The notes under the pieces are model-generated. The model ran no database searches, was not told where the DNA came from, and was given only the letters and a program-made list of their open reading frames with translations. Positions 1 to 64,000 of a DNA stretch of 64,000 nucleotides are shown here, in pieces. The position numbers and the translations under genes are program-made. This DNA comes from Geodermatophilus poikilotrophus. Lineage in GTDB: Bacteria > Actinomycetota > Actinomycetes > Mycobacteriales > Geodermatophilaceae. Numbering within the stretch: the stretch's first letter is position 1; every line of letters begins with the position of its first letter. The stretch lies in NCBI RefSeq assembly GCF_900111455.1, contig NZ_FOIE01000005.1, positions 1 to 64,000 of the forward strand. Direction: 5' to 3'.

Positions 1-396
1 GTCTGCGACGGCTCGCTGCTGGGCAAGCACATCGCCGTGCTCGGCGCGGCGTTCAAGCCCGACTCCGACGACATCCGCGACTCCCCGGCGCTCAACGTCG
101 CCGCCCAGCTGCAACTGCAGGGCGCGGTGGTGTGCGTCACCGATCCGGCCGCGATCGACAACGCCCGCCGGTCCTGGCCGCAGCTGGACTACGCGCCCAC
201 CCCCGAGCAGGCCGCGCACCGGGCCGACGCGGTGCTGGTGCTCACCGAGTGGCGGCAGTACCGCGACCTGGACCCGGTCGCCTTCGGGCAGGTCGTGGCC
301 GGCAAGCGGGTCCTCGACGGCCGCAACGCCCTGGACCGGGAGGCCTGGACCGCCGCCGGCTGGACCTACCGCGCCCTCGGCCGACGGACCGACTGA
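1..396 (+). CDS. UDP-glucose/nucleotide-sugar 6-dehydrogenase, C-terminal part (cut by window edge)
   Basis: Only the last 131 residues are visible; the reading frame is open to base 1, so the gene starts upstream of the window. The motif GAAFKPDSDDIRDSPAL near the start of the visible part is the signature opening of the UDP-binding C-terminal domain of UDP-glucose/GDP-mannose dehydrogenases, which oxidise the sugar C6 twice with NAD to give uronic acids for polysaccharide synthesis. The catalytic Cys domain and the NAD-binding domain lie outside the window. The stop overlaps the next start (TGATG), so the two are translationally coupled. The sugar specificity cannot be decided from this fragment. 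Confidence 0.88.
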   Translation, partial: VCDGSLLGKHIAVLGAAFKPDSDDIRDSPALNVAAQLQLQGAVVCVTDPAAIDNARRSWPQLDYAPTPEQAAHRADAVLVLTEWRQYRDLDPVAFGQVVAGKRVLDGRNALDREAWTAAGWTYRALGRRTD

Positions 397-1190
397 TGCG
401 CACCCGATCCGCGACGCCCGGCGGTCGGATCCGCGGCTCCGGCAGCGGGAGGTGGGAGCGGCCGCCGGCCTGGGCCCTCGTCGCCATGGCGCTGTGCCTG
501 GCCGGACTGGTCGCCGTCGGGCCGTCGGCCCTCGCGCCGGGCGCCGTCCCGAGCGCGGAGGCCACGGAGCCCACCGCGGCACCGCCCGCCGCTCCCGCCC
601 GTCCGACGGCGGTCCCGCTGCCGTGGCCGGCCGACCGCCCCCTCCGGGTGCTCTTCATCGGGGACTCCCTGATGTGGGGGTCCTTCGCCAGTGACGAGAG
701 CCTGACCTACCGGGCACGCGTCACGGCCGCGCTCTCGGCCCGTGGGCCGGTGGAGGTCGCCACCGTCGGCGGCCCCGGCTGGAGCGCGGCCGAGGCCACG
801 GAGGACCTGCCCGGGGTGGCCGGGCCGTTCGACCTGGTCCTCGTCGAGGTCGGCGCCAACGACTCGGTCGCCCTGACGGCGGCCCGGTTCGGCGAGGACT
901 ACGCCGCGCTGCTCGACGGCGTCCGCGCGCTGGCTCCCGACGCCGCGCTGGTGTGCGACGGCGTCTGGAACGGCCCGGAGCTCGCGACGGCCCTCGACCG
1001 GGAGCTGCGGCCGGTCTGCGCCGAGCACGGCGGCGTCGTCGTCCCGCTGAGCCAGCTCTACGTCGACGAGACGCTGCGCGGGCCCGAGGGTTCGCCGGTC
1101 CCGGGTGGAGGGGTCCGCGACCAGTTCCACCCCAACGACGCGGGCCATGCCGCGATCGCCGAGGCGATGCTGGCGGTCCTCGACCTCTGA
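396..1190 (+). CDS. Secreted or membrane-anchored SGNH/GDSL-type hydrolase
   Basis: A 264-residue protein. A short basic N-terminus is followed by one hydrophobic segment (about residues 26-50) and a Pro/Ala-rich linker, so the catalytic domain should sit outside the membrane. The SGNH blocks are in order: FIGDSL with the nucleophile Ser, a Gly-rich block GGPGWS, GANDS, and DQFHPNDAGH carrying the Asp/His pair. Family members are esterases, often O-acetyl esterases acting on polysaccharides. Its coupling to a nucleotide-sugar dehydrogenase and the nearby sugar transferase suggest trimming or deacylation of an exopolysaccharide (inference). The ATG at 396 overlaps the upstream stop and was chosen for that reason. 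Confidence 0.85.
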   Translation: MRTRSATPGGRIRGSGSGRWERPPAWALVAMALCLAGLVAVGPSALAPGAVPSAEATEPTAAPPAAPARPTAVPLPWPADRPLRVLFIGDSLMWGSFASDESLTYRARVTAALSARGPVEVATVGGPGWSAAEATEDLPGVAGPFDLVLVEVGANDSVALTAARFGEDYAALLDGVRALAPDAALVCDGVWNGPELATALDRELRPVCAEHGGVVVPLSQLYVDETLRGPEGSPVPGGGVRDQFHPNDAGHAAIAEAMLAVLDL

Positions 1191-1406
1191 GCAGCCGGCT
1201 CCCTCCGCCTGCAGGTGGAACTCCCCGTGAGGCTGCGGGGAAGGACGGCGGTCGCAGCTCGGGGGGACGACCGGGTGTCACCTCGCCGGGGGACGCGACG
1301 CTCACGCTGCGTCACATAGCTTGGCCGGACAAGGTCATCCGACGGAGCGGGACGCCCTCGAGGGACGTCGCGCACGGGTCAGTGCAACAACGGGGGAACA
1401 ACGCTC

Positions 1407-4400
1407 GTGCGTGCCACACGCAGTCTCGTCCTGGTCGTCCTCGCCGCCCTCCTGGCCGTCGGCGGCCTGGTCGTCGGCCCCGACCGGGCCGCCGCAGCTA
1501 CAGGCGACTTCGGCCACCAGGGACCGTCCTACGCCGGCGTCTCCCACGTGCCCACGTCCGACAAGCCACAGAGCAAGCTCTGGTTCGCCCAGGGCTCGTG
1601 GTGGGCGGACATGTTCGACACCGTCTCCGGGACCTGGCACGTCTTCCGGCTGGACCGCTCCACGCAGCAGTGGGTGGACACCGGCGTGCAGATCGACGAC
1701 CGGCCGAACACGCTGGCCGACGTGCTGTGGGACGGCACGCACCTGTACGTCGCGTCGCACGTGGTGAGCCTCTCCAGCGACACGAGCGCCACCCCGTCCC
1801 AGCCGGGCAACCCGGCGCGGCTCTACCGGTACAGCTGGTCCGCCGACCGCGGGTACACGCTCGACGCCGGCTTCCCCGTCGCGATCACCCAGTACTCGAG
1901 CGAGTCCCTGACCATCGACAAGGACTCCACCGGCACCCTCTGGGCCACCTGGACGCAGGTCAGCGCGGCCGCGGGCGGCGGCTACACGAGCGCGGTGCAC
2001 GTCAACTCCACCACCGGCAGCGACAGCAGCTGGGGGACGCCGTTCGTCGTCCCGGTGGCCGGGTCGACCGTGTCGCAGGACGACATCTCCAGCGTGGTGG
2101 CCTTCGGCCGCAACCGGATCGGGCTGCTGTGGAGCAACCAGCTGGACGGGACCGTGTACTGGGCGGTCCACGACGACGGCACCTCCCGCACCTCCTGGCG
2201 GGGCAGCCCGGCCGTCCGGGGGAACAAGCAGGCCGACGACCACCTCAACATCAAGGCGGTGCAGGCCGACACGTCCGGTCGGGTGTTCGCGGTGGTCAAG
2301 ACCAGCCTGGACGGCGAGCCGACGGCCGTGCCGACCGACCCGCAGATCCGCCTGCTGAGCTTCAAGCCCGGCACGGGTGCCTGGTCCGCCACGACGGTGG
2401 GCACCCTGGCCGACTGCCACACCCGGCCGCTGCTGATCCTGGACGAGCAGCACCAGACCGTCCACGTGCTGGCCACGGCACCCACCAGCGGCGGGTGCCC
2501 CTTCGCCGGCGCTCCCGGCACCATCTACGACAAGACCGCACCGATGGCCGATCCGGTCTTCGCCGCCGGGCGCGGCACCCCGGTCATCCGCGACGTGGCC
2601 TCGGCCACCATGAACGACGTCACCGGCACGAAGCAGAGCGTGACCTCGGCCAGCGGGATCGTCGTCCTGGCCAGCAACAAGGCCACCCAGCGCTACTGGC
2701 ACGCCGACCTCGCCGCCCAGCCGGCGGCACCGGTGGCCCCCGTCGCGTCGTTCACGACCTCGACGACGTCCGGGGCGGCACCGCTGCCGGTGCAGTTCAC
2801 CGACACCTCGAGCGGCGCCCCCACCTCCTGGACGTGGGACTTCGGCGACGGCACCACCGCCACCACCCAGAGCCCGGCGCACACCTACGCCGCCCCGGGC
2901 ACCTACACGGTCCGGCTGACCGCCACCAACGCGACCGGTTCGAGCACCCCGGCCACCGCCACCGTCGCGGTGACCGCCGCGGCGACCGCGAGCGGCGTCG
3001 TCACGGCCGGTGCGTCGACCACCGCGGCCGCGACGACGGCCGGCACCGAGGTGACGATCCCGCTGCCCGCGGGCGTGACCGCCGGCACCGTGCTGGTCGC
3101 CCAGGTCACCGCGGACGGCGCGCCCACCATGGCCGGCGTCCCCAGCGGCTGGACGGCGCTCCTGACCCGACCGCTCGCCCTCGGCAGCGGCGCCCGGGTG
3201 TTCGCCTACCACCGGGTCGTCGGTGACCCGGCCACCGAACCGGCCACCGCGACGTGGACGCTGTCCGCGGCCCAGCGGTGGGGCGGTGGCATGACCGCCT
3301 TCGAAGGGGCCGACCCCGCCGCCCCCTTCGACACCCCGCTGAGCACCGCCGTCGACACCACCTACGCGGCCACCCAGCTCACCGTGCCCGGTCCGACCAC
3401 CGTCACCGACGGCGCCCTGCTCGTCGGCGGTCTCGGCCTGGACAACCTCACGACCGGCGTCACCCCGCCCGGCGCGTGGACCGAGGCCTGGGAGAGCACC
3501 GGGGGCCAGGTGTCGGAGATGGCCTCCCGCCAGACCTCCGCGCCCGGCCCGGCCGGGGACCTCACCTGGACCCTGAGCCGGGCGACGGCCGCGGGCGGCT
3601 GGGCCCGCGCGCTGCGCCCGAGGCCCGCGCCCCCGACGGCGTCCTTCACCACCTCGGCGACCGAGGGGCAGGCGCCCCTGGCGGTGCAGTTCACCGACAC
3701 CTCGACCGGCGCCCCCACCTCCTGGACGTGGGACCTCGGCGACGGCACGACCGCCGGCACGCAGAACCCGGCGCACACCTACACCGCGCCGGGCACCTAC
3801 ACGGTCCGGCTGACCGCCACCAACGCCCTCGGCGACAGCGCCCCGGCCACCGCGACGGTGACCGTGACGGCGCCTCCGCCGCCGCGGCCGGCGGGCATCA
3901 CGGTGGGCGCGTCGACGACCGCGGTCGGGCTGACGGCGACCACCGCCGTCGCCGTGCCCCGCCCGGCGGGCGTGGCCACCGGTGACGTCCTGGTCGCGCA
4001 GATCACCGCCAACGGTGCGCCGGCGATGGCGTCGGCACCGGCGGGCTGGACGGCGGTGGTCTCCCCGATCGCCGTGCACACGGGCGCCCGCGTGTTCGCC
4101 TACTCCCACGTGGTGACCGACGCGGCGGCCGAGCCGGCGAGCTACACGTGGCAGCTCTCGGCCGCGCAGAAGTGGAACGCCGGGATGACCGCCTTCTCCG
4201 GGGTGGACACCACCACGCCCTTCGACACGGCGGCCAGCACCGCCGTGCAGACCGGGTACACGACCGCGAGCCTCGCCGTCCCCGGCGTGACCACGACGAC
4301 GGCCGGCGCGATGCTCGTCGGCGGGGTCGGGCTGGACAGCTCGGAGACCGCGGTGACCCCGCCGTCCGGGTGGACCGAGGCCTGGGACAGCAACGGCGCC

Positions 4401-5456
4401 CAGGTGTCCGAGCTGGCCTCTCGCGCCGTGGCCACGCCCGGCGCCACCGGCTCGGCGACCTGGACCCTGGGCAAGGGCACCTCCTCCGGCGGCTGGCTGC
4501 GGGCCCTGCGTCCGGCGTCCGGTCCTCCGGCTCCGCCGCCGGGTCCGGTGGCGCCGACGGCGTCCTTCACCACCTCGGCGACCGGTGGGCCGGCGCCGCT
4601 GGCGGTGCAGTTCACCGACACCTCGACCGGCGCCCCCACCTCCTGGACGTGGGACCTCGGCGACGGCACGACCGCCGGCACGCAGAACCCGGCGCACACC
4701 TACACCGCGCCGGGCACCTACACGGTGACCCTGACCGCCGCCAACGCCACCGGGACCAGCGCGCCGGCCACCGCGACCATCACGGTGACGGACACGGGCA
4801 CCCCGCCGCCACCGGCGGGTGGCGCGGTGACGGCCGGGCCGTCGGGGACGGCGGTGTCGCTGACCGCGGTGCCGGACGTGACGGTGCCCCGCCCGGCCGG
4901 GATCGCCGACGGCGACGTCCTGATCGCCCAGGTCACCACGGACAACGCCCCGACCGTCAGCAGCGCCCCGGCCGGCTGGACGCCGGTGCTCACCGGCCCG
5001 GTCTCCATCGGCGGCGGAGCACGCGTCTTCGTCTACTCGCACGTGGTGACCAGCGCGGCCGCCGAGCCGGCGTCCTACACCTGGCGGCTGTCGGCAGCCC
5101 AGAAGTGGGGCGCCGTCGTGGGCAGCTTCCGCGGGGTCGACCCGACCGCTCCCCTCGACACCGCGCCGGTGACCGCGGTCGACCGCACGTTCACCGCGAG
5201 CAGCCTGACCCTCCCCGGGGTCACCACCGTCACGCCCGGCGCCATGCTGGTCGGGGGCATCGGGCTGGACAGCTCGGCGGCCGGCATCGAGCCGCCGGCC
5301 GGGTGGACCGAGCTCGGGGAGAGCAGCGGGGCCCAGGCCGCCGAGCTGGCCTCGCGCGCGACGGCCACCGCGGGGCCCAGCGGCAGCGCCACCTGGCGCC
5401 TGCCGAAGGCGACCGCCGTCGGTGGCTGGCTGGTGGCACTGCGCCCGGCCGCCTGA
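1407..5456 (+). CDS. Giant secreted surface protein with three PKD domains and a repeated ~200-residue module
   Basis: A 1349-residue protein with a clear Sec signal peptide (hydrophobic core within residues 7-25, Ala-rich cleavage region about 29-32). Residues about 35-445 look like a beta-propeller or sialidase-like beta-rich domain (many W/D/G strands; no catalytic motif recognised). Three units follow, each a PKD domain (starting near residues 446, 744 and 1050; core WTWDFGDGT or WTWDLGDGT, then AHTYxAPGTYTV) and a module of about 200 residues containing GDVLVAQ-like, GWT and TEAW motifs and ending in LRP. The last module ends the protein at LRPAA; no LPXTG motif or C-terminal membrane anchor is seen. 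GTG 1407 has a purine run (GGGGGA) upstream. It probably binds polysaccharide or matrix outside the cell (inference). The same module occurs in the protein at 32328-33434. Confidence 0.85.
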   Translation: MRATRSLVLVVLAALLAVGGLVVGPDRAAAATGDFGHQGPSYAGVSHVPTSDKPQSKLWFAQGSWWADMFDTVSGTWHVFRLDRSTQQWVDTGVQIDDRPNTLADVLWDGTHLYVASHVVSLSSDTSATPSQPGNPARLYRYSWSADRGYTLDAGFPVAITQYSSESLTIDKDSTGTLWATWTQVSAAAGGGYTSAVHVNSTTGSDSSWGTPFVVPVAGSTVSQDDISSVVAFGRNRIGLLWSNQLDGTVYWAVHDDGTSRTSWRGSPAVRGNKQADDHLNIKAVQADTSGRVFAVVKTSLDGEPTAVPTDPQIRLLSFKPGTGAWSATTVGTLADCHTRPLLILDEQHQTVHVLATAPTSGGCPFAGAPGTIYDKTAPMADPVFAAGRGTPVIRDVASATMNDVTGTKQSVTSASGIVVLASNKATQRYWHADLAAQPAAPVAPVASFTTSTTSGAAPLPVQFTDTSSGAPTSWTWDFGDGTTATTQSPAHTYAAPGTYTVRLTATNATGSSTPATATVAVTAAATASGVVTAGASTTAAATTAGTEVTIPLPAGVTAGTVLVAQVTADGAPTMAGVPSGWTALLTRPLALGSGARVFAYHRVVGDPATEPATATWTLSAAQRWGGGMTAFEGADPAAPFDTPLSTAVDTTYAATQLTVPGPTTVTDGALLVGGLGLDNLTTGVTPPGAWTEAWESTGGQVSEMASRQTSAPGPAGDLTWTLSRATAAGGWARALRPRPAPPTASFTTSATEGQAPLAVQFTDTSTGAPTSWTWDLGDGTTAGTQNPAHTYTAPGTYTVRLTATNALGDSAPATATVTVTAPPPPRPAGITVGASTTAVGLTATTAVAVPRPAGVATGDVLVAQITANGAPAMASAPAGWTAVVSPIAVHTGARVFAYSHVVTDAAAEPASYTWQLSAAQKWNAGMTAFSGVDTTTPFDTAASTAVQTGYTTASLAVPGVTTTTAGAMLVGGVGLDSSETAVTPPSGWTEAWDSNGAQVSELASRAVATPGATGSATWTLGKGTSSGGWLRALRPASGPPAPPPGPVAPTASFTTSATGGPAPLAVQFTDTSTGAPTSWTWDLGDGTTAGTQNPAHTYTAPGTYTVTLTAANATGTSAPATATITVTDTGTPPPPAGGAVTAGPSGTAVSLTAVPDVTVPRPAGIADGDVLIAQVTTDNAPTVSSAPAGWTPVLTGPVSIGGGARVFVYSHVVTSAAAEPASYTWRLSAAQKWGAVVGSFRGVDPTAPLDTAPVTAVDRTFTASSLTLPGVTTVTPGAMLVGGIGLDSSAAGIEPPAGWTELGESSGAQAAELASRATATAGPSGSATWRLPKATAVGGWLVALRPAA
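3680..4724 (+). repeat. Near-identical duplicated PKD coding segments
   Basis: About 127 bases at 3680-3806 and 4598-4724 inside the large surface-protein gene are essentially identical, including synonymous positions, while the flanking module DNA has diverged. The first PKD copy (2746-2950) is clearly more different. This pattern points to recent duplication or gene conversion between units 2 and 3. Confidence 0.8.
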
Positions 5457-6364
5457 CCGGCTCGGCCACGCGGACGTCACCGGCGGCCGGCTGACGACGA
5501 GCCCGCCTCCGGGCCACCTCGGCGCCGAGCGCCGGGCCGCGGGTACGTCTCGACGTCCCCGCGGCCCGCACGACCGTGGGGGTCGCCGGGTTGGGCGCCG
5601 GGGGCTCCTGCCGGAGGCGGGCACGGGGCACGTCCAGGTGGACGACCGCGCCGGCGGCTACCGACGTCTTCGGCGTCGCTCGGCGCGCCGCGGAACGGCG
5701 GGTCGGTGACCGCCGCCGCACGGCAGCCGGCGGCTGCGGTGCCCGGCCTGCCGGCTCGGCGCCTCGTGGGAGCCGTTCAGCGACTAGCCGGGGCCGCACG
5801 CGCATGGCTGCGGGCTCCGGGCCGCGCAGCGAGGGCCCCGAGCCGTCAGCTGCCCGCGGTGCTCGTCGGGCGACACCGGCACCGCCACCTCGGACGACCA
5901 CGAGGCGCCGAGCGACGGCACCGTCCCCCGTGTCGCGCCGCCGGGACCACGACCTGCGTGAGGCGTGCGTCGAGCTCGGCAGCCAGGCGGCCTGCTGGTC
6001 CTGCGCTCGATCCCGACGACGTGCTGCGGTGGAGGCCTCGGTCGACGACCACCGGCCCGACGACGGCGCCCTGACGCCGTTCCCCGTCGGCTACGGTCCG
6101 AGGAGCGCCGGGTGCGCCGGCGCCCTCGACCCCACCCCTGCCCGCACGTGCCCGACCCGGCCCCGGTGCCCGGGGCGAGGCCACCGACCCGTCACGGACG
6201 GTGCACCGGTCGGCCCGGAGACCTCGACGCCGGCTGCGCCTCCGGCCAGGACCCGGCCACCGGCCGCGTCACCGGGGCCGGCCGGGGGTCCGGCCCCGGA
6301 CAGCACGGAGCCGGGCGCCCGCACCGACCGGGGTCGGGTGCGGGCGCCCGGCCTCCTCCGACGC
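5457..6364. other. 908-base convergent intergenic stretch without a supported gene
   Basis: This lies between two converging genes and is unusually long for the window. Open frames exist on both strands but are Arg/Pro/Ala-rich shadows with no recognisable domain and no convincing ribosome-binding site. A decayed gene is possible. The only clear structure is the hairpin at 6311-6351. Confidence 0.6.
6311..6351 (-). terminator. Strong hairpin downstream of the sugar transferase gene
   Basis: A perfect 15-base inverted repeat (CCGGGCGCCCGCACC at 6311-6325 and its complement at 6337-6351) with further pairing inside the loop. It starts 14 bases beyond the stop of the minus-strand gene. There is no U-tract, as is common for actinobacterial terminators; it may act in both directions. 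Confidence 0.6.
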
Positions 6365-7852
6365 TCAGTAGGCCCCGGAGCTGCTGACGACGGCGCGGAA
6401 GGTCTTCACGAGGATGAGCAGGTCCATCGCCAGCGACCAGTTCTCGACGTAGCGCAGGTCCAGGCGGACCGACTCGTGCCACGACAGGTCGGAGCGACCG
6501 GAGATCTGCCACAGGCCGGTGAGCCCGGGCTTGACCAGCAGCCGGCGGCTGACGGACGTGTCGTAGCGGGCGACCTCGCCCGGCAGCGGCGGCCGCGGGC
6601 CGACCAGCGACATGGAACCCCCGAGGACGTTGAGCAGCTGCGGCAGCTCGTCCAGCGACAGCCGGCGCAGCACCCGGCCGACCGGGGTCACCCGCGGGTC
6701 CACGCGCATCTTGAACAGCAGGCCGTCGGAGATGTTCTGCGCCCGCAGGGCGTCGACCTGGCGGTCGGCGTCGACCACCATGCTGCGGAACTTCAGCATC
6801 GTGAAGGCCTGCCCGTTCACGCCCACCCGCTCCTGGCGGTAGAGGACCGGGCCCGGGCTGGTGACCTTGACGGCGGCGGCGACGGACAGCAGCACCGGAG
6901 CGAGCAGCAGCAGCGCCAGGGCGGCCACCACCCGGTCCAGGCCGCCCTTGACGACGCGCTGCCAACCCTCGAAGCGCGGCTGCTCCACCGACAGCAGCGG
7001 CAGCCCCTCGAACGGCCGGATGTGCAGCCGTGGCCCGGCGACCTCGACGAGGCCGGGGGCCACCAGCAGCTCGATGCCGGTGCCCTCCAGCTGCCAGGAC
7101 AGCGAGCGCAGGTACTGCGACGCCGTCTCGCTGGCGGAGGTGACCGCTATGGTGTCCGCGTCGAGCTGCCCGGCCAGCGTCAGGACGTCGTCCAGCCCAC
7201 CGACGGGGACGCCGGCGGCGTGGGCCACCCGGTCGCGGTCGTCGGGGGTGACACAGGCGGCGACGACCTCCAGGCCGGCGAACTGCTCGCGCCGCAGCCG
7301 GTCGACCAGCTCGAGGGCGGCGGTGCCGCGACCCACGACGACGACCCGCTTGGTGCACCGGCCCTGGGCGCGCAGGCCGCGCAGCGCGCAGCGGGCGGCG
7401 AACCGCCCCACCAGGGTGCCCACGGCGAGCGCGGGGACGGCGCCGACGACCAGGGCCCGGCTGAGGTCCAGCTCGGCGGCGTAGGAGGCGAAGCCGGCCA
7501 GAGCCAGGAGCAGGAAGCCGGCCCTGCCGACGGCGCGGTACTCGTCGCTGCCGGTGCCGAAGACCCGCTCGGCGTGGGCGCCGGTGGTGTGCAGCAGGAC
7601 CGGCCAGGCGAGGACGAGACCGACGCTCGCCCAGAACAGCGAGGTGGTCGGCGATGCCCCCGGGTGCGTGCCGAGGACGCAGGCCCCGGCCACCGCGGCG
7701 GCCACCACCTCGAAGGCGGTGAGGACGCGCGAGTACCGCCCGGCCCAGGGCGCCCTGCCGGCCCGCGGGCGGGGCCGGAGCACGGTGGACGGCGGATCCG
7801 CGAGAGTGCGGGACGCCGTCCCGAGACGGACGGCGGAGTGGTCGAGCAGCAC
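6365..7852 (-). CDS. Exopolysaccharide polyprenyl-phosphate sugar (glycosyl-1-phosphate) transferase
   Basis: A 495-residue membrane protein of the WcaJ/CpsE/RfbP type, which transfers a sugar-1-phosphate to undecaprenyl phosphate to begin a lipid-linked repeat unit. Four to five hydrophobic segments fill the N-terminal third, a CoA-binding-like Rossmann region follows (about 140-245), then a further membrane segment and the cytosolic catalytic domain with RQERVGVNGQAFTMLKFRSM, the SLDELPQLLNVL block, GDMSLVGPRP-like SLVGPRPPLPGE and KPGLTGLWQ. I chose GTG 7852 because a GGGGGGA sequence lies 5 bases upstream and the longer frame to 7960 adds 36 residues of non-coding character. It belongs with the dehydrogenase and hydrolase at 1-1190 as an exopolysaccharide set. 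Confidence 0.9.
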   Translation of the reverse strand: MLLDHSAVRLGTASRTLADPPSTVLRPRPRAGRAPWAGRYSRVLTAFEVVAAAVAGACVLGTHPGASPTTSLFWASVGLVLAWPVLLHTTGAHAERVFGTGSDEYRAVGRAGFLLLALAGFASYAAELDLSRALVVGAVPALAVGTLVGRFAARCALRGLRAQGRCTKRVVVVGRGTAALELVDRLRREQFAGLEVVAACVTPDDRDRVAHAAGVPVGGLDDVLTLAGQLDADTIAVTSASETASQYLRSLSWQLEGTGIELLVAPGLVEVAGPRLHIRPFEGLPLLSVEQPRFEGWQRVVKGGLDRVVAALALLLLAPVLLSVAAAVKVTSPGPVLYRQERVGVNGQAFTMLKFRSMVVDADRQVDALRAQNISDGLLFKMRVDPRVTPVGRVLRRLSLDELPQLLNVLGGSMSLVGPRPPLPGEVARYDTSVSRRLLVKPGLTGLWQISGRSDLSWHESVRLDLRYVENWSLAMDLLILVKTFRAVVSSSGAY

Positions 7853-8047
7853 GGTTCCCCCCGGACACGCGTGACAACGTGTGATCGGCGCCGCTCGCGC
7901 CAGGACCACCACCCGCCTGCCACCAGGGGGTTCGCCCGGGACGAGCGCCCGATGTCGCAAGAACGATCACAGCCGGTCACGAGCGGGTCAATGCGGAGGG
8001 GACGCCTTCACCCGTTGGGGACGGCGACTCACCCACCCGTGGCGGGG

Positions 8048-8635
8048 TCAGCTGCGCGGGTGGACCACGTTCTGCGCGGCCTCGAGGCCCAGCGCCAGGA
8101 GCTCCTCGGTGGCGTCGGCGGCCTCGGCGACCAGCAGGTCCAGTTCCTTGCGCTCGGTGGCCGAGAAGTCCTTGAGCACGAAGTCGGCCGGGTCCTGGCG
8201 GCCGGGCGGGCGGCCGATGCCGACGCGCACCCGGAGGTAGTCCCTGGTGCCGGTGGCACGGGAGATCGACCGCAACCCGTTGTGGCCGCCCTCGCCGCCG
8301 CCGCGCTTGAGCCGCACGCCGGCGAAGGGGATGTCGAGCTCGTCGTGCAGCACCACGAGGTCGGTGGCGGGGATGGAGTGGTAGTCGAGCAGGCCGCGGA
8401 CGGGGCCGCCGGACTCGTTCATGTAGCTCGTGGGGCGCGCCAGCACGACGCGGCGGCCGGCCAGCCGGCCCTCACCGATCAGCGTCCGCGCCCGCTTGCC
8501 CTTCCCGGGGGAGAGCCGCACGCCGGCGCGCGCGGCGAGCTCGTCGAGCACCATCGCGCCGACGTTGTGCCGGTTGCCGGCGTAGGACGGCCCGGGGTTG
8601 CCCAGCCCGACGACGAGGAAGGGTCCCTCGGACAC
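8048..8635 (-). CDS. pth: Peptidyl-tRNA hydrolase
   Basis: A 195-residue enzyme that releases peptides from peptidyl-tRNA dropped by ribosomes. The family signatures are all present: VGLGNPGPSYAGNRHNVG with the catalytic His, RPTSYMNESG, LHDELDIP with the catalytic Asp, and KRGGGEGGHNGLRS. It follows rplY, as in other actinobacteria. The start is uncertain: GTG 8635 fits the family length, but it sits directly behind a 16-base-pair hairpin (8638-8672) and has no clear Shine-Dalgarno sequence; the frame stays open upstream to a CTG at 8689. Confidence 0.96.
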   Translation of the reverse strand: MSEGPFLVVGLGNPGPSYAGNRHNVGAMVLDELAARAGVRLSPGKGKRARTLIGEGRLAGRRVVLARPTSYMNESGGPVRGLLDYHSIPATDLVVLHDELDIPFAGVRLKRGGGEGGHNGLRSISRATGTRDYLRVRVGIGRPPGRQDPADFVLKDFSATERKELDLLVAEAADATEELLALGLEAAQNVVHPRS

Positions 8636-8637
8636 GG

Positions 8638-8672
8638 CCGCAGGGGCGCCGGCGTCGCCGGCGCCCCTGCGG
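8638..8672. repeat. Perfect 16-bp hairpin between rplY and pth
   Basis: CCGCAGGGGCGCCGGC (8638-8653) and its exact complement (8657-8672) are separated by 3 bases. It fills most of the 62-base gap between the rplY stop and the pth GTG. It could end rplY transcripts, occlude the pth start, or, if pth starts at CTG 8689, lie within its coding region. Confidence 0.7.
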
Positions 8673-8697
8673 GTGGTGTTCTCGCTCAGGGTCGGCC

Positions 8698-9402
8698 TCA
8701 GCCCTTCTCGGCCGACTCCATCGACTCCCCGCTGCCCTGGTCCTGCGGCTCGGAGACGACGTCACCCTGACCGGTGCCCTCCTCGGCGGGCGCGGACTCC
8801 TCGCGCTCGATGCCGGCCTCGGCCTCGGCCTCGGCGAGCTCGGCCTCGAGGGCCTCGGCGGTCGGGGCACCCAGGAAGCCGATGACCAGGGCCTCGGGGT
8901 CGGTGACCAGCGTCGCGCCGCGCGGCAGCACGACGTCGGCCGCGGTGATGTTCTGACCGGCGGTCCGGCCGGTCACGTCGACCTCGAGGGTGTCGGGCAG
9001 GTTCGTGGCGTCCGCCTCGATCGAGACGGTGTTCAGCTGGTGGTTCGGGATGGCGTCGACGCCAGGCTCACCCACGACGACGATCGGCACGTCGACGGTG
9101 GTCCGCTCGCCGCGGCGCACCAGGAGCAGGTCGACGTGCTCGTGGACACGGGTCAGCGGGTCGCGCTGGACGGACTTGGTCAGCGCCAGCTGCTCCTCGC
9201 CGTCGAGGACGACGGTGATCAGGGCGTTGCTGCCGCCGTTGCGCAGCACCGCGGCGAACTCGCGGGCCGGCAGGGACAGGTGCACGACGTCCTGGCCGTG
9301 CCCGTAGAGGACGGCGGGGATGCGGCCGGCCCGGCGGGTGCGGCGGGCGCTGCCCTTGCCGAACTCGGTGCGGGCCTCGGCGACGAGGCGGAAGTCAGCC
9401 AC
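8698..9402 (-). CDS. rplY: 50S ribosomal protein L25 (CTC-type, long form)
   Basis: A 234-residue protein binding 5S rRNA. The N-terminal L25 domain (about 1-95; start ADFRLVAEARTEFGKGSARR, then GRIPAVLYGHG) is followed by the beta-barrel TL5/CTC domain (about 100-185) and an acidic Glu/Ala-rich tail of about 50 residues. GTG 9402 was chosen because GAGGAG lies 9 bases upstream and the family begins at this residue; the frame further upstream gives Cys/Pro-rich non-homologous sequence. Located downstream of prs and upstream of pth, all on one strand. Confidence 0.95.
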   Translation of the reverse strand: MADFRLVAEARTEFGKGSARRTRRAGRIPAVLYGHGQDVVHLSLPAREFAAVLRNGGSNALITVVLDGEEQLALTKSVQRDPLTRVHEHVDLLLVRRGERTTVDVPIVVVGEPGVDAIPNHQLNTVSIEADATNLPDTLEVDVTGRTAGQNITAADVVLPRGATLVTDPEALVIGFLGAPTAEALEAELAEAEAEAGIEREESAPAEEGTGQGDVVSEPQDQGSGESMESAEKG

Positions 9403-9758
9403 GGTGGTGTGCTCCTCGGGGAGGTGGATCCGGGTCGGTGGCCGGCACACGGCGCGGCACACCCCTGGAGGGCACACGCACGTCGATCACGGAGTACGGC
9501 GGACCGTCTCCCTCGCCGGGCAACGCCTTGAAGATACCCGAGGAGCCGCGGCAGGCACGCAGCGGTCCGTCCGAGCGGGGGCCCGGAGGGTTCCCCCGAG
9601 GACGGACGGGACGGGGGACGAAGAGGCTGGGACGGGAGCCGCCCTGCGAGGCCGGCCTGCCGAGCGGGGCCCGGAGGGTCCCCGAGGGAGGACGTGGGAA
9701 CGGCTCAGCGCAGGCCGGGGACGGCACGTGGCCGCGGTGTCGGCCGGTAGGTCGACAG
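9403..9758. other. Intergenic region between prs and rplY, mostly dispersed repeat
   Basis: No gene is supported here. The part next to prs holds a repeat shared with 17578-17693 (see that entry) and a second partial internal copy around 9560-9601 (shared core GGCCCGGAGGG-like). The part next to rplY should hold the rplY promoter; I could not identify its boxes. Confidence 0.6.
9631..9747. repeat. Dispersed ~115-bp repeat, copy A (just downstream of prs)
   Basis: Matches 17578-17693 along its whole length, including GACGGGAGCCGCCC at the start, GGCCCGGAGGGTCC in the middle and GCTCAGCGCAGGCCGGG near the end. It begins 12 bases after the prs stop in the direction of transcription. Copy B lies about 20 bases after another minus-strand stop, so the element is linked to 3' ends of genes. 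Confidence 0.75.
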
Positions 9759-10739
9759 TTAAGACGCGCCGCCGAAGAGGCTCGTCACGGAGCCGTCCTC
9801 GAAGACCTCCTTGATCGCCCGGGCGAGCAGCGGGGCGATGGAGAGGACGGTGAGCTTGTCGAACTGGCGGGCCGGCTCGATGGGCAACGTGTTGGTCACG
9901 ATGACCTCGCTGACGCGGCTGTTCTTCAGCCGGTCGACCGCCGGGCCGGAGAGGACGCCGTGGGTGGCGCAGACGATGACGTCAGCGGCACCGGCGTCGA
10001 ACAGCGTCTCGGCGGCCTTCACGATGGTGCCGCCGGTGTCGATCATGTCGTCGACCAGGATGCAGACCCGGCCCTCCACCTCGCCGACGACCCGGTTGGC
10101 GACGACCTCGTTGGGTTTCATCGGGTCGCGGGTCTTGTGGATGAAGGCCAGCGGGACGCCGCCGAGCTTGTCGCTCCACCGCTCGGAGACGCGCACCCGC
10201 CCCGAGTCCGGCGACACCACGGTGATCTCGCGGTCGCCCCAGCGCTCCTTGACGTGCTCGACGAGCAGGTCGAGAGCGAAGAGGTGGTCGACGGGGCCGT
10301 CGAAGAAGCCCTGGATCTGCGCGGTGTGCAGGTCGACCGTCATCAGCCGGTCGGCGCCAGCGGTCTTGAACATGTCGGCGACCAGGCGGGCGGAGATGGG
10401 CTCGCGTCCGCGGTGCTTCTTGTCCTGACGGGCGTAGGGGAAGAACGGGGCGACGACGGTGATCCGCTTGGCCGACGCGCGCTTGGCGGCGTCGACCATG
10501 AGCAGCTGTTCCATCAGCCAGGTGTTGATCGGCGCGGTGTGGCTCTGGACGATGAACGCGTCGCAGCCGCGGACGGACTCCTCGAAGCGGACGAACAGCT
10601 CGCCGTTGGCGAACTCGTAGGACGCGGTGGGCGTCGGAGTCACGCCGAGGTGCCCGGCGATCTCCTCCGTCAGCTCGGGGTAGGCCCGGCCGGAGAAGAG
10701 CATCAGGCTCTTGCTGGTCGTCTGCCGGATCGCGCTCAT
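9759..10739 (-). CDS. prs: Ribose-phosphate pyrophosphokinase (PRPP synthetase)
   Basis: A 326-residue enzyme making PRPP from ribose-5-phosphate and ATP for nucleotide, His and Trp synthesis. Seen: FANGELFVRF, the ATP-binding PYARQDKKHRGREPIS loop, the metal-binding DLHTAQIQGFF, and the PRPP signature VDDMIDTGGT. ATG 10739 was chosen with GGTGGA 7-8 bases upstream; GTG 10751 (four more residues) is an alternative. It follows glmU by 48 bases on the same strand; glmU-prs-rplY-pth is the usual actinobacterial order. Confidence 0.96.
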   Translation of the reverse strand: MSAIRQTTSKSLMLFSGRAYPELTEEIAGHLGVTPTPTASYEFANGELFVRFEESVRGCDAFIVQSHTAPINTWLMEQLLMVDAAKRASAKRITVVAPFFPYARQDKKHRGREPISARLVADMFKTAGADRLMTVDLHTAQIQGFFDGPVDHLFALDLLVEHVKERWGDREITVVSPDSGRVRVSERWSDKLGGVPLAFIHKTRDPMKPNEVVANRVVGEVEGRVCILVDDMIDTGGTIVKAAETLFDAGAADVIVCATHGVLSGPAVDRLKNSRVSEVIVTNTLPIEPARQFDKLTVLSIAPLLARAIKEVFEDGSVTSLFGGAS

Positions 10740-10787
10740 CGGCTCGTCCACCCCTGCTCGTCGCGTCTGTCGGGCGACCGACGGGCC

Positions 10788-12284
10788 CTACTCGGACGCC
10801 TCCGCGCGAGTGTCGGCCGCCGCCTCGCCCCCTGCATCCTCGGCCGCCTCGGCGGCCCTCGCGGCAGCCGTCCCGGGACGGCGCCGCTTCACCCAGCCTG
10901 CCACATTGCGCTGACGCGCCCTCGCGACGCCCATCGCACCTGGGGGGACGTCGGTGGTGATGACCGAGCCGGCCGCGGTGTAGGCGCCGTCCCCGACGGT
11001 GACCGGCGCCACGAGCATGGTGTCCGAGCCGATGCGGACGTGGTCCCCGACCTCGGTGCGGTGCTTCTCGACGCCGTCGTAGTTCACGAACACCGTCGCC
11101 GCCCCGATGTTCGAGCCGCGGCCGATGGTGGCGTCCCCGACGTAGGACAGGTGCGGCACCTTGGATCCCTCGCCGAGCTGCACGTTCTTGGTCTCGACGA
11201 AGGCCCCGACCTTGGTCCCGGCCGACAGCCGCGAGCCCGGACGCAGGTAGCTGAACGGTCCGACGGTGGCGCGCGGGCCGACGACCGCGCCGAGGACGTG
11301 CGAGCGCACCACGCTCGCCTCCTCCTCGACGGTGGTGTCGACGAGCGTGGTGTCCGGCCCGACGACGGCGCCGGGAGCGACCGACGTCGACCCCCGGAGG
11401 TGGACGCCGGGCTCGAGCAGCGCGTCGGGCGCGACGGTGACGGTGACGTCGACCCAGGTGGTGGCCGGGTCGACGACGGTGACGCCGGAGCGCATCAGCT
11501 CGTCGAGGACGCGGTCGTTGAGGACGCGGCGGCGGGCGGCGAGCTCGCGGCGGTCGTTGCAGCCCAGGACGTCGACCGGGTCGTCGGCGGGGGCGCCGCC
11601 CACGGGGGCGCCCTCGGCGACCAGCAGGCCGAGGACGTCGGTGAGGTACTGCTCGCCCTGGTCGTTGTCCTCGCCGAGGGAGCCCAGCGCCCGGCGCAGC
11701 GCGGCGGCCTCGCCGACGTAGACGCCGGCGTTGACCTCGCGGACGGCGCGCTGCTCGTCGGTGGCGTCGCGCTCCTCGACGATGGCCCGGACGGCGCCGT
11801 CGGCATCCCGCACGATCCGGCCCAGGCCGGTCGGGTCGTCGACCTCGGCGGTCAGCACGGTCAGCACGTTGCCCGCCGCCCGGTGCACGTCGACCAGCGA
11901 GGTGACCGTCTCGGGGCGCAGCAGCGGGGCGTCGCCGTTGACCAGCAGCACCGGGCCCTCGAGGTCGGGGACGGCGGCCAGCGCGACCGCCGCGGCGTGC
12001 CCGGACCCGCGCTGCTCCTCCTGCAGCACCGGCCGCGCGCCGGGGGCGACCTGCGCCAGGTGCTCCTCCACGGCCTCCCGGCCTGCGCCGACCACCACGA
12101 GGGTGTGCCGGGCGGCCAGCGGCGTGGTCGCGGCCAGCACGTGGCCGAGCATGCTGCGCCCGCCGAGCGCGTGCAGCACCTTCGGCGTCGCGGACCTCAT
12201 GCGGGTGCCCTGCCCGGCGGCGAGGACGACGACGGCGGCGATGCCGCCCTCGGGGGCGGAACCGGACGGCTGCAGAACGGACAC
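10788..12284 (-). CDS. glmU: Bifunctional GlmU (N-acetylglucosamine-1-P uridyltransferase / glucosamine-1-P acetyltransferase)
   Basis: A 498-residue cytosolic enzyme that produces UDP-GlcNAc for peptidoglycan. The N-terminal half has the nucleotidyltransferase start LAAGQGTRMRSATPK and the NGDAPLL metal site; the C-terminal half is a left-handed beta-helix of hexapeptide repeats (for example GATVGPFSYLRPGSRL) with the acetyltransferase region GDHVRIGSDTM. GTG 12284 has GAGGAG 4 bases upstream; the frame extending to 12389 runs across the tRNA-Gln gene and is not real. A basic, Ala-rich tail of about 40 residues ends the protein. Confidence 0.96.
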   Translation of the reverse strand: MSVLQPSGSAPEGGIAAVVVLAAGQGTRMRSATPKVLHALGGRSMLGHVLAATTPLAARHTLVVVGAGREAVEEHLAQVAPGARPVLQEEQRGSGHAAAVALAAVPDLEGPVLLVNGDAPLLRPETVTSLVDVHRAAGNVLTVLTAEVDDPTGLGRIVRDADGAVRAIVEERDATDEQRAVREVNAGVYVGEAAALRRALGSLGEDNDQGEQYLTDVLGLLVAEGAPVGGAPADDPVDVLGCNDRRELAARRRVLNDRVLDELMRSGVTVVDPATTWVDVTVTVAPDALLEPGVHLRGSTSVAPGAVVGPDTTLVDTTVEEEASVVRSHVLGAVVGPRATVGPFSYLRPGSRLSAGTKVGAFVETKNVQLGEGSKVPHLSYVGDATIGRGSNIGAATVFVNYDGVEKHRTEVGDHVRIGSDTMLVAPVTVGDGAYTAAGSVITTDVPPGAMGVARARQRNVAGWVKRRRPGTAAARAAEAAEDAGGEAAADTRAEASE

Positions 12285-12312
12285 GGATCTCCTCGGCCTC
12301 GGGCGTCTGTCG

Positions 12313-12388
12313 TGGCTGGGGGACTCGGACTCGAACCGAGACTTCCCGGCTCCAAAGGCCGGCGGGCTGCCGATTACCCCATCCCCCA
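12313..12388 (-). tRNA. tRNA-Gln (anticodon TTG)
   Basis: Folds as a full cloverleaf on the minus strand: acceptor TGGGGGA/TCCCCCA, discriminator G and an encoded CCA, anticodon stem CCGGC/GCCGG with loop CTTTGGA, and T-arm with GGTTCGAGTCC. The TTG anticodon reads CAA. It lies directly upstream of glmU. Confidence 0.95.
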
Positions 12389-12495
12389 CTGCGGTCGCGC
12401 GGACGCCGGTCCGGCGTCCCCCGAGAGCCTAGGCGTCCGCCCCGGGAGCCACGGCGCCCCGCGCCCCGGCCCGGCGGGCGGGGCTCCCTACGGTG

Positions 12496-12517
12496 ACGTA
12501 GCTTACGTACCGGTACG
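12496..12517. promoter_or_regulatory. Overlapping palindromes upstream of the desaturase gene (candidate TetR operator)
   Basis: ACGTA-gct-TACGT (12496-12508) overlaps the perfect 12-base palindrome CGTACCGGTACG (12506-12517). This AT-richer patch stands out from its surroundings, 40 bases before the desaturase TTG. A TetR-family gene follows the desaturase, making this its likely operator (inference). Confidence 0.5.
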
Positions 12518-12556
12518 GCGGCCTCGCCGGACCGCACGACGCGACCTGGAGGCCGC

Positions 12557-13546
12557 TTGTCCGCTCCTGCTCCCACCCGGCCCACCGCCCCGGTCCTCCG
12601 GCCGGCCGTCCCCGATGCCGGGCTCCCGGCGAACGCCTTCGGCAAGGAGAAGGGGGTGCTGGAGCAGGTCACGCTCTACGTCTTCGTCGTCGTGCCGTTC
12701 CTCGCCCTCGCCGCCGTCGTCCCCGCCGTCTGGGGCTGGGGGCTGTCCTGGCTCGACGTCGGACTGGCCGTGGGCTTCTACTCCCTCACCCTGCTGGGGA
12801 TCACCGTCGGCTACCACCGGTACTTCACCCACGGCTCGTTCAAGGCCGCCCGGCCGCTGCGGATCGCGCTGGCCGTCGTCGGCTGCATGGCCATCCAGGG
12901 ACCGGTCGTGCAGTGGGTGGCCGACCACCGCCGCCACCACGCCTTCTCCGACCGCGAGGGCGACCCGCACTCGCCCTGGCGGTACGGCACCGACGCCCGC
13001 GCACTGCTCAAGGGCATGTGGCACGCCCACCTGGGCTGGCTGTTCGACCGCCGGCAGACCAACGCCGAGCGCTACGCCCCCGACCTGCTCAAGGACACCG
13101 GGCTGCGCCGCACCAGCCGGCTGTTCACCGTGTGGGCCTTCCTCAGCCTGGCGCTGCCGGCCGTCATCGGCGGCCTGGTCACGGCGAGCTGGACCGGCGC
13201 CTGGACGGCGTTCTTCTGGGCCGGCCTGGTGCGGGTCGCGCTGCTGCACCACGTGACCTGGTCCATCAACTCGGTGTGCCACGTCGTCGGCGACCGGCCG
13301 TTCGTCTCGCGGGACCGCGCCACCAACTTCTGGCCGCTGGCGATCCTCAGCGCCGGCGAGTCCTGGCACAACCTGCACCACGCCGACCCGACCTGCGCCC
13401 GGCACGGCGTCCTGCGCGGGCAGATCGACATCAGCGCGCGGGTGATCTGGGTGTTCGAGAAGCTCGGCTGGGCGCACGGCGTCAAGTGGCCCGACCCGGT
13501 CCGGCTGGCGGCCAAGCGCCGCACCGCGGCGACGGCCGCGTCCTGA
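12557..13546 (+). CDS. Membrane fatty-acid (acyl-CoA) delta-9 type desaturase
   Basis: A 329-residue integral membrane di-iron enzyme that puts a double bond into saturated acyl chains. The three histidine boxes are intact: HRYFTH (about residue 92), HRRHH (about 120) and HNLHH (about 275), with hydrophobic hairpins before and between them. The start is TTG 12557, with GGAGG 6 bases upstream. A TetR-family regulator follows on the same strand and a palindromic site lies upstream, so expression probably responds to a fatty-acyl signal (inference). Confidence 0.93.
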   Translation: MSAPAPTRPTAPVLRPAVPDAGLPANAFGKEKGVLEQVTLYVFVVVPFLALAAVVPAVWGWGLSWLDVGLAVGFYSLTLLGITVGYHRYFTHGSFKAARPLRIALAVVGCMAIQGPVVQWVADHRRHHAFSDREGDPHSPWRYGTDARALLKGMWHAHLGWLFDRRQTNAERYAPDLLKDTGLRRTSRLFTVWAFLSLALPAVIGGLVTASWTGAWTAFFWAGLVRVALLHHVTWSINSVCHVVGDRPFVSRDRATNFWPLAILSAGESWHNLHHADPTCARHGVLRGQIDISARVIWVFEKLGWAHGVKWPDPVRLAAKRRTAATAAS

Positions 13547-13550
13547 GCAG

Positions 13551-13611
13551 CACCCCGTCCCCCTCACCCTTCGCAGGCTCGGGGCGAGCCGCTGGACGGG
13601 GGCGGGGCACG
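13551..13611 (+). repeat. Degenerate copy of the MITE-like dispersed repeat
   Basis: Between the desaturase and TetR genes. It keeps the CCCCGTCCCCCTCACCCTTC block and the GGACGGGGGCGGGG block seen in the copy at 55293-55386, in the same order and orientation. Confidence 0.55.
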
Positions 13612-13620
13612 ACAGGCGCC

Positions 13621-14244
13621 GTGCCCGGCGGCGCGGGCCGGCCCCGGGTGCGGATGACCGGTGCGCAGCGACGCCAGCAGCTGCTCGACGTCGGCCGGGA
13701 GGTGTTCGCCCAGCGGGGTTACGACGGCACCTCCATCGAGGAGCTCGCCGCCCGCGCCGACGTGAGCAAGCCGGTGGTGTACGAGCACTTCGGCGGCAAG
13801 GAGGGTCTCTACACCCTCGTCGTCGACCGGGAGATGCAGCGGCTGCTCGACCGGTTCACCGCCGCGCTGGCCGCCGGCGGCTCGCCGCGCGAGCTGCTGG
13901 AGCGCGCCGCCCTCGTGCTGCTGGACTACATCGAGGAGGACACCGACGGCTTCCGGGTGCTCACCCGCGACTCCCCGGCCGGCGGCTCGCCCGACGGCTG
14001 CGCATCCCTGATCGGCGAGGTCGCCCGCAAGGTCGAGCACGTCCTCGGCGCGCAGTTCAGCGTCCGCGGCCAGGACCCGGAGCTGGCCGAGCTGCACAGC
14101 CAGGCGCTGGTCGGGATGGTCGCCCTCGTCGGTCAGTGGTGGCTGGAGCGCCGCTCCCCCGGCAAGGAGCAGGTCGCCGCTCACCTGGTGGACCTCGCCT
14201 ACGACGGTCTGGCCCGCCTCAGGCCCCCTCCCGGCGCGCCCTGA
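13621..14244 (+). CDS. TetR/AcrR-family transcriptional regulator
   Basis: A 207-residue repressor-type protein. The helix-turn-helix is at about residues 16-60 (RRQQLLDVGREVFAQRGYDG, then VSKPVVYEHFGGKEGLY); the rest is an all-helical ligand-binding domain. GTG 13621 keeps the basic GRPRVRM segment common ahead of this domain; ATG 13654 is a shorter alternative. It follows the desaturase gene and probably regulates it through the palindromes at 12496-12517 (inference). Confidence 0.88.
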   Translation: MPGGAGRPRVRMTGAQRRQQLLDVGREVFAQRGYDGTSIEELAARADVSKPVVYEHFGGKEGLYTLVVDREMQRLLDRFTAALAAGGSPRELLERAALVLLDYIEEDTDGFRVLTRDSPAGGSPDGCASLIGEVARKVEHVLGAQFSVRGQDPELAELHSQALVGMVALVGQWWLERRSPGKEQVAAHLVDLAYDGLARLRPPPGAP

Positions 14245-14278
14245 GCCGGTGGGCGGTGGGGGGTGAGGGGGTCCTCCC

Positions 14279-15244
14279 TCAGCCGACCAGCCGGGCGCCG
14301 GGGACGGGGCCGTGCACCGCCCGCACGGTGCGGTAGACGCCCTCCCCGGCCAGCGCCGCGGTCAGCCGCACCGCGGACTCCTCGTCCTCGGCGAGAGCGG
14401 CGACCGTCGGACCCGAGCCGCTGACCACCGCCGCCGCGGCACCGGCCCCGGTCGCGGCCCGCAGCGCCCGCCGCAGGTCCGGCCGCAGCGACAGCGCCGG
14501 GGGCTGCAGGTCGTTGCCGAGCGCGGCCGCCAGCGCGGGCACCGGACCGCTGCGCAGCGCCGCGATCACCGGGTCGGGCGAGGACAGCTCCGCACCGTCG
14601 GGTACCCGGCCCGCGGCCCGAAGCCGGTCCAGCTCGGCGTAGACCGCCGGCGTGGACAGCCCCTCGCCGGCGATGCCGAGCACCCAGTCCCAGCGGCGGC
14701 GGGCCAGCACGGGGGACAGCTGCTCCCCCCGGCCGGAGCCCAGGGCCACCCCGCCGAGCAGGCTGAACGGGACGTCGCTGCCCAGCCGGGCGGCCAGCGC
14801 GGTGAGCTCGCCGCGGGTGGCGTGGGTGGCCCACAGCGCGTCGAGGGCCACCAGCGCCGCGGCGGCGTCCGCGCTGCCGCCCGCCAGCCCCGCGGCGGCC
14901 GGGATCGACTTGTCGATGGTGATGGCGGCGTCGGCCGGCACCCCGGCACGCTGGGCCAGCAGCTCGGCGGCCCGCCAGACGAGGTTGCGGCGGTCGGCGG
15001 GGACGGCGTCCGGACCGCTGCCCGTCGTCCCCTCCCCGGTGACCGTGAGCGAGAGGCCGTCGCCGGGGCGCACGGTCACCGTGTCGAACAGCGAGACGGC
15101 CAGGTAGACGGTGCGCAGCTCGTGGAAACCGTCGGACCGCAGCGGCCCGACGGCGAGGTGCACGTTGACCTTGGCGGGGGCGCGGGCGACGACGGCGCCG
15201 TCCCCGGTCAGCCGGCCGGGTCCGCCGGGTGAGGACCAGCTCAC
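14279..15244 (-). CDS. ispE: 4-diphosphocytidyl-2-C-methyl-D-erythritol kinase
   Basis: A 321-residue GHMP kinase of the MEP isoprenoid pathway. Seen: [14 protein letters not shown] at the N-terminus, the ATP-binding loop [15 protein letters not shown] and the C-terminal GSGPTVAAL glycine motif. Its GTG overlaps the ksgA stop by GTGA, so the two are translationally coupled. It is the last gene of the rpfB-ksgA-ispE unit and converges with the TetR gene across only 34 bases. Confidence 0.95.
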
Positions 15245-16107
15245 TCCGCCACCTCCGTCGCGGCCAACCGCGCGAAGTCCGCGACCGACAGCTGCTCCCC
15301 GCGCGTGGTCGGGTCGATGCCGGCGGCGCGCAGCCGGGCCTCCGCCGCCGCGGGGCCGCCGGCCCAGCGGGCCAGCGCCGCGCGCAGCCCCTTGCGACGG
15401 GTGGCGAAGGCGGCGTCGATCACGGCGAAGGTGGCGGCGCGGTCGCCCGGGGGCGGCGGACGGCGGTCGAGGGCGACCAGGCCGGAGTCGACGTTGGGCT
15501 CGGGCCAGAAGACCCGCCGGCCGACGTTGCCGGCCCGGCGCACCTCGCCGTACCAGGCGGCCTTGGCCGACGGCACACCGTAGGGCGGCGAGCCCGGGGC
15601 CGCGGCCAGGCGCTCGGCGACCTCGGCCTGCACGAGGACCAGCGCGCGCCGCAGCGTCGGCAGCAGTTCCAGCAGGTGCAGCAGGACGGGCACCGCCACG
15701 TTGTACGGCAGATTGGCCACCAGCGCCGTCGGAGCGCGACCGGGGACCTCCTGGATGCGCAGCGCGTCGGCCTCGACGACGGTCAGCCGGTCGGCGAGCG
15801 CGGGAACTCGCCCGGCCACCGTGCGGGGCAGCAGCGCGGCCAGCCGGGGGTCGATCTCGACGGCGGTGACCTGCGCGGCGGCGGGCAGCAGCCCCAGGGT
15901 CAGCGAGCCGAGACCGGGGCCGACCTCCAGGACGACGTCCTCGGCGGTCAGCTCGGCGGTCCGCACGATCCGCCGGATGGTGTTCGCGTCGTGCAGGAAG
16001 TTCTGGCCGAGGGTCTTGGTGGGACGCAGTTCGAGCTGCTGGGCCAGGTCGCGGATCGCGGCCGGGCCCAGCAGCCCGTCGGTCTGTTCGGGAGGCGTGC
16101 TCAGCAC
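15241..16107 (-). CDS. rsmA/ksgA: 16S rRNA (adenine1518/1519-N6,N6)-dimethyltransferase
   Basis: A 288-residue SAM-dependent rRNA methyltransferase that dimethylates two adenines late in 30S assembly. Motifs: [17 protein letters not shown], the SAM site [10 protein letters not shown], the acidic VEIDPRL, and the catalytic [12 protein letters not shown] 16107 lies 8 bases after the rpfB stop and gives a normal family length; longer frames run into rpfB. Confidence 0.95.
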
Positions 16108-16115
16108 CGGTCCGA

Positions 16116-17216
16116 TCAGTTGAAGAGGCGCGAACCGCAGTGCGGCCACTGGCCGGCGCCGGAGCGCTGGTACAGCAGCTGCGCACGGTAGGTCTGCTCG
16201 TCGGCCGAGGCGGCGGCCGGGTCGCCGCTGCCGCCGACAGCGTTCCACGTCCCCTGCGAGAACTGGTACATGCCCCGGTACTTGCCGGTGCCGCTCACCG
16301 CGGTCGGGCGGCCACCGGACTCGCAGGCCGCCAGGGCGGCCCAGTTGAGGCCGTCCGCGCTGGGCTCGTTGCCGCTGGAGGCCGGGCGCGCCTTGGTGCC
16401 GACGGTGACCAGCTCGGCGACCGGCTCGCGGGTGACGGTGGCGGCCAGCTGCTCGCGGGCGGTCTCGACGCCGTCGGTGACCGTGACCCGGTAGGTGGTC
16501 ACCTGCTCGCCCTCCACGCCCTCCTGGGTGACGGTGTCGTCGCCCTCGAAGGCGTTGGGGTCCTCGGTCTCGACGGTCTGGTAGTCGATGGGCGTGGGGA
16601 CCGCGACCTCGGTGACCTGCACGCGGAAGACCTGCAGCCGCATGTGGGCCAGCAGCGCCTGCTCCGGGTACACGCTCGTGCGGTCGGTCGCGCCGAGGAC
16701 GACGCCCTGCTCGACGAGCAGGTCCCCGGCGGTGGCCGCGGTGGTGGTGACCACGCGCTCCTGGCCGTCGACGACGAGGGTGACGTCCTTGGGCGTGGTG
16801 ATCGACAGGGCCATGCCGTCGAGCGGGAGGCGCTCGCTGCGGCTGGCGGAGACGACGAGGTCCTCGGCGCGGTAGCCGAGCTGCGCGAGCGCCTCGTCGA
16901 CCGACAGCGCGGTCACGTAGACCTCGCTCTGCACCCCGTCCACGGTGAGCGTGAGCGGACGGGCGCGGTTGAGCACGACGGTGTCGCCGTCGCTCACCGG
17001 GGCGGCGGCGTCCGGCAGGACGACGTCGTGCGACTGCGTCTGCAGGCCCGCCTCCTCGAGCACCTCACCGACCGTGCCGGCGTAGGTGCGGACCTCCCGC
17101 GCCTGGCCGTCGACGGTCACCGTCAGCGACTTCTGCGCGGCGAAGTAGGCCAGGGAGCCACCCAGGAGTCCCAGCAGGACGAGGGCGAGGAGGACGGGCT
17201 TCAGGGATCGGGGCAC
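16116..17216 (-). CDS. rpfB: Resuscitation-promoting factor RpfB
   Basis: A 366-residue surface muralytic enzyme (M. tuberculosis RpfB is of similar length). Order: an N-terminal membrane segment (about 5-25), three DUF348 domains (about 28-200), a G5 domain (about 205-275), then the lysozyme-like Rpf domain with the catalytic Glu in ALAACESGG and [17 protein letters not shown]. It cleaves peptidoglycan and promotes regrowth of dormant cells. GTG 17216 has GGGAG 4 bases upstream and places the membrane segment at the N-terminus; a longer frame to 17360 adds a Pro/Arg-rich stretch I regard as untranslated. Confidence 0.94.
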
Positions 17217-17712
17217 GACTCTCCCAGGGCTCGAGGACCCGGGAGGAGGAGCACGCGCAGGTGCACGCCGGCTGGCGGGCACCGAGCGCGACCCGGCTCG
17301 GACGGCAGTCGACCGGGAGACGGAGCTCCCGGTCGCGGTGCCCTCCGGGTCGGTTCCCACCCCGGCTGGTCACGACACGGTAACGGACACGATGCGTGTG
17401 GCAACGGTGCGCGACGAGTGAACCAGCGAGACGATCTGTCGACTCGGGGACGCGCCGACACGGTCCGTGACCGGCGCGCCGGGTGGGGCGGGTGTGACGA
17501 GTGCGCAGCGTGAGGTCAGCGCAGTGGTGGAGACCACGGCGTGATCACGGGCGGAGAGCGGTAGCCGACCCACTGCCGACGGGAGCCGCCCGGCGAGGCG
17601 GTCGCGCGGAGCGTGGCCCGGAGGGTCCGCGACGAGCAGCCGGACAGGGCTCAGCGCAGGCCGGGAACGGCACCTGGCCGCAGTGCGGTCCGGAGGACCG
17701 GGATGCCATGGA
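17217..17712. other. 496-base region upstream of rpfB
   Basis: No gene is supported. It should contain the rpfB promoter and leader. I looked for the ydaO/c-di-AMP riboswitch found before some actinobacterial rpf genes and could not recognise it. The left end of the upstream gene's 3' flank carries the dispersed repeat at 17578-17693. Confidence 0.55.
17578..17693. repeat. Dispersed ~115-bp repeat, copy B
   Basis: Same orientation and overall content as 9631-9747. It sits about 20 bases beyond the stop of the membrane-protein gene at 17713-18552, matching the 3'-end location of copy A. Confidence 0.75.
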
Positions 17713-18552
17713 TCACGTCGTCAGCGCCCGGTCGTCGACCCGGACGGGCTTGAGCCAGGTGACCAGGAAGACGGCGAGCGCGAGGCCGGCGGCCAGCGCG
17801 GCGAAGCCCCCGGCCACGAGCGCCACGGGCAACAGGTCGATGCCCTGGGTGACGCGGTCACCGAGGTCGATGCCCGCCGACAGCAGCAGGACCCCGACGG
17901 GCAGCAGCGCCAGCACGCTGACGGCGGCGGTGACCAGGTGCGCCGTCCAGGTGCGCAGCGCCTCGTCGACCGGCACGTCGGCCCCCTCGGCGGGCAGCGG
18001 GCGCACCAGCGTCCGCACCAGCGCCACCTCGGCGAGCAGCCAGGCGACCAGCGGAACGGCGACGGCGACCCAGCCGACGCTGTCGGGGAGCTCGCCGCGC
18101 TGCCACGTGAGGACGGCGGCGGTCAGCTCGGCGGCGACGACCGCACGCATGGACCAGAGCAGCACCATGGAGATGAGCTCGGACTGCCGGGGCCGGCGGG
18201 ACGGCGAGCTGGTCCGCCAGCGCGGCCGGGGGCGGGTCGCCTCGGCGAGGACGACGCCCAGCAGCAACCCGAGGACGAGGGCCGGCAGCCAGAGGAACAC
18301 CGACGCCTCACCGAACAGGGCGATGGCGGCGCCGATGCCGGCCACGCCGAGGACGAAGCCGAGCCGGCGCACCCGCCGCCCGTGCTGCGCCTGACGCCCG
18401 AGCACGGCGAGTCCCTCCGGCGTGGGGGTGGTGAACCCGACCGCCGCGGCGGCGACGGCCCGCCGGTCGGCGGCCAGGGCCCAGGCGCGGGCGAGCAGGA
18501 CACCGGGGACCAGGACGGCGATGAAGAGCACGACGGCGATGAGGCGGCCCAC
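17713..18552 (-). CDS. Polytopic membrane protein of unknown function
   Basis: A 279-residue protein with about six to seven hydrophobic segments, beginning with one at residues 4-22. A basic, Ser/Arg-rich cytoplasmic loop lies near residues 105-125. I recognise no family motif. It sits between tatD and rpfB, breaking a run that is usually tight in actinobacteria. It starts at GTG 18552. Confidence 0.7.
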   Translation of the reverse strand: MGRLIAVVLFIAVLVPGVLLARAWALAADRRAVAAAAVGFTTPTPEGLAVLGRQAQHGRRVRRLGFVLGVAGIGAAIALFGEASVFLWLPALVLGLLLGVVLAEATRPRPRWRTSSPSRRPRQSELISMVLLWSMRAVVAAELTAAVLTWQRGELPDSVGWVAVAVPLVAWLLAEVALVRTLVRPLPAEGADVPVDEALRTWTAHLVTAAVSVLALLPVGVLLLSAGIDLGDRVTQGIDLLPVALVAGGFAALAAGLALAVFLVTWLKPVRVDDRALTT

Positions 18553-18652
18553 GACGCCAGTGTCCCCCCGAACTGCGCGACGTGACGTGCGCCCGTCATG
18601 ACACTGCGGTCCGACCGCCGGCCGGTCCCGCTGCAGGGGGCAGCGGGGTCTC

Positions 18653-19516
18653 TCACCAGCTCCCGAAGACGCGTTCGGCGGTGGTGGTGAGGTGGGCGCA
18701 GAGCTCCTCGAGCTCGACGCCGGTGACCTCGGCCAGTGCGCGGACCGTGTGCGGCACCAGCCGGGAGGCGTTGGGCCGGCCGCGGTACGGGACCGGGGTC
18801 AGGAACGGCGAGTCGGTCTCCACGAGCAGCTGCCCGACCGGCGCGAGCGCGGCGGCCTCCCGCAGGTAGCCGGCGTTGGCGAAGGTCAGCGTTCCCGCGA
18901 AGGACAGCACGAAGCCCCGCTCGACGCAGGCCCGGGCGAAGGGGACGTCACCGGAGAAGCAGTGCAGGACGGTGTGCTCGGGAGCCCCCTCGTCCTCCAG
19001 CACCCGGAGGATCTCCTCGTGGGCGTCGCGGTCGTGGATGACCAGCGCGACGCCGCGGTCCTGGGCGATCCGGATGTGCGCCCGGAACGACGCCTCCTGG
19101 GCCGCCCAGCCGTCGGGTCCGGTGCGGAAGCGGTCGAGACCGGTCTCCCCCACCGCCCGCACCCTGGGCAGCGCCGCGAGCCGGTCGATCTCGGCCAGCG
19201 CGTCCTCGGTCGCCGCGCCCGTACCCGCCTCGTTGGGGTGCAGGGCGACGGCGGCCAGCACGTTCGGGTGCCGGGCGGCGAGCTCGGCCGACCAGCGGGA
19301 GGAGCCGACGTCCACCCCGACCTGCACCAGCCGCGGGACGCCCACGGCGACGGCGGCGGCGATCTCGTCGTCCACGGCCCGGTCGTCCGGCCGCCGGTCG
19401 CTGTCGAGGGTGATGTCGAGGTGCGTGTGACTGTCGACCGCCGGGGACGGGAGCGGCTCGGGGGACGGCGGCGCCTCGCCCCTCCGGTTGGCGCGGGCCC
19501 CGGCCGACCGGCTCAC
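18653..19516 (-). CDS. tatD: TatD-family metal-dependent deoxyribonuclease
   Basis: A 287-residue TIM-barrel hydrolase. The metal-binding DSHTHLD motif is at about residue 28; VGETGLDRF, LVIHDRDAHEEIL, HCFSGD and VETDSPFLTPVPYRGRPN follow in family order. Proposed role: 3'-5' DNA exonuclease in repair or turnover. Genes metG, tatD and rpfB keep the usual actinobacterial order. The N-terminal 25 residues are Arg/Pro-rich and may include a later true start. Confidence 0.92.
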   Translation of the reverse strand: MSRSAGARANRRGEAPPSPEPLPSPAVDSHTHLDITLDSDRRPDDRAVDDEIAAAVAVGVPRLVQVGVDVGSSRWSAELAARHPNVLAAVALHPNEAGTGAATEDALAEIDRLAALPRVRAVGETGLDRFRTGPDGWAAQEASFRAHIRIAQDRGVALVIHDRDAHEEILRVLEDEGAPEHTVLHCFSGDVPFARACVERGFVLSFAGTLTFANAGYLREAAALAPVGQLLVETDSPFLTPVPYRGRPNASRLVPHTVRALAEVTGVELEELCAHLTTTAERVFGSW

Positions 19517-19571
19517 ACCAGGCCCTCGCCGACGTTCGGGCTCGGCCCTCGCCGGGCTGCTCCGCCCACCG

Positions 19572-19593
19572 GTGAGCTCGCGAGCCCGCTCAC
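19572..19593. repeat. 22-bp palindromic repeat at the metG stop codon
   Basis: On the minus strand it begins at the metG stop TGA and contains the core GGCTCGCGAGCTCAC. It matches 53904-53925 at 21 of 22 bases; that copy also begins at a stop codon, of an unrelated gene. It can form a hairpin with GTGAGC/GCTCAC arms. Confidence 0.7.
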
Positions 19594-21383
19594 TCCTCTC
19601 CCTCGAGCCGGCGCAGCTCCTCCTCGACGATCGACTCGTCGAGCTTCTTGAACACCGGGGTGGGTGGCGACAGCGGCGTCCCCGAGGGGAGCGGCCGGGA
19701 CGCCCACACCGCCTGCCCCCCGGAGTGGTCGCCGGTGATGATCGGGTACGGCGAGCCGTCGTCGAGGTCGGTGACCTCCTCGATCCGCGGCGCCGGTGAC
19801 CACACGCCGGTCCCGCCGAGCAGCTCGTGCACCTTCTGCGCCGAGTGCGGGAGGAACGGGGTGAGTAGCGCGTTGCAGTCGCTGACCGCCTGCAGCGCCG
19901 TGTGCAGCACGGTGTCCCGGCGGGCCGGGTCCTCCTTGAGCTTCCACGGCGCCTGGTCGGACAGGTACTTGTTGGCCTCGCCGACCACCCGCATCGCCTC
20001 CGCGGCCGCGGCCTTCTGCCGGTTCCGCGACAACAGCTCCCCGACCGGCCCGAACGCGCCCGAGGTCGCGTCCAGCAGCGCCCGATCCGCGTCGGTCAGC
20101 TCCCCCGGGGTCGGGACGGCGCCGACGTTCTTCGCCGCCATCGACACCGTGCGGTTGACCAGGTTGCCCCAGCCGGCGACCAGCTCGTCGTTGTTGCGGC
20201 GCAGGAACTCCGCCCAGGTGAAGTCGGTGTCCTGGCTCTCCGGCCCCGCGGCCGCGATGAAGTACCGCAGCGCGTCGGCGTCGTAGCGGGCCAGGAAGTC
20301 GCGCACGTAGATGACGACCTGGCGGGACGAGCTGAACTTGCGCCCCTCCATGGTCAGGAACTCGCTCGAGACCACCTCGGTGGGCAGGTTGAGCCGGCCC
20401 AGCGAGCCCGGGGTGCCGCCCTTGTCGCCCTCGCCGTTGTAGCCGAGCAGCTGGGCGGGCCAGATCTCGGCGTGGAAGACGATGTTGTCCTTGCCCATGA
20501 AGTAGTAGGCGGACGCGTCCGGCGTCTGCCACCACTGGCGCCACGCGTCGTCGTCCCCGGAGCGGCGCGCCCACTCGATGGAGGCCGACAGGTAGCCGAC
20601 GACGGCGTCGAACCACACGTAGATCCGCTTGTCGGGGCGGTCGCGCCAGCCCTCGAGCGGCACCGGCACGCCCCAGTCGATGTCACGGGTGTAGCTGCGC
20701 GGCTTGAGGTCGGTGAGCAGGTTCTTGGCGAAGTTGAGGACGTTGGGTCGCCAGCCCTTGCGGCTGTCCAGCCAGTCGCCCAGCGAGCGGGTGAAGGCCG
20801 GCAGGTCGAGGAAGTAGTGCTCCTCCTCCACGAACTTCGGCGTCTCGCCGTTGATCCGGCTCCTGGGGTTGATCAGGTCGACCGGGTCGAGCTGGTTGCC
20901 GCAGTTGTCGCACTGGTCGCCGCGGGCGCCGTCGTAGCCGCAGATCGGGCAGGTGCCCTCGATGTAGCGGTCGGGCAGGGTGCGCCCGGTCGACGGGCTG
21001 ATCGCGCCGAGCGTCGTCCTCGGGAAGACGTACCCGTTCTTGAGCAGGCCGAGGAAGATCTCCTGGCTGATCGCCGCGTGGTTGCCCGTCGTCGTCCGGG
21101 TGAACAAGTCGTAGGACAGTCCGAGCGACTGCAGGTCGCCGATGATGACCCGGTTGTTGCGGTCGGCGATCTCCCTCGGGCTCACGCCCTCCGCGTCGGC
21201 GGCGACGGTGATCGGCGTCCCGTGCTCGTCGGTGCCGCTGACCATCAGCACCCGGTCACCCACCATGCGGTGGTAGCGGCTGAAGACGTCGGAGGGGACG
21301 CCGAAGCCGGAGACGTGGCCGATGTGCCGCGGGCCGTTGGCGTAGGGCCAGGCCACGGCGGTCAGGATGTGCCGATCACTCAC
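19590..21383 (-). CDS. metG: Methionyl-tRNA synthetase
   Basis: A 597-residue class I synthetase charging tRNA-Met. It has the HIGH motif in RHIGHVSG, a zinc knuckle CPICGY then CDNCG (about 143-162), the WFDAVVGY region, and a KMSKS-equivalent GRKFSSS with Lys followed by Phe-Ser-Ser. The anticodon-binding helical domain fills the C-terminus; there is no appended EMAP-type tRNA-binding domain. ATG 21383 begins [17 protein letters not shown], a typical start. Confidence 0.96.
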
Positions 21384-21415
21384 GGCACGAGCCTAGGCGG
21401 CGGCGTCCAGCCGGT

Positions 21416-22051
21416 TCAGGGCCGGCTGGTGCCCACCGTCGCCGGGGCCTCGGGAGCCGCGCCGGGCACCGGGGTGGTGAGCGCGACGGTGAGCAGGGCC
21501 AGGCCGATGAGGGCGAGGGTGACCGCCCGGGTCCGCGGGCCGACGGCGGCCGGCTCCGGGCGGCGCACCGCCGGGCGCGGTCCCTGCGCCACCCAGTCCA
21601 CGGTCGAGGGCGCGCCGGCCAGCAGCAGCTTCCCCACCGGCAGGCCGAGGGTCAGCAGCGCCAGCGCCGGCAGCGGCAGGCCCACCGGCAGGGTGTCGAA
21701 CAGCGGGGTGAGCAGCGCGAGCGCCACCAGCGCTCCCACCAGCGCCACCTCCGCGGTGGCCACGGCGGTGTAGACCCGCCGTCCGGACCGGTCGAGCAGC
21801 AGCACCCCACCGCCGGCGCACAGCACCACCCACCCGGCGAGCAGGAGCAGCACCACGGCGACGACCGGGCCCGCCGGCCGCAGCGGGGACAGCAGCAGGC
21901 CGTCCAGCCCGGTCAGCCCACCGGCCAGCAGCGCCACCGCCTCCGCGACGCCGACGACCGCGGCCGCCAGCACGGCGACCGGCGGCCGGCGCCGGTCGGG
22001 GGACGACGGCGCGCGCGGGGTCTCGCGGGCGTCGAGGACGGTGCTCGCCAC
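21416..22051 (-). CDS. Small integral membrane protein, unknown function
   Basis: A 211-residue protein with about five hydrophobic segments (roughly 26-48, 60-85, 95-118, 120-142, 175-195) and short polar ends. No family recognised. It lies 32 bases upstream of metG on the same strand, so it may be co-transcribed. The overlapping frame at 21393-22085 is Ala/Gly/Arg-rich with no membrane pattern and is rejected. Confidence 0.6.
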   Translation of the reverse strand: MASTVLDARETPRAPSSPDRRRPPVAVLAAAVVGVAEAVALLAGGLTGLDGLLLSPLRPAGPVVAVVLLLLAGWVVLCAGGGVLLLDRSGRRVYTAVATAEVALVGALVALALLTPLFDTLPVGLPLPALALLTLGLPVGKLLLAGAPSTVDWVAQGPRPAVRRPEPAAVGPRTRAVTLALIGLALLTVALTTPVPGAAPEAPATVGTSRP

Positions 22052-22153
22052 GGGTGTGCTCTCCCTGGCCGGGGACGTCGGTCACCGGTCGGGTCGGCCC
22101 CCGGAGCGGGCGGCTGGAGGGCCTGCGCGGGCGGCCTCACCCCTCCGAGGGGG

Positions 22154-23656
22154 TCAGCGGCGGGCGATGTTGTCCGCAGCCGACATCCGTTCCCCGGTGG
22201 CCATCCGGCTGCGGCGGCGGCCGTAGACGAAGTACATGCCGACGCCGAGTGCCATCCAGACGATGAAACGCAGCCACGTGTCGGTCGGCAGGTTGGACAT
22301 GAGCCACAGCGAGGCGAGTGCCGAGATGATCGGCAGGACCGGGACCCACGGCACCCGGAAGGAGCGGTGCAGGTCCGGGCGGGTCCGCCGCAGCACCCAG
22401 ACGCCGATCGACACGAGGAAGAAGGCGAACAGCGTGCCGATGTTCACCAGCTCCGCGAGTGCGGTGAGCGGGACGAACCCGGCGAGCAGCGCGACCACGA
22501 TCCCGGTGACGATCGTGATGCGGTACGGGGTGCCGTACCGGGGGTGGACCTTCGCCAGGCCGGGCGGGAGCAGGTGGTCGCGGCTCATCGCGAACAGCAC
22601 GCGGGACTGACCGAGCATCAGGATCATCACCACGGAGGTGAGCCCGGCCAGTGCGCCGAGCGAGATGAGGCTCGCGAAGACGGGCCACCCGTTGGCCGAG
22701 AAGGCGCCCGCCAGCGGCGCGGTGGCGCTCAGCTCGGTGTAGTTCTGCATCCCCACAACCACCAGCGAGACCATCACGTAGAGGAGGGTGCAGATCGCCA
22801 GCGAGCCGAGGATCCCGCGCGGCATGTCCCGCTTGGGGTCGCGGGTCTCCTCTGCCGCGGTGGCCACGATGTCGAAGCCGATGAACGCGAAGAACACGAT
22901 CGCGGCGCCGGCGAGCACGCCGCCCCAGCCGTACGTGCCGGGGCTGAACCCGGTGAGCAGCGAGATCAGCGGCGTGTGCAGCCAGCCCTCCTCCCCCGCG
23001 GCCGCGGGCTCGGCCGGCGGGACGAACGGCGTGTAGTTCGCGGCCTTGGTCAGGAAGAACCCGACCCCGATCACCAGCAGGACGACGACCAGCTTGATGG
23101 CCACGATGATCGCGGTGACCCGCGAGGAGAGCTTGATCCCGAGGATCAGGACGCCGGTCATCACCAGCGTGATCAGGATCGCGGGGATGTTGACCGTCGC
23201 CGTCTCGCCGGCTATCGACGACGGCAGGGGCGTACCGATGTCGTCGAGCAGCTGGTTGAGGTAGCCCGACCAGCCGACGGACACCGTCGCCGCGCCCAGC
23301 GCGAGTTCGAGGACGAGGTCCCAGCCGATGATCCAGGCGATGAACTCGCCGAAGGTCGCGTAGGAGAACGTGTACGCCGACCCGGCGACCGGCACCGTCG
23401 AGGCGAACTCGGCGTAGCAGATCGCCGCCAGCCCGCAGACCACGCCGGCGATGACGAAGGAGATCGCCACGGCCGGGCCCGCCTGGTCCCGGGCGACGAT
23501 GCCGGTGAGCACGAAGATGCCGGTGCCGATGATGACGCCGACGCCGAAGACCGTGAGGTCCAGGCCGGACAGGTTCTTCTTGAGCCGGTGCTCCGGCTCG
23601 TCGGTGTCTCGGATCGAGTCCTCGACGGACTTCACCCGGCGTGTGTTGGCGGCCAC
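22154..23656 (-). CDS. APC-superfamily amino-acid permease (cationic amino-acid transporter type)
   Basis: A 500-residue carrier with about 12 hydrophobic segments. The N-terminus VFGVGVIIGTGIFVLTG is the substrate- and sodium-binding first helix typical of CAT/YhdG-type permeases. The charged leader RLKKNLSGLDL is also typical. GTG 23656 has GAGG 5 bases upstream; the longer frame is not supported. It is divergent from corA. The substrate is probably an amino acid; which one cannot be told. Confidence 0.88.
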   Translation of the reverse strand: MAANTRRVKSVEDSIRDTDEPEHRLKKNLSGLDLTVFGVGVIIGTGIFVLTGIVARDQAGPAVAISFVIAGVVCGLAAICYAEFASTVPVAGSAYTFSYATFGEFIAWIIGWDLVLELALGAATVSVGWSGYLNQLLDDIGTPLPSSIAGETATVNIPAILITLVMTGVLILGIKLSSRVTAIIVAIKLVVVLLVIGVGFFLTKAANYTPFVPPAEPAAAGEEGWLHTPLISLLTGFSPGTYGWGGVLAGAAIVFFAFIGFDIVATAAEETRDPKRDMPRGILGSLAICTLLYVMVSLVVVGMQNYTELSATAPLAGAFSANGWPVFASLISLGALAGLTSVVMILMLGQSRVLFAMSRDHLLPPGLAKVHPRYGTPYRITIVTGIVVALLAGFVPLTALAELVNIGTLFAFFLVSIGVWVLRRTRPDLHRSFRVPWVPVLPIISALASLWLMSNLPTDTWLRFIVWMALGVGMYFVYGRRRSRMATGERMSAADNIARR

Positions 23657-23760
23657 GGCGTCCTCGCTCTCGGCACTTCCCGGACCCTGGCAGCGTGGCA
23701 CGGGGACTCCCGGCGCGCATGCCTACGCTGTTCCACCGACCCGGTCGGAGAGGAGTGCGG

Positions 23761-24867
23761 ATGCCCGGCACGGAGGTCCCCGGCGGGATGTCCCGCGAGG
23801 TGCCGACGGAACTCCCGTCGACCCGGCCGCGGCCGGAGGGCCGGCCGCGTACGACGCCGTCCCGGCCGGACGACGTCGGCCCGGTCGTCGACTGCGCCGT
23901 CTACGTCGACGGACGCCGGGAGCCCCCGGTCGAGCCGCAGGAGGCGCTGCGCACGGCGGTCGACAAGGGCGGCTTCGTCTGGCTCGGGCTCTACGCGCCG
24001 ACCGAGGACGAGCTGGGCACCATCGCCGAGCACTACCGCCTGCACCCGCTGGCCGTCGAGGACGCCGTCTACGCCCACCAGCGGCCGAAGCTCGAGCGCT
24101 ACGACGACGTCCTGTTCATGGTGCTGACCACCGCCCGGTACGTGGAGCACGACCGGCTGACCGCGACGAGCGAGGTCGTCGACACCGGCGAGGTCATGGT
24201 CTTCGTCGGGCCGCACTACGTGATCACCGTGCGGCACGGCGAGCACGGCGGCCTGGCCGACCTGCGCCGCGGCCTGGAGTCGCAGCCGGACCTGCTGTGC
24301 CTGGGCCCCTCGTCGGTGCTCTACGCGGTCGCCGACAGCGTGGTCGACTCCTTCGTGGACGTCGCGACGGCGGTCGAGGAGGACGTCGAGGAGCTCGAGG
24401 CCTCGGTGTTCAGCCCGGAGCGGACCGACGACATCGGCCGGCTCTACCAGCTCAAGCGGGAGCTGCTGTCGCTGCGCCGGGCGGTCTCCCCGCTGGAGGT
24501 GCCGCTGGAGAAGCTGGCCGAGAAGCAGATCGACGTCGTCCCGGCGGCGATGCGGTCCTACTTCCGCGACGTCGAGGACCACGCCATCCGGGTGCGCGAC
24601 CAGGTGGCCGCCCTCGACGAGCTGCTGACCTCGATCCTGCAGGCGTCGCTGGCCCGCACCTCGATGGCCGACAACGAGGACATGCGCAAGATCAGCGCGT
24701 GGGCCGGCATCATCGCCGTCCCCACCGCGATCGCCGGCATCTACGGGATGAACTTCGAGTTCATGCCGGAGCTGCGGTGGCGCTACGGCTACTTCGCGGT
24801 GCTGCTGGTCATCGTGACCGCCTGCGTGCTGCTCTACCGCGGTTTCAAGCGCAACGGCTGGCTGTAG
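23761..24867 (+). CDS. corA: CorA-family magnesium/cobalt transporter
   Basis: A 368-residue channel protein. A long cytosolic alpha/beta domain and coiled stalk are followed by two C-terminal membrane helices; the signature GMN is in YGMNFEFMPEL (about 330), at the end of the first. ATG 23761 has GAGGAG 6 bases upstream. The first 40 residues are Pro/Arg-rich. It transports Mg2+ down its electrochemical gradient and is gated by cytosolic Mg2+ in the family. Confidence 0.93.
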   Translation: MPGTEVPGGMSREVPTELPSTRPRPEGRPRTTPSRPDDVGPVVDCAVYVDGRREPPVEPQEALRTAVDKGGFVWLGLYAPTEDELGTIAEHYRLHPLAVEDAVYAHQRPKLERYDDVLFMVLTTARYVEHDRLTATSEVVDTGEVMVFVGPHYVITVRHGEHGGLADLRRGLESQPDLLCLGPSSVLYAVADSVVDSFVDVATAVEEDVEELEASVFSPERTDDIGRLYQLKRELLSLRRAVSPLEVPLEKLAEKQIDVVPAAMRSYFRDVEDHAIRVRDQVAALDELLTSILQASLARTSMADNEDMRKISAWAGIIAVPTAIAGIYGMNFEFMPELRWRYGYFAVLLVIVTACVLLYRGFKRNGWL

Positions 24868-24883
24868 CTCCGCGTCGTTCCGG

Positions 24884-25381
24884 TCAGACGGCAGCGGCAC
24901 CCTCCTCCCGGCCCCCACGACCGAGCCGGCGCCGTCGGACGACCCTGACGAGGGTGGGCCGGGCCTGTGCCGTGCGGACCAGGAGGACGGCGGCGGCCAG
25001 GGCGACCTGCACCCCGGCCAACCCGAGCCCCGACCACATCGCCAGCTCCGACCAGGTCAGGGCACCCGTGTGGACGTGCGCCCGGGCCGCGGCTGCCCCG
25101 CCCTGCGGTCCCGTCAGCACCAGCAGGTGGGCCGCGAGCATCGCCGCGTACATGCCGCCGGTCATGGCCCAGGTCCGCACGGTGGGTCTCCGCCAGAGCC
25201 CACGGACGCACGGTACGCAGGCGGCGGCCATGGCGACCAGCAGGACGGCGACCGGCCGACCCCCGTGCCCCGGGGAGGCAGCCGCCACCAGGTGCAGGGC
25301 GATGCACCCGGCGCCCAGGGCGGCGGCCGCCTCACCGAGGACCTGCGCTCCGACCGTCGACCCGGGCACCGGGACGGTCAC
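24884..25381 (-). CDS. Four-helix membrane protein in the amine-oxidase operon
   Basis: A 165-residue protein with about four hydrophobic segments and a very basic C-terminus (RVVRRRRLGRGGREE). GTG 25381 is 14 bases after the permease stop, so it is the third gene of the amine oxidase-permease unit. No family recognised. His and Met residues in the membrane part could hint at a metal-related role in maturing the copper enzyme, but this is speculation. Confidence 0.65.
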   Translation of the reverse strand: MTVPVPGSTVGAQVLGEAAAALGAGCIALHLVAAASPGHGGRPVAVLLVAMAAACVPCVRGLWRRPTVRTWAMTGGMYAAMLAAHLLVLTGPQGGAAAARAHVHTGALTWSELAMWSGLGLAGVQVALAAAVLLVRTAQARPTLVRVVRRRRLGRGGREEGAAAV

Positions 25382-25395
25382 GTGGGACCCGCCCC

Positions 25396-26877
25396 TCACA
25401 CCCGCCCCGTGGGCAGGTCTCCCTCGGGCGCCCGCTCCACCCCCACCGTCTCGACCGGCACAGGGTCCTCCTCGGTCGTCCCGACGTCCTGGACCCGTTC
25501 CGGCGCGGTGGCTCGGACGTAGAGCAACCAGGTCAGGCCCAGCAGCAGCGCACCCGCGAAGACGTACGGCAGCAGGTTGTACGGCGAGGGCGGCACCGGG
25601 ACGACGTTCTTGTAGAAGACGTAGAGCAGCGCGACGACCACCACGACCGCCAGGACGGCCGACAGTGGCTTGGCCTCGTTCCGCCTGCGCAGGAAGACCG
25701 GCAGTGCGATCGCCATCAGGAGATAGGCGAGCATGTACCCGAACGTCCCGATCGTCCCGGTGTAGGCGTAGATGTTCAGCGGGGTCGTTCCCGTCGCCAA
25801 CATGACGATCGGCACGACTCCCACGACGGGGGTGATCGCCCAGATGGCCACGTGCGGCGTCTTGTGCTCCCGGTGGGCCCGCCCGAACGCCTGCGGCAGC
25901 ACCCCCTCCTCGCCCATGGTGTAGAGCACCCGCGAGGCGGCGTTGATGCTGGCGATGACGACGGCGAAGAAGGAGGCCGTGACCCCCAGGTCGATCAGCC
26001 AGGTGACCCCGCCGAGACCGTTGTCGCCGGCCAGGTCGCTGATCGGGGCTCCGCTGGAGGCCAGGGCCTCCGGGCCACCGAAGCCGAGGACCGACGAGTA
26101 CGCGGCGAAGACGTACAGGAGTCCCACGAGCACCGCGCTGCCGACGACCGCCCGAGGGATGGTCCGGTGCGGGTTGCGTGCCTCCGCGCCCAGGCTGGCC
26201 GCGCTCTCGAACCCGACGAAGCCGAGTACGGCGAGCACGATGCCGAAGGTGACACCGTCGAACGAGACCCCGTCCAGGCGGAACTGGGACGCGTCGATGG
26301 CGAACCCGTTGCGCACCAGGACGACGACGAAGACCGTGAGGACCGCACCGACCGACAGGATCTCCAGCACCAGCCCGAGCCGGGTGGAGAGCTTGATCCC
26401 GGCGACGGCGAAGGCCCCGGCGACGACGGCGGCGGCCCCGAAGACCACCAGCTGGGCGGTGGTCGAGTCCCCCGGCACGCCGATCGTGGTGAGGAAGCTC
26501 CCCAGGTAGATGCCGGTGCCCACGACGCCGACCATGGCGATGCAGGTGTAGCCGATCACCAACCCCCAGCCGGCCGCGAAGGCGCCGGTGGGGCCCAGGC
26601 CGCGGGCGACATAGCTGTAGAGCGAGCCGGAGGACGCCATCCGCCGGGCGAACTGCGCCACGCACAGACCGATGAGGACGACGACGACCGTCGCGATCAA
26701 GTAGGGGATCCAGGCCCCCGTGCCGGCGTACAGCACGATCAGCGCCGGGCCGGTGGCCATGACCGCGGTCGGCGCGATGCCGGCCACCGACTGAGCCAGG
26801 ACCTCGGCCTGGCTCATCGAGCCGTGGGCCAGCCCCCGGTCGGGGTGCACGCCGGTGGTGTCCGGCCGGCTACTCAC
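25396..26877 (-). CDS. APC-superfamily permease, likely amine or amino-acid uptake
   Basis: A 493-residue carrier with about 12 hydrophobic segments and the APC-type start AQSVAGIAPTAVMATGPALI. Its GTG overlaps the amine oxidase stop (GTGA), so the two are coupled. This coupling suggests it imports the amine that the oxidase degrades, or a related amino acid (inference). An acidic, Pro/Val-rich cytosolic tail ends the protein. Confidence 0.88.
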   Translation of the reverse strand: MSSRPDTTGVHPDRGLAHGSMSQAEVLAQSVAGIAPTAVMATGPALIVLYAGTGAWIPYLIATVVVVLIGLCVAQFARRMASSGSLYSYVARGLGPTGAFAAGWGLVIGYTCIAMVGVVGTGIYLGSFLTTIGVPGDSTTAQLVVFGAAAVVAGAFAVAGIKLSTRLGLVLEILSVGAVLTVFVVVLVRNGFAIDASQFRLDGVSFDGVTFGIVLAVLGFVGFESAASLGAEARNPHRTIPRAVVGSAVLVGLLYVFAAYSSVLGFGGPEALASSGAPISDLAGDNGLGGVTWLIDLGVTASFFAVVIASINAASRVLYTMGEEGVLPQAFGRAHREHKTPHVAIWAITPVVGVVPIVMLATGTTPLNIYAYTGTIGTFGYMLAYLLMAIALPVFLRRRNEAKPLSAVLAVVVVVALLYVFYKNVVPVPPSPYNLLPYVFAGALLLGLTWLLYVRATAPERVQDVGTTEEDPVPVETVGVERAPEGDLPTGRV

Positions 26878-28874
26878 TCGGACACCTGCCCACGGGCGCT
26901 CTCACCGGTGTGCCCGCCGTCGGCGTGACAGGCCGGTGTCGAGCGCGGCATGTCCAGGGCCGGGTTGCCGTCGAAGAAGCTCACCGGCTTGAGGTGGAAG
27001 CCGGCGTAGGTCACGGGCATGACCGGCCAGTCCTCGGGGCGCACCACGTGGTGGGCGCCGAAGGAGTACCAGACGACGACGTCCTGGTCGTCGAGCGATC
27101 GGTCGGCCTTCACGAACTCGGGGAGGCCGCCGGCGTTCTGACTCTGGTTGGGGTAGTCCCCGGCCGCGTAGCGCTCCTGCGGGTCGTACTGCGTCACCCA
27201 GAGGTGCTTGTAGGCGAACTGCGCCCGGCTCCAGGCCTGCGAGCCCTCCTGCTGGAGGGGCAGCACGTTCTCCCCCGGCACGAGCTTGTACCCCGCCGGC
27301 TGCCCCAGCTCGTTGACCGAGGAGGGGTTGACGATCTGCCACGTGCGGGCGACGAAGGGGTCGATCAGCCGCTGCGCCTCGCTCTCCCGCGCCAGGAGCG
27401 TCTTCTGGGTGACCCAGGCGTTGCCGTAGGGGTTGTCCGGGCCGGGTGGTAGGGCGGCGGCGTCGACCTCGTAGACGGAGTTGCGCTCGCCGTCGACCTG
27501 CATGTCCAGCCGGACGTTGAAGAAGTGCTGGTGATGGGGGCCGTACAGGCCGGGGGCGACGAGAGTGCCGAAGCGTGGCTGCTCGCCGACCGGCACCGCA
27601 CCGGTCGAGATGACGCCTGTCAGCTTGACCTCGTACTGGATCGAGCCGTCGGTGTAGAGGTACCAGAAGAAGCCGTACTCGTAGTTGCCGACGGTGGCGA
27701 AGCAGGAGATGACCAGCCGGCGGGAGCGACGGACCTCCATCTTCTCGGTACGGAAGTCGGTGTGCTTCCAGCCGACGCCGTAGTCCTCCTCGTGCATGCA
27801 GATGGCGTTGGCGATGGTGAGCGGCTGACCGTCCTGGTCGTTGGCGACCACGTCGAAGTAGTGGATCTCGCCCAGACAGTCGCACCCGAGCTGCAGCGGG
27901 TTGAGCAGCAGCCCGACCCCGTACTCGCCCTCGTCGAAGACGTTCTTGATCCGGTGGGTCGGCGCCGGGTCCGCATAGGGGATGTACATCTCCGCCAACG
28001 ACGCCCGGTAGACGACCGGGCGCAGACGCCCGCGGTCCTCGTAGCCGATCTGGTGCAGGACCAGCCCCTCGCGCGGGGTGTAGCCGACCCGCAGCCGCCA
28101 CTTCTGCCAGCTCACCTGATGGCCGTCGACGGTGAAGCTCGGGCCCTCGGGCTGGGTGATCTCGATCGGCCGGACGTCGTCCCGGATCGCCGTGTGGGCC
28201 GGCCGGTTGTCGTCGTCGAACATCAGCTCCGGTACGTAGTTGCCGGCCCTCTCCGGGAGCGGCACGACCCCGTGGTCACGGACGTCGATGACCTCCATCT
28301 TGTCCAGGTCGACGAGCACGACCAGCCCCTCGACGGGCCGGGCGTAGCCGTTGTCGTCCTCCCGGGTCCGGACGAACGTCAGGGGCCGTATGAGGCGGCG
28401 GCCGAGCGGGTCCTCGATGTCGTAGCCGGCGGCCCAGGGGTCGATCATGGCCAGCGAGAAGTCGGTCACCCCGCGCTTGCGCATGGCCTCCTGCCAGCGC
28501 GGGTCGGCCCGGGTGATCTCCTCGGTGCTGAAGAACTCCTCCAGCATCACGCCGGGCTGCACGCCCTCTACGACCTCCCAGGACGTCACCACCCCGGACG
28601 TCAAGGACACCGCGGCCTCGATCGTCTGCTGGTGCCCACGGTCGTAGAGCACGGCGAAGGCCACCCGCTCCGGCGGCTCGGCCCCCCGCATGTCGTGGGC
28701 GAGCACCTCGCGCTTGTCCGGTTCCTGCAGCGCGATGGAGACGAAGCGGATCCGGGGGTCCTGCCCGCGCTGGTCGCGGATGATGGCCGACGCCCGGGCG
28801 ATCTCGTCCGCGTCGAGCGGCTCGAGGGGGTGCCGGCCGGTCGTGGTGGTGGGCTGGGGCAGCTGGATGACCAC
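26874..28874 (-). CDS. Copper-containing primary amine oxidase (topaquinone enzyme)
   Basis: A 666-residue homodimeric oxidase that converts primary amines to aldehydes with H2O2 and ammonia. The TPQ precursor is Tyr398 in GNYEYG; the catalytic base Asp is in KNVFDEGEYGVG; copper ligands include the HQH of HHQHFFNVRLDM plus a later His. The length matches Arthrobacter-type enzymes. No signal peptide is seen, so it is cytosolic. GTG 28874 has GGAGGAGA 5 bases upstream; the frame upstream of it is non-coding. The substrate (phenethylamine, tyramine or histamine) is undecided. A CRP-like site lies 70 bases upstream. Confidence 0.95.
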   Translation of the reverse strand: MVIQLPQPTTTTGRHPLEPLDADEIARASAIIRDQRGQDPRIRFVSIALQEPDKREVLAHDMRGAEPPERVAFAVLYDRGHQQTIEAAVSLTSGVVTSWEVVEGVQPGVMLEEFFSTEEITRADPRWQEAMRKRGVTDFSLAMIDPWAAGYDIEDPLGRRLIRPLTFVRTREDDNGYARPVEGLVVLVDLDKMEVIDVRDHGVVPLPERAGNYVPELMFDDDNRPAHTAIRDDVRPIEITQPEGPSFTVDGHQVSWQKWRLRVGYTPREGLVLHQIGYEDRGRLRPVVYRASLAEMYIPYADPAPTHRIKNVFDEGEYGVGLLLNPLQLGCDCLGEIHYFDVVANDQDGQPLTIANAICMHEEDYGVGWKHTDFRTEKMEVRRSRRLVISCFATVGNYEYGFFWYLYTDGSIQYEVKLTGVISTGAVPVGEQPRFGTLVAPGLYGPHHQHFFNVRLDMQVDGERNSVYEVDAAALPPGPDNPYGNAWVTQKTLLARESEAQRLIDPFVARTWQIVNPSSVNELGQPAGYKLVPGENVLPLQQEGSQAWSRAQFAYKHLWVTQYDPQERYAAGDYPNQSQNAGGLPEFVKADRSLDDQDVVVWYSFGAHHVVRPEDWPVMPVTYAGFHLKPVSFFDGNPALDMPRSTPACHADGGHTGESARGQVSE

Positions 28875-28943
28875 AGGTCTCCTCCGGGGAGTGCCCGGAC
28901 GGGAGGGCCCGGAGCAGGTCGGTGAAGCCCGGACCGTAGAAGG

Positions 28944-28959
28944 AGTGACACAGGTCACA
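28944..28959 (-). promoter_or_regulatory. CRP/GlxR-type operator upstream of the amine oxidase operon
   Basis: On the minus strand the sequence is TGTGA-N6-TCACT, nine of ten half-site bases of the CRP/GlxR consensus TGTGA-N6-TCACA. It is centred about 77 bases before the amine oxidase GTG, within the 113-base gap after rsmI. This suggests cAMP/catabolite control of amine use (inference). Confidence 0.55.
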
Positions 28960-28987
28960 CAAGGACCGGCCTCCCGGCCGATCCGGG

Positions 28988-29857
28988 CTAGGACCCCCCG
29001 CTCGCTGCCTGCTCGCCGCCCTTCGCGGCGACGACGGCGTCGTAGACGGTGCGGCGCGGCAGCCCGGTGCGGACGACGACGGCGCGGATGGCGTCCTTGC
29101 GGGTGGCGCCCGCGGCCTCCTCCGCGGCGACCTCCGCCGCCAGTTCGGACGGCGAGAGCGATGCTGGGGCCACCGGTGCGCCGCCCACGACCAGGGTGAT
29201 CTCCCCGCGCACGCCGTCGGCAGCCCACGACGCCAGCTCGGTGAGCGTCCCGCGGCGGACCTCCTCGTGCGTCTTCGTCAGCTCCCGGCAGACGGCGGCC
29301 GGGCGGCCCTCGCCCATCGCCGCCGCGGCATCGGTGAGCACGTCGGCCAGCCGGTGCGGCGACTCGAAGAACACCATCGTGCGGCGCTCGTCGGCCAGCC
29401 CGGCCAGCCTCGACCGGCGCTCCCCCGCCTTGCGCGGGAGGAAGCCCTCGAAGCAGAAGCGGTCGACCGGCAGGCCGGACACCGCCAGCGCGGTGATCAC
29501 CGCCGACGGCCCGGGCACCGAGGTCACCTCGACGCCGGCGTCGATCGCCGCGCGCACGAGCGTGTAGCCGGGGTCGGAGACGGAGGGCATCCCGGCGTCG
29601 GTGAGCAGCAGCACGGTCCTCCCCTGGTCGAGCGCGGTCAGCAGGCCGGGCAGCCGGGAGCGCTCGACCGACTCGTGGAAGGTCACCACCCGGCCGGTCA
29701 GCTGCACCTCGAGGTCGGCGGCGAGGCGGTGCAGCCGGCGGGTGTCCTCCACGGCGAGCACGTCCGCGGTCGCCATCGCCGTGCGCAGCCGCGGGCCGAC
29801 GTCGCCGGGCTGACCGAGCGGAGCGCCACCGAGCACGAGCCGTCCGACCACGTGCAC
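28988..29857 (-). CDS. rsmI: 16S rRNA (cytidine1402-2'-O)-methyltransferase
   Basis: A 289-residue tetrapyrrole-methylase-fold enzyme acting on the ribosomal decoding site. Family motifs: LGGAPLGQPGD at the N-terminus (usually LxATPIGNLxD), VLAVEDTRRL, LLLTDAGMPSVSDPG, VPGPSAVITALAVSGLP and FFESPHRL. It is divergent from pmt, the same pairing as in mycobacteria. Start GTG 29857, with GTG 29851 as a close alternative. Confidence 0.94.
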   Translation of the reverse strand: MHVVGRLVLGGAPLGQPGDVGPRLRTAMATADVLAVEDTRRLHRLAADLEVQLTGRVVTFHESVERSRLPGLLTALDQGRTVLLLTDAGMPSVSDPGYTLVRAAIDAGVEVTSVPGPSAVITALAVSGLPVDRFCFEGFLPRKAGERRSRLAGLADERRTMVFFESPHRLADVLTDAAAAMGEGRPAAVCRELTKTHEEVRRGTLTELASWAADGVRGEITLVVGGAPVAPASLSPSELAAEVAAEEAAGATRKDAIRAVVVRTGLPRRTVYDAVVAAKGGEQAASGGS

Positions 29858-29887
29858 GAGCCTGTCACGACGACCGCCGCAGGGCCG

Positions 29888-29950
29888 CCTGCGGGGGCTG
29901 CCCCCTGCAGGGTCCCGCCGCGGGCTCGCGAGTGGCGGGGGCAGAGGGCG
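29888..29950. repeat. Palindromic intergenic repeat, family 2 (rsmI-pmt gap)
   Basis: CCCCTGCAGGGTCCCGCC is followed by GGGCTCGCGAG and GGCGGGGG. The same order (CTGCAGG, TCCCGCC, GAGCCCGCGAG, GGTGGGG) is found at 56399-56452. It shares the CTGCAGG end with the MITE-like family. Confidence 0.5.
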
Positions 29951-29997
29951 TTCCTGCGAGCGCCGGGGGCCGTCGGCCCGGTCACTACCCTGGCCGC

Positions 29998-31512
29998 ATG
30001 GCGGTCCTGGCTCCCGAGCGCACGGACCGGGAGCCCGGCGGGGTTCGGACCCGCCGCCGGCCGCTCCCCCGGCCGCGCCGCGACACCACTCCGCCGCTGC
30101 CCGCCGACCGGGTCCTCGCGTGGGTGCTCACCGCGCTGCTGGGCCTGGGCGCCTTCGCCGTCCGGCTGTGGCACATCGACTACCCGTCGGACCTGCTCTT
30201 CGACGAGGCGTACTACCCGCCGCAGGCGCGCGAGCTGCTCGAGTGGGGCCACGAGTACAACCGCGGCTACACGTTCATCGTCCACCCGCCGCTGGGCAAG
30301 TGGCTGATCGCCGGCGGCATCGGGCTGTTCGGCTACGACTCCTTCGGCTGGCGGTTCCCCTCCGCGGTCGCCGGGAGCACCGCGGTCGTCGTCCTGGCCC
30401 GGCTGACCCGGCGGCTGACCGGATCGACGCTGCTCGGCCTGGTCGCCGGGCTGCTGCTCGCGCTCGACGGCCTCGCCTTCACCCTGTCGCGGATCGGCCT
30501 CCTCGACGTCTTCCTGCAGGTGTTCGTGCTCTCCGCGGTGGCCTGCCTGGTCGTCGACCGGGACCGGGTGCGCGAACGCGTCCGGGCCGGCACGACGACG
30601 GCCACCGGCTTCGCGCTCGGCCCGCGGGGGTGGCGGCTGGCCGCCGGGTTCCTGTTCGGCTGCGCCTGCGCGGTGAAGTGGAGCGGGGTCTACTTCCTCG
30701 CCGCCTTCGCGGTGCTGAGCCTGTTCTGGGACCGCGCCGCCTGGCGCGGGGCCGGCGTCCCCCGCCCGACCCCGACCGCTGCGCGGCGCGGGCTGCCCGG
30801 CGCGCTGTGGGCGCTGGCCGCCGTGCCGGTGCTCACCTACGTCGCGAGCTTCACCGGCTGGTTCCTCGGCGAGACCTCGCAGGGCAAGGGGTGGGCGCAG
30901 CAGAACCCGGAGACGGCGTTCCCGTGGGTGCCCGACGCGCTGCGCTCGCTGTGGCACCAGCACGCCGAGTGGCTGACCTTCCACAACGGGCTGTCCACGC
31001 CGCACCCGTGGGAGTCCGGGCCGTGGAGCTGGCTGGTCAATGGCCGGCCGATCCTGCTGTGGAACCCGCAGGGCCTCACCGACGCCGCCGGCGACCAGGT
31101 CATCCGCTACATCCTCATGGTCGGGACGCCGACCCTCTGGTTCGCCTTCGCGCCCGCGCTGGGATGGGTGGCCTGGCGCCTGGTCGCCCGCCGCGACCCC
31201 GCCGCGCTGCTCGTCGCCGTCGCGGTCGCCGCCGGCTGGGGCACGTGGTTCCTCAACCCCGAGCGCACGATGTTCGCCTTCTACACCGCGCCGGTGCTGC
31301 CGTTCTTCGTGCTCGCCGTCGTCCTGGTGCTGCAGGACGTCCTGGGCCGGCCCGGAGCCTCGCGGCTGCGCCGGCAGGTCGGGCTGGGCGTCGTGGCGCT
31401 CTACGTCGGCGTGGTGGCGGCGACCTTCGTCCACTTCCTCCCCGTGCTCACCGGGGAGCCGCTCTCGCACGCCGAGTGGCTCGCCCGCATGTGGTTCCCG
31501 TCCTGGTTCTGA
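29998..31512 (+). CDS. pmt: Protein O-mannosyltransferase (PMT family)
   Basis: A 504-residue membrane glycosyltransferase (GT39) that moves mannose from a polyprenyl carrier to Ser/Thr of secreted proteins. The acidic catalytic motif is in LLFDEAYYPPQARELL (early DE, about residue 70); further marks are HPPLGKWLI, VKWSGVYFL and about ten membrane segments. It ends WFPSWF. ATG 29998 was chosen from the family start. The Thr/Pro-rich secreted proteins encoded nearby are plausible substrates (inference). Confidence 0.94.
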   Translation: MAVLAPERTDREPGGVRTRRRPLPRPRRDTTPPLPADRVLAWVLTALLGLGAFAVRLWHIDYPSDLLFDEAYYPPQARELLEWGHEYNRGYTFIVHPPLGKWLIAGGIGLFGYDSFGWRFPSAVAGSTAVVVLARLTRRLTGSTLLGLVAGLLLALDGLAFTLSRIGLLDVFLQVFVLSAVACLVVDRDRVRERVRAGTTTATGFALGPRGWRLAAGFLFGCACAVKWSGVYFLAAFAVLSLFWDRAAWRGAGVPRPTPTAARRGLPGALWALAAVPVLTYVASFTGWFLGETSQGKGWAQQNPETAFPWVPDALRSLWHQHAEWLTFHNGLSTPHPWESGPWSWLVNGRPILLWNPQGLTDAAGDQVIRYILMVGTPTLWFAFAPALGWVAWRLVARRDPAALLVAVAVAAGWGTWFLNPERTMFAFYTAPVLPFFVLAVVLVLQDVLGRPGASRLRRQVGLGVVALYVGVVAATFVHFLPVLTGEPLSHAEWLARMWFPSWF

Positions 31513-31527
31513 CCCCGGAGGCCCTCG

Positions 31528-32310
31528 ATGACCGACCAGCCGGTGCGCACCGAGGCGGACGGCGACGTCTGGCGGGTGACCCTCGACTCGGCGCGGACCG
31601 GCAACGCCGTGGACCCGGCGATGGCCGCGGCGCTCGGCGAGGCGTTGCGGGCCCGACCGCCGCGGACCCGGGCGGTGCTGCTGCTGGCCGAGGGCGAGCG
31701 CTTCTGCGTCGGCGGCGACGTGCGCGGCTTCGCGACGGCGGCGGACCCGGGCGCCGAGGTGGGGCGGCTGGCCGCCGGCTGGCACGAGGTCGTGCGGGCC
31801 CTGCTGGCCGCCCCGGTACCGGTCGTCGCCGGCGTGCACGGCGCGGTCGCCGGTGCCGGTGTCGGACTGCTGGGCGCCTGCGACGTCGTCGTCTGCGCCC
31901 GCTCGACCAGGATCCGGCCCGCCTGCGCCGCCATCGGCTTCTCCCCCGACGGCGGCACCTCCTGGACCCTGGCGCACGCGCTGGGCCCGGCCCGCGCCCT
32001 GGACCTGGCGCTGACCGACGGCACGCTGGACGCCGCGGAGGCGCACGCCTGCGGCCTGGTCGCCCGGGTGGTGGCGGACGACGAGCTGCGCGCGGCCGCC
32101 ACCGAGCTCGCGCACGCGCTGGCGGCCGGGCCGGTGCGGGCGGTGGTGCGCACCCGGGCGCTCGTCCGCGGCGCCGTCGTGCGGACGCTCGACCAGCAGC
32201 TGGACGACGAGGCGCGGCTGATCGCGGAGTCCGCGGCCGACCCGGAGGGGCGGGAGGGCGTGCGCGCCTTCGTCGAGAAACGCCGGCCGGACTTCCGCAC
32301 CGGCCGCTGA
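31528..32310 (+). CDS. Enoyl-CoA hydratase/isomerase family protein
   Basis: A 260-residue crotonase-fold enzyme. Oxyanion-hole segments are seen at FCVGGDVRGFA and at HGAVAGAGVGLLGACDVVV; the active-site loop is FSPDGGTSW, of the PaaG/isomerase type with Asp where many hydratases have Glu. It follows pmt by 15 bases and may be co-transcribed. It acts on an acyl-CoA; which reaction is not clear. Confidence 0.87.
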   Translation: MTDQPVRTEADGDVWRVTLDSARTGNAVDPAMAAALGEALRARPPRTRAVLLLAEGERFCVGGDVRGFATAADPGAEVGRLAAGWHEVVRALLAAPVPVVAGVHGAVAGAGVGLLGACDVVVCARSTRIRPACAAIGFSPDGGTSWTLAHALGPARALDLALTDGTLDAAEAHACGLVARVVADDELRAAATELAHALAAGPVRAVVRTRALVRGAVVRTLDQQLDDEARLIAESAADPEGREGVRAFVEKRRPDFRTGR

Positions 32311-32327
32311 GCGCTCCGCGGCGCCGG

Positions 32328-33434
32328 TCAGCAGGACGGGGTCAGCGTGGTGGTCTGCTCGGTGGACACCCACGTGCCGTCATGGGTCCAGACCCGGTAG
32401 GTGTAGGTCGTGCCGTTCACCAGGCCCGTGTCGGTGAAGGTCGTCGTCCCCATCGGCACCGTGCTGCTCCCCTGGACCGTCCCGTTCACCAACCGCCGGC
32501 CCTGGTAGCCGTCGGCCCAGGAGCTCGGGCTGGCGGTCCAGGTCAGGATGGCGGCGGGCTGCTGGGGAGCGGGACGCAGGGCGAGGGTCTGCCCGATCCA
32601 CTCGGCCTGGAAGTTGCTCGACGAGGCCGAGCTGCGCACCGGCGTCGCACCGGGCCCGGCGAAGGACACGTCACCCGCCGAGACACCCTGGATGGAGGTG
32701 CCGGTCCCGGAGAGCAGCCGCCACCGTTCTGCGGTGCCCCCGGGCGCGGGGAGCTGCTCCTGGCGCTTCGTGGTGACGTGCACGAGCACCGTGTTCGCGA
32801 CCGTGGTGGTCACCGAGGGAACCGTCGTGGTCTCGGAGGAGCCGGTCATCGCGTGGTGCGCGTCCACCGGGGACGTGGTGCGCACGCCCCTGTACGCGGC
32901 GATGCCGCCCGCCGTGTCGACCGAGGCCGCGAGCTGGAAGGTCGCGGTCGCGGGTTCGGTGGCACTCGCCACTCGCCAGAAGAGGGCTGACGTCACCTGG
33001 GGGGTGCCGTTGACCTGGTTGACCTGGTTCACGCTGTCACGGCGGACGAGGTTCCACCCGGTCGGTGGTGGGGTGAGCGTCGCAGGGCCACCCCAGTTGC
33101 TCACCTGGGCCACGAGGAGGTCCCCGGCGCGGGTCTCGGGAGGGGTCTGCAGGGTGAGCGACCCCGAGCCCCTCGCCGACGTCGCGCCCTGGAACTCGAT
33201 GGTGCTCGACGCGCAGCTCGTCGTCGCCGTCAGGCCGGAGGGTGGCTGCAGCTGATCGGCGGCCAGGGTGTTGGCGGGGTTGGCCGTCGTGGACGTGAAG
33301 ACCGCGGACGCCGGCGGCAGCGCCAGCACGGCGACCACGAGTGCCAGCACGGCGACGAGCGGCGCCAGGGCAGCGACCGGACCCACCAGGCGGGCTCCGG
33401 GAGCCCGCCGGCGGCGCCGGTGCGGCTCGTCCAT
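32328..33434 (-). CDS. Secreted surface protein with SipW-type N-terminus, PKD-protein module and FN3-like end
   Basis: A 368-residue protein, last gene of the fibre-like locus. A basic leader and long hydrophobic segment (about 17-42) end in PPASAVFTSTTANPAN, the cleavage-site style of SipW substrates. Residues about 70-285 match the ~200-residue module repeated three times in the protein at 1407-5456 (GDLLVAQV, EPATATF, LALRPAP). The last 75 residues resemble a fibronectin type III domain and end in Cys. I infer a role as a surface or fibre-associated adhesin. ATG 33434 was chosen because GGAAG lies just upstream and the signal sequence begins there. Confidence 0.75.
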   Translation of the reverse strand: MDEPHRRRRRAPGARLVGPVAALAPLVAVLALVVAVLALPPASAVFTSTTANPANTLAADQLQPPSGLTATTSCASSTIEFQGATSARGSGSLTLQTPPETRAGDLLVAQVSNWGGPATLTPPPTGWNLVRRDSVNQVNQVNGTPQVTSALFWRVASATEPATATFQLAASVDTAGGIAAYRGVRTTSPVDAHHAMTGSSETTTVPSVTTTVANTVLVHVTTKRQEQLPAPGGTAERWRLLSGTGTSIQGVSAGDVSFAGPGATPVRSSASSSNFQAEWIGQTLALRPAPQQPAAILTWTASPSSWADGYQGRRLVNGTVQGSSTVPMGTTTFTDTGLVNGTTYTYRVWTHDGTWVSTEQTTTLTPSC

Positions 33435-33573
33435 CGTCTTCCATCCCTCCGTCCCCGTCCCGCGCGTCCGCGGGGTGCTCGGTCCAGGCATCGGCACGGG
33501 CCCGTTCAGGATTGAGCCGTCCACCCCCCGAGCACGCCGGTCCACCCCGGAGGAGGGAGCGCCAGGGCCTCGA

Positions 33574-35235
33574 TCAGAGGGCCGCGTGCACCCTGGCGGG
33601 CACCGGCGGGAGGGGGATCCGCGTGACGGTCGCCTCGTCGACGGCGACGCCGCTGACCGGTCCCTCCACGCCCGCCATGTGGGCCTGGTCCCGCCCGCCG
33701 GCCTTGGCGGCGTACAGCGCGGTGTCCGCCGCGGCGAGGAGTTCCGCGGCAGGGAGGCCGGCCCCGTGCTGGCAGGCGATGCCCAGGCTCGCCGTGATCG
33801 GTCTCGGTGCCTCCACCTCCCGGAGGACCGTGCGCAGCCGGCGCGCGACCGCGACGGCGTCGTCCGCCGTGGCGCCGGGCAGGACCAGCGCGAACTCCTC
33901 ACCGCCGTAGCGCGCGGCGACGTCGCCGGGCCGCACGCAGGCCCGCAGGGCTGCACCGACGCCCCGCAGGACGTCGTCGCCGGCCTGGTGGCCGTAGGTG
34001 TCGTTGAGCTTCTTGAAGTGGTCGAGGTCGATGATCAGGACCGACAGCGGCGCACCGCTGCGGGCGGCGACCGCCAGCTCCCGGTCGAACGCGGCATCGA
34101 AGGCCCGGCGGTTGGCCACCCCGGTGAGGCCGTCGGTGAGCGCGCTGGCCTGCAGGTGCTCCAGCAGCGCGACGCGGGCGAACGCCGTCGCGGCGTGCGC
34201 GACCGCCTGTTCGGCGACACCGACCCGGCGTCGCTCGATGCGCGAGCCGCTGCGCGCGTCGTCCTGGAAGGTCAGGACACCGCTGCCGCCGCCGTCCAGG
34301 CCGAACGGGACGGCGACCACCCGCCGGGCGCCCTCGAGCACCTCGTCCACCCACGGGTCGGGGCCCTTCACGGCCGCCAGGAGCGTGCTGCCCCGGTCGA
34401 CCGCTGCAGCGAGCAGCGACCCCGGCAGCGCAGCGCCGACCGCCCGCAGTGGCTCGGCGTCCTGCTCCCGGTGCTTGCGGACGGCCAGGTCGACCGCCGG
34501 CACCGCGCTGCCCTCGGGTACGTGGCAGTGCACCGCGGCCAGGGGGGAGTCGGCGGCGTCGACGGTGAAGTCGAGCAGCGCCTCGGCCACCTTGGCGCCG
34601 GTGTCCGCCTCGTGCAGGGCGCCCGCCAGCCGGCGCAGCGCCTCCTCGTCGTAGCGACGGCGACGCAGCTCGCGCTCGTTCACCGCACCCAGGCCCGAGG
34701 TCATCATCGCGGTCACCCAGACGGCGACCAGGAACACCCCGTAGGGCAGGGGGTCGAAGCCCTGGACGGGGCCGTGTGCGGGCAGCAGGGCCGTGTCGAC
34801 CGCCTTGAGGACCGACATGACCACGAGGGAGTGCCACAGCGCGAGCTTCAGACCGGTGCGGAACGACCCCAGCAGCGTGACGCAGATGACGTGCAGGACG
34901 ATCACGTACACCACCGGTCCGGTGATGCCCCCGGCGACGTAGAGCGCCCATCCCAGGTGGACCGCGTCGAGGATGACCGGCACCGTGATCGCCGCCACCG
35001 CGAAACGTCGACCGAGCGCCGACAGCTTCTGCAGCACCAGCCCGACGGCCAGCAGGACGGCCCCCGGCACGGCGAGGGTCTCCACCGGTGGTGTCTCCGC
35101 CGTCCGGGTGATCGTCCACGCCGCGACAGGCAGCAGGACGACGACGCCGATGCGGACGGCGAGCAGCCACCGGAGGCGGTCGGCCAGGGGCAGGTTGTCC
35201 AGGGAACCCTGTGGGGACGCAGGCGTCTGGCTCAT
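33574..35235 (-). CDS. Membrane diguanylate cyclase (GGDEF) with GAF-like sensor
   Basis: A 553-residue protein. Six or so membrane segments fill residues 20-190, a GAF-like region follows (about 210-365), then the GGDEF domain. The active site is GGEEF at residues 444-448 with LIIDLDHFKKLNDTYGH upstream, so it should make c-di-GMP. An intact inhibitory RxxD (RPGD) lies five residues before GGEEF. Its ATG overlaps the stop of the anchored TasA-like gene (ATGA), directly linking the cyclase to the secreted-fibre genes. Confidence 0.93.
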   Translation of the reverse strand: MSQTPASPQGSLDNLPLADRLRWLLAVRIGVVVLLPVAAWTITRTAETPPVETLAVPGAVLLAVGLVLQKLSALGRRFAVAAITVPVILDAVHLGWALYVAGGITGPVVYVIVLHVICVTLLGSFRTGLKLALWHSLVVMSVLKAVDTALLPAHGPVQGFDPLPYGVFLVAVWVTAMMTSGLGAVNERELRRRRYDEEALRRLAGALHEADTGAKVAEALLDFTVDAADSPLAAVHCHVPEGSAVPAVDLAVRKHREQDAEPLRAVGAALPGSLLAAAVDRGSTLLAAVKGPDPWVDEVLEGARRVVAVPFGLDGGGSGVLTFQDDARSGSRIERRRVGVAEQAVAHAATAFARVALLEHLQASALTDGLTGVANRRAFDAAFDRELAVAARSGAPLSVLIIDLDHFKKLNDTYGHQAGDDVLRGVGAALRACVRPGDVAARYGGEEFALVLPGATADDAVAVARRLRTVLREVEAPRPITASLGIACQHGAGLPAAELLAAADTALYAAKAGGRDQAHMAGVEGPVSGVAVDEATVTRIPLPPVPARVHAAL

Positions 35236-36293
35236 GTGGGTGCCGTCCTCGGCAGCTCGGGGAAGTCTCGGAAGTCGTTCAGTTCCTGGTGGACGCGGGC
35301 CAGCGCCAGCTTCGGGTCCCGCCGGTCGAGCCGGCCCTGCACGGCCAGGAACCCCGCGGAGACGGCGACCAGCGCGAGCGGGAACTGACCGTCCTCGACG
35401 ACGGCGATCGCCGTCTCGCCCACCGCGGCGGCCACCTCGGCGACCGTCGTGGGGGACGCCTGCAACGGCGGCGCCTGGACGACGTCACCGTCCCCGCGTG
35501 GCTCGTTGCCACCCGGATCGGTGGCCGGCGGTGCCGGGGTCGGACTCGGCGTCTCGGGAGGGAGGACCGGCTCCGGCTGGGGCGCCGGGACCGTGCTGGG
35601 GAGCGGCGTCGGCGTGGGGGTCGGCGTCGGCGTCGGGGTCGGCGCGGGCGGTTCGGCTCTCGGCGGGGGTGGGGGCAGCGGCTCCGGGCTCGGGGCCGGT
35701 GTGGGGGTCGGCGCCGGGACCGGTTCGGGGACGGGCTCGAAGTCGAGGGCCCAGACGAAGGTGGCCGCGGCTCGCAGGCCCTGCGCCCGGTGGTCGTCGA
35801 GGACCGTGACGCTGATCCGGTAGGTCGTCGAGGCCGAGTCCCCGGGCCGCCAGCCCGTCGGGATCCCTGCGGCGGCCGTGCGCGGCAGCTGCGCCAGCGT
35901 CCCGCTCCACGCGGGTACGCCGGTGAAGGACGCACACCGCGCCGGGTCGCCGAGCGTCCCGCGCTCGACGGTGACGAGCAGGTGCGGGGCGAGGGCGTCC
36001 TCGGTGACCTGGGCGCTGAGCGTCACCTCACCGATCGACCGGGCGGACCCGGTCACCGCCAGCGCCACGCAGGCGGTCTCCGTGGCACCCGGGCGCAGGT
36101 CGGTGGAGGTGAACAACGCCGTGCCACCGCGGTCGTCGACCAGGCTGACCGCACTGGTGGTCGCGGCGGCAGGCTCGACCGGCAGGTCGACCGCCCCGGC
36201 CGCCAGGTGGGCGAGCAACGCGGCACCGACCAGCCAGGCGGCTCCCCGGGTGCTGAGCAGGCGCGGGGACGTGACGGGCGATGGTGGGCGCAC
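35232..36293 (-). CDS. TasA/camelysin-like protein with Pro-rich wall linker and C-terminal membrane anchor
   Basis: A 353-residue protein. A signal segment (about 17-33) precedes a beta-rich domain (about 40-190) with RPGATETACVALAVTGS, LAPHLLVTVERGT and CASFTG, matching at each point LKPGSTGSRCIRIDYTGS, LDPYLVMSIERGV and CSGFTP of the 229-residue protein at 37111. Residues about 193-275 are Pro/Thr-rich, including (PT)n. A C-terminal hydrophobic segment (about 305-325) is followed by a basic-acidic cytosolic tail. The layout fits a fibre anchor, comparable in role to Bacillus TapA (inference). GTG 36293 has GGGGAGA just upstream. Confidence 0.7.
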   Translation of the reverse strand: MRPPSPVTSPRLLSTRGAAWLVGAALLAHLAAGAVDLPVEPAAATTSAVSLVDDRGGTALFTSTDLRPGATETACVALAVTGSARSIGEVTLSAQVTEDALAPHLLVTVERGTLGDPARCASFTGVPAWSGTLAQLPRTAAAGIPTGWRPGDSASTTYRISVTVLDDHRAQGLRAAATFVWALDFEPVPEPVPAPTPTPAPSPEPLPPPPPRAEPPAPTPTPTPTPTPTPLPSTVPAPQPEPVLPPETPSPTPAPPATDPGGNEPRGDGDVVQAPPLQASPTTVAEVAAAVGETAIAVVEDGQFPLALVAVSAGFLAVQGRLDRRDPKLALARVHQELNDFRDFPELPRTAPT

Positions 36294-36421
36294 CGTCTCC
36301 CCCTCTCTCGGCGAGGCCGCGGTCCGGTCTCCGGAACCGCTCCGGCTAGCTCATGTCTTCGGCGGCGCGCGGCGGATGTTGAGCAGGGCGGGCGGCGGTC
36401 ACCACGCCGCGCCACCGGTCG

Positions 36422-37114
36422 TCAGCGGCGCCCGGTCCCGCGGGCCGGCACCGTGCCGGCCGACGGGGGCACGGGCGGCAGCCCGACGCGGTGGACGACG
36501 TGGTCTGCGGCCGGGGCGGTGGCGAGCCGGTCGGCGCTGGTGAGGCCGCGCGACCGCCCGGCCCGGCTGCCGGTCCCGCTGACGGTGGAGACGGCCGCTG
36601 CCGCGAGCAGGGCGGTGAGCCCACCCAGGTGGCCCCACTGCCCGGTGAGCCGCCAGTACGCGGGGAGCCCGACGTGGGGCACCCGCAGCTGCGCCTCGCC
36701 GATGACGCTGGCAGCCGGCACGGGCGTGGTGTCGTTGCTCTGGTTGGCGTCGCCCCGCGTCACGAGGTCCCCCCGCTCGTCGAAGGAGACGAGGCGGTGG
36801 AGCAGCAGCCGGTCGGCCCCCTCGGGGTCGGGGAAGAGCAGCACCTGGCCCGGCTGCAGGTCCTGCGGGAGCACCGGACGCGTCAGCACCACGTCGCCGG
36901 GCGAGATCCGCGGCTCCATCGAGCCGGAGACGACCACGTGACCCTCGAAGCCGACGAGTCGCGGGGCGAGGGCGAGGAACACCAGGCCCGCGACGGTCAC
37001 CAGCAGGGCCGCGACGACTCCGCGGTACACGGCAGCCGGCCGGAGGCCCTGCTCCCCGACCTCGGGTCCGGGCACACGGGAGCGCGGGGCGCTGGTCAGG
37101 ACGGGCGCGGTCAC
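36422..37114 (-). CDS. SipW/ER-type signal peptidase I
   Basis: A 230-residue membrane peptidase. The nucleophile is Ser65 in SGSMEP; the general base is His106 in LLLHRLVSF, in place of the bacterial Lys, and the RGDANQSND box follows. Those features define the archaeal/ER/SipW branch rather than LepB. Hydrophobic segments lie at about 32-52 and 165-185. GTG 37114 overlaps the stop of the TasA-like gene (GTGA). In Bacillus, SipW processes TasA and TapA; here it very likely cleaves the neighbouring secreted proteins. Confidence 0.92.
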   Translation of the reverse strand: MTAPVLTSAPRSRVPGPEVGEQGLRPAAVYRGVVAALLVTVAGLVFLALAPRLVGFEGHVVVSGSMEPRISPGDVVLTRPVLPQDLQPGQVLLFPDPEGADRLLLHRLVSFDERGDLVTRGDANQSNDTTPVPAASVIGEAQLRVPHVGLPAYWRLTGQWGHLGGLTALLAAAAVSTVSGTGSRAGRSRGLTSADRLATAPAADHVVHRVGLPPVPPSAGTVPARGTGRR

Positions 37115-37800
37115 GGGGTGCCTCCCGCTTCCCCGGTGTTCCGCGCCTCCCACGTGAACGTGGCCTCGGACAGCTTGCCCTGCGCGTCGTCGTTGTCCGC
37201 GAGGACGTACGTGATCCGCAGGGTCATGGACGTGTTCTCCGTGGCTGCCGGCTCGACGACGATGCCGGAGCCGAAGTCCCGGTGCTCGGTCCTGAGGTGT
37301 GCCAGCGTCCGTGAGGTCGCGTCCGGGACGCCTGGGTGGGTGCGGTCGAGGAACGTCGCCGTGGCTCTCGGGGTGAACCCGCTGCAGTCGACCGCCACCT
37401 CGGTCTCCGGGTCGACGTCCACGCCCCGCTCGATGCTCATCACCAGGTAGGGGTCCAGGTCCTCCGCGCCGGCCGGCGACCCGGTCCCGTCCGGCTCGAT
37501 GTACATGCGGATCTCGGCCTCCAGACTGCCCGTGTAGTCGATCCGGATGCAGCGCGACCCGGTCGAGCCGGGCTTGAGGAGACCGTCCTCCGCGCTGAAG
37601 AGCGGGGTGAACACGGCCCCGACCTTGGCGTTGTTGTCGAGGTCGACGGTCCCGGTCTCCCACGAGTTGCCGGGGTTGTGGGTGGTGGCCGAGAAGGCCG
37701 CGTGGGTGGCGCCCCAGGTCAGGGCCAGGCTCGTCACGAGGCCGACGGGCACCGCCACGGAGAGGGCGGTGCGGCGAGCCCGGGGGGCGCGGTAGCGCAC
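37111..37800 (-). CDS. TasA/camelysin-like secreted protein (candidate major fibre subunit)
   Basis: A 229-residue protein, first gene of the locus. A signal segment (about 12-33) ends THAAFSATTHNPGNSWETG, the pattern of SipW-dependent TasA/CotN proteins (Ala-rich cleavage, then F-S/T and N-rich). The remaining domain is beta-rich with two Cys residues (CIRID, DCSGF) that could pair. GTG 37800 has GGAGGAG 7 bases upstream, the best ribosome site of the operon, consistent with high output. Family membership rests on motif reading and on the adjoining sipW gene. Confidence 0.78.
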   Translation of the reverse strand: MRYRAPRARRTALSVAVPVGLVTSLALTWGATHAAFSATTHNPGNSWETGTVDLDNNAKVGAVFTPLFSAEDGLLKPGSTGSRCIRIDYTGSLEAEIRMYIEPDGTGSPAGAEDLDPYLVMSIERGVDVDPETEVAVDCSGFTPRATATFLDRTHPGVPDATSRTLAHLRTEHRDFGSGIVVEPAATENTSMTLRITYVLADNDDAQGKLSEATFTWEARNTGEAGGTP

Positions 37801-37900
37801 GGCAACTCCTCCGACGACGGTGGGACGCAGCGGCCTGCGTCCTCGACACCAGTGGCATCGGCGCCACCGAGAGACCTCTGAGGAGCCGGGCCGATCCCCT

Positions 37901-37914
37901 CACCCGATCGGGTG
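37901..37914. promoter_or_regulatory. Perfect 14-bp palindrome in the divergent promoter region
   Basis: CACCCGATCGGGTG lies between the fibre operon (start 37800, minus) and the PRC-barrel gene (start 38083, plus), the only divergent space of the locus. It is a reasonable operator candidate for either side. Confidence 0.4.
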
Positions 37915-38082
37915 GTGGCCACCGGCCACGCCCTGCCGGGCGCCCGTGGTCGGGGGGTCGTCACCCGCCCCGTCCCGGAACCCGGTTGCGGCCGGGCCTC
38001 GGGGGTAGCCCCGTCCACGGGGAGACGGACCGGCGGAGACACCGCCGCGGGTCCCGACCGACGACCGGACGAGGAGGCGGCC

Positions 38083-38970
38083 ATGGGCCTGCCAGCACGC
38101 GACGAGGCCAGGGCGTGGGTCGGCTGGACCGTCGTCGACCGCGAGGGGACCGAGCTCGGCGCCGTCACCGCCGTCCTCGCCGACGAGTCCACCGGCCGGC
38201 CGGAGTGGCTGTACGTCGAGGTCGAGGGGGCCAGTGCCGTCGTCCCGGCGCTGGACGCGGAGGGCTCGGACGGCCGGGTGACGGTCGCGGTGACCCGCGC
38301 CCAGGTCACGGCCGCCCCCTCGGTCGGCGGTGCGCAGGCGCTGTCCACGGACCAGGAGGCCGACCTCTACCGGCACTACGGGATCGAGGCGTCGAGCGAG
38401 GACTCGGAGACCCTGCTGCCCGCCGCTGCGGACGCCTCGGGGTCGACCGGTCGCGGGACCGTGCTCGCCGCAGGTGCCCTGGCCGCGGTGGCGGGGATCG
38501 GCGTGGTGCGGGCCCGCTCCCGGCGTCCGGTCGTCCGGCAGCCGTGGTCCCGGCGGCTGTGGGCACGCCGCCCGTGGGCGCCGCGCCCGCCGTCCCGGGC
38601 CGAACTGGTCGCCGGGCAGGTCCGCGCCGTCTCCGTCCGGGCGAGGACGGGTGCCCGGCACGCCGTGCGAGCGGCCGGCCCCATCGCCGCATCGGCCGCG
38701 GAGTCGGCACGGCACCGGGCGGTCCTGGCCGGCGAGGGAGCCCGGCACGTCGCCCGCACGGCCGCCCCGCTCGCGATCACCGCTGCCGAGTCGGCACGGC
38801 ACCGGGCGCTGCTGGCCGGGGCGGGAGCCCGGTACGTCGCCCGCACGGCCGCCCCGCTCGTGGCCGCGACGGCCGAGTCGGCACGGCACCGGGCGCTGCT
38901 GGGCGCCGAGCAGCTGCGTCACGCCGCCCGTCTGACGTCGCACACGATCCGGACGTCCACCCGCACCTGA
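38083..38970 (+). CDS. PRC-barrel domain protein with Ala/Arg-rich helical repeats
   Basis: A 295-residue protein. A PRC-barrel-like domain is at about residues 8-80 (WVGWTVVDREGTELGAV, then EWLYVEVEG), followed by an acidic linker with LYRHYGIE, a short hydrophobic segment (about 127-145), a basic Arg/Pro stretch, and three 29-residue repeats (about 205-290; core ESARHRALLAG). ATG 38083 has GAGGAGG 5 bases upstream. The repeats are likely amphipathic helices. Function unknown; family relatives are often stress-related or RNA/metabolite-binding. Confidence 0.75.
   Translation: MGLPARDEARAWVGWTVVDREGTELGAVTAVLADESTGRPEWLYVEVEGASAVVPALDAEGSDGRVTVAVTRAQVTAAPSVGGAQALSTDQEADLYRHYGIEASSEDSETLLPAAADASGSTGRGTVLAAGALAAVAGIGVVRARSRRPVVRQPWSRRLWARRPWAPRPPSRAELVAGQVRAVSVRARTGARHAVRAAGPIAASAAESARHRAVLAGEGARHVARTAAPLAITAAESARHRALLAGAGARYVARTAAPLVAATAESARHRALLGAEQLRHAARLTSHTIRTSTRT
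38701..38935 (+). repeat. Three tandem 87-bp coding repeats
   Basis: The phrase GAGTCGGCACGGCACCGGGC recurs at 38701, 38788 and 38875, an 87-base (29-codon) period. The second half of each unit is also similar. It is an in-frame expansion in the PRC-barrel gene. Confidence 0.85.
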
Positions 38971-38986
38971 CCCGGGCAGGAACGCG

Positions 38987-39021
38987 GAGAGCCCCGCACC
39001 GGCGGACCGGGCGGGGCTCTC
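38987..39021 (+). terminator. Hairpin terminator after the PRC-barrel gene
   Basis: GAGAGCCCCGC (38987-38997) pairs perfectly with GCGGGGCTCTC (39011-39021) around a 13-base loop, starting 17 bases after the stop. There is no clear T-run. It also separates this gene from the tRNA-Ala gene read the other way. Confidence 0.7.
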
Positions 39022-39031
39022 TGGGTGTCGG

Positions 39032-39107
<76 letters not shown>

Positions 39108-39176
39108 TGACGGGAGACGAGCTTACCGCCCGCCTCCAGCCGTGCCCTCACGGGGGTGGCCACCCGCGAGGTGCTG

Positions 39177-39285
39177 GAAGGACCCCCTCGCGGAGACCCA
39201 CCTCGAGCCTGGTGCCGTGATGGAACGGGCCCCTTCCAGGGCACCGCCCCGAGCTCGCGAGGGGTGGGGAGGAAGGGGGTCCTTC
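39177..39285. repeat. MITE-like dispersed repeat with 12-bp terminal inverted repeats
   Basis: GAAGGACCCCCT at the left end and its complement at the right end (39274-39285) frame 109 bases. The interior CCAGGGCACCGCCC, followed by GAG and a GGGGTGGGGA-like run, matches copies at 54400-54498 and (inverted) 55293-55386. There is no coding capacity. It lies between sepX and tRNA-Ala. Confidence 0.65.
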
Positions 39286-39988
39286 AGCCGTTGGCGACCC
39301 GGCGCGGCTGGTAGACGTCGATGTCGGCGAAGCCGATGTCGTCGTCGTCCAGGCCCACGACGGCGCTGTTCTGCCAGCCGGCCGGAGCGGCGGTGCGGGC
39401 GGCCACGACCCGGCCGGGGCGCAGCGGGTGCACCGGCGCCAGCGGCAGGCTCGGGTGCGGCAGGCCGACGGTGTGGTGGTGCACCTCCGCGGCCGGCGCC
39501 TCCTCGGCGGGGGCCGGACGGGGTGCCGGGACCGGACGGGCGGCCGGCCGGCGCGCGGTGCGGGCGGCGGCCCGGGCGGCGCGGCGGGCGGCCAGCCGCT
39601 CCCGGCGGGCAGCGGCCCGCAGCACCACCAGGTAGGCGACCACCGCGAGGTCGAGCACACCCTGCGCGATCCACAGCCACGGGCTCCAGACCAGTGCGCC
39701 CACCAGCGCCAGCAGCGTGAGGGCGACCAGGCCGGCCAGCGTGCGGCGGCGGACGGCGTGGACGTCGACCCGCAGCTCACCGGAGGTCAGCAGCGCGGCC
39801 CGGTCGATCGAGACCCGCTCGGTCTCGGCGAAGACGGCAGGGTCGACCGCCCGCCGCCGCTGCAACGTCCGGCCCGCGTCGGCCCCCGTGGAGCGGACCG
39901 CCGAGGAATCACCGCGGGTCACCACCATGGGCACCAGCACGACGAACCACAGCACGACCAGAGCGGCCAGCAGCACACCCGAACCCAT
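39284..39988 (-). CDS. sepX: SepX/GlpR-type actinobacterial cell-division membrane protein
   Basis: A 234-residue protein: an N-terminal membrane helix (about 3-22, MGSGVLLAALVVLWFVVLVP), a cytosolic loop with RTLQRRRA, two central helices (about 83-125), a long Ala/Arg/Pro-rich linker and an acidic DDDDIGFADID end. This layout and the neighbours (rimJ, the MoeA-like glp and galU in order) match the SepX/GlpR protein, which in Streptomyces stabilises division septa and in Corynebacterium is the receptor of the gephyrin-like Glp. The identification relies strongly on gene order. Confidence 0.8.
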   Translation of the reverse strand: MGSGVLLAALVVLWFVVLVPMVVTRGDSSAVRSTGADAGRTLQRRRAVDPAVFAETERVSIDRAALLTSGELRVDVHAVRRRTLAGLVALTLLALVGALVWSPWLWIAQGVLDLAVVAYLVVLRAAARRERLAARRAARAAARTARRPAARPVPAPRPAPAEEAPAAEVHHHTVGLPHPSLPLAPVHPLRPGRVVAARTAAPAGWQNSAVVGLDDDDIGFADIDVYQPRRVANG

Positions 39989-40142
39989 CTGAGAACACCA
40001 CCCGTCACACGCGTCACCTGCCGGGCGAAGTTACGGCCTGTGCTCCTCCGTTCGAGGGAGGCGCGCGGCGTGTCATGGGTGTCGTGTGACTGGAGTGCCG
40101 GACCGGCGGCGTGTCGACCCGGCGACACGCCTCCGCCGCTGG

Positions 40143-40763
40143 TCAGCGTGGTAGGCGCGACTCCCACCGGGCGACGACGCCACCGGGCACGTCCTCGGCA
40201 AGCAGCGCGAAGGTGTCGTGGTCGCGCCAGTCGCCGTCGATGTCCAGGTACCGGCGCAGCAGGCCCTCGTGACGGAACCCCAGCCGGTGCACCAGCCCCC
40301 GGCTCCGTGCGTTCTCGGGGCGGATGTCGGCCTGCAGCCGGTGCAGCCGGGCAGGTCCGAAGGCGTGGTCGCACACCAGCGCCACGGCCAGCGAGGCCAT
40401 CCCCCGGCCGGCGACGGCGCGGTCGATCCAGTACCCGAGGTTGCCCGAGCGCAGCGCGCCGCGGACGACGTTGTCGATGGTCACCTGCCCGGCCAGCCGG
40501 CCCTCCACCCGGACGACGAACGGCAGCGACATGCCCATCGCGGCCCGGCGCAGCACGGCCCGGCGCATCGCCCGGTACGCCGCCGGCGTGTGCCGCGCCG
40601 CCCACGACCCGGCCGCGGTCGGCTCCCACTGCGCCAGCCAGTCCTCGTTGGCCCGCCGGACCCGGCTCCACTCCTCGGCGTCCCACCGGCGCGGCGGGTG
40701 CAGCTCGACCGGGCCCCGGACCAGGTGCGCGGGCCACCCGGGCCGCAGGGCGGGGTCGACCAC
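40143..40763 (-). CDS. rimJ: GNAT-family N-acetyltransferase, RimJ type
   Basis: A 206-residue acetyltransferase. GNAT features: GNLGYWIDRAVAGRGMAS (acetyl-CoA loop), LHRLQADIRPENARSRGLVHRLGF and a C-terminal WRDHDTFAL. RimJ/RimL enzymes acetylate ribosomal protein N-termini, but many members have other substrates. GTG 40763 is 8 bases after the glp stop; longer frames overlap glp. It sits between sepX and glp, as in mycobacteria. Confidence 0.88.
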   Translation of the reverse strand: MVDPALRPGWPAHLVRGPVELHPPRRWDAEEWSRVRRANEDWLAQWEPTAAGSWAARHTPAAYRAMRRAVLRRAAMGMSLPFVVRVEGRLAGQVTIDNVVRGALRSGNLGYWIDRAVAGRGMASLAVALVCDHAFGPARLHRLQADIRPENARSRGLVHRLGFRHEGLLRRYLDIDGDWRDHDTFALLAEDVPGGVVARWESRLPR

Positions 40764-40771
40764 TGCGCCGC

Positions 40772-42205
40772 TCAGCCGCCGAGCAGCAGGGGCATGACGG
40801 TGACCAGCCCGCCTGCGGCCACCTCGGTGACGTCCTCGTCGACCACGATCAGGCAGTTGGCCCGCGCCATCCGCGCCAGCATCGCCTCCTCGCTGGAACC
40901 GCTGCCGTCCCCGAGCGGCTCCACCACGTAGCCGCCGTCCGGGTGGCGCATGACCTGCCCGTGCAGGTACTGCCGGTAGCCCAGCGGGGAGACCAGCCGC
41001 TCCGCGGCGATCGCCTGCACGGTGCGCCGGAACAGCTGGCGCTTGCCCAGCATCATCCGGATGGCCGGGCGCACGAACACCTCGAAGGCGACCAGCGCGG
41101 CGACCGGCTCGCCGGGCACGCAGATGACCGGCACCGAGTCCCGCCCGAGGCGGCCGAAGGCCTGCACCGGCCCGGGGTGCATCGTCAGCTGCGAGAAGTG
41201 CATGGGGCCGAGCCCGGCCAGCGCCTCCTGCACCACGTCGCCCCCGCTGGCGAAGGTGCCGGCGACGAGCAGCAGGTCGCTGCGGAGCAGCTGGCTCTCC
41301 AGCACCTCCGACAGCCGCCGGGGTTCGGTGGGGAGGATGCCCCAGCGGTAGGCCTCGGCCCCCGCGTCGCGCGCAGCAGCTGCCAGCGCGTAGCTGTTGA
41401 CGTCGACGACCTGGCCGGGACCGGGCTGCGTGCTGATGTCGACGAGCTCGCCGCCCGCGGAGAGGACGGCGACCCGCGGGCGCGGCCGCACCTGCACCCG
41501 GTCGCGGCCGACCGCGGCGAGCAGGCTGATCTGCGCCGGGCCGATCGGGGTGCCCACCTGCACCGCGGTGGTGCCCGGCGCGACGTCGTCCCCCGCCCGG
41601 CGCACGTAGCTGCCGGCTCCCGGGCCGGCGTGCACGGCGACCTCCACCATGCCGCCGTCGGTCCACACCGCCGGGACGACGACGTCCGCGCCGGCCGGCA
41701 GCATCGCGCCGGCAGCGACCTTCTGCGCCATGCCCGGACCGATCGACGCCGGGCCGGTGGGGCCGGCGACGGTCTCGCCCACCACCGAGAGCCGGGCCGG
41801 CTCGGCGGGGGTGGCGCCCTCGACGTCCATCGCGCGGGCGGCGTAGCCGTCCAGCGCGGCCTGGTCGAAGGCCGGCAGCGCGCGCCGGCTGACCACCTCC
41901 TCGGCGCAGAGCAGCCCCTGCGCGTCGAGGACGGCCAGCTCGATCGGGTCCGGCTGCGGCACCGCCGTGAGGATCTCGTCGAGGTGCTGCTCGACGCTGC
42001 GCGGGGGCGCCGGCTCGGCCGCCGCGGGCGGCGGGGGGACGGCGCCGCGCTCGATCGCCGTCGTCTCGTGCACGGGCGTCCCGACGGCGGCGTCGGCGGC
42101 GGGCGAGGGCGCCGGCACGTCCCGCACCGGGGTGCCGGAGCGCAGGTCCAGCGCCGTGGTGTCCCGGTACCCCGGGACCGTCCCGTCCCTGTCGTCCTCG
42201 GTCAT
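40772..42205 (-). CDS. glp: Gephyrin/MoeA-like protein (Glp)
   Basis: A 477-residue MoeA/gephyrin homologue with an extra N-terminal Pro/Ala-rich region of about 65 residues. Several usually invariant molybdotransferase positions differ: SAGGEL where TGDEL is expected, RRAGDDV where R-x-GED is expected, VPGEPVAAL where GLPGNPVSA is expected, and HPGPVQAFG where PGKP is expected. This argues against a normal molybdenum-insertion enzyme and for the division-associated Glp, whose receptor gene (sepX/glpR) is two genes downstream. ATG 42205 was chosen; GTG 42214 is in frame. Confidence 0.82.
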   Translation of the reverse strand: MTEDDRDGTVPGYRDTTALDLRSGTPVRDVPAPSPAADAAVGTPVHETTAIERGAVPPPPAAAEPAPPRSVEQHLDEILTAVPQPDPIELAVLDAQGLLCAEEVVSRRALPAFDQAALDGYAARAMDVEGATPAEPARLSVVGETVAGPTGPASIGPGMAQKVAAGAMLPAGADVVVPAVWTDGGMVEVAVHAGPGAGSYVRRAGDDVAPGTTAVQVGTPIGPAQISLLAAVGRDRVQVRPRPRVAVLSAGGELVDISTQPGPGQVVDVNSYALAAAARDAGAEAYRWGILPTEPRRLSEVLESQLLRSDLLLVAGTFASGGDVVQEALAGLGPMHFSQLTMHPGPVQAFGRLGRDSVPVICVPGEPVAALVAFEVFVRPAIRMMLGKRQLFRRTVQAIAAERLVSPLGYRQYLHGQVMRHPDGGYVVEPLGDGSGSSEEAMLARMARANCLIVVDEDVTEVAAGGLVTVMPLLLGG

Positions 42206-42246
42206 GCCCACCACGGGGGTCGATGCTGCCCCCTGACCGCCTCCGC

Positions 42247-43161
42247 TCAGGCCTCCGACGCGCCCGCAGCAGGCAGGTCGGCCACGAACCCGGCCAGCCA
42301 GGTGCGGAAGCCGGGGCCCAGGTCCTCGCGCTCGCTGGCCAGCTGGACGACCGCCTTGAGGTAGTCCAGCCGGTCGCCGGTGTCGTAGCGGCGGCCCGAG
42401 AACACCACGCCGTGCACCGGCTCGCCGCGCTCGACGAGGGTGGCCAGGGCGTCGGTCAGCTGGATCTCCCCGCCGCGGCCGGGCGCGGTCTCGCGCAGGA
42501 CGTCGAAGACCTCGGGGGCCAGCACGTAGCGGCCGATGATCGCCAGGCTGCTGGGCGCCTCGTCGACCGGCGGCTTCTCGACCAGGCCGGTGATCGCGAC
42601 GACGTCGGTGCCGCCGGGCTCGACGGCGACCGCGCCGTACTTGTCGATGTTCTCCCGGCCGACGTCGAGCAGCGCCACCACCGAGCCGCCGTGCTCGGCC
42701 TGCACCTGCAGCATCTGCTCGAGCAGGTGGTCGCGGGCGTCGATGATGTCGTCGCCGAGCAGCACGGCGAACGGCTCGTCGCCGACGAAGGCGGCGGCCT
42801 GCAGCACCGCGTGACCGAGCCCCCGCGCCTCGCCCTGGCGGACGAAGTGCACCTGGGCGATCTCGGTGGAGGCGTGCACCGCCGCGAGCCGGGCGGCGTC
42901 GCCCTTCTTCTCCAGCGCGGTCTCCAGCTCGGGGTGCCGGTCGAAGAAGTCCTCGATCGCGGCCTTGTTGCGGCCGGTCACCATGAGCACCTCGCCGAGC
43001 CCGGCGCGCGCGGCCTCCTCGACGATGTACTGGAGCGCGGGCCGGTCGACCACCGGCAGCAACTCCTTGGGCACCGCCTTGGTGGCCGGCAGGAATCGGG
43101 TGCCCATCCCGGCGACGGGGATGACGGCCTTCCGCGTCGGGCGGGTGCTCGGAGTCGGCAT
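42247..43161 (-). CDS. galU: UTP-glucose-1-phosphate uridylyltransferase
   Basis: A 304-residue enzyme making UDP-glucose. Seen: AVIPVAGMGTRFLPATKAVPKELLPVVDRP at the N-terminus (nucleotide loop), GLGHAVLQA, FAVLLGDDII with metal-binding Asp, and VEKP. ATG 43161 fits the family; the frame extending to 43302 is antisense to the ligase promoter region. It feeds the UDP-sugar dehydrogenase and polysaccharide genes elsewhere in the window. It heads the galU-glp-rimJ-sepX unit. Confidence 0.95.
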   Translation of the reverse strand: MPTPSTRPTRKAVIPVAGMGTRFLPATKAVPKELLPVVDRPALQYIVEEAARAGLGEVLMVTGRNKAAIEDFFDRHPELETALEKKGDAARLAAVHASTEIAQVHFVRQGEARGLGHAVLQAAAFVGDEPFAVLLGDDIIDARDHLLEQMLQVQAEHGGSVVALLDVGRENIDKYGAVAVEPGGTDVVAITGLVEKPPVDEAPSSLAIIGRYVLAPEVFDVLRETAPGRGGEIQLTDALATLVERGEPVHGVVFSGRRYDTGDRLDYLKAVVQLASEREDLGPGFRTWLAGFVADLPAAGASEA

Positions 43162-43330
43162 GCGCGCGAGCCTAGTGACCGGGCACCGGAGCCCCCGCGT
43201 GGTGCCGTCGGGCCGCCGCCGGCCGGGGAACCGGGTCGTCGTCGGCGACACGCGCGCGGACACGCCGTCCGCGCCACCGGTGCGGGGCGGACGGACCGGC
43301 ACCTCCGGGCGACCTGGCTAGCCTGCGCCG

Positions 43331-43915
43331 GTGACCTCCCCGGACGACGTGACCGAGGCCAAGGTCGTCCTCCGCGCGCGGTTCCTCGCCCGCCGGCAGG
43401 CCCGCTCGGCCGAGGAGCGCGCTGCCGCCAACGCCGCGATCACCACCGCCCTGCTGCGCGGACTGGCCGGCACGCGGACGCTGGCCGCCTTCGCCCCCGA
43501 CCCGACCGAGCCCGGCGCGGGCCGGCTGCCGGCGGCCTTCACCCAGCTCCGCTCGCGGGTGCTGCTCCCCGTGGTGCCGGGCGACGGCAGCGAGCTGTCC
43601 TGGGCCGTCGACACCGGCCGGCTGGCCCCGGGCCGCTTCGGGCTGCTGGAGCCGGTCGGCCCGCGGCTGGGGCCGACCGCGATCGGCGCGGCGGAGGTCG
43701 TCGTCGTCCCTGCGGTGGCGGTGGCCCGGACCGGGGTGCGCCTGGGCCGGGGCGGCGGCTACTACGACCGCGCGCTGCAGCACGTCCGGCCCGACGCGCG
43801 GCTGGTGGCCATCGTCTTCGACGACGAGCTGGTCGACGAGCTCCCCGTGGAGCCGCACGACAAGCGGGTCACCGCGGTGGTGACCCCCTCGGGCGGCTGG
43901 CTCGACCTGGCCTGA
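43331..43915 (+). CDS. 5-formyltetrahydrofolate cyclo-ligase
   Basis: A 194-residue enzyme that returns 5-formyl-THF to the folate pool. It has the N-terminal KVVLRARFLARRQARS, the central FGLLEP, and the family signature VPAVAVARTGVRLGRGGGYYDRAL followed by DELP and EPHDKRV. It is divergent from galU, the same arrangement as in mycobacteria. Confidence 0.93.
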   Translation: MTSPDDVTEAKVVLRARFLARRQARSAEERAAANAAITTALLRGLAGTRTLAAFAPDPTEPGAGRLPAAFTQLRSRVLLPVVPGDGSELSWAVDTGRLAPGRFGLLEPVGPRLGPTAIGAAEVVVVPAVAVARTGVRLGRGGGYYDRALQHVRPDARLVAIVFDDELVDELPVEPHDKRVTAVVTPSGGWLDLA

Positions 43916-43932
43916 CCCGGGCCGGACCGGCC

Positions 43933-44664
43933 TCAGCCGTCGTCGTCGGCGAGCAGCGGGACGTCGGAGACCAGCTCGATGTGCGCGGTCATCGCCGCGG
44001 CGGCCGCCGGCGCGTCCCCGGCCCGGATGGCCTCGGCGATGGCGCGGTGACCGGCCAGGCTGCGCGCCGGCCGGCCCGCCTGGGACAGCGACTCGATCCG
44101 GCTCTCCCGGACCAGGTCGGCGATCTCGGCCATCAGCCGGCCGAGCAGGGGCGCGTGCCCGGCGGCCGTCACGGCCGCGTGGAAGCGCTCGTCCCCACCC
44201 ACCCCGCGCCCGCCGCTCCGCACGTCCTCGGCCATCGCGTCCAGAGCGGCGTCGATCTCGGCGAGGTCGGCCTCGGTGCGACGGCGGGCCGCGAGGGCGG
44301 CCAGCCGGACCTCGAGCGCCTGCCGCGCCTCGATGACGTCCCCGAGGTCGTGCCGGCGGGCGCGCAGCGCCGCGAGCACCGCCTCGGAGCGCGGCGCGGC
44401 CAGCAGGACGGTGCCGTCGCCGTGGCGGACCGACACCACGCCGGTGACCTCCAGCGCCACCAGGGCCTGGGCGAGCGTCGCGCGGCTGACCCCCAGGCGG
44501 ACGGCGAGGTCGCGCTCGGCGGGCAGCCGATCCCCCGGGCCGAGACCGCTCTCGTCGGCCCAGGAGACCAACTGCTGGACGACCTGCTCGTACAGGCGGG
44601 GGGAGCGGCGGAGCGGCTGGAGGCCGCCCGGGGCGGACGCTTCCGGCTCACCGGGCGCGGACAC
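43933..44664 (-). CDS. GntR/FadR-subfamily transcriptional regulator
   Basis: A 243-residue regulator. The winged helix is at about residues 22-85 (LYEQVVQQLVSWADES, GDRLPAERDLAVRLGVSRATL) and the FadR-type FCD helical ligand domain follows (about 100-230), which binds organic acids using a metal. GTG 44664 has GGAGGGA 5 bases upstream. It is divergent from the MatC-like carrier, with palindromes in between; it probably controls that operon, as MatR does for malonate genes. Confidence 0.9.
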   Translation of the reverse strand: MSAPGEPEASAPGGLQPLRRSPRLYEQVVQQLVSWADESGLGPGDRLPAERDLAVRLGVSRATLAQALVALEVTGVVSVRHGDGTVLLAAPRSEAVLAALRARRHDLGDVIEARQALEVRLAALAARRRTEADLAEIDAALDAMAEDVRSGGRGVGGDERFHAAVTAAGHAPLLGRLMAEIADLVRESRIESLSQAGRPARSLAGHRAIAEAIRAGDAPAAAAAMTAHIELVSDVPLLADDDG

Positions 44665-44698
44665 GTGTCCCTCCCTGCATGCTGTCGGCGTGGCGCAT

Positions 44699-44709
44699 GA
44701 CACAGTGTC
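44699..44709. promoter_or_regulatory. Palindrome GACACAGTGTC in the gntR-carrier divergent gap
   Basis: A perfect inverted repeat with one central base, 35 bases upstream of the GntR-type gene start. A second operator candidate besides the one at 44718. Confidence 0.4.
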
Positions 44710-44717
44710 CCCGACGC

Positions 44718-44734
44718 CAGTGGCTAGGCCACTG
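44718..44734. promoter_or_regulatory. Candidate GntR operator CAGTGGCTAGGCCACTG
   Basis: Perfect 7-base arms with a 3-base centre, lying 54 bases from the GntR-type start and 49 from the carrier start. The inner TGGC-N3-GCCA resembles the TGGT-N3-ACCA half-sites bound by FadR-subfamily regulators. Confidence 0.55.
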
Positions 44735-44782
44735 AGCCACTGCACGAGGTGTCCCAGTCCTCCGACGCCGTAGGAGCCCGTC

Positions 44783-46132
44783 GTGTCACCGGAGATCGTC
44801 ACCATCATCGCGCTGATCGTGATCTTCGCGATCGCGACGTTCCTGCCCATCAACATGGGCGCGCTGGCCTTCGTGGCCGCGTTCCTCGTCGGCACGCTGT
44901 CGGTCGGGCTGAGCACCGACGACATCCTCGCGGGGTTCCCCGCGGAGCTGGTCGTGACCCTGATCGGCGTCACGTACCTGTTCGCGATCGCGCAGAACAA
45001 CGGCACCGTCGACCTGCTGGTGCGGGGCGCGGTGCGGCTGGTCCGCGGCCACGTGGCCGCCATCCCGTGGATCATGTTCGCGGTCACCGCGCTGCTCACC
45101 GCGATCGGCGCCCTCTCCCCCGCCGCGGTCGCGATCATCGCCCCGATCGCCCTCGGCTTCGCCGCCCGCTACCAGATCAACCCGCTGCTCATGGGCATGA
45201 TGGTCATCCACGGCGCGCAGGGCGGCGGCTTCTCACCGATCAGCGTCTACGGCGTCACGGTCAACACGATCGTCGAGACCGAGGGGCTGACCACCAGCCC
45301 GGTCACCGTCTTCCTGGGCAGCCTGCTCTTCAACCTGGCCATCGCCCTGGTGCTGTTCTTCGTCCTCGGCGGCCGCCGGCTGCTCGGCCGGAAGGTGGGC
45401 GTCACGGCCCCGGCCACGGCCGAGCACGCGAAGGCCACCGTCGTCAGCGGCCACGGCGCCCCGCCCGGCCCGGCCGTCGGCGGCGGCAGCGGCAGCGGCG
45501 ACGCGGTGGACGGCGAGCCCGAGCGCCCGCAGAAGGTCACCCTCGACCAGGTCCTGACCCTGATCGGCCTGGTCGCCGTCGCCGTCCTGGCGCTGGTCTT
45601 CGACCTGGACATCGGCTTCGTGTCCATCACCGTCGCGACGGTGCTCGCGCTGTTCGCCGCCGCCCGGCACAAGGGCGCGGTCAGCCAGATCAGCTGGTCC
45701 ACGGTGCTGCTCATCGCCGGCGTGCTGACCTTCGTGTTCGTGCTGCAGGAGGCCGGCACCATCGACTACGTCGGCGAGGCGGTCATCGGTCTGGGCATCC
45801 CGCTGCTCATCGCGCTGCTGCTCTGCTACATCGGCGGCGTGGTGTCGGCGTTCGCGTCCTCCACGGCGATCATCGGCGTCGCCATCGCGCTGGCCGTGCC
45901 GTTCCTGCAGGCCGGTGACATCGGCACGGTGGGCGTCATCGTGGCCCTCTCGGTGGCCTCGACGATCGTCGACGTCAGCCCGTTCTCCACCAACGGCGCC
46001 CTGGTCCTGGCCAACGCCCAGGACGTGGACCGGGACCGCTTCTACAAGCAGATCCTCGCCTACTCCGGGATCGTCGTGACCGTCGGACCGTTCCTGGCCT
46101 GGCTGGTCTTCGTCGTCCCCGGCTGGCTGTAG
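44783..46132 (+). CDS. MatC-like malonate/dicarboxylate carrier
   Basis: A 449-residue membrane transporter with two halves of about five helices each, joined by a Gly/Ser-rich cytosolic linker (about 215-250). The N-terminus ATFLPINMGALAFVAAFLVG, then GFPAELVVTLIGVTYLFAIAQNNGT and GAQGGGFSPISVYG, match what I know of the MatC N-terminal family. The second half has SSTAIIGVAIALAVPF and a DVSPFSTNGALVLANA loop like SLC13 carriers. It begins a three-gene unit with a CoA-transferase and a carboxyltransferase. Malonate is the favoured substrate (inference). Confidence 0.85.
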   Translation: MSPEIVTIIALIVIFAIATFLPINMGALAFVAAFLVGTLSVGLSTDDILAGFPAELVVTLIGVTYLFAIAQNNGTVDLLVRGAVRLVRGHVAAIPWIMFAVTALLTAIGALSPAAVAIIAPIALGFAARYQINPLLMGMMVIHGAQGGGFSPISVYGVTVNTIVETEGLTTSPVTVFLGSLLFNLAIALVLFFVLGGRRLLGRKVGVTAPATAEHAKATVVSGHGAPPGPAVGGGSGSGDAVDGEPERPQKVTLDQVLTLIGLVAVAVLALVFDLDIGFVSITVATVLALFAAARHKGAVSQISWSTVLLIAGVLTFVFVLQEAGTIDYVGEAVIGLGIPLLIALLLCYIGGVVSAFASSTAIIGVAIALAVPFLQAGDIGTVGVIVALSVASTIVDVSPFSTNGALVLANAQDVDRDRFYKQILAYSGIVVTVGPFLAWLVFVVPGWL

Positions 46133-46153
46133 ACCCCCGAGAGAGAGGCCCTC

Positions 46154-47332
46154 GTGCCCGGACCGCTGGACGGCGTCCTCGTCGTCGACCTCACCCGCGC
46201 CCTCGCCGGACCGCACGCCGGGATGATGCTCGGCGACCTCGGTGCCCGCGTCATCAAGGTGGAGAACCCCGGCACCGGGGACGACACCCGAGGCTGGGGG
46301 CCGCCGTTCCTCCAGCCCGAAGGAGCCGACCGGGAGTCCACCTACTTCCTGTCGACCAACCGCAACAAGGAGTCGATCACCCTCGACCTCAAGGACGACG
46401 GCGACAAGGAGCTGCTGCGCGAGCTCGTCCGCCGCGCCGACGTGCTGCTGGAGAACTTCCGGCCCGGCACGCTGGCCCGGCTGGGCTTCGGCACCGAGGT
46501 GCTCGAGCAGCTCAACCCGCGGCTGGTCACCCTCTCGATCAGCGGCTTCGGCCACGACGGCCCCGAGGGCGGGCGGGCCGGCTACGACCAGATCGCCCAG
46601 GGCGAGGGCGGGCTGATGTCCCTGACCGGGGCCGGCCCGGACGACCCGCAGCGGGTCGGCGTCCCGATCGGCGACCTGCTGGCCGGCATGTACGGCGCCT
46701 ACGGGGTGCTGGCCGCGCTGATCGAGCGGCAGCGGACCGGCCGCGGCCAGGTCGTGCGCACCTCCCTGCTGGCGGCGATCGTCGGCGTGCACGCCTTCCA
46801 GGGCACCCGGTGGACGGTGGCCGGCGAGGTCGGCCGCGCGCAGGGCAACCACCACCCCTCGATCGCGCCGTACGGGCTGTTCCACTGCAGGGACGGCAGC
46901 GTGCAGCTCTCCTGCGGGTCGGAGGGGCTGTGGCGGCGGCTGTGCACCGAGTTCGGTCTCGACCCGGAGGCGCCGGGGCTGGCCACCAACAGCGAGCGGG
47001 TGGCCAACCGGGCACAGGTGATCGAGCTGCTGGAGCGCGCGTTCGCCGACCACGCCCCCGAGGAGCTGCTGGCCCGGCTGGCCGACGCCGGCATCCCGGC
47101 CGGCAAGGTCCGCACGCTCGACGAGGTCTACACCTGGGACCAGACGCTGTCGCAGGGCCTGCTGGTCGACGTCGAGCACCCCACGCTCGGCCGGCTGCAG
47201 CTGCCCGGCCCGCCGCTGCGCTTCTTCACCCCCGGTCCCGACGGCGAGACCGAGACGACCCGCCGCGAGCACGCCGCGCCGCCGGTGCTGGGATCCTCCG
47301 ACGAGGCGGTCCGGGCCTGGCTGGCGCAGTGA
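46154..47332 (+). CDS. Family III (CaiB/BaiF) CoA-transferase, probable catalytic Asp replaced
   Basis: A 392-residue protein with the family fold: VLVVDLTRALAGPHAGMMLGDLGARVIKVE, LENFRPGTLARLGFG, SISGFGHDGP and a C-terminal DEVYTWDQTL. In formyl-CoA transferase the catalytic Asp follows VDVSMQ; the aligned segment here is VRTSLLAA, so the position is Ala207. Either this is a subfamily using another residue or it is not a normal transferase. Context suggests it gives CoA to malonate or another dicarboxylate. It is coupled to the next gene (GTGA overlap). Confidence 0.85.
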   Translation: MPGPLDGVLVVDLTRALAGPHAGMMLGDLGARVIKVENPGTGDDTRGWGPPFLQPEGADRESTYFLSTNRNKESITLDLKDDGDKELLRELVRRADVLLENFRPGTLARLGFGTEVLEQLNPRLVTLSISGFGHDGPEGGRAGYDQIAQGEGGLMSLTGAGPDDPQRVGVPIGDLLAGMYGAYGVLAALIERQRTGRGQVVRTSLLAAIVGVHAFQGTRWTVAGEVGRAQGNHHPSIAPYGLFHCRDGSVQLSCGSEGLWRRLCTEFGLDPEAPGLATNSERVANRAQVIELLERAFADHAPEELLARLADAGIPAGKVRTLDEVYTWDQTLSQGLLVDVEHPTLGRLQLPGPPLRFFTPGPDGETETTRREHAAPPVLGSSDEAVRAWLAQ

Positions 47333-48870
47333 CCCGTTCGCTCGACGCCCGGGGGCTGCGCGACCTGGTCCTCGATCCCGGCTCCTGGAAGAGCTGGGAC
47401 TCCCCCGTCCCCGTCGGAGACGTGCCGGAGTCCTACGCCGCCGAACTGGCCCGGGCGGCACGGGAGACGCGGCAGGACGAGTCGATCACCACCGGCGAGG
47501 GGTTGCTCCGCGGCCGGCGGGTCGCCGTGATCGCCGGGGAGTTCGGCTTCCTCGCCGCGTCGATCGGCGTGGCCGCCGCGGACCGGCTCATCGCCGCGGT
47601 CGAGCGGGCCACCGAGGAGGGGCTGCCGCTGCTGGCCGCCCCGGTCTCCGGCGGCACGCGGATGCAGGAGGGCACCGTCGCCTTCCTGCAGATGATCGGG
47701 ATCACCGCGGCGATCGCCCGGCACAAGGAGGCCGGGCTGCCCTACCTGGTCTACCTGCGGCACCCCACGTTCGGCGGCGTCCTGGCCTCGTGGGGGTCGC
47801 TCGGGCACGTGACCATCGCCGAGCCCGGCGCGTCGATCGGCTTCCTCGGCCCGCGGGTCTACCAGGCGCTCTACGGCGAGCCGTTCCCCGAGGGCGTGCA
47901 GACCGCCGAGCACCTCGCCGAGCACGGGCTCATCGACGCCGTCGTCCCGCACGAGGAGATCGCCGAGGTCGCCGACCGGGCGCTGCGCGTGCTGGCCGCC
48001 CGGCAGACCTGGCACCGGGACGTCGCCGACGCCGAGCGGCCCACCGCCGAGGACGGCACCGAGGCCGACGACCCCGAGGACGGGCGCAGCGCCTGGGCGG
48101 TGGTCACCGCCTCCCGCCGCGAGGACCGGCCCGGTGTGCGGCGGCTGCTGCGGACGGCGGCCACCGACGTCGTCGGCCTGTCCGGCACCGGCGCCGGCGA
48201 GAAGGACCCCGGGTTGCTGCTCGCGCTGGCGCGCTTCGGCGGTGCGCCGTGCGTCGTCCTGGGTCAGGACCGCCGCGGGCAGTCGCTGTCGGCGCCGCTC
48301 GGGCCGGCGGCGCTGCGGGAGGCCCGGCGCGGGATGCGGCTGGCCGCCGAGCTGCGGCTGCCGCTGGTCACCCTGATCGACACCCCCGGCGCGGCGCTGT
48401 CCAAGGAGGCCGAGGAGGGCGGCCTGGCCGCGGAGATCGCCCGCTGCCTCGAGGACATGGTGGTGCTGCGGGCGCCGACGCTGGCGGTGCTGCTGGGGCA
48501 GGGCACCGGCGGCGGGGCGCTGGCGCTCGCGCCGGCCGACCGGGTGCTGGCGACGGCCAACGGCTGGCTGGGTCCGCTGCCTCCGGAGGGGGCCTCGGCG
48601 ATCGTGCACCGCACCGTCGACCGGGCCGGCGAGATGGCCGCGCACCAGGGCGTGCGGGCGACCGACCTGTGGCGGGCCGGGATCGTCGACCGCGTCGTCC
48701 CCGAGCGGCCGGACGCGGCCGACGAGCCGGTGGCGTTCTGCCGGCGGCTGGGGCGGGTGCTCGGCGAGGAGCTGGCCGGCCTGCTCGGCCGGGACGACGG
48801 CGAGCGCCTCCGCACCCGCCTGCACCGGTACCGCCACCTGGGCCGCCGAGGTCCGGCGACGATCAGCTGA
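47329..48870 (+). CDS. AccD/malonyl-CoA decarboxylase-like biotin-type carboxyltransferase (fused beta/alpha halves)
   Basis: A 513-residue protein of the crotonase superfamily with two carboxyltransferase halves: an AccD-like N-terminal half (GGTRMQEGTVAFLQM, about residue 105) and an AccA-like C-terminal half (IDTPGAALSKEAEEGG, GQGTGGGALALAPADRVL). I see no zinc finger and no biotin-carrier domain, and no biotin carboxylase is nearby. It could decarboxylate or carboxylate an acyl-CoA; with the carrier and CoA-transferase a malonyl-CoA decarboxylation role is attractive (inference). GTG 47329 overlaps the upstream stop. The M. tuberculosis relative I recall is AccD3-like. Confidence 0.85.
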   Translation: MTRSLDARGLRDLVLDPGSWKSWDSPVPVGDVPESYAAELARAARETRQDESITTGEGLLRGRRVAVIAGEFGFLAASIGVAAADRLIAAVERATEEGLPLLAAPVSGGTRMQEGTVAFLQMIGITAAIARHKEAGLPYLVYLRHPTFGGVLASWGSLGHVTIAEPGASIGFLGPRVYQALYGEPFPEGVQTAEHLAEHGLIDAVVPHEEIAEVADRALRVLAARQTWHRDVADAERPTAEDGTEADDPEDGRSAWAVVTASRREDRPGVRRLLRTAATDVVGLSGTGAGEKDPGLLLALARFGGAPCVVLGQDRRGQSLSAPLGPAALREARRGMRLAAELRLPLVTLIDTPGAALSKEAEEGGLAAEIARCLEDMVVLRAPTLAVLLGQGTGGGALALAPADRVLATANGWLGPLPPEGASAIVHRTVDRAGEMAAHQGVRATDLWRAGIVDRVVPERPDAADEPVAFCRRLGRVLGEELAGLLGRDDGERLRTRLHRYRHLGRRGPATIS

Positions 48871-48924
48871 GCTGGTCATCGCGTCCCGAGCCCGACGGTG
48901 GCCGGTGAACGGCTCCCGCGGCCG

Positions 48925-49416
48925 TCAGCCGGCGTCCGCGCCCTCCCGCAGGCGCAGGCTGTGGTCGGGGTCGAGGCGGTCGAGCACCGCCTGCAGCGCG
49001 TTCCCGAGGGCGTGGGTCTGCTCGTCGGTGAGCGGGTCGAACAGCGCCGACCGGACGGCCTCGACGTGGCCGGGGGCGACCGACCGGACGACCTCCCAGC
49101 CGGCGTCGGTCAGCACGGCGACGTTGCCCCGGCCGTCCTCGGGCGAGGGCTCGCGGCGCACCCAGCCACGGTCCTCCAGGCGGGCGACGGTGTGGGACAG
49201 CCGGCTCTGCGACTGGTTGGCCCGACGCGCCAGGTCGCTCATCCGCCGGCTGCGGCCGGGCGCCTCGGACAGCATGGCGAGGACGACGTAGGCGGCGTGG
49301 CTGAGGCCGGCGTCGCGCTGGAGCTGGGCGTCCAGCACCCGGGGGAGCAGCTCGGAGACGCTCAGCCACGTCCGCCAGACCCGCTGCTGCTCCTCGTCGA
49401 GCCACCGCTGCGCCAC
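48925..49416 (-). CDS. MarR-family transcriptional regulator (possibly translated as fusion with PP2C remnant)
   Basis: A 163-residue winged-helix protein: RVWRTWLSVSELLPRVLDAQL, then RMSDLARRANQSQSRLSHTV (recognition helix), LEDRGWVRR and ALFDPLTDEQTHALGNAL. Possible starts are GTG 49416 and GTG 49425, but neither has a visible Shine-Dalgarno sequence. The frame is open upstream through the PP2C remnant, so translation may begin further upstream and give a fusion protein. Confidence 0.82.
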   Translation of the reverse strand: MAQRWLDEEQQRVWRTWLSVSELLPRVLDAQLQRDAGLSHAAYVVLAMLSEAPGRSRRMSDLARRANQSQSRLSHTVARLEDRGWVRREPSPEDGRGNVAVLTDAGWEVVRSVAPGHVEAVRSALFDPLTDEQTHALGNALQAVLDRLDPDHSLRLREGADAG

Positions 49417-49425
49417 GTCCGGCAC

Positions 49426-49812
49426 CGTACTGGTGAGCGAGCCGGCTCCGGGCCGCCGGAGCTGCCCCTCGACGCGGATGGCGAGCGCGGCGATGTCGTC
49501 CTCGCGGTCGCAGCGGACCGGGTCCAGCACGCGGTCGAGGATGGCGTCGGCCGGCAGGTGCTGCAGGCCGTCGAGCGTCCGGCTCAGCGCAGTGGTGCCC
49601 TCGTCGATGTCCTGGCCGGTGCTGCGGCGCTCGATGAGCCCGTCGGTGTAGAGCACCAGCGTGCTGCCCACGGGCAGGTCGGCCGTGGGGTCGCGGCGCG
49701 GCCGGGTGGGGTCGATGCCGACGAGCAGGTCCGGTGGGGTGCGGAGCACCCGCACCGCGCCGTCGGGGAGCAGCAGCAGCGGCGGAGGGTGCCCGGCGTT
49801 GGTCCAGCGCAG
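49426..49812 (-). pseudogene. C-terminal remnant of a SpoIIE-type PP2C phosphatase
   Basis: About 125 codons match only the end of SpoIIE/RsbU phosphatases: LRWTNAGHPPPLLL, GSTLVLYTDGLIERR, then REDDIAALAIR. The N-terminal half with the first metal-binding Asp is missing; sequence upstream of LRW is Arg/Pro/Ser-rich and not homologous. The remnant could not be an active phosphatase. It remains in frame with the MarR gene without an intervening stop. Confidence 0.75.
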
Positions 49813-49958
49813 TCGCCGGGACCCGCCTCCCGACCGTGACGGTGCCGGGCCACGACCGGTGGGCCGCGACTCCGTTGCGCAGCCCCACCGTAGTCCGGCC
49901 GAGCCCTCCCGTGCTGTGACGCAGGCTCCTGAGCAGCGGGGATGCTCGCCGCGCCGGC

Positions 49959-50426
49959 TCAGCGCAGCGGGATGTCGTGCCCCGGACCGCGCTCGTCGTC
50001 CCCCCGCGGGCCGTGCCACCGCCGGTCGGCCTCGGCGATGGGGACGTCGTTGGTGCTGGCCTCACGACGGCGCATGAGCCCGCGCTCGTCGAACTCCCAC
50101 AGCTCGTTGCCGTAGCTGCGGAACCACCGGCCCCCGGCGTCGTGCCACTCGTACTGGAAACGGACGGCGATGCGGTCGTCGGTGTACCCCCACAGGCTCT
50201 TGCGCAGCACGTAGTCGAGCTCGCGTTCCCACTTGCGGGTCAGGAAGGCGATGATCTCCGCCCGGCCGGTCAGGAACTCCTCGCGGTTCCGCCAGACCGA
50301 GTCCTCGGTGTAGGCGAGGCTCACGCGGTGCGGGTCGCGGCTGTTCCAGGCGTCCTCTGCGGCTTGCACCTTGGTGAGCGCGCTGGTGCGGTCGAACGGC
50401 GGGAACGGTGGGCGGGGCTCGGTCAC
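49959..50426 (-). CDS. DUF1348/NTF2-like protein
   Basis: A 155-residue cone-fold protein. DUF1348 marks: [60 protein letters not shown] and a C-terminal [16 protein letters not shown]. The biochemical role is unknown; NTF2 folds bind small molecules. GTG 50426 has GAGGAG about 9 bases upstream. Confidence 0.9.
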
Positions 50427-50497
50427 GGCGGCGTTCTCCTCGGGTGCGCGGACCACCCGGTCCTGCCCCGGCCGGCGACGGGTCACCCGTCGTCCGG

Positions 50498-51133
50498 TCA
50501 GCCCCCGGGCAGGGCGAGCCGCAGACCGGAGCCGAGCAGGGCGGCCCCGGTGACGCCCTCGACGGTCCGGCTGACCGCCGGGCGCTGCAGCCACCGGCGG
50601 GCGGCCACCGCACCGAGGACGAGGACGGTGAACCAGACCAGGCTCATCGCCGCGTGGACGAGGGCCAGCAGCACGCCCATCGCGAGGGCCGGCGTGCCGG
50701 CCGGGAGGAACTGCGGCAGCACGGCCACGTAGAAGGCGCCGACCTTCGGGTTGAGCAGGTTGGTCAGCAGACCGGTGCGGGCCGACCGCCAGGCTCCGCC
50801 CGGCGCGGCCGGAGCCGAGCCGGCGGGCGCGGCGGCACGGGAGCGGACCAGGCGCCACAGGATCCGCCCGCCGAGCCAGACGAGGTAGCCGGCGCCGACG
50901 AGCCGGAGGGCCGCGTAGGCGACGGTGGAGGCGGTGAGCAGGGCCGACACCCCGACCGCGGCAGCGGCGCCCCACGCCAGGACGCCGCCGACCACCCCGA
51001 GCGCCGTGGCGAAGGCGTCGCGCCGTCCCCGCGCGACGGCGGCGCGCAGGACCAGGGCGGTGTCGAGGCCCGGCGTGACGGTGAGGAGCAGGGCGACGAG
51101 GGCGAAGCCGAGCACGGCCGCCTGCACGCTCAC
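50498..51133 (-). CDS. LysE/RhtB-family amino-acid exporter
   Basis: A 211-residue membrane protein with about six helices. Typical start [30 protein letters not shown], then [25 protein letters not shown] (family signature). It exports amino acids or similar compounds. GTG 51133 has AGGA about 9 bases upstream and overlaps the stop of an upstream open frame (GTGA). Confidence 0.9.
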
Positions 51134-51579
51134 GGCCCGGTTCCTGCTGCACTGGCCACGATCGGAGCGTAGTGAGGTGCCACCCGCGAGGACTCCGACC
51201 GGGACGGGGTGGCCTCGACCCGCGTGCGCCACGCCGCAGCGCCGAGGTCGACCGCCCCCGAGTACTGGACCACCCACCGGAACGACGTGCCGCTGCCGCC
51301 GTACTCCTCGCCCTGCAACGCCGGGCACGACGTGGTGCCGGGCTGGGTGACCCGGCCGTCGCCGTCTCCGCGGCGTCCCTCGCCGGGCTGGTCGTCGCTC
51401 GGGGTGCACGAGGGGGCCGGGTGGGACGGTGACCGTCGCCCGGGCCACTCGCTCGCCCGGCCCCAGCGCCGACTGCGGCCCGACCCCCCGGCGGACTCGT
51501 ATCCGTCCAACGAGACACCTCTCGCGGACGTGACACTCGCCGCCCGCACGTGGACGGGCGCCGTCGCGGCGCGCATCAT
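51130..51579 (-). CDS. Hypothetical protein, weakly supported
   Basis: A 149-codon frame whose stop overlaps the LysE-family start as GTGA, the coupling seen often here. Its C-terminal half has balanced composition ([19 protein letters not shown]). The N-terminal half is Ser/Arg/Pro-rich and its start (ATG 51579/51576) overlaps the CIRCE-like site and lacks a Shine-Dalgarno sequence. The opposite strand also has an open frame with similar third-position GC, so coding is not proven. Otherwise 51134-51578 would be a long gap. Confidence 0.3.
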
Positions 51580-51605
51580 TGGCAGTCGCCGGGTGAGAGT
51601 GCCAG
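51579..51605. promoter_or_regulatory. CIRCE-like HrcA operator upstream of the Ruc-type gene
   Basis: TTGGCAGTC-N9-GAGTGCCAG compared with the CIRCE consensus TTGGCACTC-N9-GAGTGCCAA: one mismatch in each arm and the exact 9-base spacer. It ends 31 bases before the GTG of the zinc-ribbon gene. This predicts heat-shock repression by HrcA. Confidence 0.75.
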
Positions 51606-51636
51606 TCCGGCCCGTCCGACGAGGAGTACCACCACC

Positions 51637-52002
51637 GTGCCCACGTACCAGTACGCCTGCACCAACCCCGACGGGAAGCACCAGTTCGAGGTGGTGCAGA
51701 GCTTCACCGACGCCCCGGTGAGCGAGTGCCCCGAGTGCGGCAGCCCGGTGCGCAAGGTCTACGGGTCGGTCGGCGTGGTCTTCAAGGGCTCGGGCTTCTA
51801 CCGCACCGACAGCCGCTCCACGGCGTCGTCGAAGGGGTCCGGCTCGTCGTCCGACGGCGGGAAGTCCGACGGCGGGAAGTCCGACGGCGGGAAGTCCGAC
51901 GGCAAGACGGACGCCGCGCCCGCCGCCAGCAGCAGTTCGTCGTCCTCGGGCTCCTCGTCGGGCAGTTCCAGCTCCACCTCGAGCAGCGCCGCCGCCAGCT
52001 GA
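51637..52002 (+). CDS. FmdB-type zinc-ribbon protein with disordered Ser-rich tail (Ruc-like chaperone)
   Basis: A 121-residue protein. The N-terminal zinc ribbon (PTYQYAC near the start, then SECPECGSPVRKVYG) holds three visible Cys, followed by FKGSGFYRTDSR. The tail of about 60 residues is Ser/Gly/Lys-rich and should be unstructured, including four DGGKS-like repeats. This matches M. tuberculosis Rv0991c (Ruc), a redox-regulated chaperone under HrcA control. GTG 51637 has GAGGAG 9 bases upstream. Confidence 0.85.
   Translation: MPTYQYACTNPDGKHQFEVVQSFTDAPVSECPECGSPVRKVYGSVGVVFKGSGFYRTDSRSTASSKGSGSSSDGGKSDGGKSDGGKSDGKTDAAPAASSSSSSSGSSSGSSSSTSSSAAAS
51853..51905 (+). repeat. Tandem 15-bp coding repeat (DGGKS units)
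   Basis: GACGGCGGGAAGTCC occurs three times in a row plus a partial fourth unit, in frame, in the disordered tail of the zinc-ribbon protein. Confidence 0.85.
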
Positions 52003-52084
52003 CCCGCGGTCCACAGGCGGTCGCCGGCTCCACAACCCGGCGTCCGCTGCCCCAGCGGCGGCCGCGGGCGGCCAGCCTGTCGGC

Positions 52085-52732
52085 ATGGTCCGCCTCCGCC
52101 GGCCGCGCCGGCCGCTGCACACCGCCCGGCAGGTCCTCGCCGCGCTGCTCGCCGCCACGGCCCTCGTCGTGGCCCTCCGCCCGGCGCCGGCCCCCTCCCC
52201 CGCGCCGGCCACCGTCCCGGTCGTCGTCGCCGCGGCCGACCTCGGGCCGGGCGCCGTCCTCACCACCGGGGGTGTCTCCGTCGCGCCCTACCCACCGGAG
52301 CTGCGTCCGGCCGGCGCGGTCGAGGACCCGGCCGCGGTCGTGGGTCGGGTCCTCGCCGGCGGCCTCCGGCCGGGCGTGCCGCTGACCGACGCCGTCCTGG
52401 TCGGGACCGGCCCGACCGACCGGCTCGGCACCGGACAGGTCGCTGCGCCGGTGCGCCCCGCCGACCTCGCGGTCACCTCGCTGGTGCGGCCGGGCGACCG
52501 GGTCGACGTCCTGGCCACGCCACCGGGCGCGGTGCGCGCCGAGGTGATCGCTGCCGGAGCCCCGGTCCTGGCCGGCCCCGGGCAGGAGGACGACGGACTG
52601 CTGCTGGTCGCCGTCGACGCCGACACCGCGGCGCGGCTCGCCGCCGCGGCCACCACCGCGACGCTGACCCTCAGCCTCCCGCCGCGCTCGGCGGGTGGTG
52701 CTGGACCGGCTGCGACCCGGGTGGGTGGATGA
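52085..52732 (+). CDS. SAF-domain protein (CpaB/RcpC-like)
   Basis: A 215-residue protein: a basic N-terminus, one membrane segment (about 16-33), then a SAF domain (VVVAAADLGPGAVLTTGGVSV, about 45-110) and a region with LVRPGDRVDVLA like Flp-pilus CpaB proteins. It is extracytoplasmic. No other pilus genes are adjacent, so a pilus role is only one possibility. It follows the zinc-ribbon gene by 82 bases. Confidence 0.8.
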   Translation: MVRLRRPRRPLHTARQVLAALLAATALVVALRPAPAPSPAPATVPVVVAAADLGPGAVLTTGGVSVAPYPPELRPAGAVEDPAAVVGRVLAGGLRPGVPLTDAVLVGTGPTDRLGTGQVAAPVRPADLAVTSLVRPGDRVDVLATPPGAVRAEVIAAGAPVLAGPGQEDDGLLLVAVDADTAARLAAAATTATLTLSLPPRSAGGAGPAATRVGG

Positions 52733-52758
52733 CGCCGGAGCGGCCCGGGCCGCCGTCC

Positions 52759-53454
52759 TCAGTCGCTGCCCCAGTGCGGCGGGCGGTCCTCGAGGTAGCG
52801 CCGATCAGCGGCCGACAGCTCCTCGGGGCGCTCGCCCCAGCCGACGTCCCAGTCGTCGGGCGCCCGCCCGGCCGGCGCCGCCGGAACGTGGCGCGGGGGC
52901 TCGGCGACCGGGCGGCCCAGCCCCTCGAGGACCTGCACGGCGGGCAGCGCGGCCAGTGCGGCCCCGGGCACCGCCAGCTTGCTGCCCCGGGTGCCCGACC
53001 CGATCACGACGAGGTCGGCGGCCGCGACGTCCGGGTCGACCAGCACCGGCCAGGACGGCGGGAGTCCCAGCGGGGAGATGCCCCCGTACTCCATGCCGCT
53101 CTCGGCGACGGCGACGTCCTGCGGCGCGAACGAGACCTTGCGGGCGCCGAGGTGGCGGCGCACCAGGCCGTTGACGTCGGCGCGGGTGGTCGCCGGGACG
53201 AGGCAGGCGGCCAGCTCGGTCTGCCCGGCGCGGCGCGCGGCGACGACCACGCAGTTCGCCGAGACCTCGAGCGGCACGCCGTAGGCCTCGGTGAAGGCGG
53301 CGGTGTCGGCCAGGTCGGCGTCGATCGGGGCGACCCAGGCGGGCGCGGTCAGCGCGCCCAGCGCCGCGGCCACCGGGGCGGCGAGCAGCTCGGGGCGGTC
53401 GGCGGCGGGGGTCCAGGTCAGCGTTCCGAGCCGGGGGGCGGTCGAGGAGTCCAC
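52759..53454 (-). CDS. YbaK/EbsC-type aminoacyl-tRNA deacylase
   Basis: A 231-residue protein of the prolyl-tRNA editing fold. Seen: EVSANCVVVAARR, ARKVSFAPQDVAVAESGMEYGGISPLGLP (the central family motif with the GGISP glycine loop) and LVVIGSGTRGSKLAVPG. Such proteins hydrolyse mischarged tRNA in trans. A Pro/Arg-rich C-terminal extension of about 55 residues follows the core domain. Confidence 0.85.
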   Translation of the reverse strand: MDSSTAPRLGTLTWTPAADRPELLAAPVAAALGALTAPAWVAPIDADLADTAAFTEAYGVPLEVSANCVVVAARRAGQTELAACLVPATTRADVNGLVRRHLGARKVSFAPQDVAVAESGMEYGGISPLGLPPSWPVLVDPDVAAADLVVIGSGTRGSKLAVPGAALAALPAVQVLEGLGRPVAEPPRHVPAAPAGRAPDDWDVGWGERPEELSAADRRYLEDRPPHWGSD

Positions 53455-53544
53455 GGGGACGATCCTGCCCCGGTGGCCGGATCGTCGCGGCGAGCGGCCG
53501 GATCACCGCTGGTCCGGCACTCCCGCGCCCCGCAGGATGGGTCC

Positions 53545-53907
53545 ATGATCGGCCAGCTGCACTCCGTCGTCATCGACGCGCCCGACGCCTACGCCCTCGC
53601 GACCTTCTACGCCGACCTGCTGGGGATGGAGGTCAGCAAGGGCTCCCCGGGCGACGACTGGGTCGTCGTCACCGGCCAGGGGTACCGGCTGGCGTTCCAG
53701 CAGGCGCCGGACCTGCGGCAGCCGGACTGGCCGGACCCCGAGCGACCCCAGCAGTTCCACCTCGACGTCCGGGTGGCCGACATCGGGGAGGCCGAGCCGA
53801 AGGCGCTCGCGCTGGGCGCCCGCACGCTCCCCGGCGGCGGGGGCGACTTCCGCGTCTACGCCGACCCGGTCGGCCACCCGTTCTGCCTGGTCTGGGACGC
53901 CTCGTGA
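53545..53907 (+). CDS. VOC-superfamily (glyoxalase-like) protein
   Basis: A 120-residue single-module VOC protein: LHSVVIDAPDAYALATFYADLLGM, QQFHLDVRVADI and VYADPVGHPFCLVW. The His and Glu-like positions of the metal site are partly kept. It is of the small actinobacterial type with unknown substrate. A palindromic repeat starts at its stop codon. Confidence 0.88.
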   Translation: MIGQLHSVVIDAPDAYALATFYADLLGMEVSKGSPGDDWVVVTGQGYRLAFQQAPDLRQPDWPDPERPQQFHLDVRVADIGEAEPKALALGARTLPGGGGDFRVYADPVGHPFCLVWDAS

Positions 53908-53925
53908 GCGAGCTCGCGAGCTCAC
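53904..53925. repeat. 22-bp palindromic repeat at the VOC gene stop codon
   Basis: GTGAGC followed by the perfect palindrome GAGCTCGCGAGCTC and AC; it begins at the stop TGA. It matches the metG-end copy (19572-19593, opposite strand) at 21 of 22 bases. A shorter relative, GTGAGCGGACTCAC, begins at the permease stop (60023-60036). Confidence 0.7.
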
Positions 53926-53980
53926 GGAGGAACACGGCAGCGCCGCGAACGCGGCCGACGAGCGTCAGCGAGGAGGACGC

Positions 53981-54400
53981 GTGAGCGCCGACCTGCCCGC
54001 GGTCGACCTGGACTCCGCCAGCCGCTTCGTCGCAGCCACCGGGTTCCAGGTCGGCGAGGTCGGTGCCACGCGCGTGACCGGGACGGTCCAGGTCGGGCCG
54101 GAGCAGCACACACCCTGGGGCGTCGTCCACGGCGGGCTCTACTGCGCCGTCATCGAGTCGGCGGCCAGCATCGGGGCCAGCGTCGCGGTGGCCGACGACG
54201 GGCAGTTCGCCGTCGGGGTCAACAACAACACCGACTTCATCCGCTCGATGACCGAGGGCCGGCTCGACGTCGTCGCCGAGCCGGTGCAGCAGGGCCGCAC
54301 CCAGCAGCTCTGGCAGGTGCTGCTGACCCGGGCCGACGACGGCAAGCTCGTCGCGCGGGGCCAGGTCCGGCTGCAGAACGTGCGGCGACCCGGCGCGTGA
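53981..54400 (+). CDS. PaaI-type hotdog-fold thioesterase
   Basis: A 139-residue enzyme. The hotdog core includes TPWGVVHGGLYCAVIESAAS (active-site His-Gly-Gly and the Glu helix) and NNNTDFIRSM. It hydrolyses acyl-CoA thioesters, often phenylacetyl-like or aromatic. Its stop overlaps the GTG of the next frame (GTGA). Confidence 0.9.
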   Translation: MSADLPAVDLDSASRFVAATGFQVGEVGATRVTGTVQVGPEQHTPWGVVHGGLYCAVIESAASIGASVAVADDGQFAVGVNNNTDFIRSMTEGRLDVVAEPVQQGRTQQLWQVLLTRADDGKLVARGQVRLQNVRRPGA

Positions 54401-55422
54401 AGGAGGACCCCCCTGCCCCCCGCCACGGCCCCGTCCAGGGCACCGCCCTGAGCCGGCGAAGGGTGGGGGGGACGGGGTCCTCCCACCTGCAGGGGGGCCA
54501 CCGGGCGGCGCGCGCACTGCTCGCCGCCCGGGCGGTCGCGGCGGCCCACGGGGTCCCCGCCGACGGGGCGCGGGTGCTGCAGGACGGCGTCAACGTCGTC
54601 GTCCACCTGGCCCCGGCACCGGTCGTGGCGCGGGTGGCGACCCTGACCCCGCTGCTGCGCCCGACGCCGCTGCGCTCGTTCGCCCGCGAGGTCGCCGTCG
54701 CCGGCGCCCTCGCCGCGGCGGGCGCGCCGGTCGTCCCGCCCAGCGACGTGCTGCCGCCCGGGCCGCACCGGTACGCGGGCCTCGAGCTCTCCTTCTGGCG
54801 GCACGTGGAGGTCCTGCCGGTGGCGCCCTCCCCCGCCGACGTGGCCGCGGCGCTGCCCGAGCTGCACGAGCACCTGGCCGCGCTGCCGGTGGACGGCGCC
54901 CCGCTGGACACCCCGCTCGACGACCTCGCCCGGTTCGCGGTCCTCGGCCGGGCGTGGGGCGTTCCCGCGGTGCAGCTGAACCGCCTCCGGGACCGGCTGG
55001 CGGAGCTCCGTCCGCGACTGGGCGGCGAGCTGCAGCTGCTGCACGGCGACGCCCACCCGGGCAACCTGCTGGCCACTCCCGAGGGCTGGTGGTGGACCGA
55101 CCTGGAGGACACCTGCGCCGGTCCGCGCGCCTGGGACCTGGCCTGCCTGCGCAGCACCTCGCGGTTGGACGGCCGGGCGGCGCTGGACGCGCTGCCGGAC
55201 GCCCCGACCGACGCCGAGCTGGCGCCGTGGCTGGAGCTGCGCCGGCTGCACGCTGCCGCCTGGGGGCTGGTCGCCGCGACCGGCCGGCGGGTGGCCCCCC
55301 TGCAGGTGGAAGGACCCCGTCCCCCCCACCCTTCGCCAGCTCAGGGCGGTGCCCTGGACGGGGCCGTGGTGGGGGGCAGCGGGGCCATCCCTCAGGCCAG
55401 CGGCAGCGCCGGCTCGCGGTAG
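54397..55422 (+). CDS. Aminoglycoside-phosphotransferase/choline-kinase-fold protein framed by inverted repeats
   Basis: A 341-codon frame. The kinase-like core (about residues 35-305) has LLHGDAHPGNLL with the catalytic Asp and the metal-binding TDLEDTCAGPRAWDLA. The N-terminal lobe is VVHLAPAPVVARVAT. The first ~33 and last ~45 codons are read from two inverted copies of a dispersed repeat (54400-54498 and 55293-55386), so the true protein ends are uncertain. GTG 54397 overlaps the thioesterase stop; no downstream start has a better ribosome site. The substrate is unknown. Confidence 0.75.
   Translation: MKEDPPAPRHGPVQGTALSRRRVGGTGSSHLQGGHRAARALLAARAVAAAHGVPADGARVLQDGVNVVVHLAPAPVVARVATLTPLLRPTPLRSFAREVAVAGALAAAGAPVVPPSDVLPPGPHRYAGLELSFWRHVEVLPVAPSPADVAAALPELHEHLAALPVDGAPLDTPLDDLARFAVLGRAWGVPAVQLNRLRDRLAELRPRLGGELQLLHGDAHPGNLLATPEGWWWTDLEDTCAGPRAWDLACLRSTSRLDGRAALDALPDAPTDAELAPWLELRRLHAAAWGLVAATGRRVAPLQVEGPRPPHPSPAQGGALDGAVVGGSGAIPQASGSAGSR
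54400..54498. repeat. MITE-like repeat, left copy flanking the kinase-like gene
   Basis: About 99 bases; its reverse complement matches 55293-55386 nearly throughout (CCACCTGCAGG, GACGGGGTCC, GGCGAAGGGTGGGGGG, CCGTCCAGGGCACCGCCCTG). Its own ends, GGAGGACCCC and GGGGTCCTCC, are inverted relative to each other. Confidence 0.8.
55293..55386. repeat. MITE-like repeat, right (inverted) copy flanking the kinase-like gene
   Basis: Inverted relative to 54400-54498, with only scattered differences. Together they enclose about 794 bases holding the kinase core. The copy lies inside the open frame and reaches to within a few bases of the stop of the converging gene at 55392. Confidence 0.8.
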
Positions 55423-56354
55423 GTGGTGCCGGCCGCCGCCGGCGGCAGGACGTCGGGGTCGATGACGACCGAGAACAGCGCGCGGGGGTCCTGGAGCGTG
55501 GCGGGCGGGCGGGCGGCGGCGCGCGGCACGACGCGGTCCCAGCGGGCGGGACGGCGGTGCGGCAGCAGCTCGCGGCCGTCGAACAGGTAGTCCCCGAGCA
55601 CCTCCCCGACCAGCAGCCCCGCGCCGTGCTCGATCGGCAGCGCGACCGGGTCGCCGGGGCGGACCTCGTCGAGGAAGGCCGAGAGCTGGCGCAGGTCCTT
55701 GGCCGGGCGGCGTCCGGAGATCTCCTTGGACAGCACGCGCAGCTCGGCCGGGGACAGCCCGGTGGCGTCGACGTCGATGCCGGACTGGGTGCCCAGCCCG
55801 ACCAGGCCGGCGGCCAGGCACGCGCCCAGCTCGTTGTGCGCTCGGGGGCGCACCACCCACACCCGCGTCCCCTCCGGCGGCGGCGCCGGCGGGAGGTCGT
55901 CGGGCCCGGGCCAGACGTAGGGGAGGTCCTCGGGCTCGGCGCCGAAGAGCGGTTGGAACAGCGGGCGGTAGAAGTCCGGCTCCTTGGCCAGCAGGTTCGA
56001 CCGGTGCGACAGGTGGATCGCCTCGTCGCCGATCCAGGAGGGCAGCATCCCGGCGCGGGCCAGCTCCTCCTGCGGGACGCCGACCACGTCGGGGGCGAAC
56101 TCCGCGATCAGGGTGTGCGTGGTGTCGGCGAAGCCGCGCTCCCGCCACACGCGGACCACCGCCAGGCCGTAGGCCACCAGCGCCGGGGTGCGGCCGCGCC
56201 ACATGCGCACGACGGGGTGCGAGGTCCAGCCGTAGTCGGGCAGCTCGAGGGCCCGCAGCACCTGGAGCGTCTCCACCCGCTGCTTGCCCAGGCGGGGGGA
56301 GTCCAGGAGCCGGGCGCTCTCCTCGAAGTCCGCCACCGGCAGGAAGGTCTGCAT
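55392..56354 (-). CDS. MSMEG_6728-type protein with C-terminal EVE/Mrr-N-like domain
   Basis: A 320-residue protein. The N-terminal half (MQTFLPVADFEESARLLD, RLGKQRVETLQVLRAL, DYGWTSHPVVRMWRG) is the MSMEG_6728 type, found in many actinobacteria and of unknown function. The C-terminal half (TRVWVVRPRAHNELGACL, RPGDPVALPIEHGAGLLVGEVLGDY) resembles the EVE-like domain at the N-terminus of Mrr/McrB-type restriction proteins, which read modified bases. The combination suggests a nucleic-acid-related role (inference). It converges on the kinase-like gene with a 31-base overlap. Confidence 0.75.
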   Translation of the reverse strand: MQTFLPVADFEESARLLDSPRLGKQRVETLQVLRALELPDYGWTSHPVVRMWRGRTPALVAYGLAVVRVWRERGFADTTHTLIAEFAPDVVGVPQEELARAGMLPSWIGDEAIHLSHRSNLLAKEPDFYRPLFQPLFGAEPEDLPYVWPGPDDLPPAPPPEGTRVWVVRPRAHNELGACLAAGLVGLGTQSGIDVDATGLSPAELRVLSKEISGRRPAKDLRQLSAFLDEVRPGDPVALPIEHGAGLLVGEVLGDYLFDGRELLPHRRPARWDRVVPRAAARPPATLQDPRALFSVVIDPDVLPPAAAGTTYREPALPLA

Positions 56355-56398
56355 CGACGGACTTCCTGCCCGTCCCGGCGCGGCGTCAACCGCCGTGC

Positions 56399-56452
56399 GG
56401 CCTCCCTGCAGGTCCCGCCACGAGCCCGCGAGCGGTGGGGTCAGGGTGGTCC
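56399..56452. repeat. Palindromic intergenic repeat, family 2
   Basis: CCTGCAGGTCCCGCC, then GAGCCCGCGAGCGGTGGGG, matching 29888-29950 in order and spacing. It occupies the gap before the gene at 55392-56354 and after the one ending at 56441. Confidence 0.5.
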
Positions 56453-56755
56453 GTCACCCAACGCGGCGAGCGCGGCCTCCCAGCGGGCGCGGCGCGCGGC
56501 GTCGTCCTGGTCCCACCAGGCCGTGCCGCGCTCCCCCAGCCCCGTCTTGGCCAGCTGCACCCGGGCGCGGGCGGCGGCCAGCGCGGCGCCGTCCCCGGCT
56601 CGACCGGCCGAGCGGACCGCCGAGCGCGCGACGCCGAGGTGGTGCAGCAGCCGGGCCCGGACGTCGTCGGGCAGCGCCGGGTCGGCCGCCCGCCAGCGCC
56701 GGCCGTCGACGACCAGCCACCGGCCGTCGTCGGTGCGGGTGACCTGGCGGGTCAT
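56441..56755 (-). CDS. Small conserved actinobacterial protein of unknown function
   Basis: A 104-residue soluble protein with the pattern DGRWLVVDGRRWRAADPALPDDVR, then a helix with AKTGLGERGTAWW. Relatives are small proteins sometimes mislabelled as Tol biopolymer transporters; the real role is unknown. Its ATG overlaps the sirtuin stop (ATGA), so the two are co-translated. Confidence 0.8.
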   Translation of the reverse strand: MTRQVTRTDDGRWLVVDGRRWRAADPALPDDVRARLLHHLGVARSAVRSAGRAGDGAALAAARARVQLAKTGLGERGTAWWDQDDAARRARWEAALAALGDGPP

Positions 56756-57618
56756 GCAGCGACGCGGCGGACGAGGTCGGGCAGCACCGTCCCGAGCGGG
56801 GCGTCCACCCGGACGTCGACCTTCGCGTCGCCGCGGGTCGGGCCCAGGTTGACCAGCCCGACGGGGATGCCGAGCTTCTCGGCGCGCAGCACGAACCGGT
56901 ACCCGCTCATCACCGTCAGCGAGGAGCCCAGCACCAGCAGGGAGCCGGCCTGCTCGACCATCGCGAAGCAGGTGTCCACGCGGTCCCGCGGCACCGTCTC
57001 GCCGAAGAAGACGACGTCGGGCTTGAGCGGGCCGCGCCCGCAGGCCGCGCAGTCGACCATGACGAACCCGTCGAGCAGCTCGTCGGGCAGCTCGGCGTCA
57101 CCGTCGGGGTTGACCTCGTCGACGTGCGGCCCGAAGTGCGGGTTGGCCGCCCGCAGCCGCTCGTGCAGCTCGCCGCGGTCGGCGACGTCCCCGCAGGCCA
57201 GGCAGATGGTGCGGTCCAGCCCGCCGTGCAGCTCAACGACGTCCCGCGCGCCGGCGGCCTGGTGCAGCCCGTCGACGTTCTGGGTGATGACGCCGGCCAC
57301 CAGGCCCGCCCGCTGCAGGTCGGCGACCGCGGCGTGCCCGGCGTTGGGCCGCGCCTCCCGGATCTGCGGCCAGCCCACGAAGCTGCGCGCCCAGTAGCGG
57401 TGCCGGCCGCGCGGGTCGCGCAGGAAGGTCTGGTAGGTCATCGGCGTGTGCCGGCGCAGCGACCCGCTCGCTCCGCGGTAGTCGGGGATGCCGGAGTCGG
57501 TGGACAGCCCGGCACCGGAGAGCACGACGGTGTCCCCGTCCGCCACGAGGCCGGCGAGGGCGGCGAGGGTGCCGGTGTCTGCAGCGGCCGGGTCGACGGC
57601 GGTGGGGACGGCGGTCAC
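56752..57618 (-). CDS. Sirtuin (NAD-dependent protein deacylase)
   Basis: A 288-residue Sir2 protein. Seen: VVLSGAGLSTDSGIPDYRG, ITQNVDGLHQAAGARDVVELHG with the catalytic His, one CLAC and one CAAC pair for zinc, KPDVVFFGE and GSSLTVMSG. It removes acyl groups from Lys, using NAD. GTG 57618 was chosen; upstream sequence is shared with the next gene's 3' end. The insert between the two Cys pairs is longer than usual. Confidence 0.93.
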   Translation of the reverse strand: MTAVPTAVDPAAADTGTLAALAGLVADGDTVVLSGAGLSTDSGIPDYRGASGSLRRHTPMTYQTFLRDPRGRHRYWARSFVGWPQIREARPNAGHAAVADLQRAGLVAGVITQNVDGLHQAAGARDVVELHGGLDRTICLACGDVADRGELHERLRAANPHFGPHVDEVNPDGDAELPDELLDGFVMVDCAACGRGPLKPDVVFFGETVPRDRVDTCFAMVEQAGSLLVLGSSLTVMSGYRFVLRAEKLGIPVGLVNLGPTRGDAKVDVRVDAPLGTVLPDLVRRVAA

Positions 57619-57658
57619 GCCGCCATGGTCCCCCTCACCGGCAACCGGTGCCGCGACC

Positions 57659-58105
57659 TCAGGAGGTGGCGACCTCTCGGTCCAGCCGGCGCAGCAGGTC
57701 GTCGTACACGCGGCGCAGCCCCTTGGGTGCGAACGTGCGCTCGAAGAAGCCGCCGATGCCACCGGCGCCGTTCCAGGTGGTGCGCACGCGGACGGTGGTC
57801 AGCCCGGCGTCGGCGGGGTGCAGCGTCCAGGTGGTCACCATCGACGAGCGGGTGTCGTTCTCGACCAGGGTGTCGGCGTCGGGCTGGCTGACCTCCACCA
57901 GCTGGTCGCGCACCCGCTTGGAAGTTGCGGCGAACCGCCAGGCGACGCGGGTGCCCGCGCCCTGGCCGCCGGCCTCGACCCGGTAGCCGGTGAACTGCTC
58001 GGGGAGCACCCGGGGGCGCACGCCCTCGTAGTCGGCGAGAGCGGACCGCACCCGGTCCACCGGCGCCGTGACGACCCGTTCCGCGGTGGCGACGACCTGA
58101 CCCAT
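57659..58105 (-). CDS. SRPBCC/polyketide-cyclase-like protein
   Basis: A 148-residue START-like fold protein: VVATAERVVTAPVDRVRSALADYEGVRPRVLP at the N-terminus and a long C-terminal helix. Such proteins bind hydrophobic ligands. ATG 58105 has GGGGG just upstream; longer frames overlap the divergent deaminase promoter. Substrate unknown. Confidence 0.85.
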   Translation of the reverse strand: MGQVVATAERVVTAPVDRVRSALADYEGVRPRVLPEQFTGYRVEAGGQGAGTRVAWRFAATSKRVRDQLVEVSQPDADTLVENDTRSSMVTTWTLHPADAGLTTVRVRTTWNGAGGIGGFFERTFAPKGLRRVYDDLLRRLDREVATS

Positions 58106-58209
58106 GGCCCCCATCCTGCCGCCGTCCGCACCGCGGCCCGACGCCGGTGCTGCTGCGGCCCGGCCGACCTGCAGAATCGCACCGCCGCCGTCCCGCCCCA
58201 GGAGGAGCC

Positions 58210-58707
58210 GTGACCACACCGCCGCTGCCGAGCGTCCCGTCGGACCTGACCCCCGAGGAGCGCGACCGGTTCCTCCTCGGTCTCGCCGTCGAGCAGGCGC
58301 GCATCGGGTGGGAGGAGGGCGGCGTCCCGATCGGGGCGGCGCTGGTCGACGGCGACCGGGTGCTGGCCGTCGGCCGCAACCGACGCGTGCAGATGGCCAG
58401 CGCCATCCGGCACGGGGAGACCGACTGCATCGAGCAGGCCGGCCGGCTCCCGGCGTCGGTCTACCGCCGCAGCGTCCTCTACACGACCCTCTCCCCCTGC
58501 CTCATGTGCGCGGGGACGGCGCTGCTCTACGACATCCCGCGCATCGTCGTCGGGGAGAACCGCAGCTTCCAGGTCTCCGAGGAGCTGCTCCGGTCGCGCG
58601 GCGTGCAGGTCGACGTGCTGGACGACCCGGACTGCCTCGCGCTCATGGAGCGGATGCTGGCCGAGCGGCCGGAGCTGTGGCTCGAGGACATCGGGGAGGA
58701 GTCGTGA
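58210..58707 (+). CDS. Cytosine deaminase of the yeast Fcy1 type
   Basis: A 165-residue zinc deaminase converting cytosine to uracil. Zinc and catalytic residues: HGE (RHGETDCIEQAGRLP) and PCxxC (TLSPCLMCAG). Resemblance to Saccharomyces Fcy1 runs from EEGGVPIG through YTTLSPC and VVGENRSFQ to the ending ERPELWLEDIGEE, with similar total length. This differs from the large TIM-barrel CodA of E. coli. GTG 58210 has GGAGGA upstream. Its stop overlaps the permease start. Confidence 0.88.
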   Translation: MTTPPLPSVPSDLTPEERDRFLLGLAVEQARIGWEEGGVPIGAALVDGDRVLAVGRNRRVQMASAIRHGETDCIEQAGRLPASVYRRSVLYTTLSPCLMCAGTALLYDIPRIVVGENRSFQVSEELLRSRGVQVDVLDDPDCLALMERMLAERPELWLEDIGEES

Positions 58708-60026
58708 CCGCGCCCGGGCACCCGGCTCCGACGGTCCGCGACGCGGAGGTCGTCGACCCGGACTACCCGGTCACGCCGGTCCCGGCGCACGCGCGGAAGT
58801 CGTTCTTCTCGATCGCCGTGGTCCTCCTCGGCTTCACCGTCTTCACCCCGACGATGCTGGCCGGCGCGACGCTGGGGCCGGCGTTCGCCTTCGGCGACCT
58901 GGTGCTCGTCATCCTCGCCGGCTCCCTGATCCTCGGCGCCTACGTGGCCGTGATGGGCTGGGTCGGCGCGCGGACCGGGCTCACCACCGTGGTCATGGCG
59001 CGCTACACGCTGGGCACGCGGGGCGCGAAGCTGGCCTCGATCCTGCTGGGCGGCACGCAGATCGGCTGGTACGGCGTCGTCGTCGGCACCATCGGCGACC
59101 TGACCGCCGAGGCGCTGGACTGGCGCTCCTACGGCGCCCGGGCGGCGGTCATGGTCGTCACCAGCGTGCTGATGTGCGCCACCGCCTACTGGGGCTACCG
59201 CGGCATGTACTGGGTGTCGCTGGTCTCCACCCCGCTGATCCTCGTCCTGGCGTTCTGGGTGGTCGGCCGGTCGCTGCAGGAGGTCGGCGGCCTGGACGGG
59301 CTGACCGGCGTCCGGCCGACGGCGTCGATCGCCGTCGCCGTCGCGATCACCACCGTCGTCGGCACGTTCGTGTCCGCCGGCACCCAGGCACCCAACTGGA
59401 CCCGGTTCGCCCGGCGTGGCTCGCACGCGGTCTGGGCCTGTGTCATCGGCTTCCTCGTCGGCAACGGGCTCATGGTCTTCTTCGGCGCGATCGGGGCGCT
59501 GACCTTCGGCGAGGGCGACTTCGTCCTCGTGCTGTACCAGCTCGGGCTGGTCGGCTGGGGTCTGGTGCTGCTGTTCGGCAACCTCTGGAAGAGCAACGCC
59601 GACACCGCCTACGCGTTCGGGGTCGCCGGGGCCGAGCTGTTCGACCGTCCCAGCAAGGGCCCGTTCGTGATCGGCGGTGCGGTGATCGGCACCGCGCTCG
59701 CGCTCACCGGCGTGCAGAACCACCTGGTCGAGTACCTGGGGCTGCTCGGCACGTTCATCCCCCCGCTGGGCGGTGTCATCATCGGCGACTTCCTCGCCCG
59801 CTGGCGGCGGCGCGGCATCCCCGCCGGCACCGCCGCGCCCGCGGTCCGGTGGCCGAACCTCCTCGCCTACGCGGTGGCCGCGTTCCTCGCCTGGCTCAGC
59901 GGCCTGTTAGGCATCGGCATCCCGCCGCTGATCGGCATCGTGGTGGCCATCGCGCTGTCGACGGCGCTGTCCCGGGTGGGCTCCCCCGGGGCCACCCCGG
60001 TCGGCGCGGGTCGCGGCCCGGCGTGA
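58704..60026 (+). CDS. codB: NCS1-family cytosine permease (CodB-like)
   Basis: A 440-residue transporter with about 12 helices, close in length to E. coli CodB. Seen: TPTMLAGATLGPAF in the first helix, GGTQIGWYGV, SAGTQAPNWTRFAR, and FGNLWKSNADTAYAFG. Its GTG overlaps the deaminase stop, so uptake and deamination of cytosine are coupled as a salvage pair. Confidence 0.9.
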   Translation: MTAPGHPAPTVRDAEVVDPDYPVTPVPAHARKSFFSIAVVLLGFTVFTPTMLAGATLGPAFAFGDLVLVILAGSLILGAYVAVMGWVGARTGLTTVVMARYTLGTRGAKLASILLGGTQIGWYGVVVGTIGDLTAEALDWRSYGARAAVMVVTSVLMCATAYWGYRGMYWVSLVSTPLILVLAFWVVGRSLQEVGGLDGLTGVRPTASIAVAVAITTVVGTFVSAGTQAPNWTRFARRGSHAVWACVIGFLVGNGLMVFFGAIGALTFGEGDFVLVLYQLGLVGWGLVLLFGNLWKSNADTAYAFGVAGAELFDRPSKGPFVIGGAVIGTALALTGVQNHLVEYLGLLGTFIPPLGGVIIGDFLARWRRRGIPAGTAAPAVRWPNLLAYAVAAFLAWLSGLLGIGIPPLIGIVVAIALSTALSRVGSPGATPVGAGRGPA

Positions 60027-60072
60027 GCGGACTCACGGTCGGCCCGGCGCGCACGCCGGGTACGACGGGCGG

Positions 60073-60969
60073 GTGACCGTCCCGCTCTCGATGACCCGCG
60101 CCGGCTCCGGCGAACCGCTGTTGCTGCTGCACGGCATGGGCAGCTCACGGCGCGACTTCACCGCCGTCGCCGACCAGCTCGCCGAGCGCTTCGACGTCCT
60201 GAACGTCGACCTGCCGGGCGTGGGGCGGTCCCCGGTGCTGAAGCGGCGGCCCAGGGTCGCCGCCATCGCCGACGCGGTCGAGGCGACCCTCGACGCGGAG
60301 GGCGTCGGCGCGGTGCACGTGCTCGGCAACTCGCTCGGCGCCCGCGTCGCGCTCGAGCTGGCCGTCCGCGGCCGCGCGCGGTCGGTCGTCGCGATCGCGC
60401 CGTCGGGGCTCAACGTGCCCCTGGAGCGGGCGTTCCAGGGAACCGGCATGGCCCTGGCCCGGGTCGTCACGCGCACCACAGCACCGCTCATCGAGCCGCT
60501 GTCGCGGTCGGCGCCGGGCCGCGTCACCCTGCTCGCGCCGCTGAAGGCCCGCGCGTGGTCGACGTCCCCCGAGGAGGCGATCGGCGCGCGGGAGGGCTTC
60601 GCCGACTCCCGGGACTTCTGGCGCACCCTGCTGTGGGGGCTGCTGCTCGACGTCCCGCGTGGCCTGGACCGCATCGACTGCCCGGTCACCCTCGTGCAGG
60701 GGGTCGTCGACTGGGTCGCGTCGGGGCAGACGGTGCGCTACCTGCCGCTGGTCCCGGGATCCCGGTTCCGGCCGCTGCTGCGGGCCGGGCACGCACCCCA
60801 GTCCGACCGGCCGCGGACGATCGTCCGGCTGGTCGAGGAGGCCGCCCGCAGAGCCGGTCAGCTCGCGGAGTCCTCCGCGTTGAGGTACGAGCACCGGAAC
60901 CGGGCGCCGGCCATCGCCTCGGTGAACCTGGCCTCCCAGGCCGGGTCATCCGACGGGAAGGCCGTGTAG
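60073..60969 (+). CDS. Alpha/beta-hydrolase
   Basis: A 298-residue hydrolase: LLLLHGMGSSRRDF (oxyanion), VLGNSLGARVALELA with nucleophile Ser, VQGVVDWVASGQ holding the acid, and the catalytic His in RAGHAPQSDRP. The last 37 or so codons lie antisense to the gene at 60858-61253 and are unlike a normal family end; the stop codon may have been lost and replaced by one further on. Substrate unknown. Confidence 0.87.
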   Translation: MTVPLSMTRAGSGEPLLLLHGMGSSRRDFTAVADQLAERFDVLNVDLPGVGRSPVLKRRPRVAAIADAVEATLDAEGVGAVHVLGNSLGARVALELAVRGRARSVVAIAPSGLNVPLERAFQGTGMALARVVTRTTAPLIEPLSRSAPGRVTLLAPLKARAWSTSPEEAIGAREGFADSRDFWRTLLWGLLLDVPRGLDRIDCPVTLVQGVVDWVASGQTVRYLPLVPGSRFRPLLRAGHAPQSDRPRTIVRLVEEAARRAGQLAESSALRYEHRNRAPAIASVNLASQAGSSDGKAV

Positions 60970-61253
60970 ACGCGGTCCTCGAGCACGACCGGCAGCCCGT
61001 CGGGCCCGGCGTAGGAGCGTCGCAGCAGCACGCGCGTCCGCCCGTCGACCTCGTCGTGCGCCGGCGCCCAGCGGGCACGGGCGACCGCGTCGGCGAGCCG
61101 GGCCTGCGGGCCGGTGAGCTGCCGGCGGCCGGCGGCCGGGGGGACGGCCGGTCGGGTGGACCAGACACCCAGGGCGTAGAGCAGCAGGCCGACGAGCGCC
61201 AGCAGGACCACCAGCTCGACCAGCAGGACGACCACGGGGACGACGGTAGCCAC
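60858..61253 (-). CDS. Membrane-anchored small protein, unknown function
   Basis: A 131-residue protein with one N-terminal membrane helix (about 5-28) and a soluble domain (RARWAPAHDEVDGRTRVLLRR, VVLEDRVYTAFP, WEARFTEAMAGARFR). No family recognised. Its 3' end overlaps the converging hydrolase by 112 bases. Confidence 0.7.
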   Translation of the reverse strand: MATVVPVVVLLVELVVLLALVGLLLYALGVWSTRPAVPPAAGRRQLTGPQARLADAVARARWAPAHDEVDGRTRVLLRRSYAGPDGLPVVLEDRVYTAFPSDDPAWEARFTEAMAGARFRCSYLNAEDSAS

Positions 61254-61332
61254 CTCGGAGCGCCGGGGGCGGGGTCCAGCGGCCCGCCCGCTAACCTCGA
61301 CCGGTACGCCCCGGTCGGCCCCGCGTCGACGA

Positions 61333-61408
61333 GCCCCCGTAGCTCAGGGGATAGAGCATCGGTTTCCTAAACCGTGTGTCGCAGGTTCGAATCCTGCCGG
61401 GGGCACCA
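61333..61408 (+). tRNA. tRNA-Arg (anticodon CCT)
   Basis: Acceptor GCCCCCG/CGGGGGC, discriminator A and encoded CCA, anticodon loop TTCCTAA, T-arm AGGTTCGAATCCT. It reads AGG. It is intact next to an integrase gene, so the inserted element has restored its 3' end. Confidence 0.95.
61375..61408 (+). other. Probable attachment site (3' half of tRNA-Arg)
   Basis: The integrase gene begins 20 bases beyond this tRNA end, the usual layout of site-specific elements. The exact core cannot be fixed because the other junction lies outside the window; a second copy of part of this segment is expected there. Confidence 0.55.
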
Positions 61409-61427
61409 CAAAGGTGCTGGTCAGCGG

Positions 61428-62534
61428 CTAGTCCGCGCGCCGGAGGCGGGCCACAGGGGCGTCAGACTGGGGTTCGGTCAGCACCTGGTCAGCACGAGCG
61501 GCATCCAAGCGGTCGGCGACCGCGTCCAGCTCGTCGGGGAACAGGTGGCCGTACCGGTCCAGCGTCATCTGCGCTGAGGCGTGGCCCAGCATCGAGTGCA
61601 CGCCCTTCACCGACGCGCCGGAGGCGATGGCGAGGGATGCGGCGGTGTGCCGGAGCTCGTGCGGAGTGAGGCCCGAGAGGCCGGCGTCATCGGCCGCCCG
61701 GTCGAACCAGTCGCGGCGGAAGTTCTGGACCCGCAGCGGGGTGCCGGCCCGGGAGGCGAAGACCAGGTCGGTCGGCGCCTTCCCGGTGAGCTGGCGGCCG
61801 AGGTCCTCCCGAAGGAAGCGGGGCACCACCACCGACCGGTGCTGATGTGTCTTCGGCGTACCGAAGACCATCTCTCCGTCGACCTCGGTGACCGCCTCGA
61901 CCACGTCGATGCGCCCTCTGAGCGGCTGCACGCGGCGCACGCGCAGGCCGGTCAGCTCTCCCCAACGCAGACCGGTGTAACCGGCCACCAGGACCATCAG
62001 GCGATGCGGGCCGCAGCCGTCGGCGAGGTCGGCGAGCTGCTGGTGGGTGAGGTAGCGGCGATCGGACCTAGGAAGGCGGGGCAGGCCGACACCGGTGGCC
62101 GGGTTCCGCGCCAGCCGGTTGTCCCTCACCGCGTCGTCCAGCATCGAGGACAGCAGGTGGTAGGCCTGCCGGGTTCTGGACGCCGACAGTTCCGCGCGCA
62201 TCGCGGCCACCCAGGCGACGACGTCGGAATGCCTGACCTTGATCAGCGGGACCGTGTCCCAGGTCGGGAGGACACGGGTGGCCAGCAGTGACCGGTAGGA
62301 CGACAAGGTCTTGGGCTTGAGGTGGACCCGGCCGGCCATCCAGGTCTCGGACCACTGCCCCACCGTCATCCTCGACCGACCCGGGTCGACCCAGGTGTCG
62401 TTCCTGATCGCCGCCTTCTGCTCCTGCTCCCACAGGTCGGCATCCCGCTTGCGGTGGAAGTTCCCGTTCGTGTGCTGCTTGCCGGCGACGTCGCGATAGA
62501 AGCCGACCCACTTGTCCCCACGCTTGTATGCCAT
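61428..62534 (-). CDS. int: Tyrosine-family integrase
   Basis: A 368-residue site-specific recombinase. An arm-binding and SAM-like N-terminal half (HLKPKTLSSYRSLLATRVLPTW) precedes the catalytic domain, with Arg in GLRWGEL, Lys in PKTHQHR, HELRHT, HAS in MLGHAS and the nucleophile Tyr in LDRYGHL. All catalytic residues are present. It should integrate and excise the element at the adjoining tRNA-Arg. ATG 62534 lies 3 bases after the excisionase-like stop. Confidence 0.95.
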   Translation of the reverse strand: MAYKRGDKWVGFYRDVAGKQHTNGNFHRKRDADLWEQEQKAAIRNDTWVDPGRSRMTVGQWSETWMAGRVHLKPKTLSSYRSLLATRVLPTWDTVPLIKVRHSDVVAWVAAMRAELSASRTRQAYHLLSSMLDDAVRDNRLARNPATGVGLPRLPRSDRRYLTHQQLADLADGCGPHRLMVLVAGYTGLRWGELTGLRVRRVQPLRGRIDVVEAVTEVDGEMVFGTPKTHQHRSVVVPRFLREDLGRQLTGKAPTDLVFASRAGTPLRVQNFRRDWFDRAADDAGLSGLTPHELRHTAASLAIASGASVKGVHSMLGHASAQMTLDRYGHLFPDELDAVADRLDAARADQVLTEPQSDAPVARLRRAD

Positions 62535-62537
62535 CGC

Positions 62538-62891
62538 TCACCCCTCTGGACTGGTCGCACGCCGGTAGGACGCCTCGGTCCGCGTCGAAGCGCGCCCAGC
62601 CTTGCGCGGTCGAGAACCTGGCACGAGAGTCCGCGGTCCGACTCCGACGTCGATCTGCGCCTCTGGAGCAGGGTCCCGTTCAGCCACGCCTTCATCGCGC
62701 TGTGCATCGATCCAGGCGTGCAGGTCGTCGCGGCGGTAGAGGACGCGGCGGCCGAGCCGGAAGCTGTGCGGGCCGGTGCCCAGGTGGCGCCAGTACCGCA
62801 AGGTGGCGACCGGAGCTCGCAGCAGCAGGGCGGCTTCGGCGATGGTGAGCAGCTCGGCGGTGTGATCGGGGCCGGGGGTCTGGTCGGGCAT
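62538..62891 (-). CDS. Excisionase-like helix-turn-helix protein
   Basis: A 117-residue protein with a MerR/excisionase-type DNA-binding domain (about 12-62: LTIAEAALLLRAPVATLRYWRHLG, then FRLGRRVLYRRDDLHAWI) and an Arg-rich, probably disordered tail of 50 residues. It is directly upstream of the integrase on the same strand. ATG 62891 was chosen; the longer frame has no ribosome site. It likely steers excision. Confidence 0.88.
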   Translation of the reverse strand: MPDQTPGPDHTAELLTIAEAALLLRAPVATLRYWRHLGTGPHSFRLGRRVLYRRDDLHAWIDAQRDEGVAERDPAPEAQIDVGVGPRTLVPGSRPRKAGRASTRTEASYRRATSPEG

Positions 62892-63216
62892 GGCTGTCTC
62901 CGAGGGCTGGGCGGGTCCTGGCGGGCTGTCCACCTGTAGAAGGCGTCGTTTTCCGGCCATTGGTGACAGCTCACAGCCAACTTCTCCCGGTCGACCTCCT
63001 GTTTTCCTCCGGTGCGTCTCTGTGGCCGGTGATTGGGCAGGTGGGAGCCGCCGATGTGACGGCCCGCCGTCGGGGCCGGTGCTCGGTGGTGGCGTCCGGC
63101 GGGAGGCCGACCTCCGGCAGGCACCTGCCGGAGGTCTGCGGATCCTTCAGTTGTTCCTCACTTCTCCTGCAGTGCCCGCCCGCCCCGCCCGGCAGCACGC
63201 CGGGAAGCGACCCCAC
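62892..63216. other. 325-base gap in the integrated element
   Basis: I see no supported gene. It contains one clear palindrome (63109-63136) and should hold the promoter of the excisionase-integrase pair, near 62892-63000. Confidence 0.5.
63109..63136. terminator. Perfect 13-bp hairpin downstream of the element's next gene
   Basis: GACCTCCGGCAGG (63109-63121) and its complement (63124-63136) are separated by 2 bases, 81 bases after the stop of the minus-strand gene at 63217. It could be a terminator or a protein-binding site. Confidence 0.5.
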
Positions 63217-64000
63217 TCACCAACCGAGGCTCGGGGTGACATCCCGCGCGGCCCGTGGCCCGTGGCGCTCGCACCCGGGCCGCGGGACAGGTGTGGGGTA
63301 GCCGGTCGATCCCGGCGTGGCGGCTCGGCGCTGGTGCTGCTCGGTGTCGTAGCGGTCGCGCCAGGCGTCGCGGGCGGCGGTGCGCCGGTCGGGCGCCTGG
63401 CCTGCGAACGCGGGGTCGGCCTGCAGGTCGGCGATGCGGGCCCGGGCGGCAGCCAGCTCGTGCCGGGTGGTGGTAACTGAGCGCTCGAGGGCAGTCAGCC
63501 GCCCGGCCGGGTCGGGTGCCCAGGCCAGCGGCCCGAGCGGGTCGAGCCGCTCAGCGCGGTGGCGCTGCGCCTCGGCCAAGGCAGCTTGGGCCTGTTCATC
63601 GGCTTGCCGGGCGGCCTTGGCGGCGGTATGCAGCCCAGCGTGCCCTGGATGCTGCTGTTCGGTGGCCCGGCGGGCGACGGCGTCAAATGACCGCCACAGC
63701 GCGGGCCGGTCGTCGCCCCGGTCAGCCACCCGCGCGAGCTGCTTCACGTCGGTGGGCAGTCCGGGCAGATGCGGGCGCCACCGGTCGGCCCAACCGGCCA
63801 GCTGCTCACCGGCCCGAGCGACGGGCGCGCGCTTGAGACCCCACCAGCCGGGCCCATCGAGTACCAGCCGGGCTGCAGCGCGGGCGGTGCCGCGCTCGGC
63901 GTCCCAGGCGGCTAGCAGGCCGTCGCGGATGCGGTCGGCCTGCTCGGCGAGGAGAGTGTCGGCGGCCTGCACCCGCTGCGTGGCTCGCTGAGCGGCGTGA
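63217..64000 (-). CDS. Charged helical protein of the integrated element, 5' end outside the window
   Basis: At least 261 codons with no stop up to base 64000, so the gene continues beyond the window; GTG 63972 is only an internal in-frame codon. The visible part is Ala/Arg/Glu-rich and helical, with a likely coiled coil (about 150-200 from the 63972 codon) and GPGWWGLKR, WRPHLPGLP and DAWRDRYDTE segments. The content and position resemble the C-terminal tail of relaxase/mobilisation proteins of actinomycete integrative elements, but no catalytic motif is visible, so this is a guess. Confidence 0.6.
   Translation of the reverse strand, partial: HAAQRATQRVQAADTLLAEQADRIRDGLLAAWDAERGTARAAARLVLDGPGWWGLKRAPVARAGEQLAGWADRWRPHLPGLPTDVKQLARVADRGDDRPALWRSFDAVARRATEQQHPGHAGLHTAAKAARQADEQAQAALAEAQRHRAERLDPLGPLAWAPDPAGRLTALERSVTTTRHELAAARARIADLQADPAFAGQAPDRRTAARDAWRDRYDTEQHQRRAATPGSTGYPTPVPRPGCERHGPRAARDVTPSLGW

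Follow-up and report, generated by a model that had tools for sequence, protein, structure and literature searches.

Genes for actinobacterial surface proteins with a conserved cytosolic tail, among them a TasA-type protein of Geodermatophilus poikilotrophus, mostly adjoin those of one family of membrane-bound GAF enzymes

In the LapD/LapG/LapA systems, c-di-GMP controls the display of a surface adhesin, and LapD, a degenerate GGDEF–EAL receptor, acts inside-out by protease capture. Matrix fibres of the TasA type have been studied in Bacillus species. According to two reports, the N-terminal strand of each TasA subunit enters the next subunit, while TapA donates the first strand from its own N-terminus (PMC9674648, PMC10151520); two TasA-type proteins are described for B. 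cereus in the latter report (PMC10151520). The locus described here, from the soil actinobacterium Geodermatophilus poikilotrophus, resembles the Bacillus subtilis tapA–sipW–tasA and Bacillus cereus sipW–calY operons in that it encodes a protein of the TasA fold (P0001), with an N-terminal segment in the donor-strand position, next to a SipW-type Ser/His peptidase (P0002), and, like B. cereus, it has two TasA-type proteins. It differs from these operons in that the second TasA-type protein (P0003) is devoid of the donor segment, membrane-anchored and tailed, and its gene is paired with that of a diguanylate cyclase (DGC; P0004). No TapA homologue was identified here. A transmembrane link between a surface adhesin and c-di-GMP, as proposed below, would be shared with LapD/LapG/LapA; unlike LapD, however, the partner of the tailed surface protein is an apparently active DGC.

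The window, i.e. the whole stretch of DNA analysed, comprises 64,000 nt (positions 1–64,000 of contig NZ_FOIE01000005.1). All five minus-strand reading frames that the earlier note had placed at 32328..37800 were confirmed there (Table 1), although its description of them as one co-translated unit was not borne out. The P0001 stop contains the P0002 start (GTGA, 37114–37111) and the P0003 stop contains the P0004 start (ATGA, 35235–35232), while the gaps of 128 nt ahead of P0003 and of 139 nt ahead of P0005 (if the latter starts with the ATG at 33434) make the layout one of two overlapping pairs followed by a fifth gene, not a single unit with tight coupling throughout. Furthermore, in loci L038, L128, L131, L135, L141, L151 and L155 the genes of the free TasA protein and SipW are wholly or partly on the opposite strand to the P0003–P0004 pair. 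The five-gene operon as a unit was rejected because the tail–enzyme pair was also found without TasA and SipW. A consensus scan of the locus revealed no promoter- or terminator-like sites. The fn3 match of P0005 (E 0.034) is too weak to reach the cut-off; among ten same-genus loci, P0005-like genes are present in two copies in six, in one copy in three and absent from L031.

Table 1. Features of the locus (positions in the window)
Feature	Position	Strand	Description	Basis
P0001	37111..37800	-	TasA/camelysin-like secreted protein, 229 aa	AF2 model, fold matches
P0002	36422..37114	-	SipW/archaeal-type signal peptidase, 230 aa	TIGR02228, S65, H106
P0003	35232..36293	-	353 aa: signal peptide, TasA-like domain, Pro/Thr-rich linker, single C-terminal TM helix, cytosolic tail	
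P0003 TasA-like ectodomain	35733..36161	-	residues ~45-187; no N-terminal donor-strand segment	hhalign, motif count
P0003 TM helix and conserved cytosolic tail	35235..35387	-	residues ~303-353; QGRLDRRDPKLALA motif	alignments A1, A2, genome samples
P0004	33574..35235	-	diguanylate cyclase (DGC), 553 aa: six TM helices, GAF, GGDEF domain	
P0005	32328..33434	-	secreted protein; SipW-type N-terminal region AVFTSTTANPAN; weak fn3 match	by eye (N-terminal region)

The identification of P0001 as a TasA-like secreted protein stands, since its AF2 model has the TasA jelly-roll fold and finds its best matches among solved structures in TasA (5of2, 5of1, 8aur); the fold comparison that had been proposed for it thus came out in favour of TasA. 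The N-terminal AAFSATTxNPGNSWxTG segment corresponds to a SipW-type cleavage region and a presumed donor strand. At the level of profiles, P0001 scored 15.7 bits (E 0.013) against PF12389 (Peptidase_M73), under the curated cut-off of 22.5, and 5 of 23 family members matched Peptidase_M73 at E ≤0.1 (best 2.2e-5); a Pfam M73 search of its whole genome gave no match. The NCBIfam TasA equivalog NF046066 did not match P0001 and matched two of 23 members of its family weakly (best E 0.0041). Sequence comparison of P0001, or of its family, with solved structures did not turn up TasA, and a scan of genome contigs with the P0001 sequence alone returned no matches. A second TasA-type gene is located elsewhere in the same genome (L047, G000:C13:224856-225476), with no SipW or tail gene found in the 18 kb around it. 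The assignment of P0002 as a SipW-type peptidase is likewise upheld by a score of 69.6 bits against TIGR02228 (archaeal/ER-type signal peptidase), above the cut-off of 51.85, and by the presence of S65 and H106 (His in place of Lys), which are presumably the catalytic Ser and His; against the Bacillus SipW equivalog NF046067 it reached 48.1 bits, below the 190-bit cut-off.

For P0003, a second TasA-like domain carrying a C-terminal membrane anchor had been claimed, and hhalign did match the family of its ectodomain to that of P0001 (99.7 % probability, E 2.7e-25; A4 vs A5); Pfam yielded no family match in P0003. The two kinds of TasA protein differ at their N-termini: of 41 free TasA-type proteins, 39 have the donor/SipW motif, counted with a loose, self-made pattern, versus 1 of 27 tailed ones, the single positive being a chance match inside the domain, and the tailed proteins begin almost directly at the first strand. 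These observations suggest that tailed TasA proteins may accept a strand but cannot donate one, i.e. that they would be acceptor-only base subunits, a role deduced from the missing segment, and that SipW is probably not their peptidase. The TapA analogy drawn earlier for P0003 found no support in the same count and was set aside, as P0003-type proteins have no N-terminal donor segment and end in a conserved cytosolic tail.

Matches to P0001 (E ≤0.001) were found in 19 of 61 genomes searched, and 23 stretches around such matches were examined. The order P0001–P0002–P0003–P0004 recurs in ten of the 23, all from the same genus (L028–L037), and P0005-like genes are present in nine of these ten, which confirms the co-occurrence anticipated for related genomes. 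The flanks of these ten loci are also conserved: MoeA and the gene after it border one end in 10/10, and the enoyl-CoA hydratase and mannosyltransferase genes border the other in 9/10. Among the other loci, L038, from another family, has the P0003–P0004 pair diverging from P0001–P0002, eight contain TasA and SipW without the tail or a P0004-type enzyme, and four contain TasA alone. In ten same-genus genomes with no, or only a distant, P0001 match, MoeA was found in all ten and the hydratase in six, separated by 2,495–2,997 bases in three (G011, G013, G018), by 4,511 and 4,988 in two and by 13,696 in one; in the window this distance is 8,467, of which the five-gene block accounts for 5,473. The distance in G011, G013 and G018, which have no P0001 match, is therefore shorter by about the size of the block, and, as far as distances only can tell, the entire block seems to be gained or lost in one piece in at least three genomes.

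The proteins of the block are not equally constrained. Between the window and six relatives, mature P0001 has 60 % amino acid identity and a pN/pS of 1.05, whereas the corresponding values are 87 % and 0.37 for the TasA domain of P0003, 67 % and 0.58 for its linker, 89 % and 0.33 for its TM helix and tail, and 89–92 % and 0.24–0.33 for P0004. P0001 was the least constrained (pN/pS 0.34–1.35 versus 0.17–0.34 for P0004; 15 pairs of six) and is the fastest-changing protein measured in the block, with a pN/pS of 0.93–1.35 between the window and five relatives and of 0.34–0.84 among the relatives.

The end of P0003 that follows the TM helix is conserved (..FLxVQxRIDRRDPKLALA..). A first profile of this tail, for which nothing but the tail sequence was used in the selection, had matches in 24 of 394 genomes of the class (E ≤0.01). 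At the 20 strong places of the 29 listed, with the window excluded, the next same-strand gene matched the membrane part of P0004 in 17; 16 of these neighbours carry GGDEF as well, and the other is truncated where its contig stops. The remaining three genes (L097, L098 and L099, the same as L126, L127 and L120) encode short secreted proteins with the variant tail DKRDVKLS, and the GGDEF genes near them were without a P0004-type membrane part by the searches used.

A wider scan of 84,980 species genomes, with a 25-row tail alignment as the query, yielded 57 loci in Geodermatophilaceae, Frankiales, Kineosporiaceae, Micromonosporaceae, Cellulomonas, Acidimicrobiia, Nitriliruptorales, Solirubrobacteraceae and unclassified actinobacterial bins; at least 19 of them coincide with sites already covered by the earlier searches, so the locus sets are not independent. 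The domain of a 6TM–GAF enzyme starts 20–63 nt after the last tail codon (measured to the first aligned enzyme residue) in 48 of the 57, with GGDEF as the output in 42 (including L138, whose enzyme is split by a frameshift), histidine kinase in three and a contig end in the remaining three. Of the other loci, L146 encodes a fusion (see below), and in L147 the order is reversed and the enzyme precedes the tail gene. Seven loci have no adjoining 6TM–GAF enzyme: the tail gene is followed by a metallo-beta-lactamase-fold gene in L119 and L145, by an AMP-binding gene in L112 and by two frames in which no family was found in L111, and other GGDEF genes are located nearby in L120, L126 and L127.

In the class sample (394 genomes), the A3 enzyme profile identified 23 places in 20 genomes and the A2 tail profile 22 places in 17 genomes; 16 genomes had both, and at 18 of the 22 tail sites the tail gene is the immediate upstream neighbour of an A3 enzyme on the same strand. 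In the phylum sample (336 genomes), which shares the window's own site with the class sample and whose other strong places belong to genomes of other classes, there were 28 A3 places in 26 genomes and 21 tail places in 18 genomes, all of the latter within the 26, and 18 of the 21 tail sites are directly upstream of an A3 enzyme on the same strand. Tail sites without an adjacent enzyme thus numbered 4/22 and 3/21 in the class and phylum samples, and A3 places without an adjacent tail found 5/23 and 10/28, although the enzyme-to-tail count is biased toward linked enzymes because A3 was built from them; per genome, the best 5–6 candidates were scored in the A3 searches and the best 16–18 in the tail searches. 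Of the ten A3 places of the phylum sample without an adjacent tail found, the eight weak ones (E >1e-40) may be other enzymes or fragments. In G712 a degenerate tail-like end (E 0.07) was detected upstream of the A3 enzyme, and no upstream tail was seen at the A3 match in G642:C197. Full-length A3 enzymes with no adjoining tail gene occur in G094, G166 and G177 of the class sample (L171, L172, L173), where the neighbouring genes resemble, by eye, those of proline catabolism. Judged by gene order, tail genes pair with one enzyme family. Neither the tail motif or its pairing with an enzyme, nor an actinobacterial TasA/SipW system with a DGC, was found in the literature covered, which was mostly outside subscription journals.

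P0004 had been described as a GGDEF cyclase with an intact active site and an RxxD site, and this description was confirmed by a Pfam GGDEF match (1.5e-45), GGEEF at 444 and the RxxD inhibitory site at 435; Pfam gave no EAL match. The protein is apparently an active DGC. Within the A3 family, GAF was recognized in 15 of 32 members and 6TM_PilS in 9 of 32, so that the input part of P0004-type enzymes resembles, in some members, the PilS-like 6TM and GAF of known sensor kinases and cyclases; unlike those sensors, however, P0004-type enzymes share the LLxSFRTGLKLALWHSL and NERELRRRR motifs and are linked to tail genes. A histidine kinase takes the place of GGDEF in seven distinct loci (L125, L129, L130, L196, L200, L201, L202). 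In a natural fusion, L146, a single case from a metagenome-assembled genome, stalk, TM helix, tail, 6TM, GAF and GGDEF are all encoded in one frame. Alignment A6 placed the tails on the sixth helix of the enzyme and was set aside for modelling; A7, from which the tail rows had been removed, was used instead, and the tail of L146 was therefore modelled without alignment depth. The AF2 model shows the six helices and GAF with high confidence and the tail segment at a pLDDT of ~40–67. A fold search with this model returned GAF-type structures among the matches listed, none of them informative on the membrane part. The enzyme of L153, from a bin labelled Acidobacteriota, is nearly identical to that of L150, from an Actinomycetes bin, and this label may be a binning error.

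In contrast to the constant tail and 6TM–GAF part, the ectodomains differ. Of five ectodomains scanned with Pfam, three (L089, L105, L148) contain Big_13 Ig-like repeats, and fn3 was found in the protein that precedes the L204 enzyme, a protein whose tail is only degenerate; open frames reach 2,892 aa. A tree of the N-parts of 57 enzymes calls for at least five changes of ectodomain label, of which two are forced by well supported branches; many of its branches are long. SipW, on the other hand, follows the TasA version: among 69 distinct tail proteins, it was encoded in the stretch examined around 24 of the 27 of TasA type versus 1 of the 42 others (Fisher P 3e-14, a statistic that ignores relatedness), although a SipW gene upstream could be missed where a giant ectodomain fills much of the stretch. 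A whole-genome check of 14 tail genomes detected TasA in four, exactly those with a TasA-type tail protein, and in each of the three of these that show no SipW in the vicinity, a free TasA is encoded at another site. The tie between fibre production and c-di-GMP that the earlier note had proposed was not supported: the same tail–DGC pair also accompanies unrelated ectodomains, in genomes that yielded no TasA, so the DGC follows the tail and not the fibre. On this comparison of gene neighbourhoods, the adjacency of tail and enzyme and the differing ectodomains indicate that the conserved unit is a tailed surface protein with a 6TM–GAF enzyme, of which TasA/SipW is one ectodomain version.

The reading that we favour, at a probability of roughly 60 %, is that P0003 and P0004 are a cognate receptor–enzyme pair, in which the cytosolic tail of P0003 would engage the membrane/GAF part of P0004 and set its c-di-GMP output. 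In the TasA version, P0002 would mature P0001 and probably also P0005, and P0001 would polymerize by donor-strand exchange until P0003, a TasA fold without a donor strand, accepts the last free strand of the fibre and so serves as its membrane-anchored base; loading or completion of the fibre would then be reported via the P0003 tail to P0004. The contact between tail and enzyme, the direction of the signal and the role as fibre base are what we infer.

The pairing, adjacency and fusion data would also fit if the tail, which is short and has no domain of an enzyme (P0003 is without a Pfam match), only recruited the DGC to the surface protein and produced local c-di-GMP without the state of the ectodomain being sensed. 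This tethering is nevertheless unlikely, as a GAF domain between the membrane part and the output, and the replacement of the DGC by a histidine kinase, both fit a regulated input better than mere placement. The linkage of tail and enzyme is also symmetrical as to direction, and the DGC or its product could work through the tail to govern how the surface protein is displayed, assembled or released, comparable in outcome, by another route, to the c-di-GMP-controlled adhesin display of LapD–LapA; such inside-out control is regarded as improbable, since Pfam detected no domain for c-di-GMP binding in P0003 and the kinase variant would require another mechanism. A role of the tail as a signal for membrane insertion or sorting by other machinery, with the enzyme linked only by shared regulation, accords with the position of the motif directly after the TM helix and with the 7 of 57 tail genes without an adjoining enzyme, but is very improbable given that the conserved residues follow the helix on its cytosolic side, which sets them apart from LPXTG and PEP-CTERM signals, and that one particular enzyme family accompanies many different ectodomains and is part of one fusion.

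The receptor–enzyme reading may extend beyond this locus. Tentatively, and at slightly less than even odds, the pairs could constitute an undescribed, loosely integrin-like class of actinobacterial modules, in which swappable ectodomains (a TasA fibre base, Ig-repeat proteins with open frames of >2,000 aa, fn3 or disordered stalks) would share a TM–tail plug for one 6TM–GAF socket with a DGC or histidine kinase output. In the TasA version, where the tailed protein would be an acceptor-only fibre base, the cell would read assembly or load of the fibre directly as c-di-GMP.

It is an open question how Gram-positive cells perceive the matrix they produce, and the pairing described here would link TasA-type fibres to c-di-GMP. 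More generally, the finding that tail genes usually have the gene for one matching type of enzyme as their direct neighbour suggests a way, undescribed so far, for surface proteins to signal inward. A short tail that marks both a receptor and its partner enzyme would make actinobacterial surface receptors findable by sequence, and the compact plug-and-socket pair, with its natural fusion, would be suited to structural and mutational tests.
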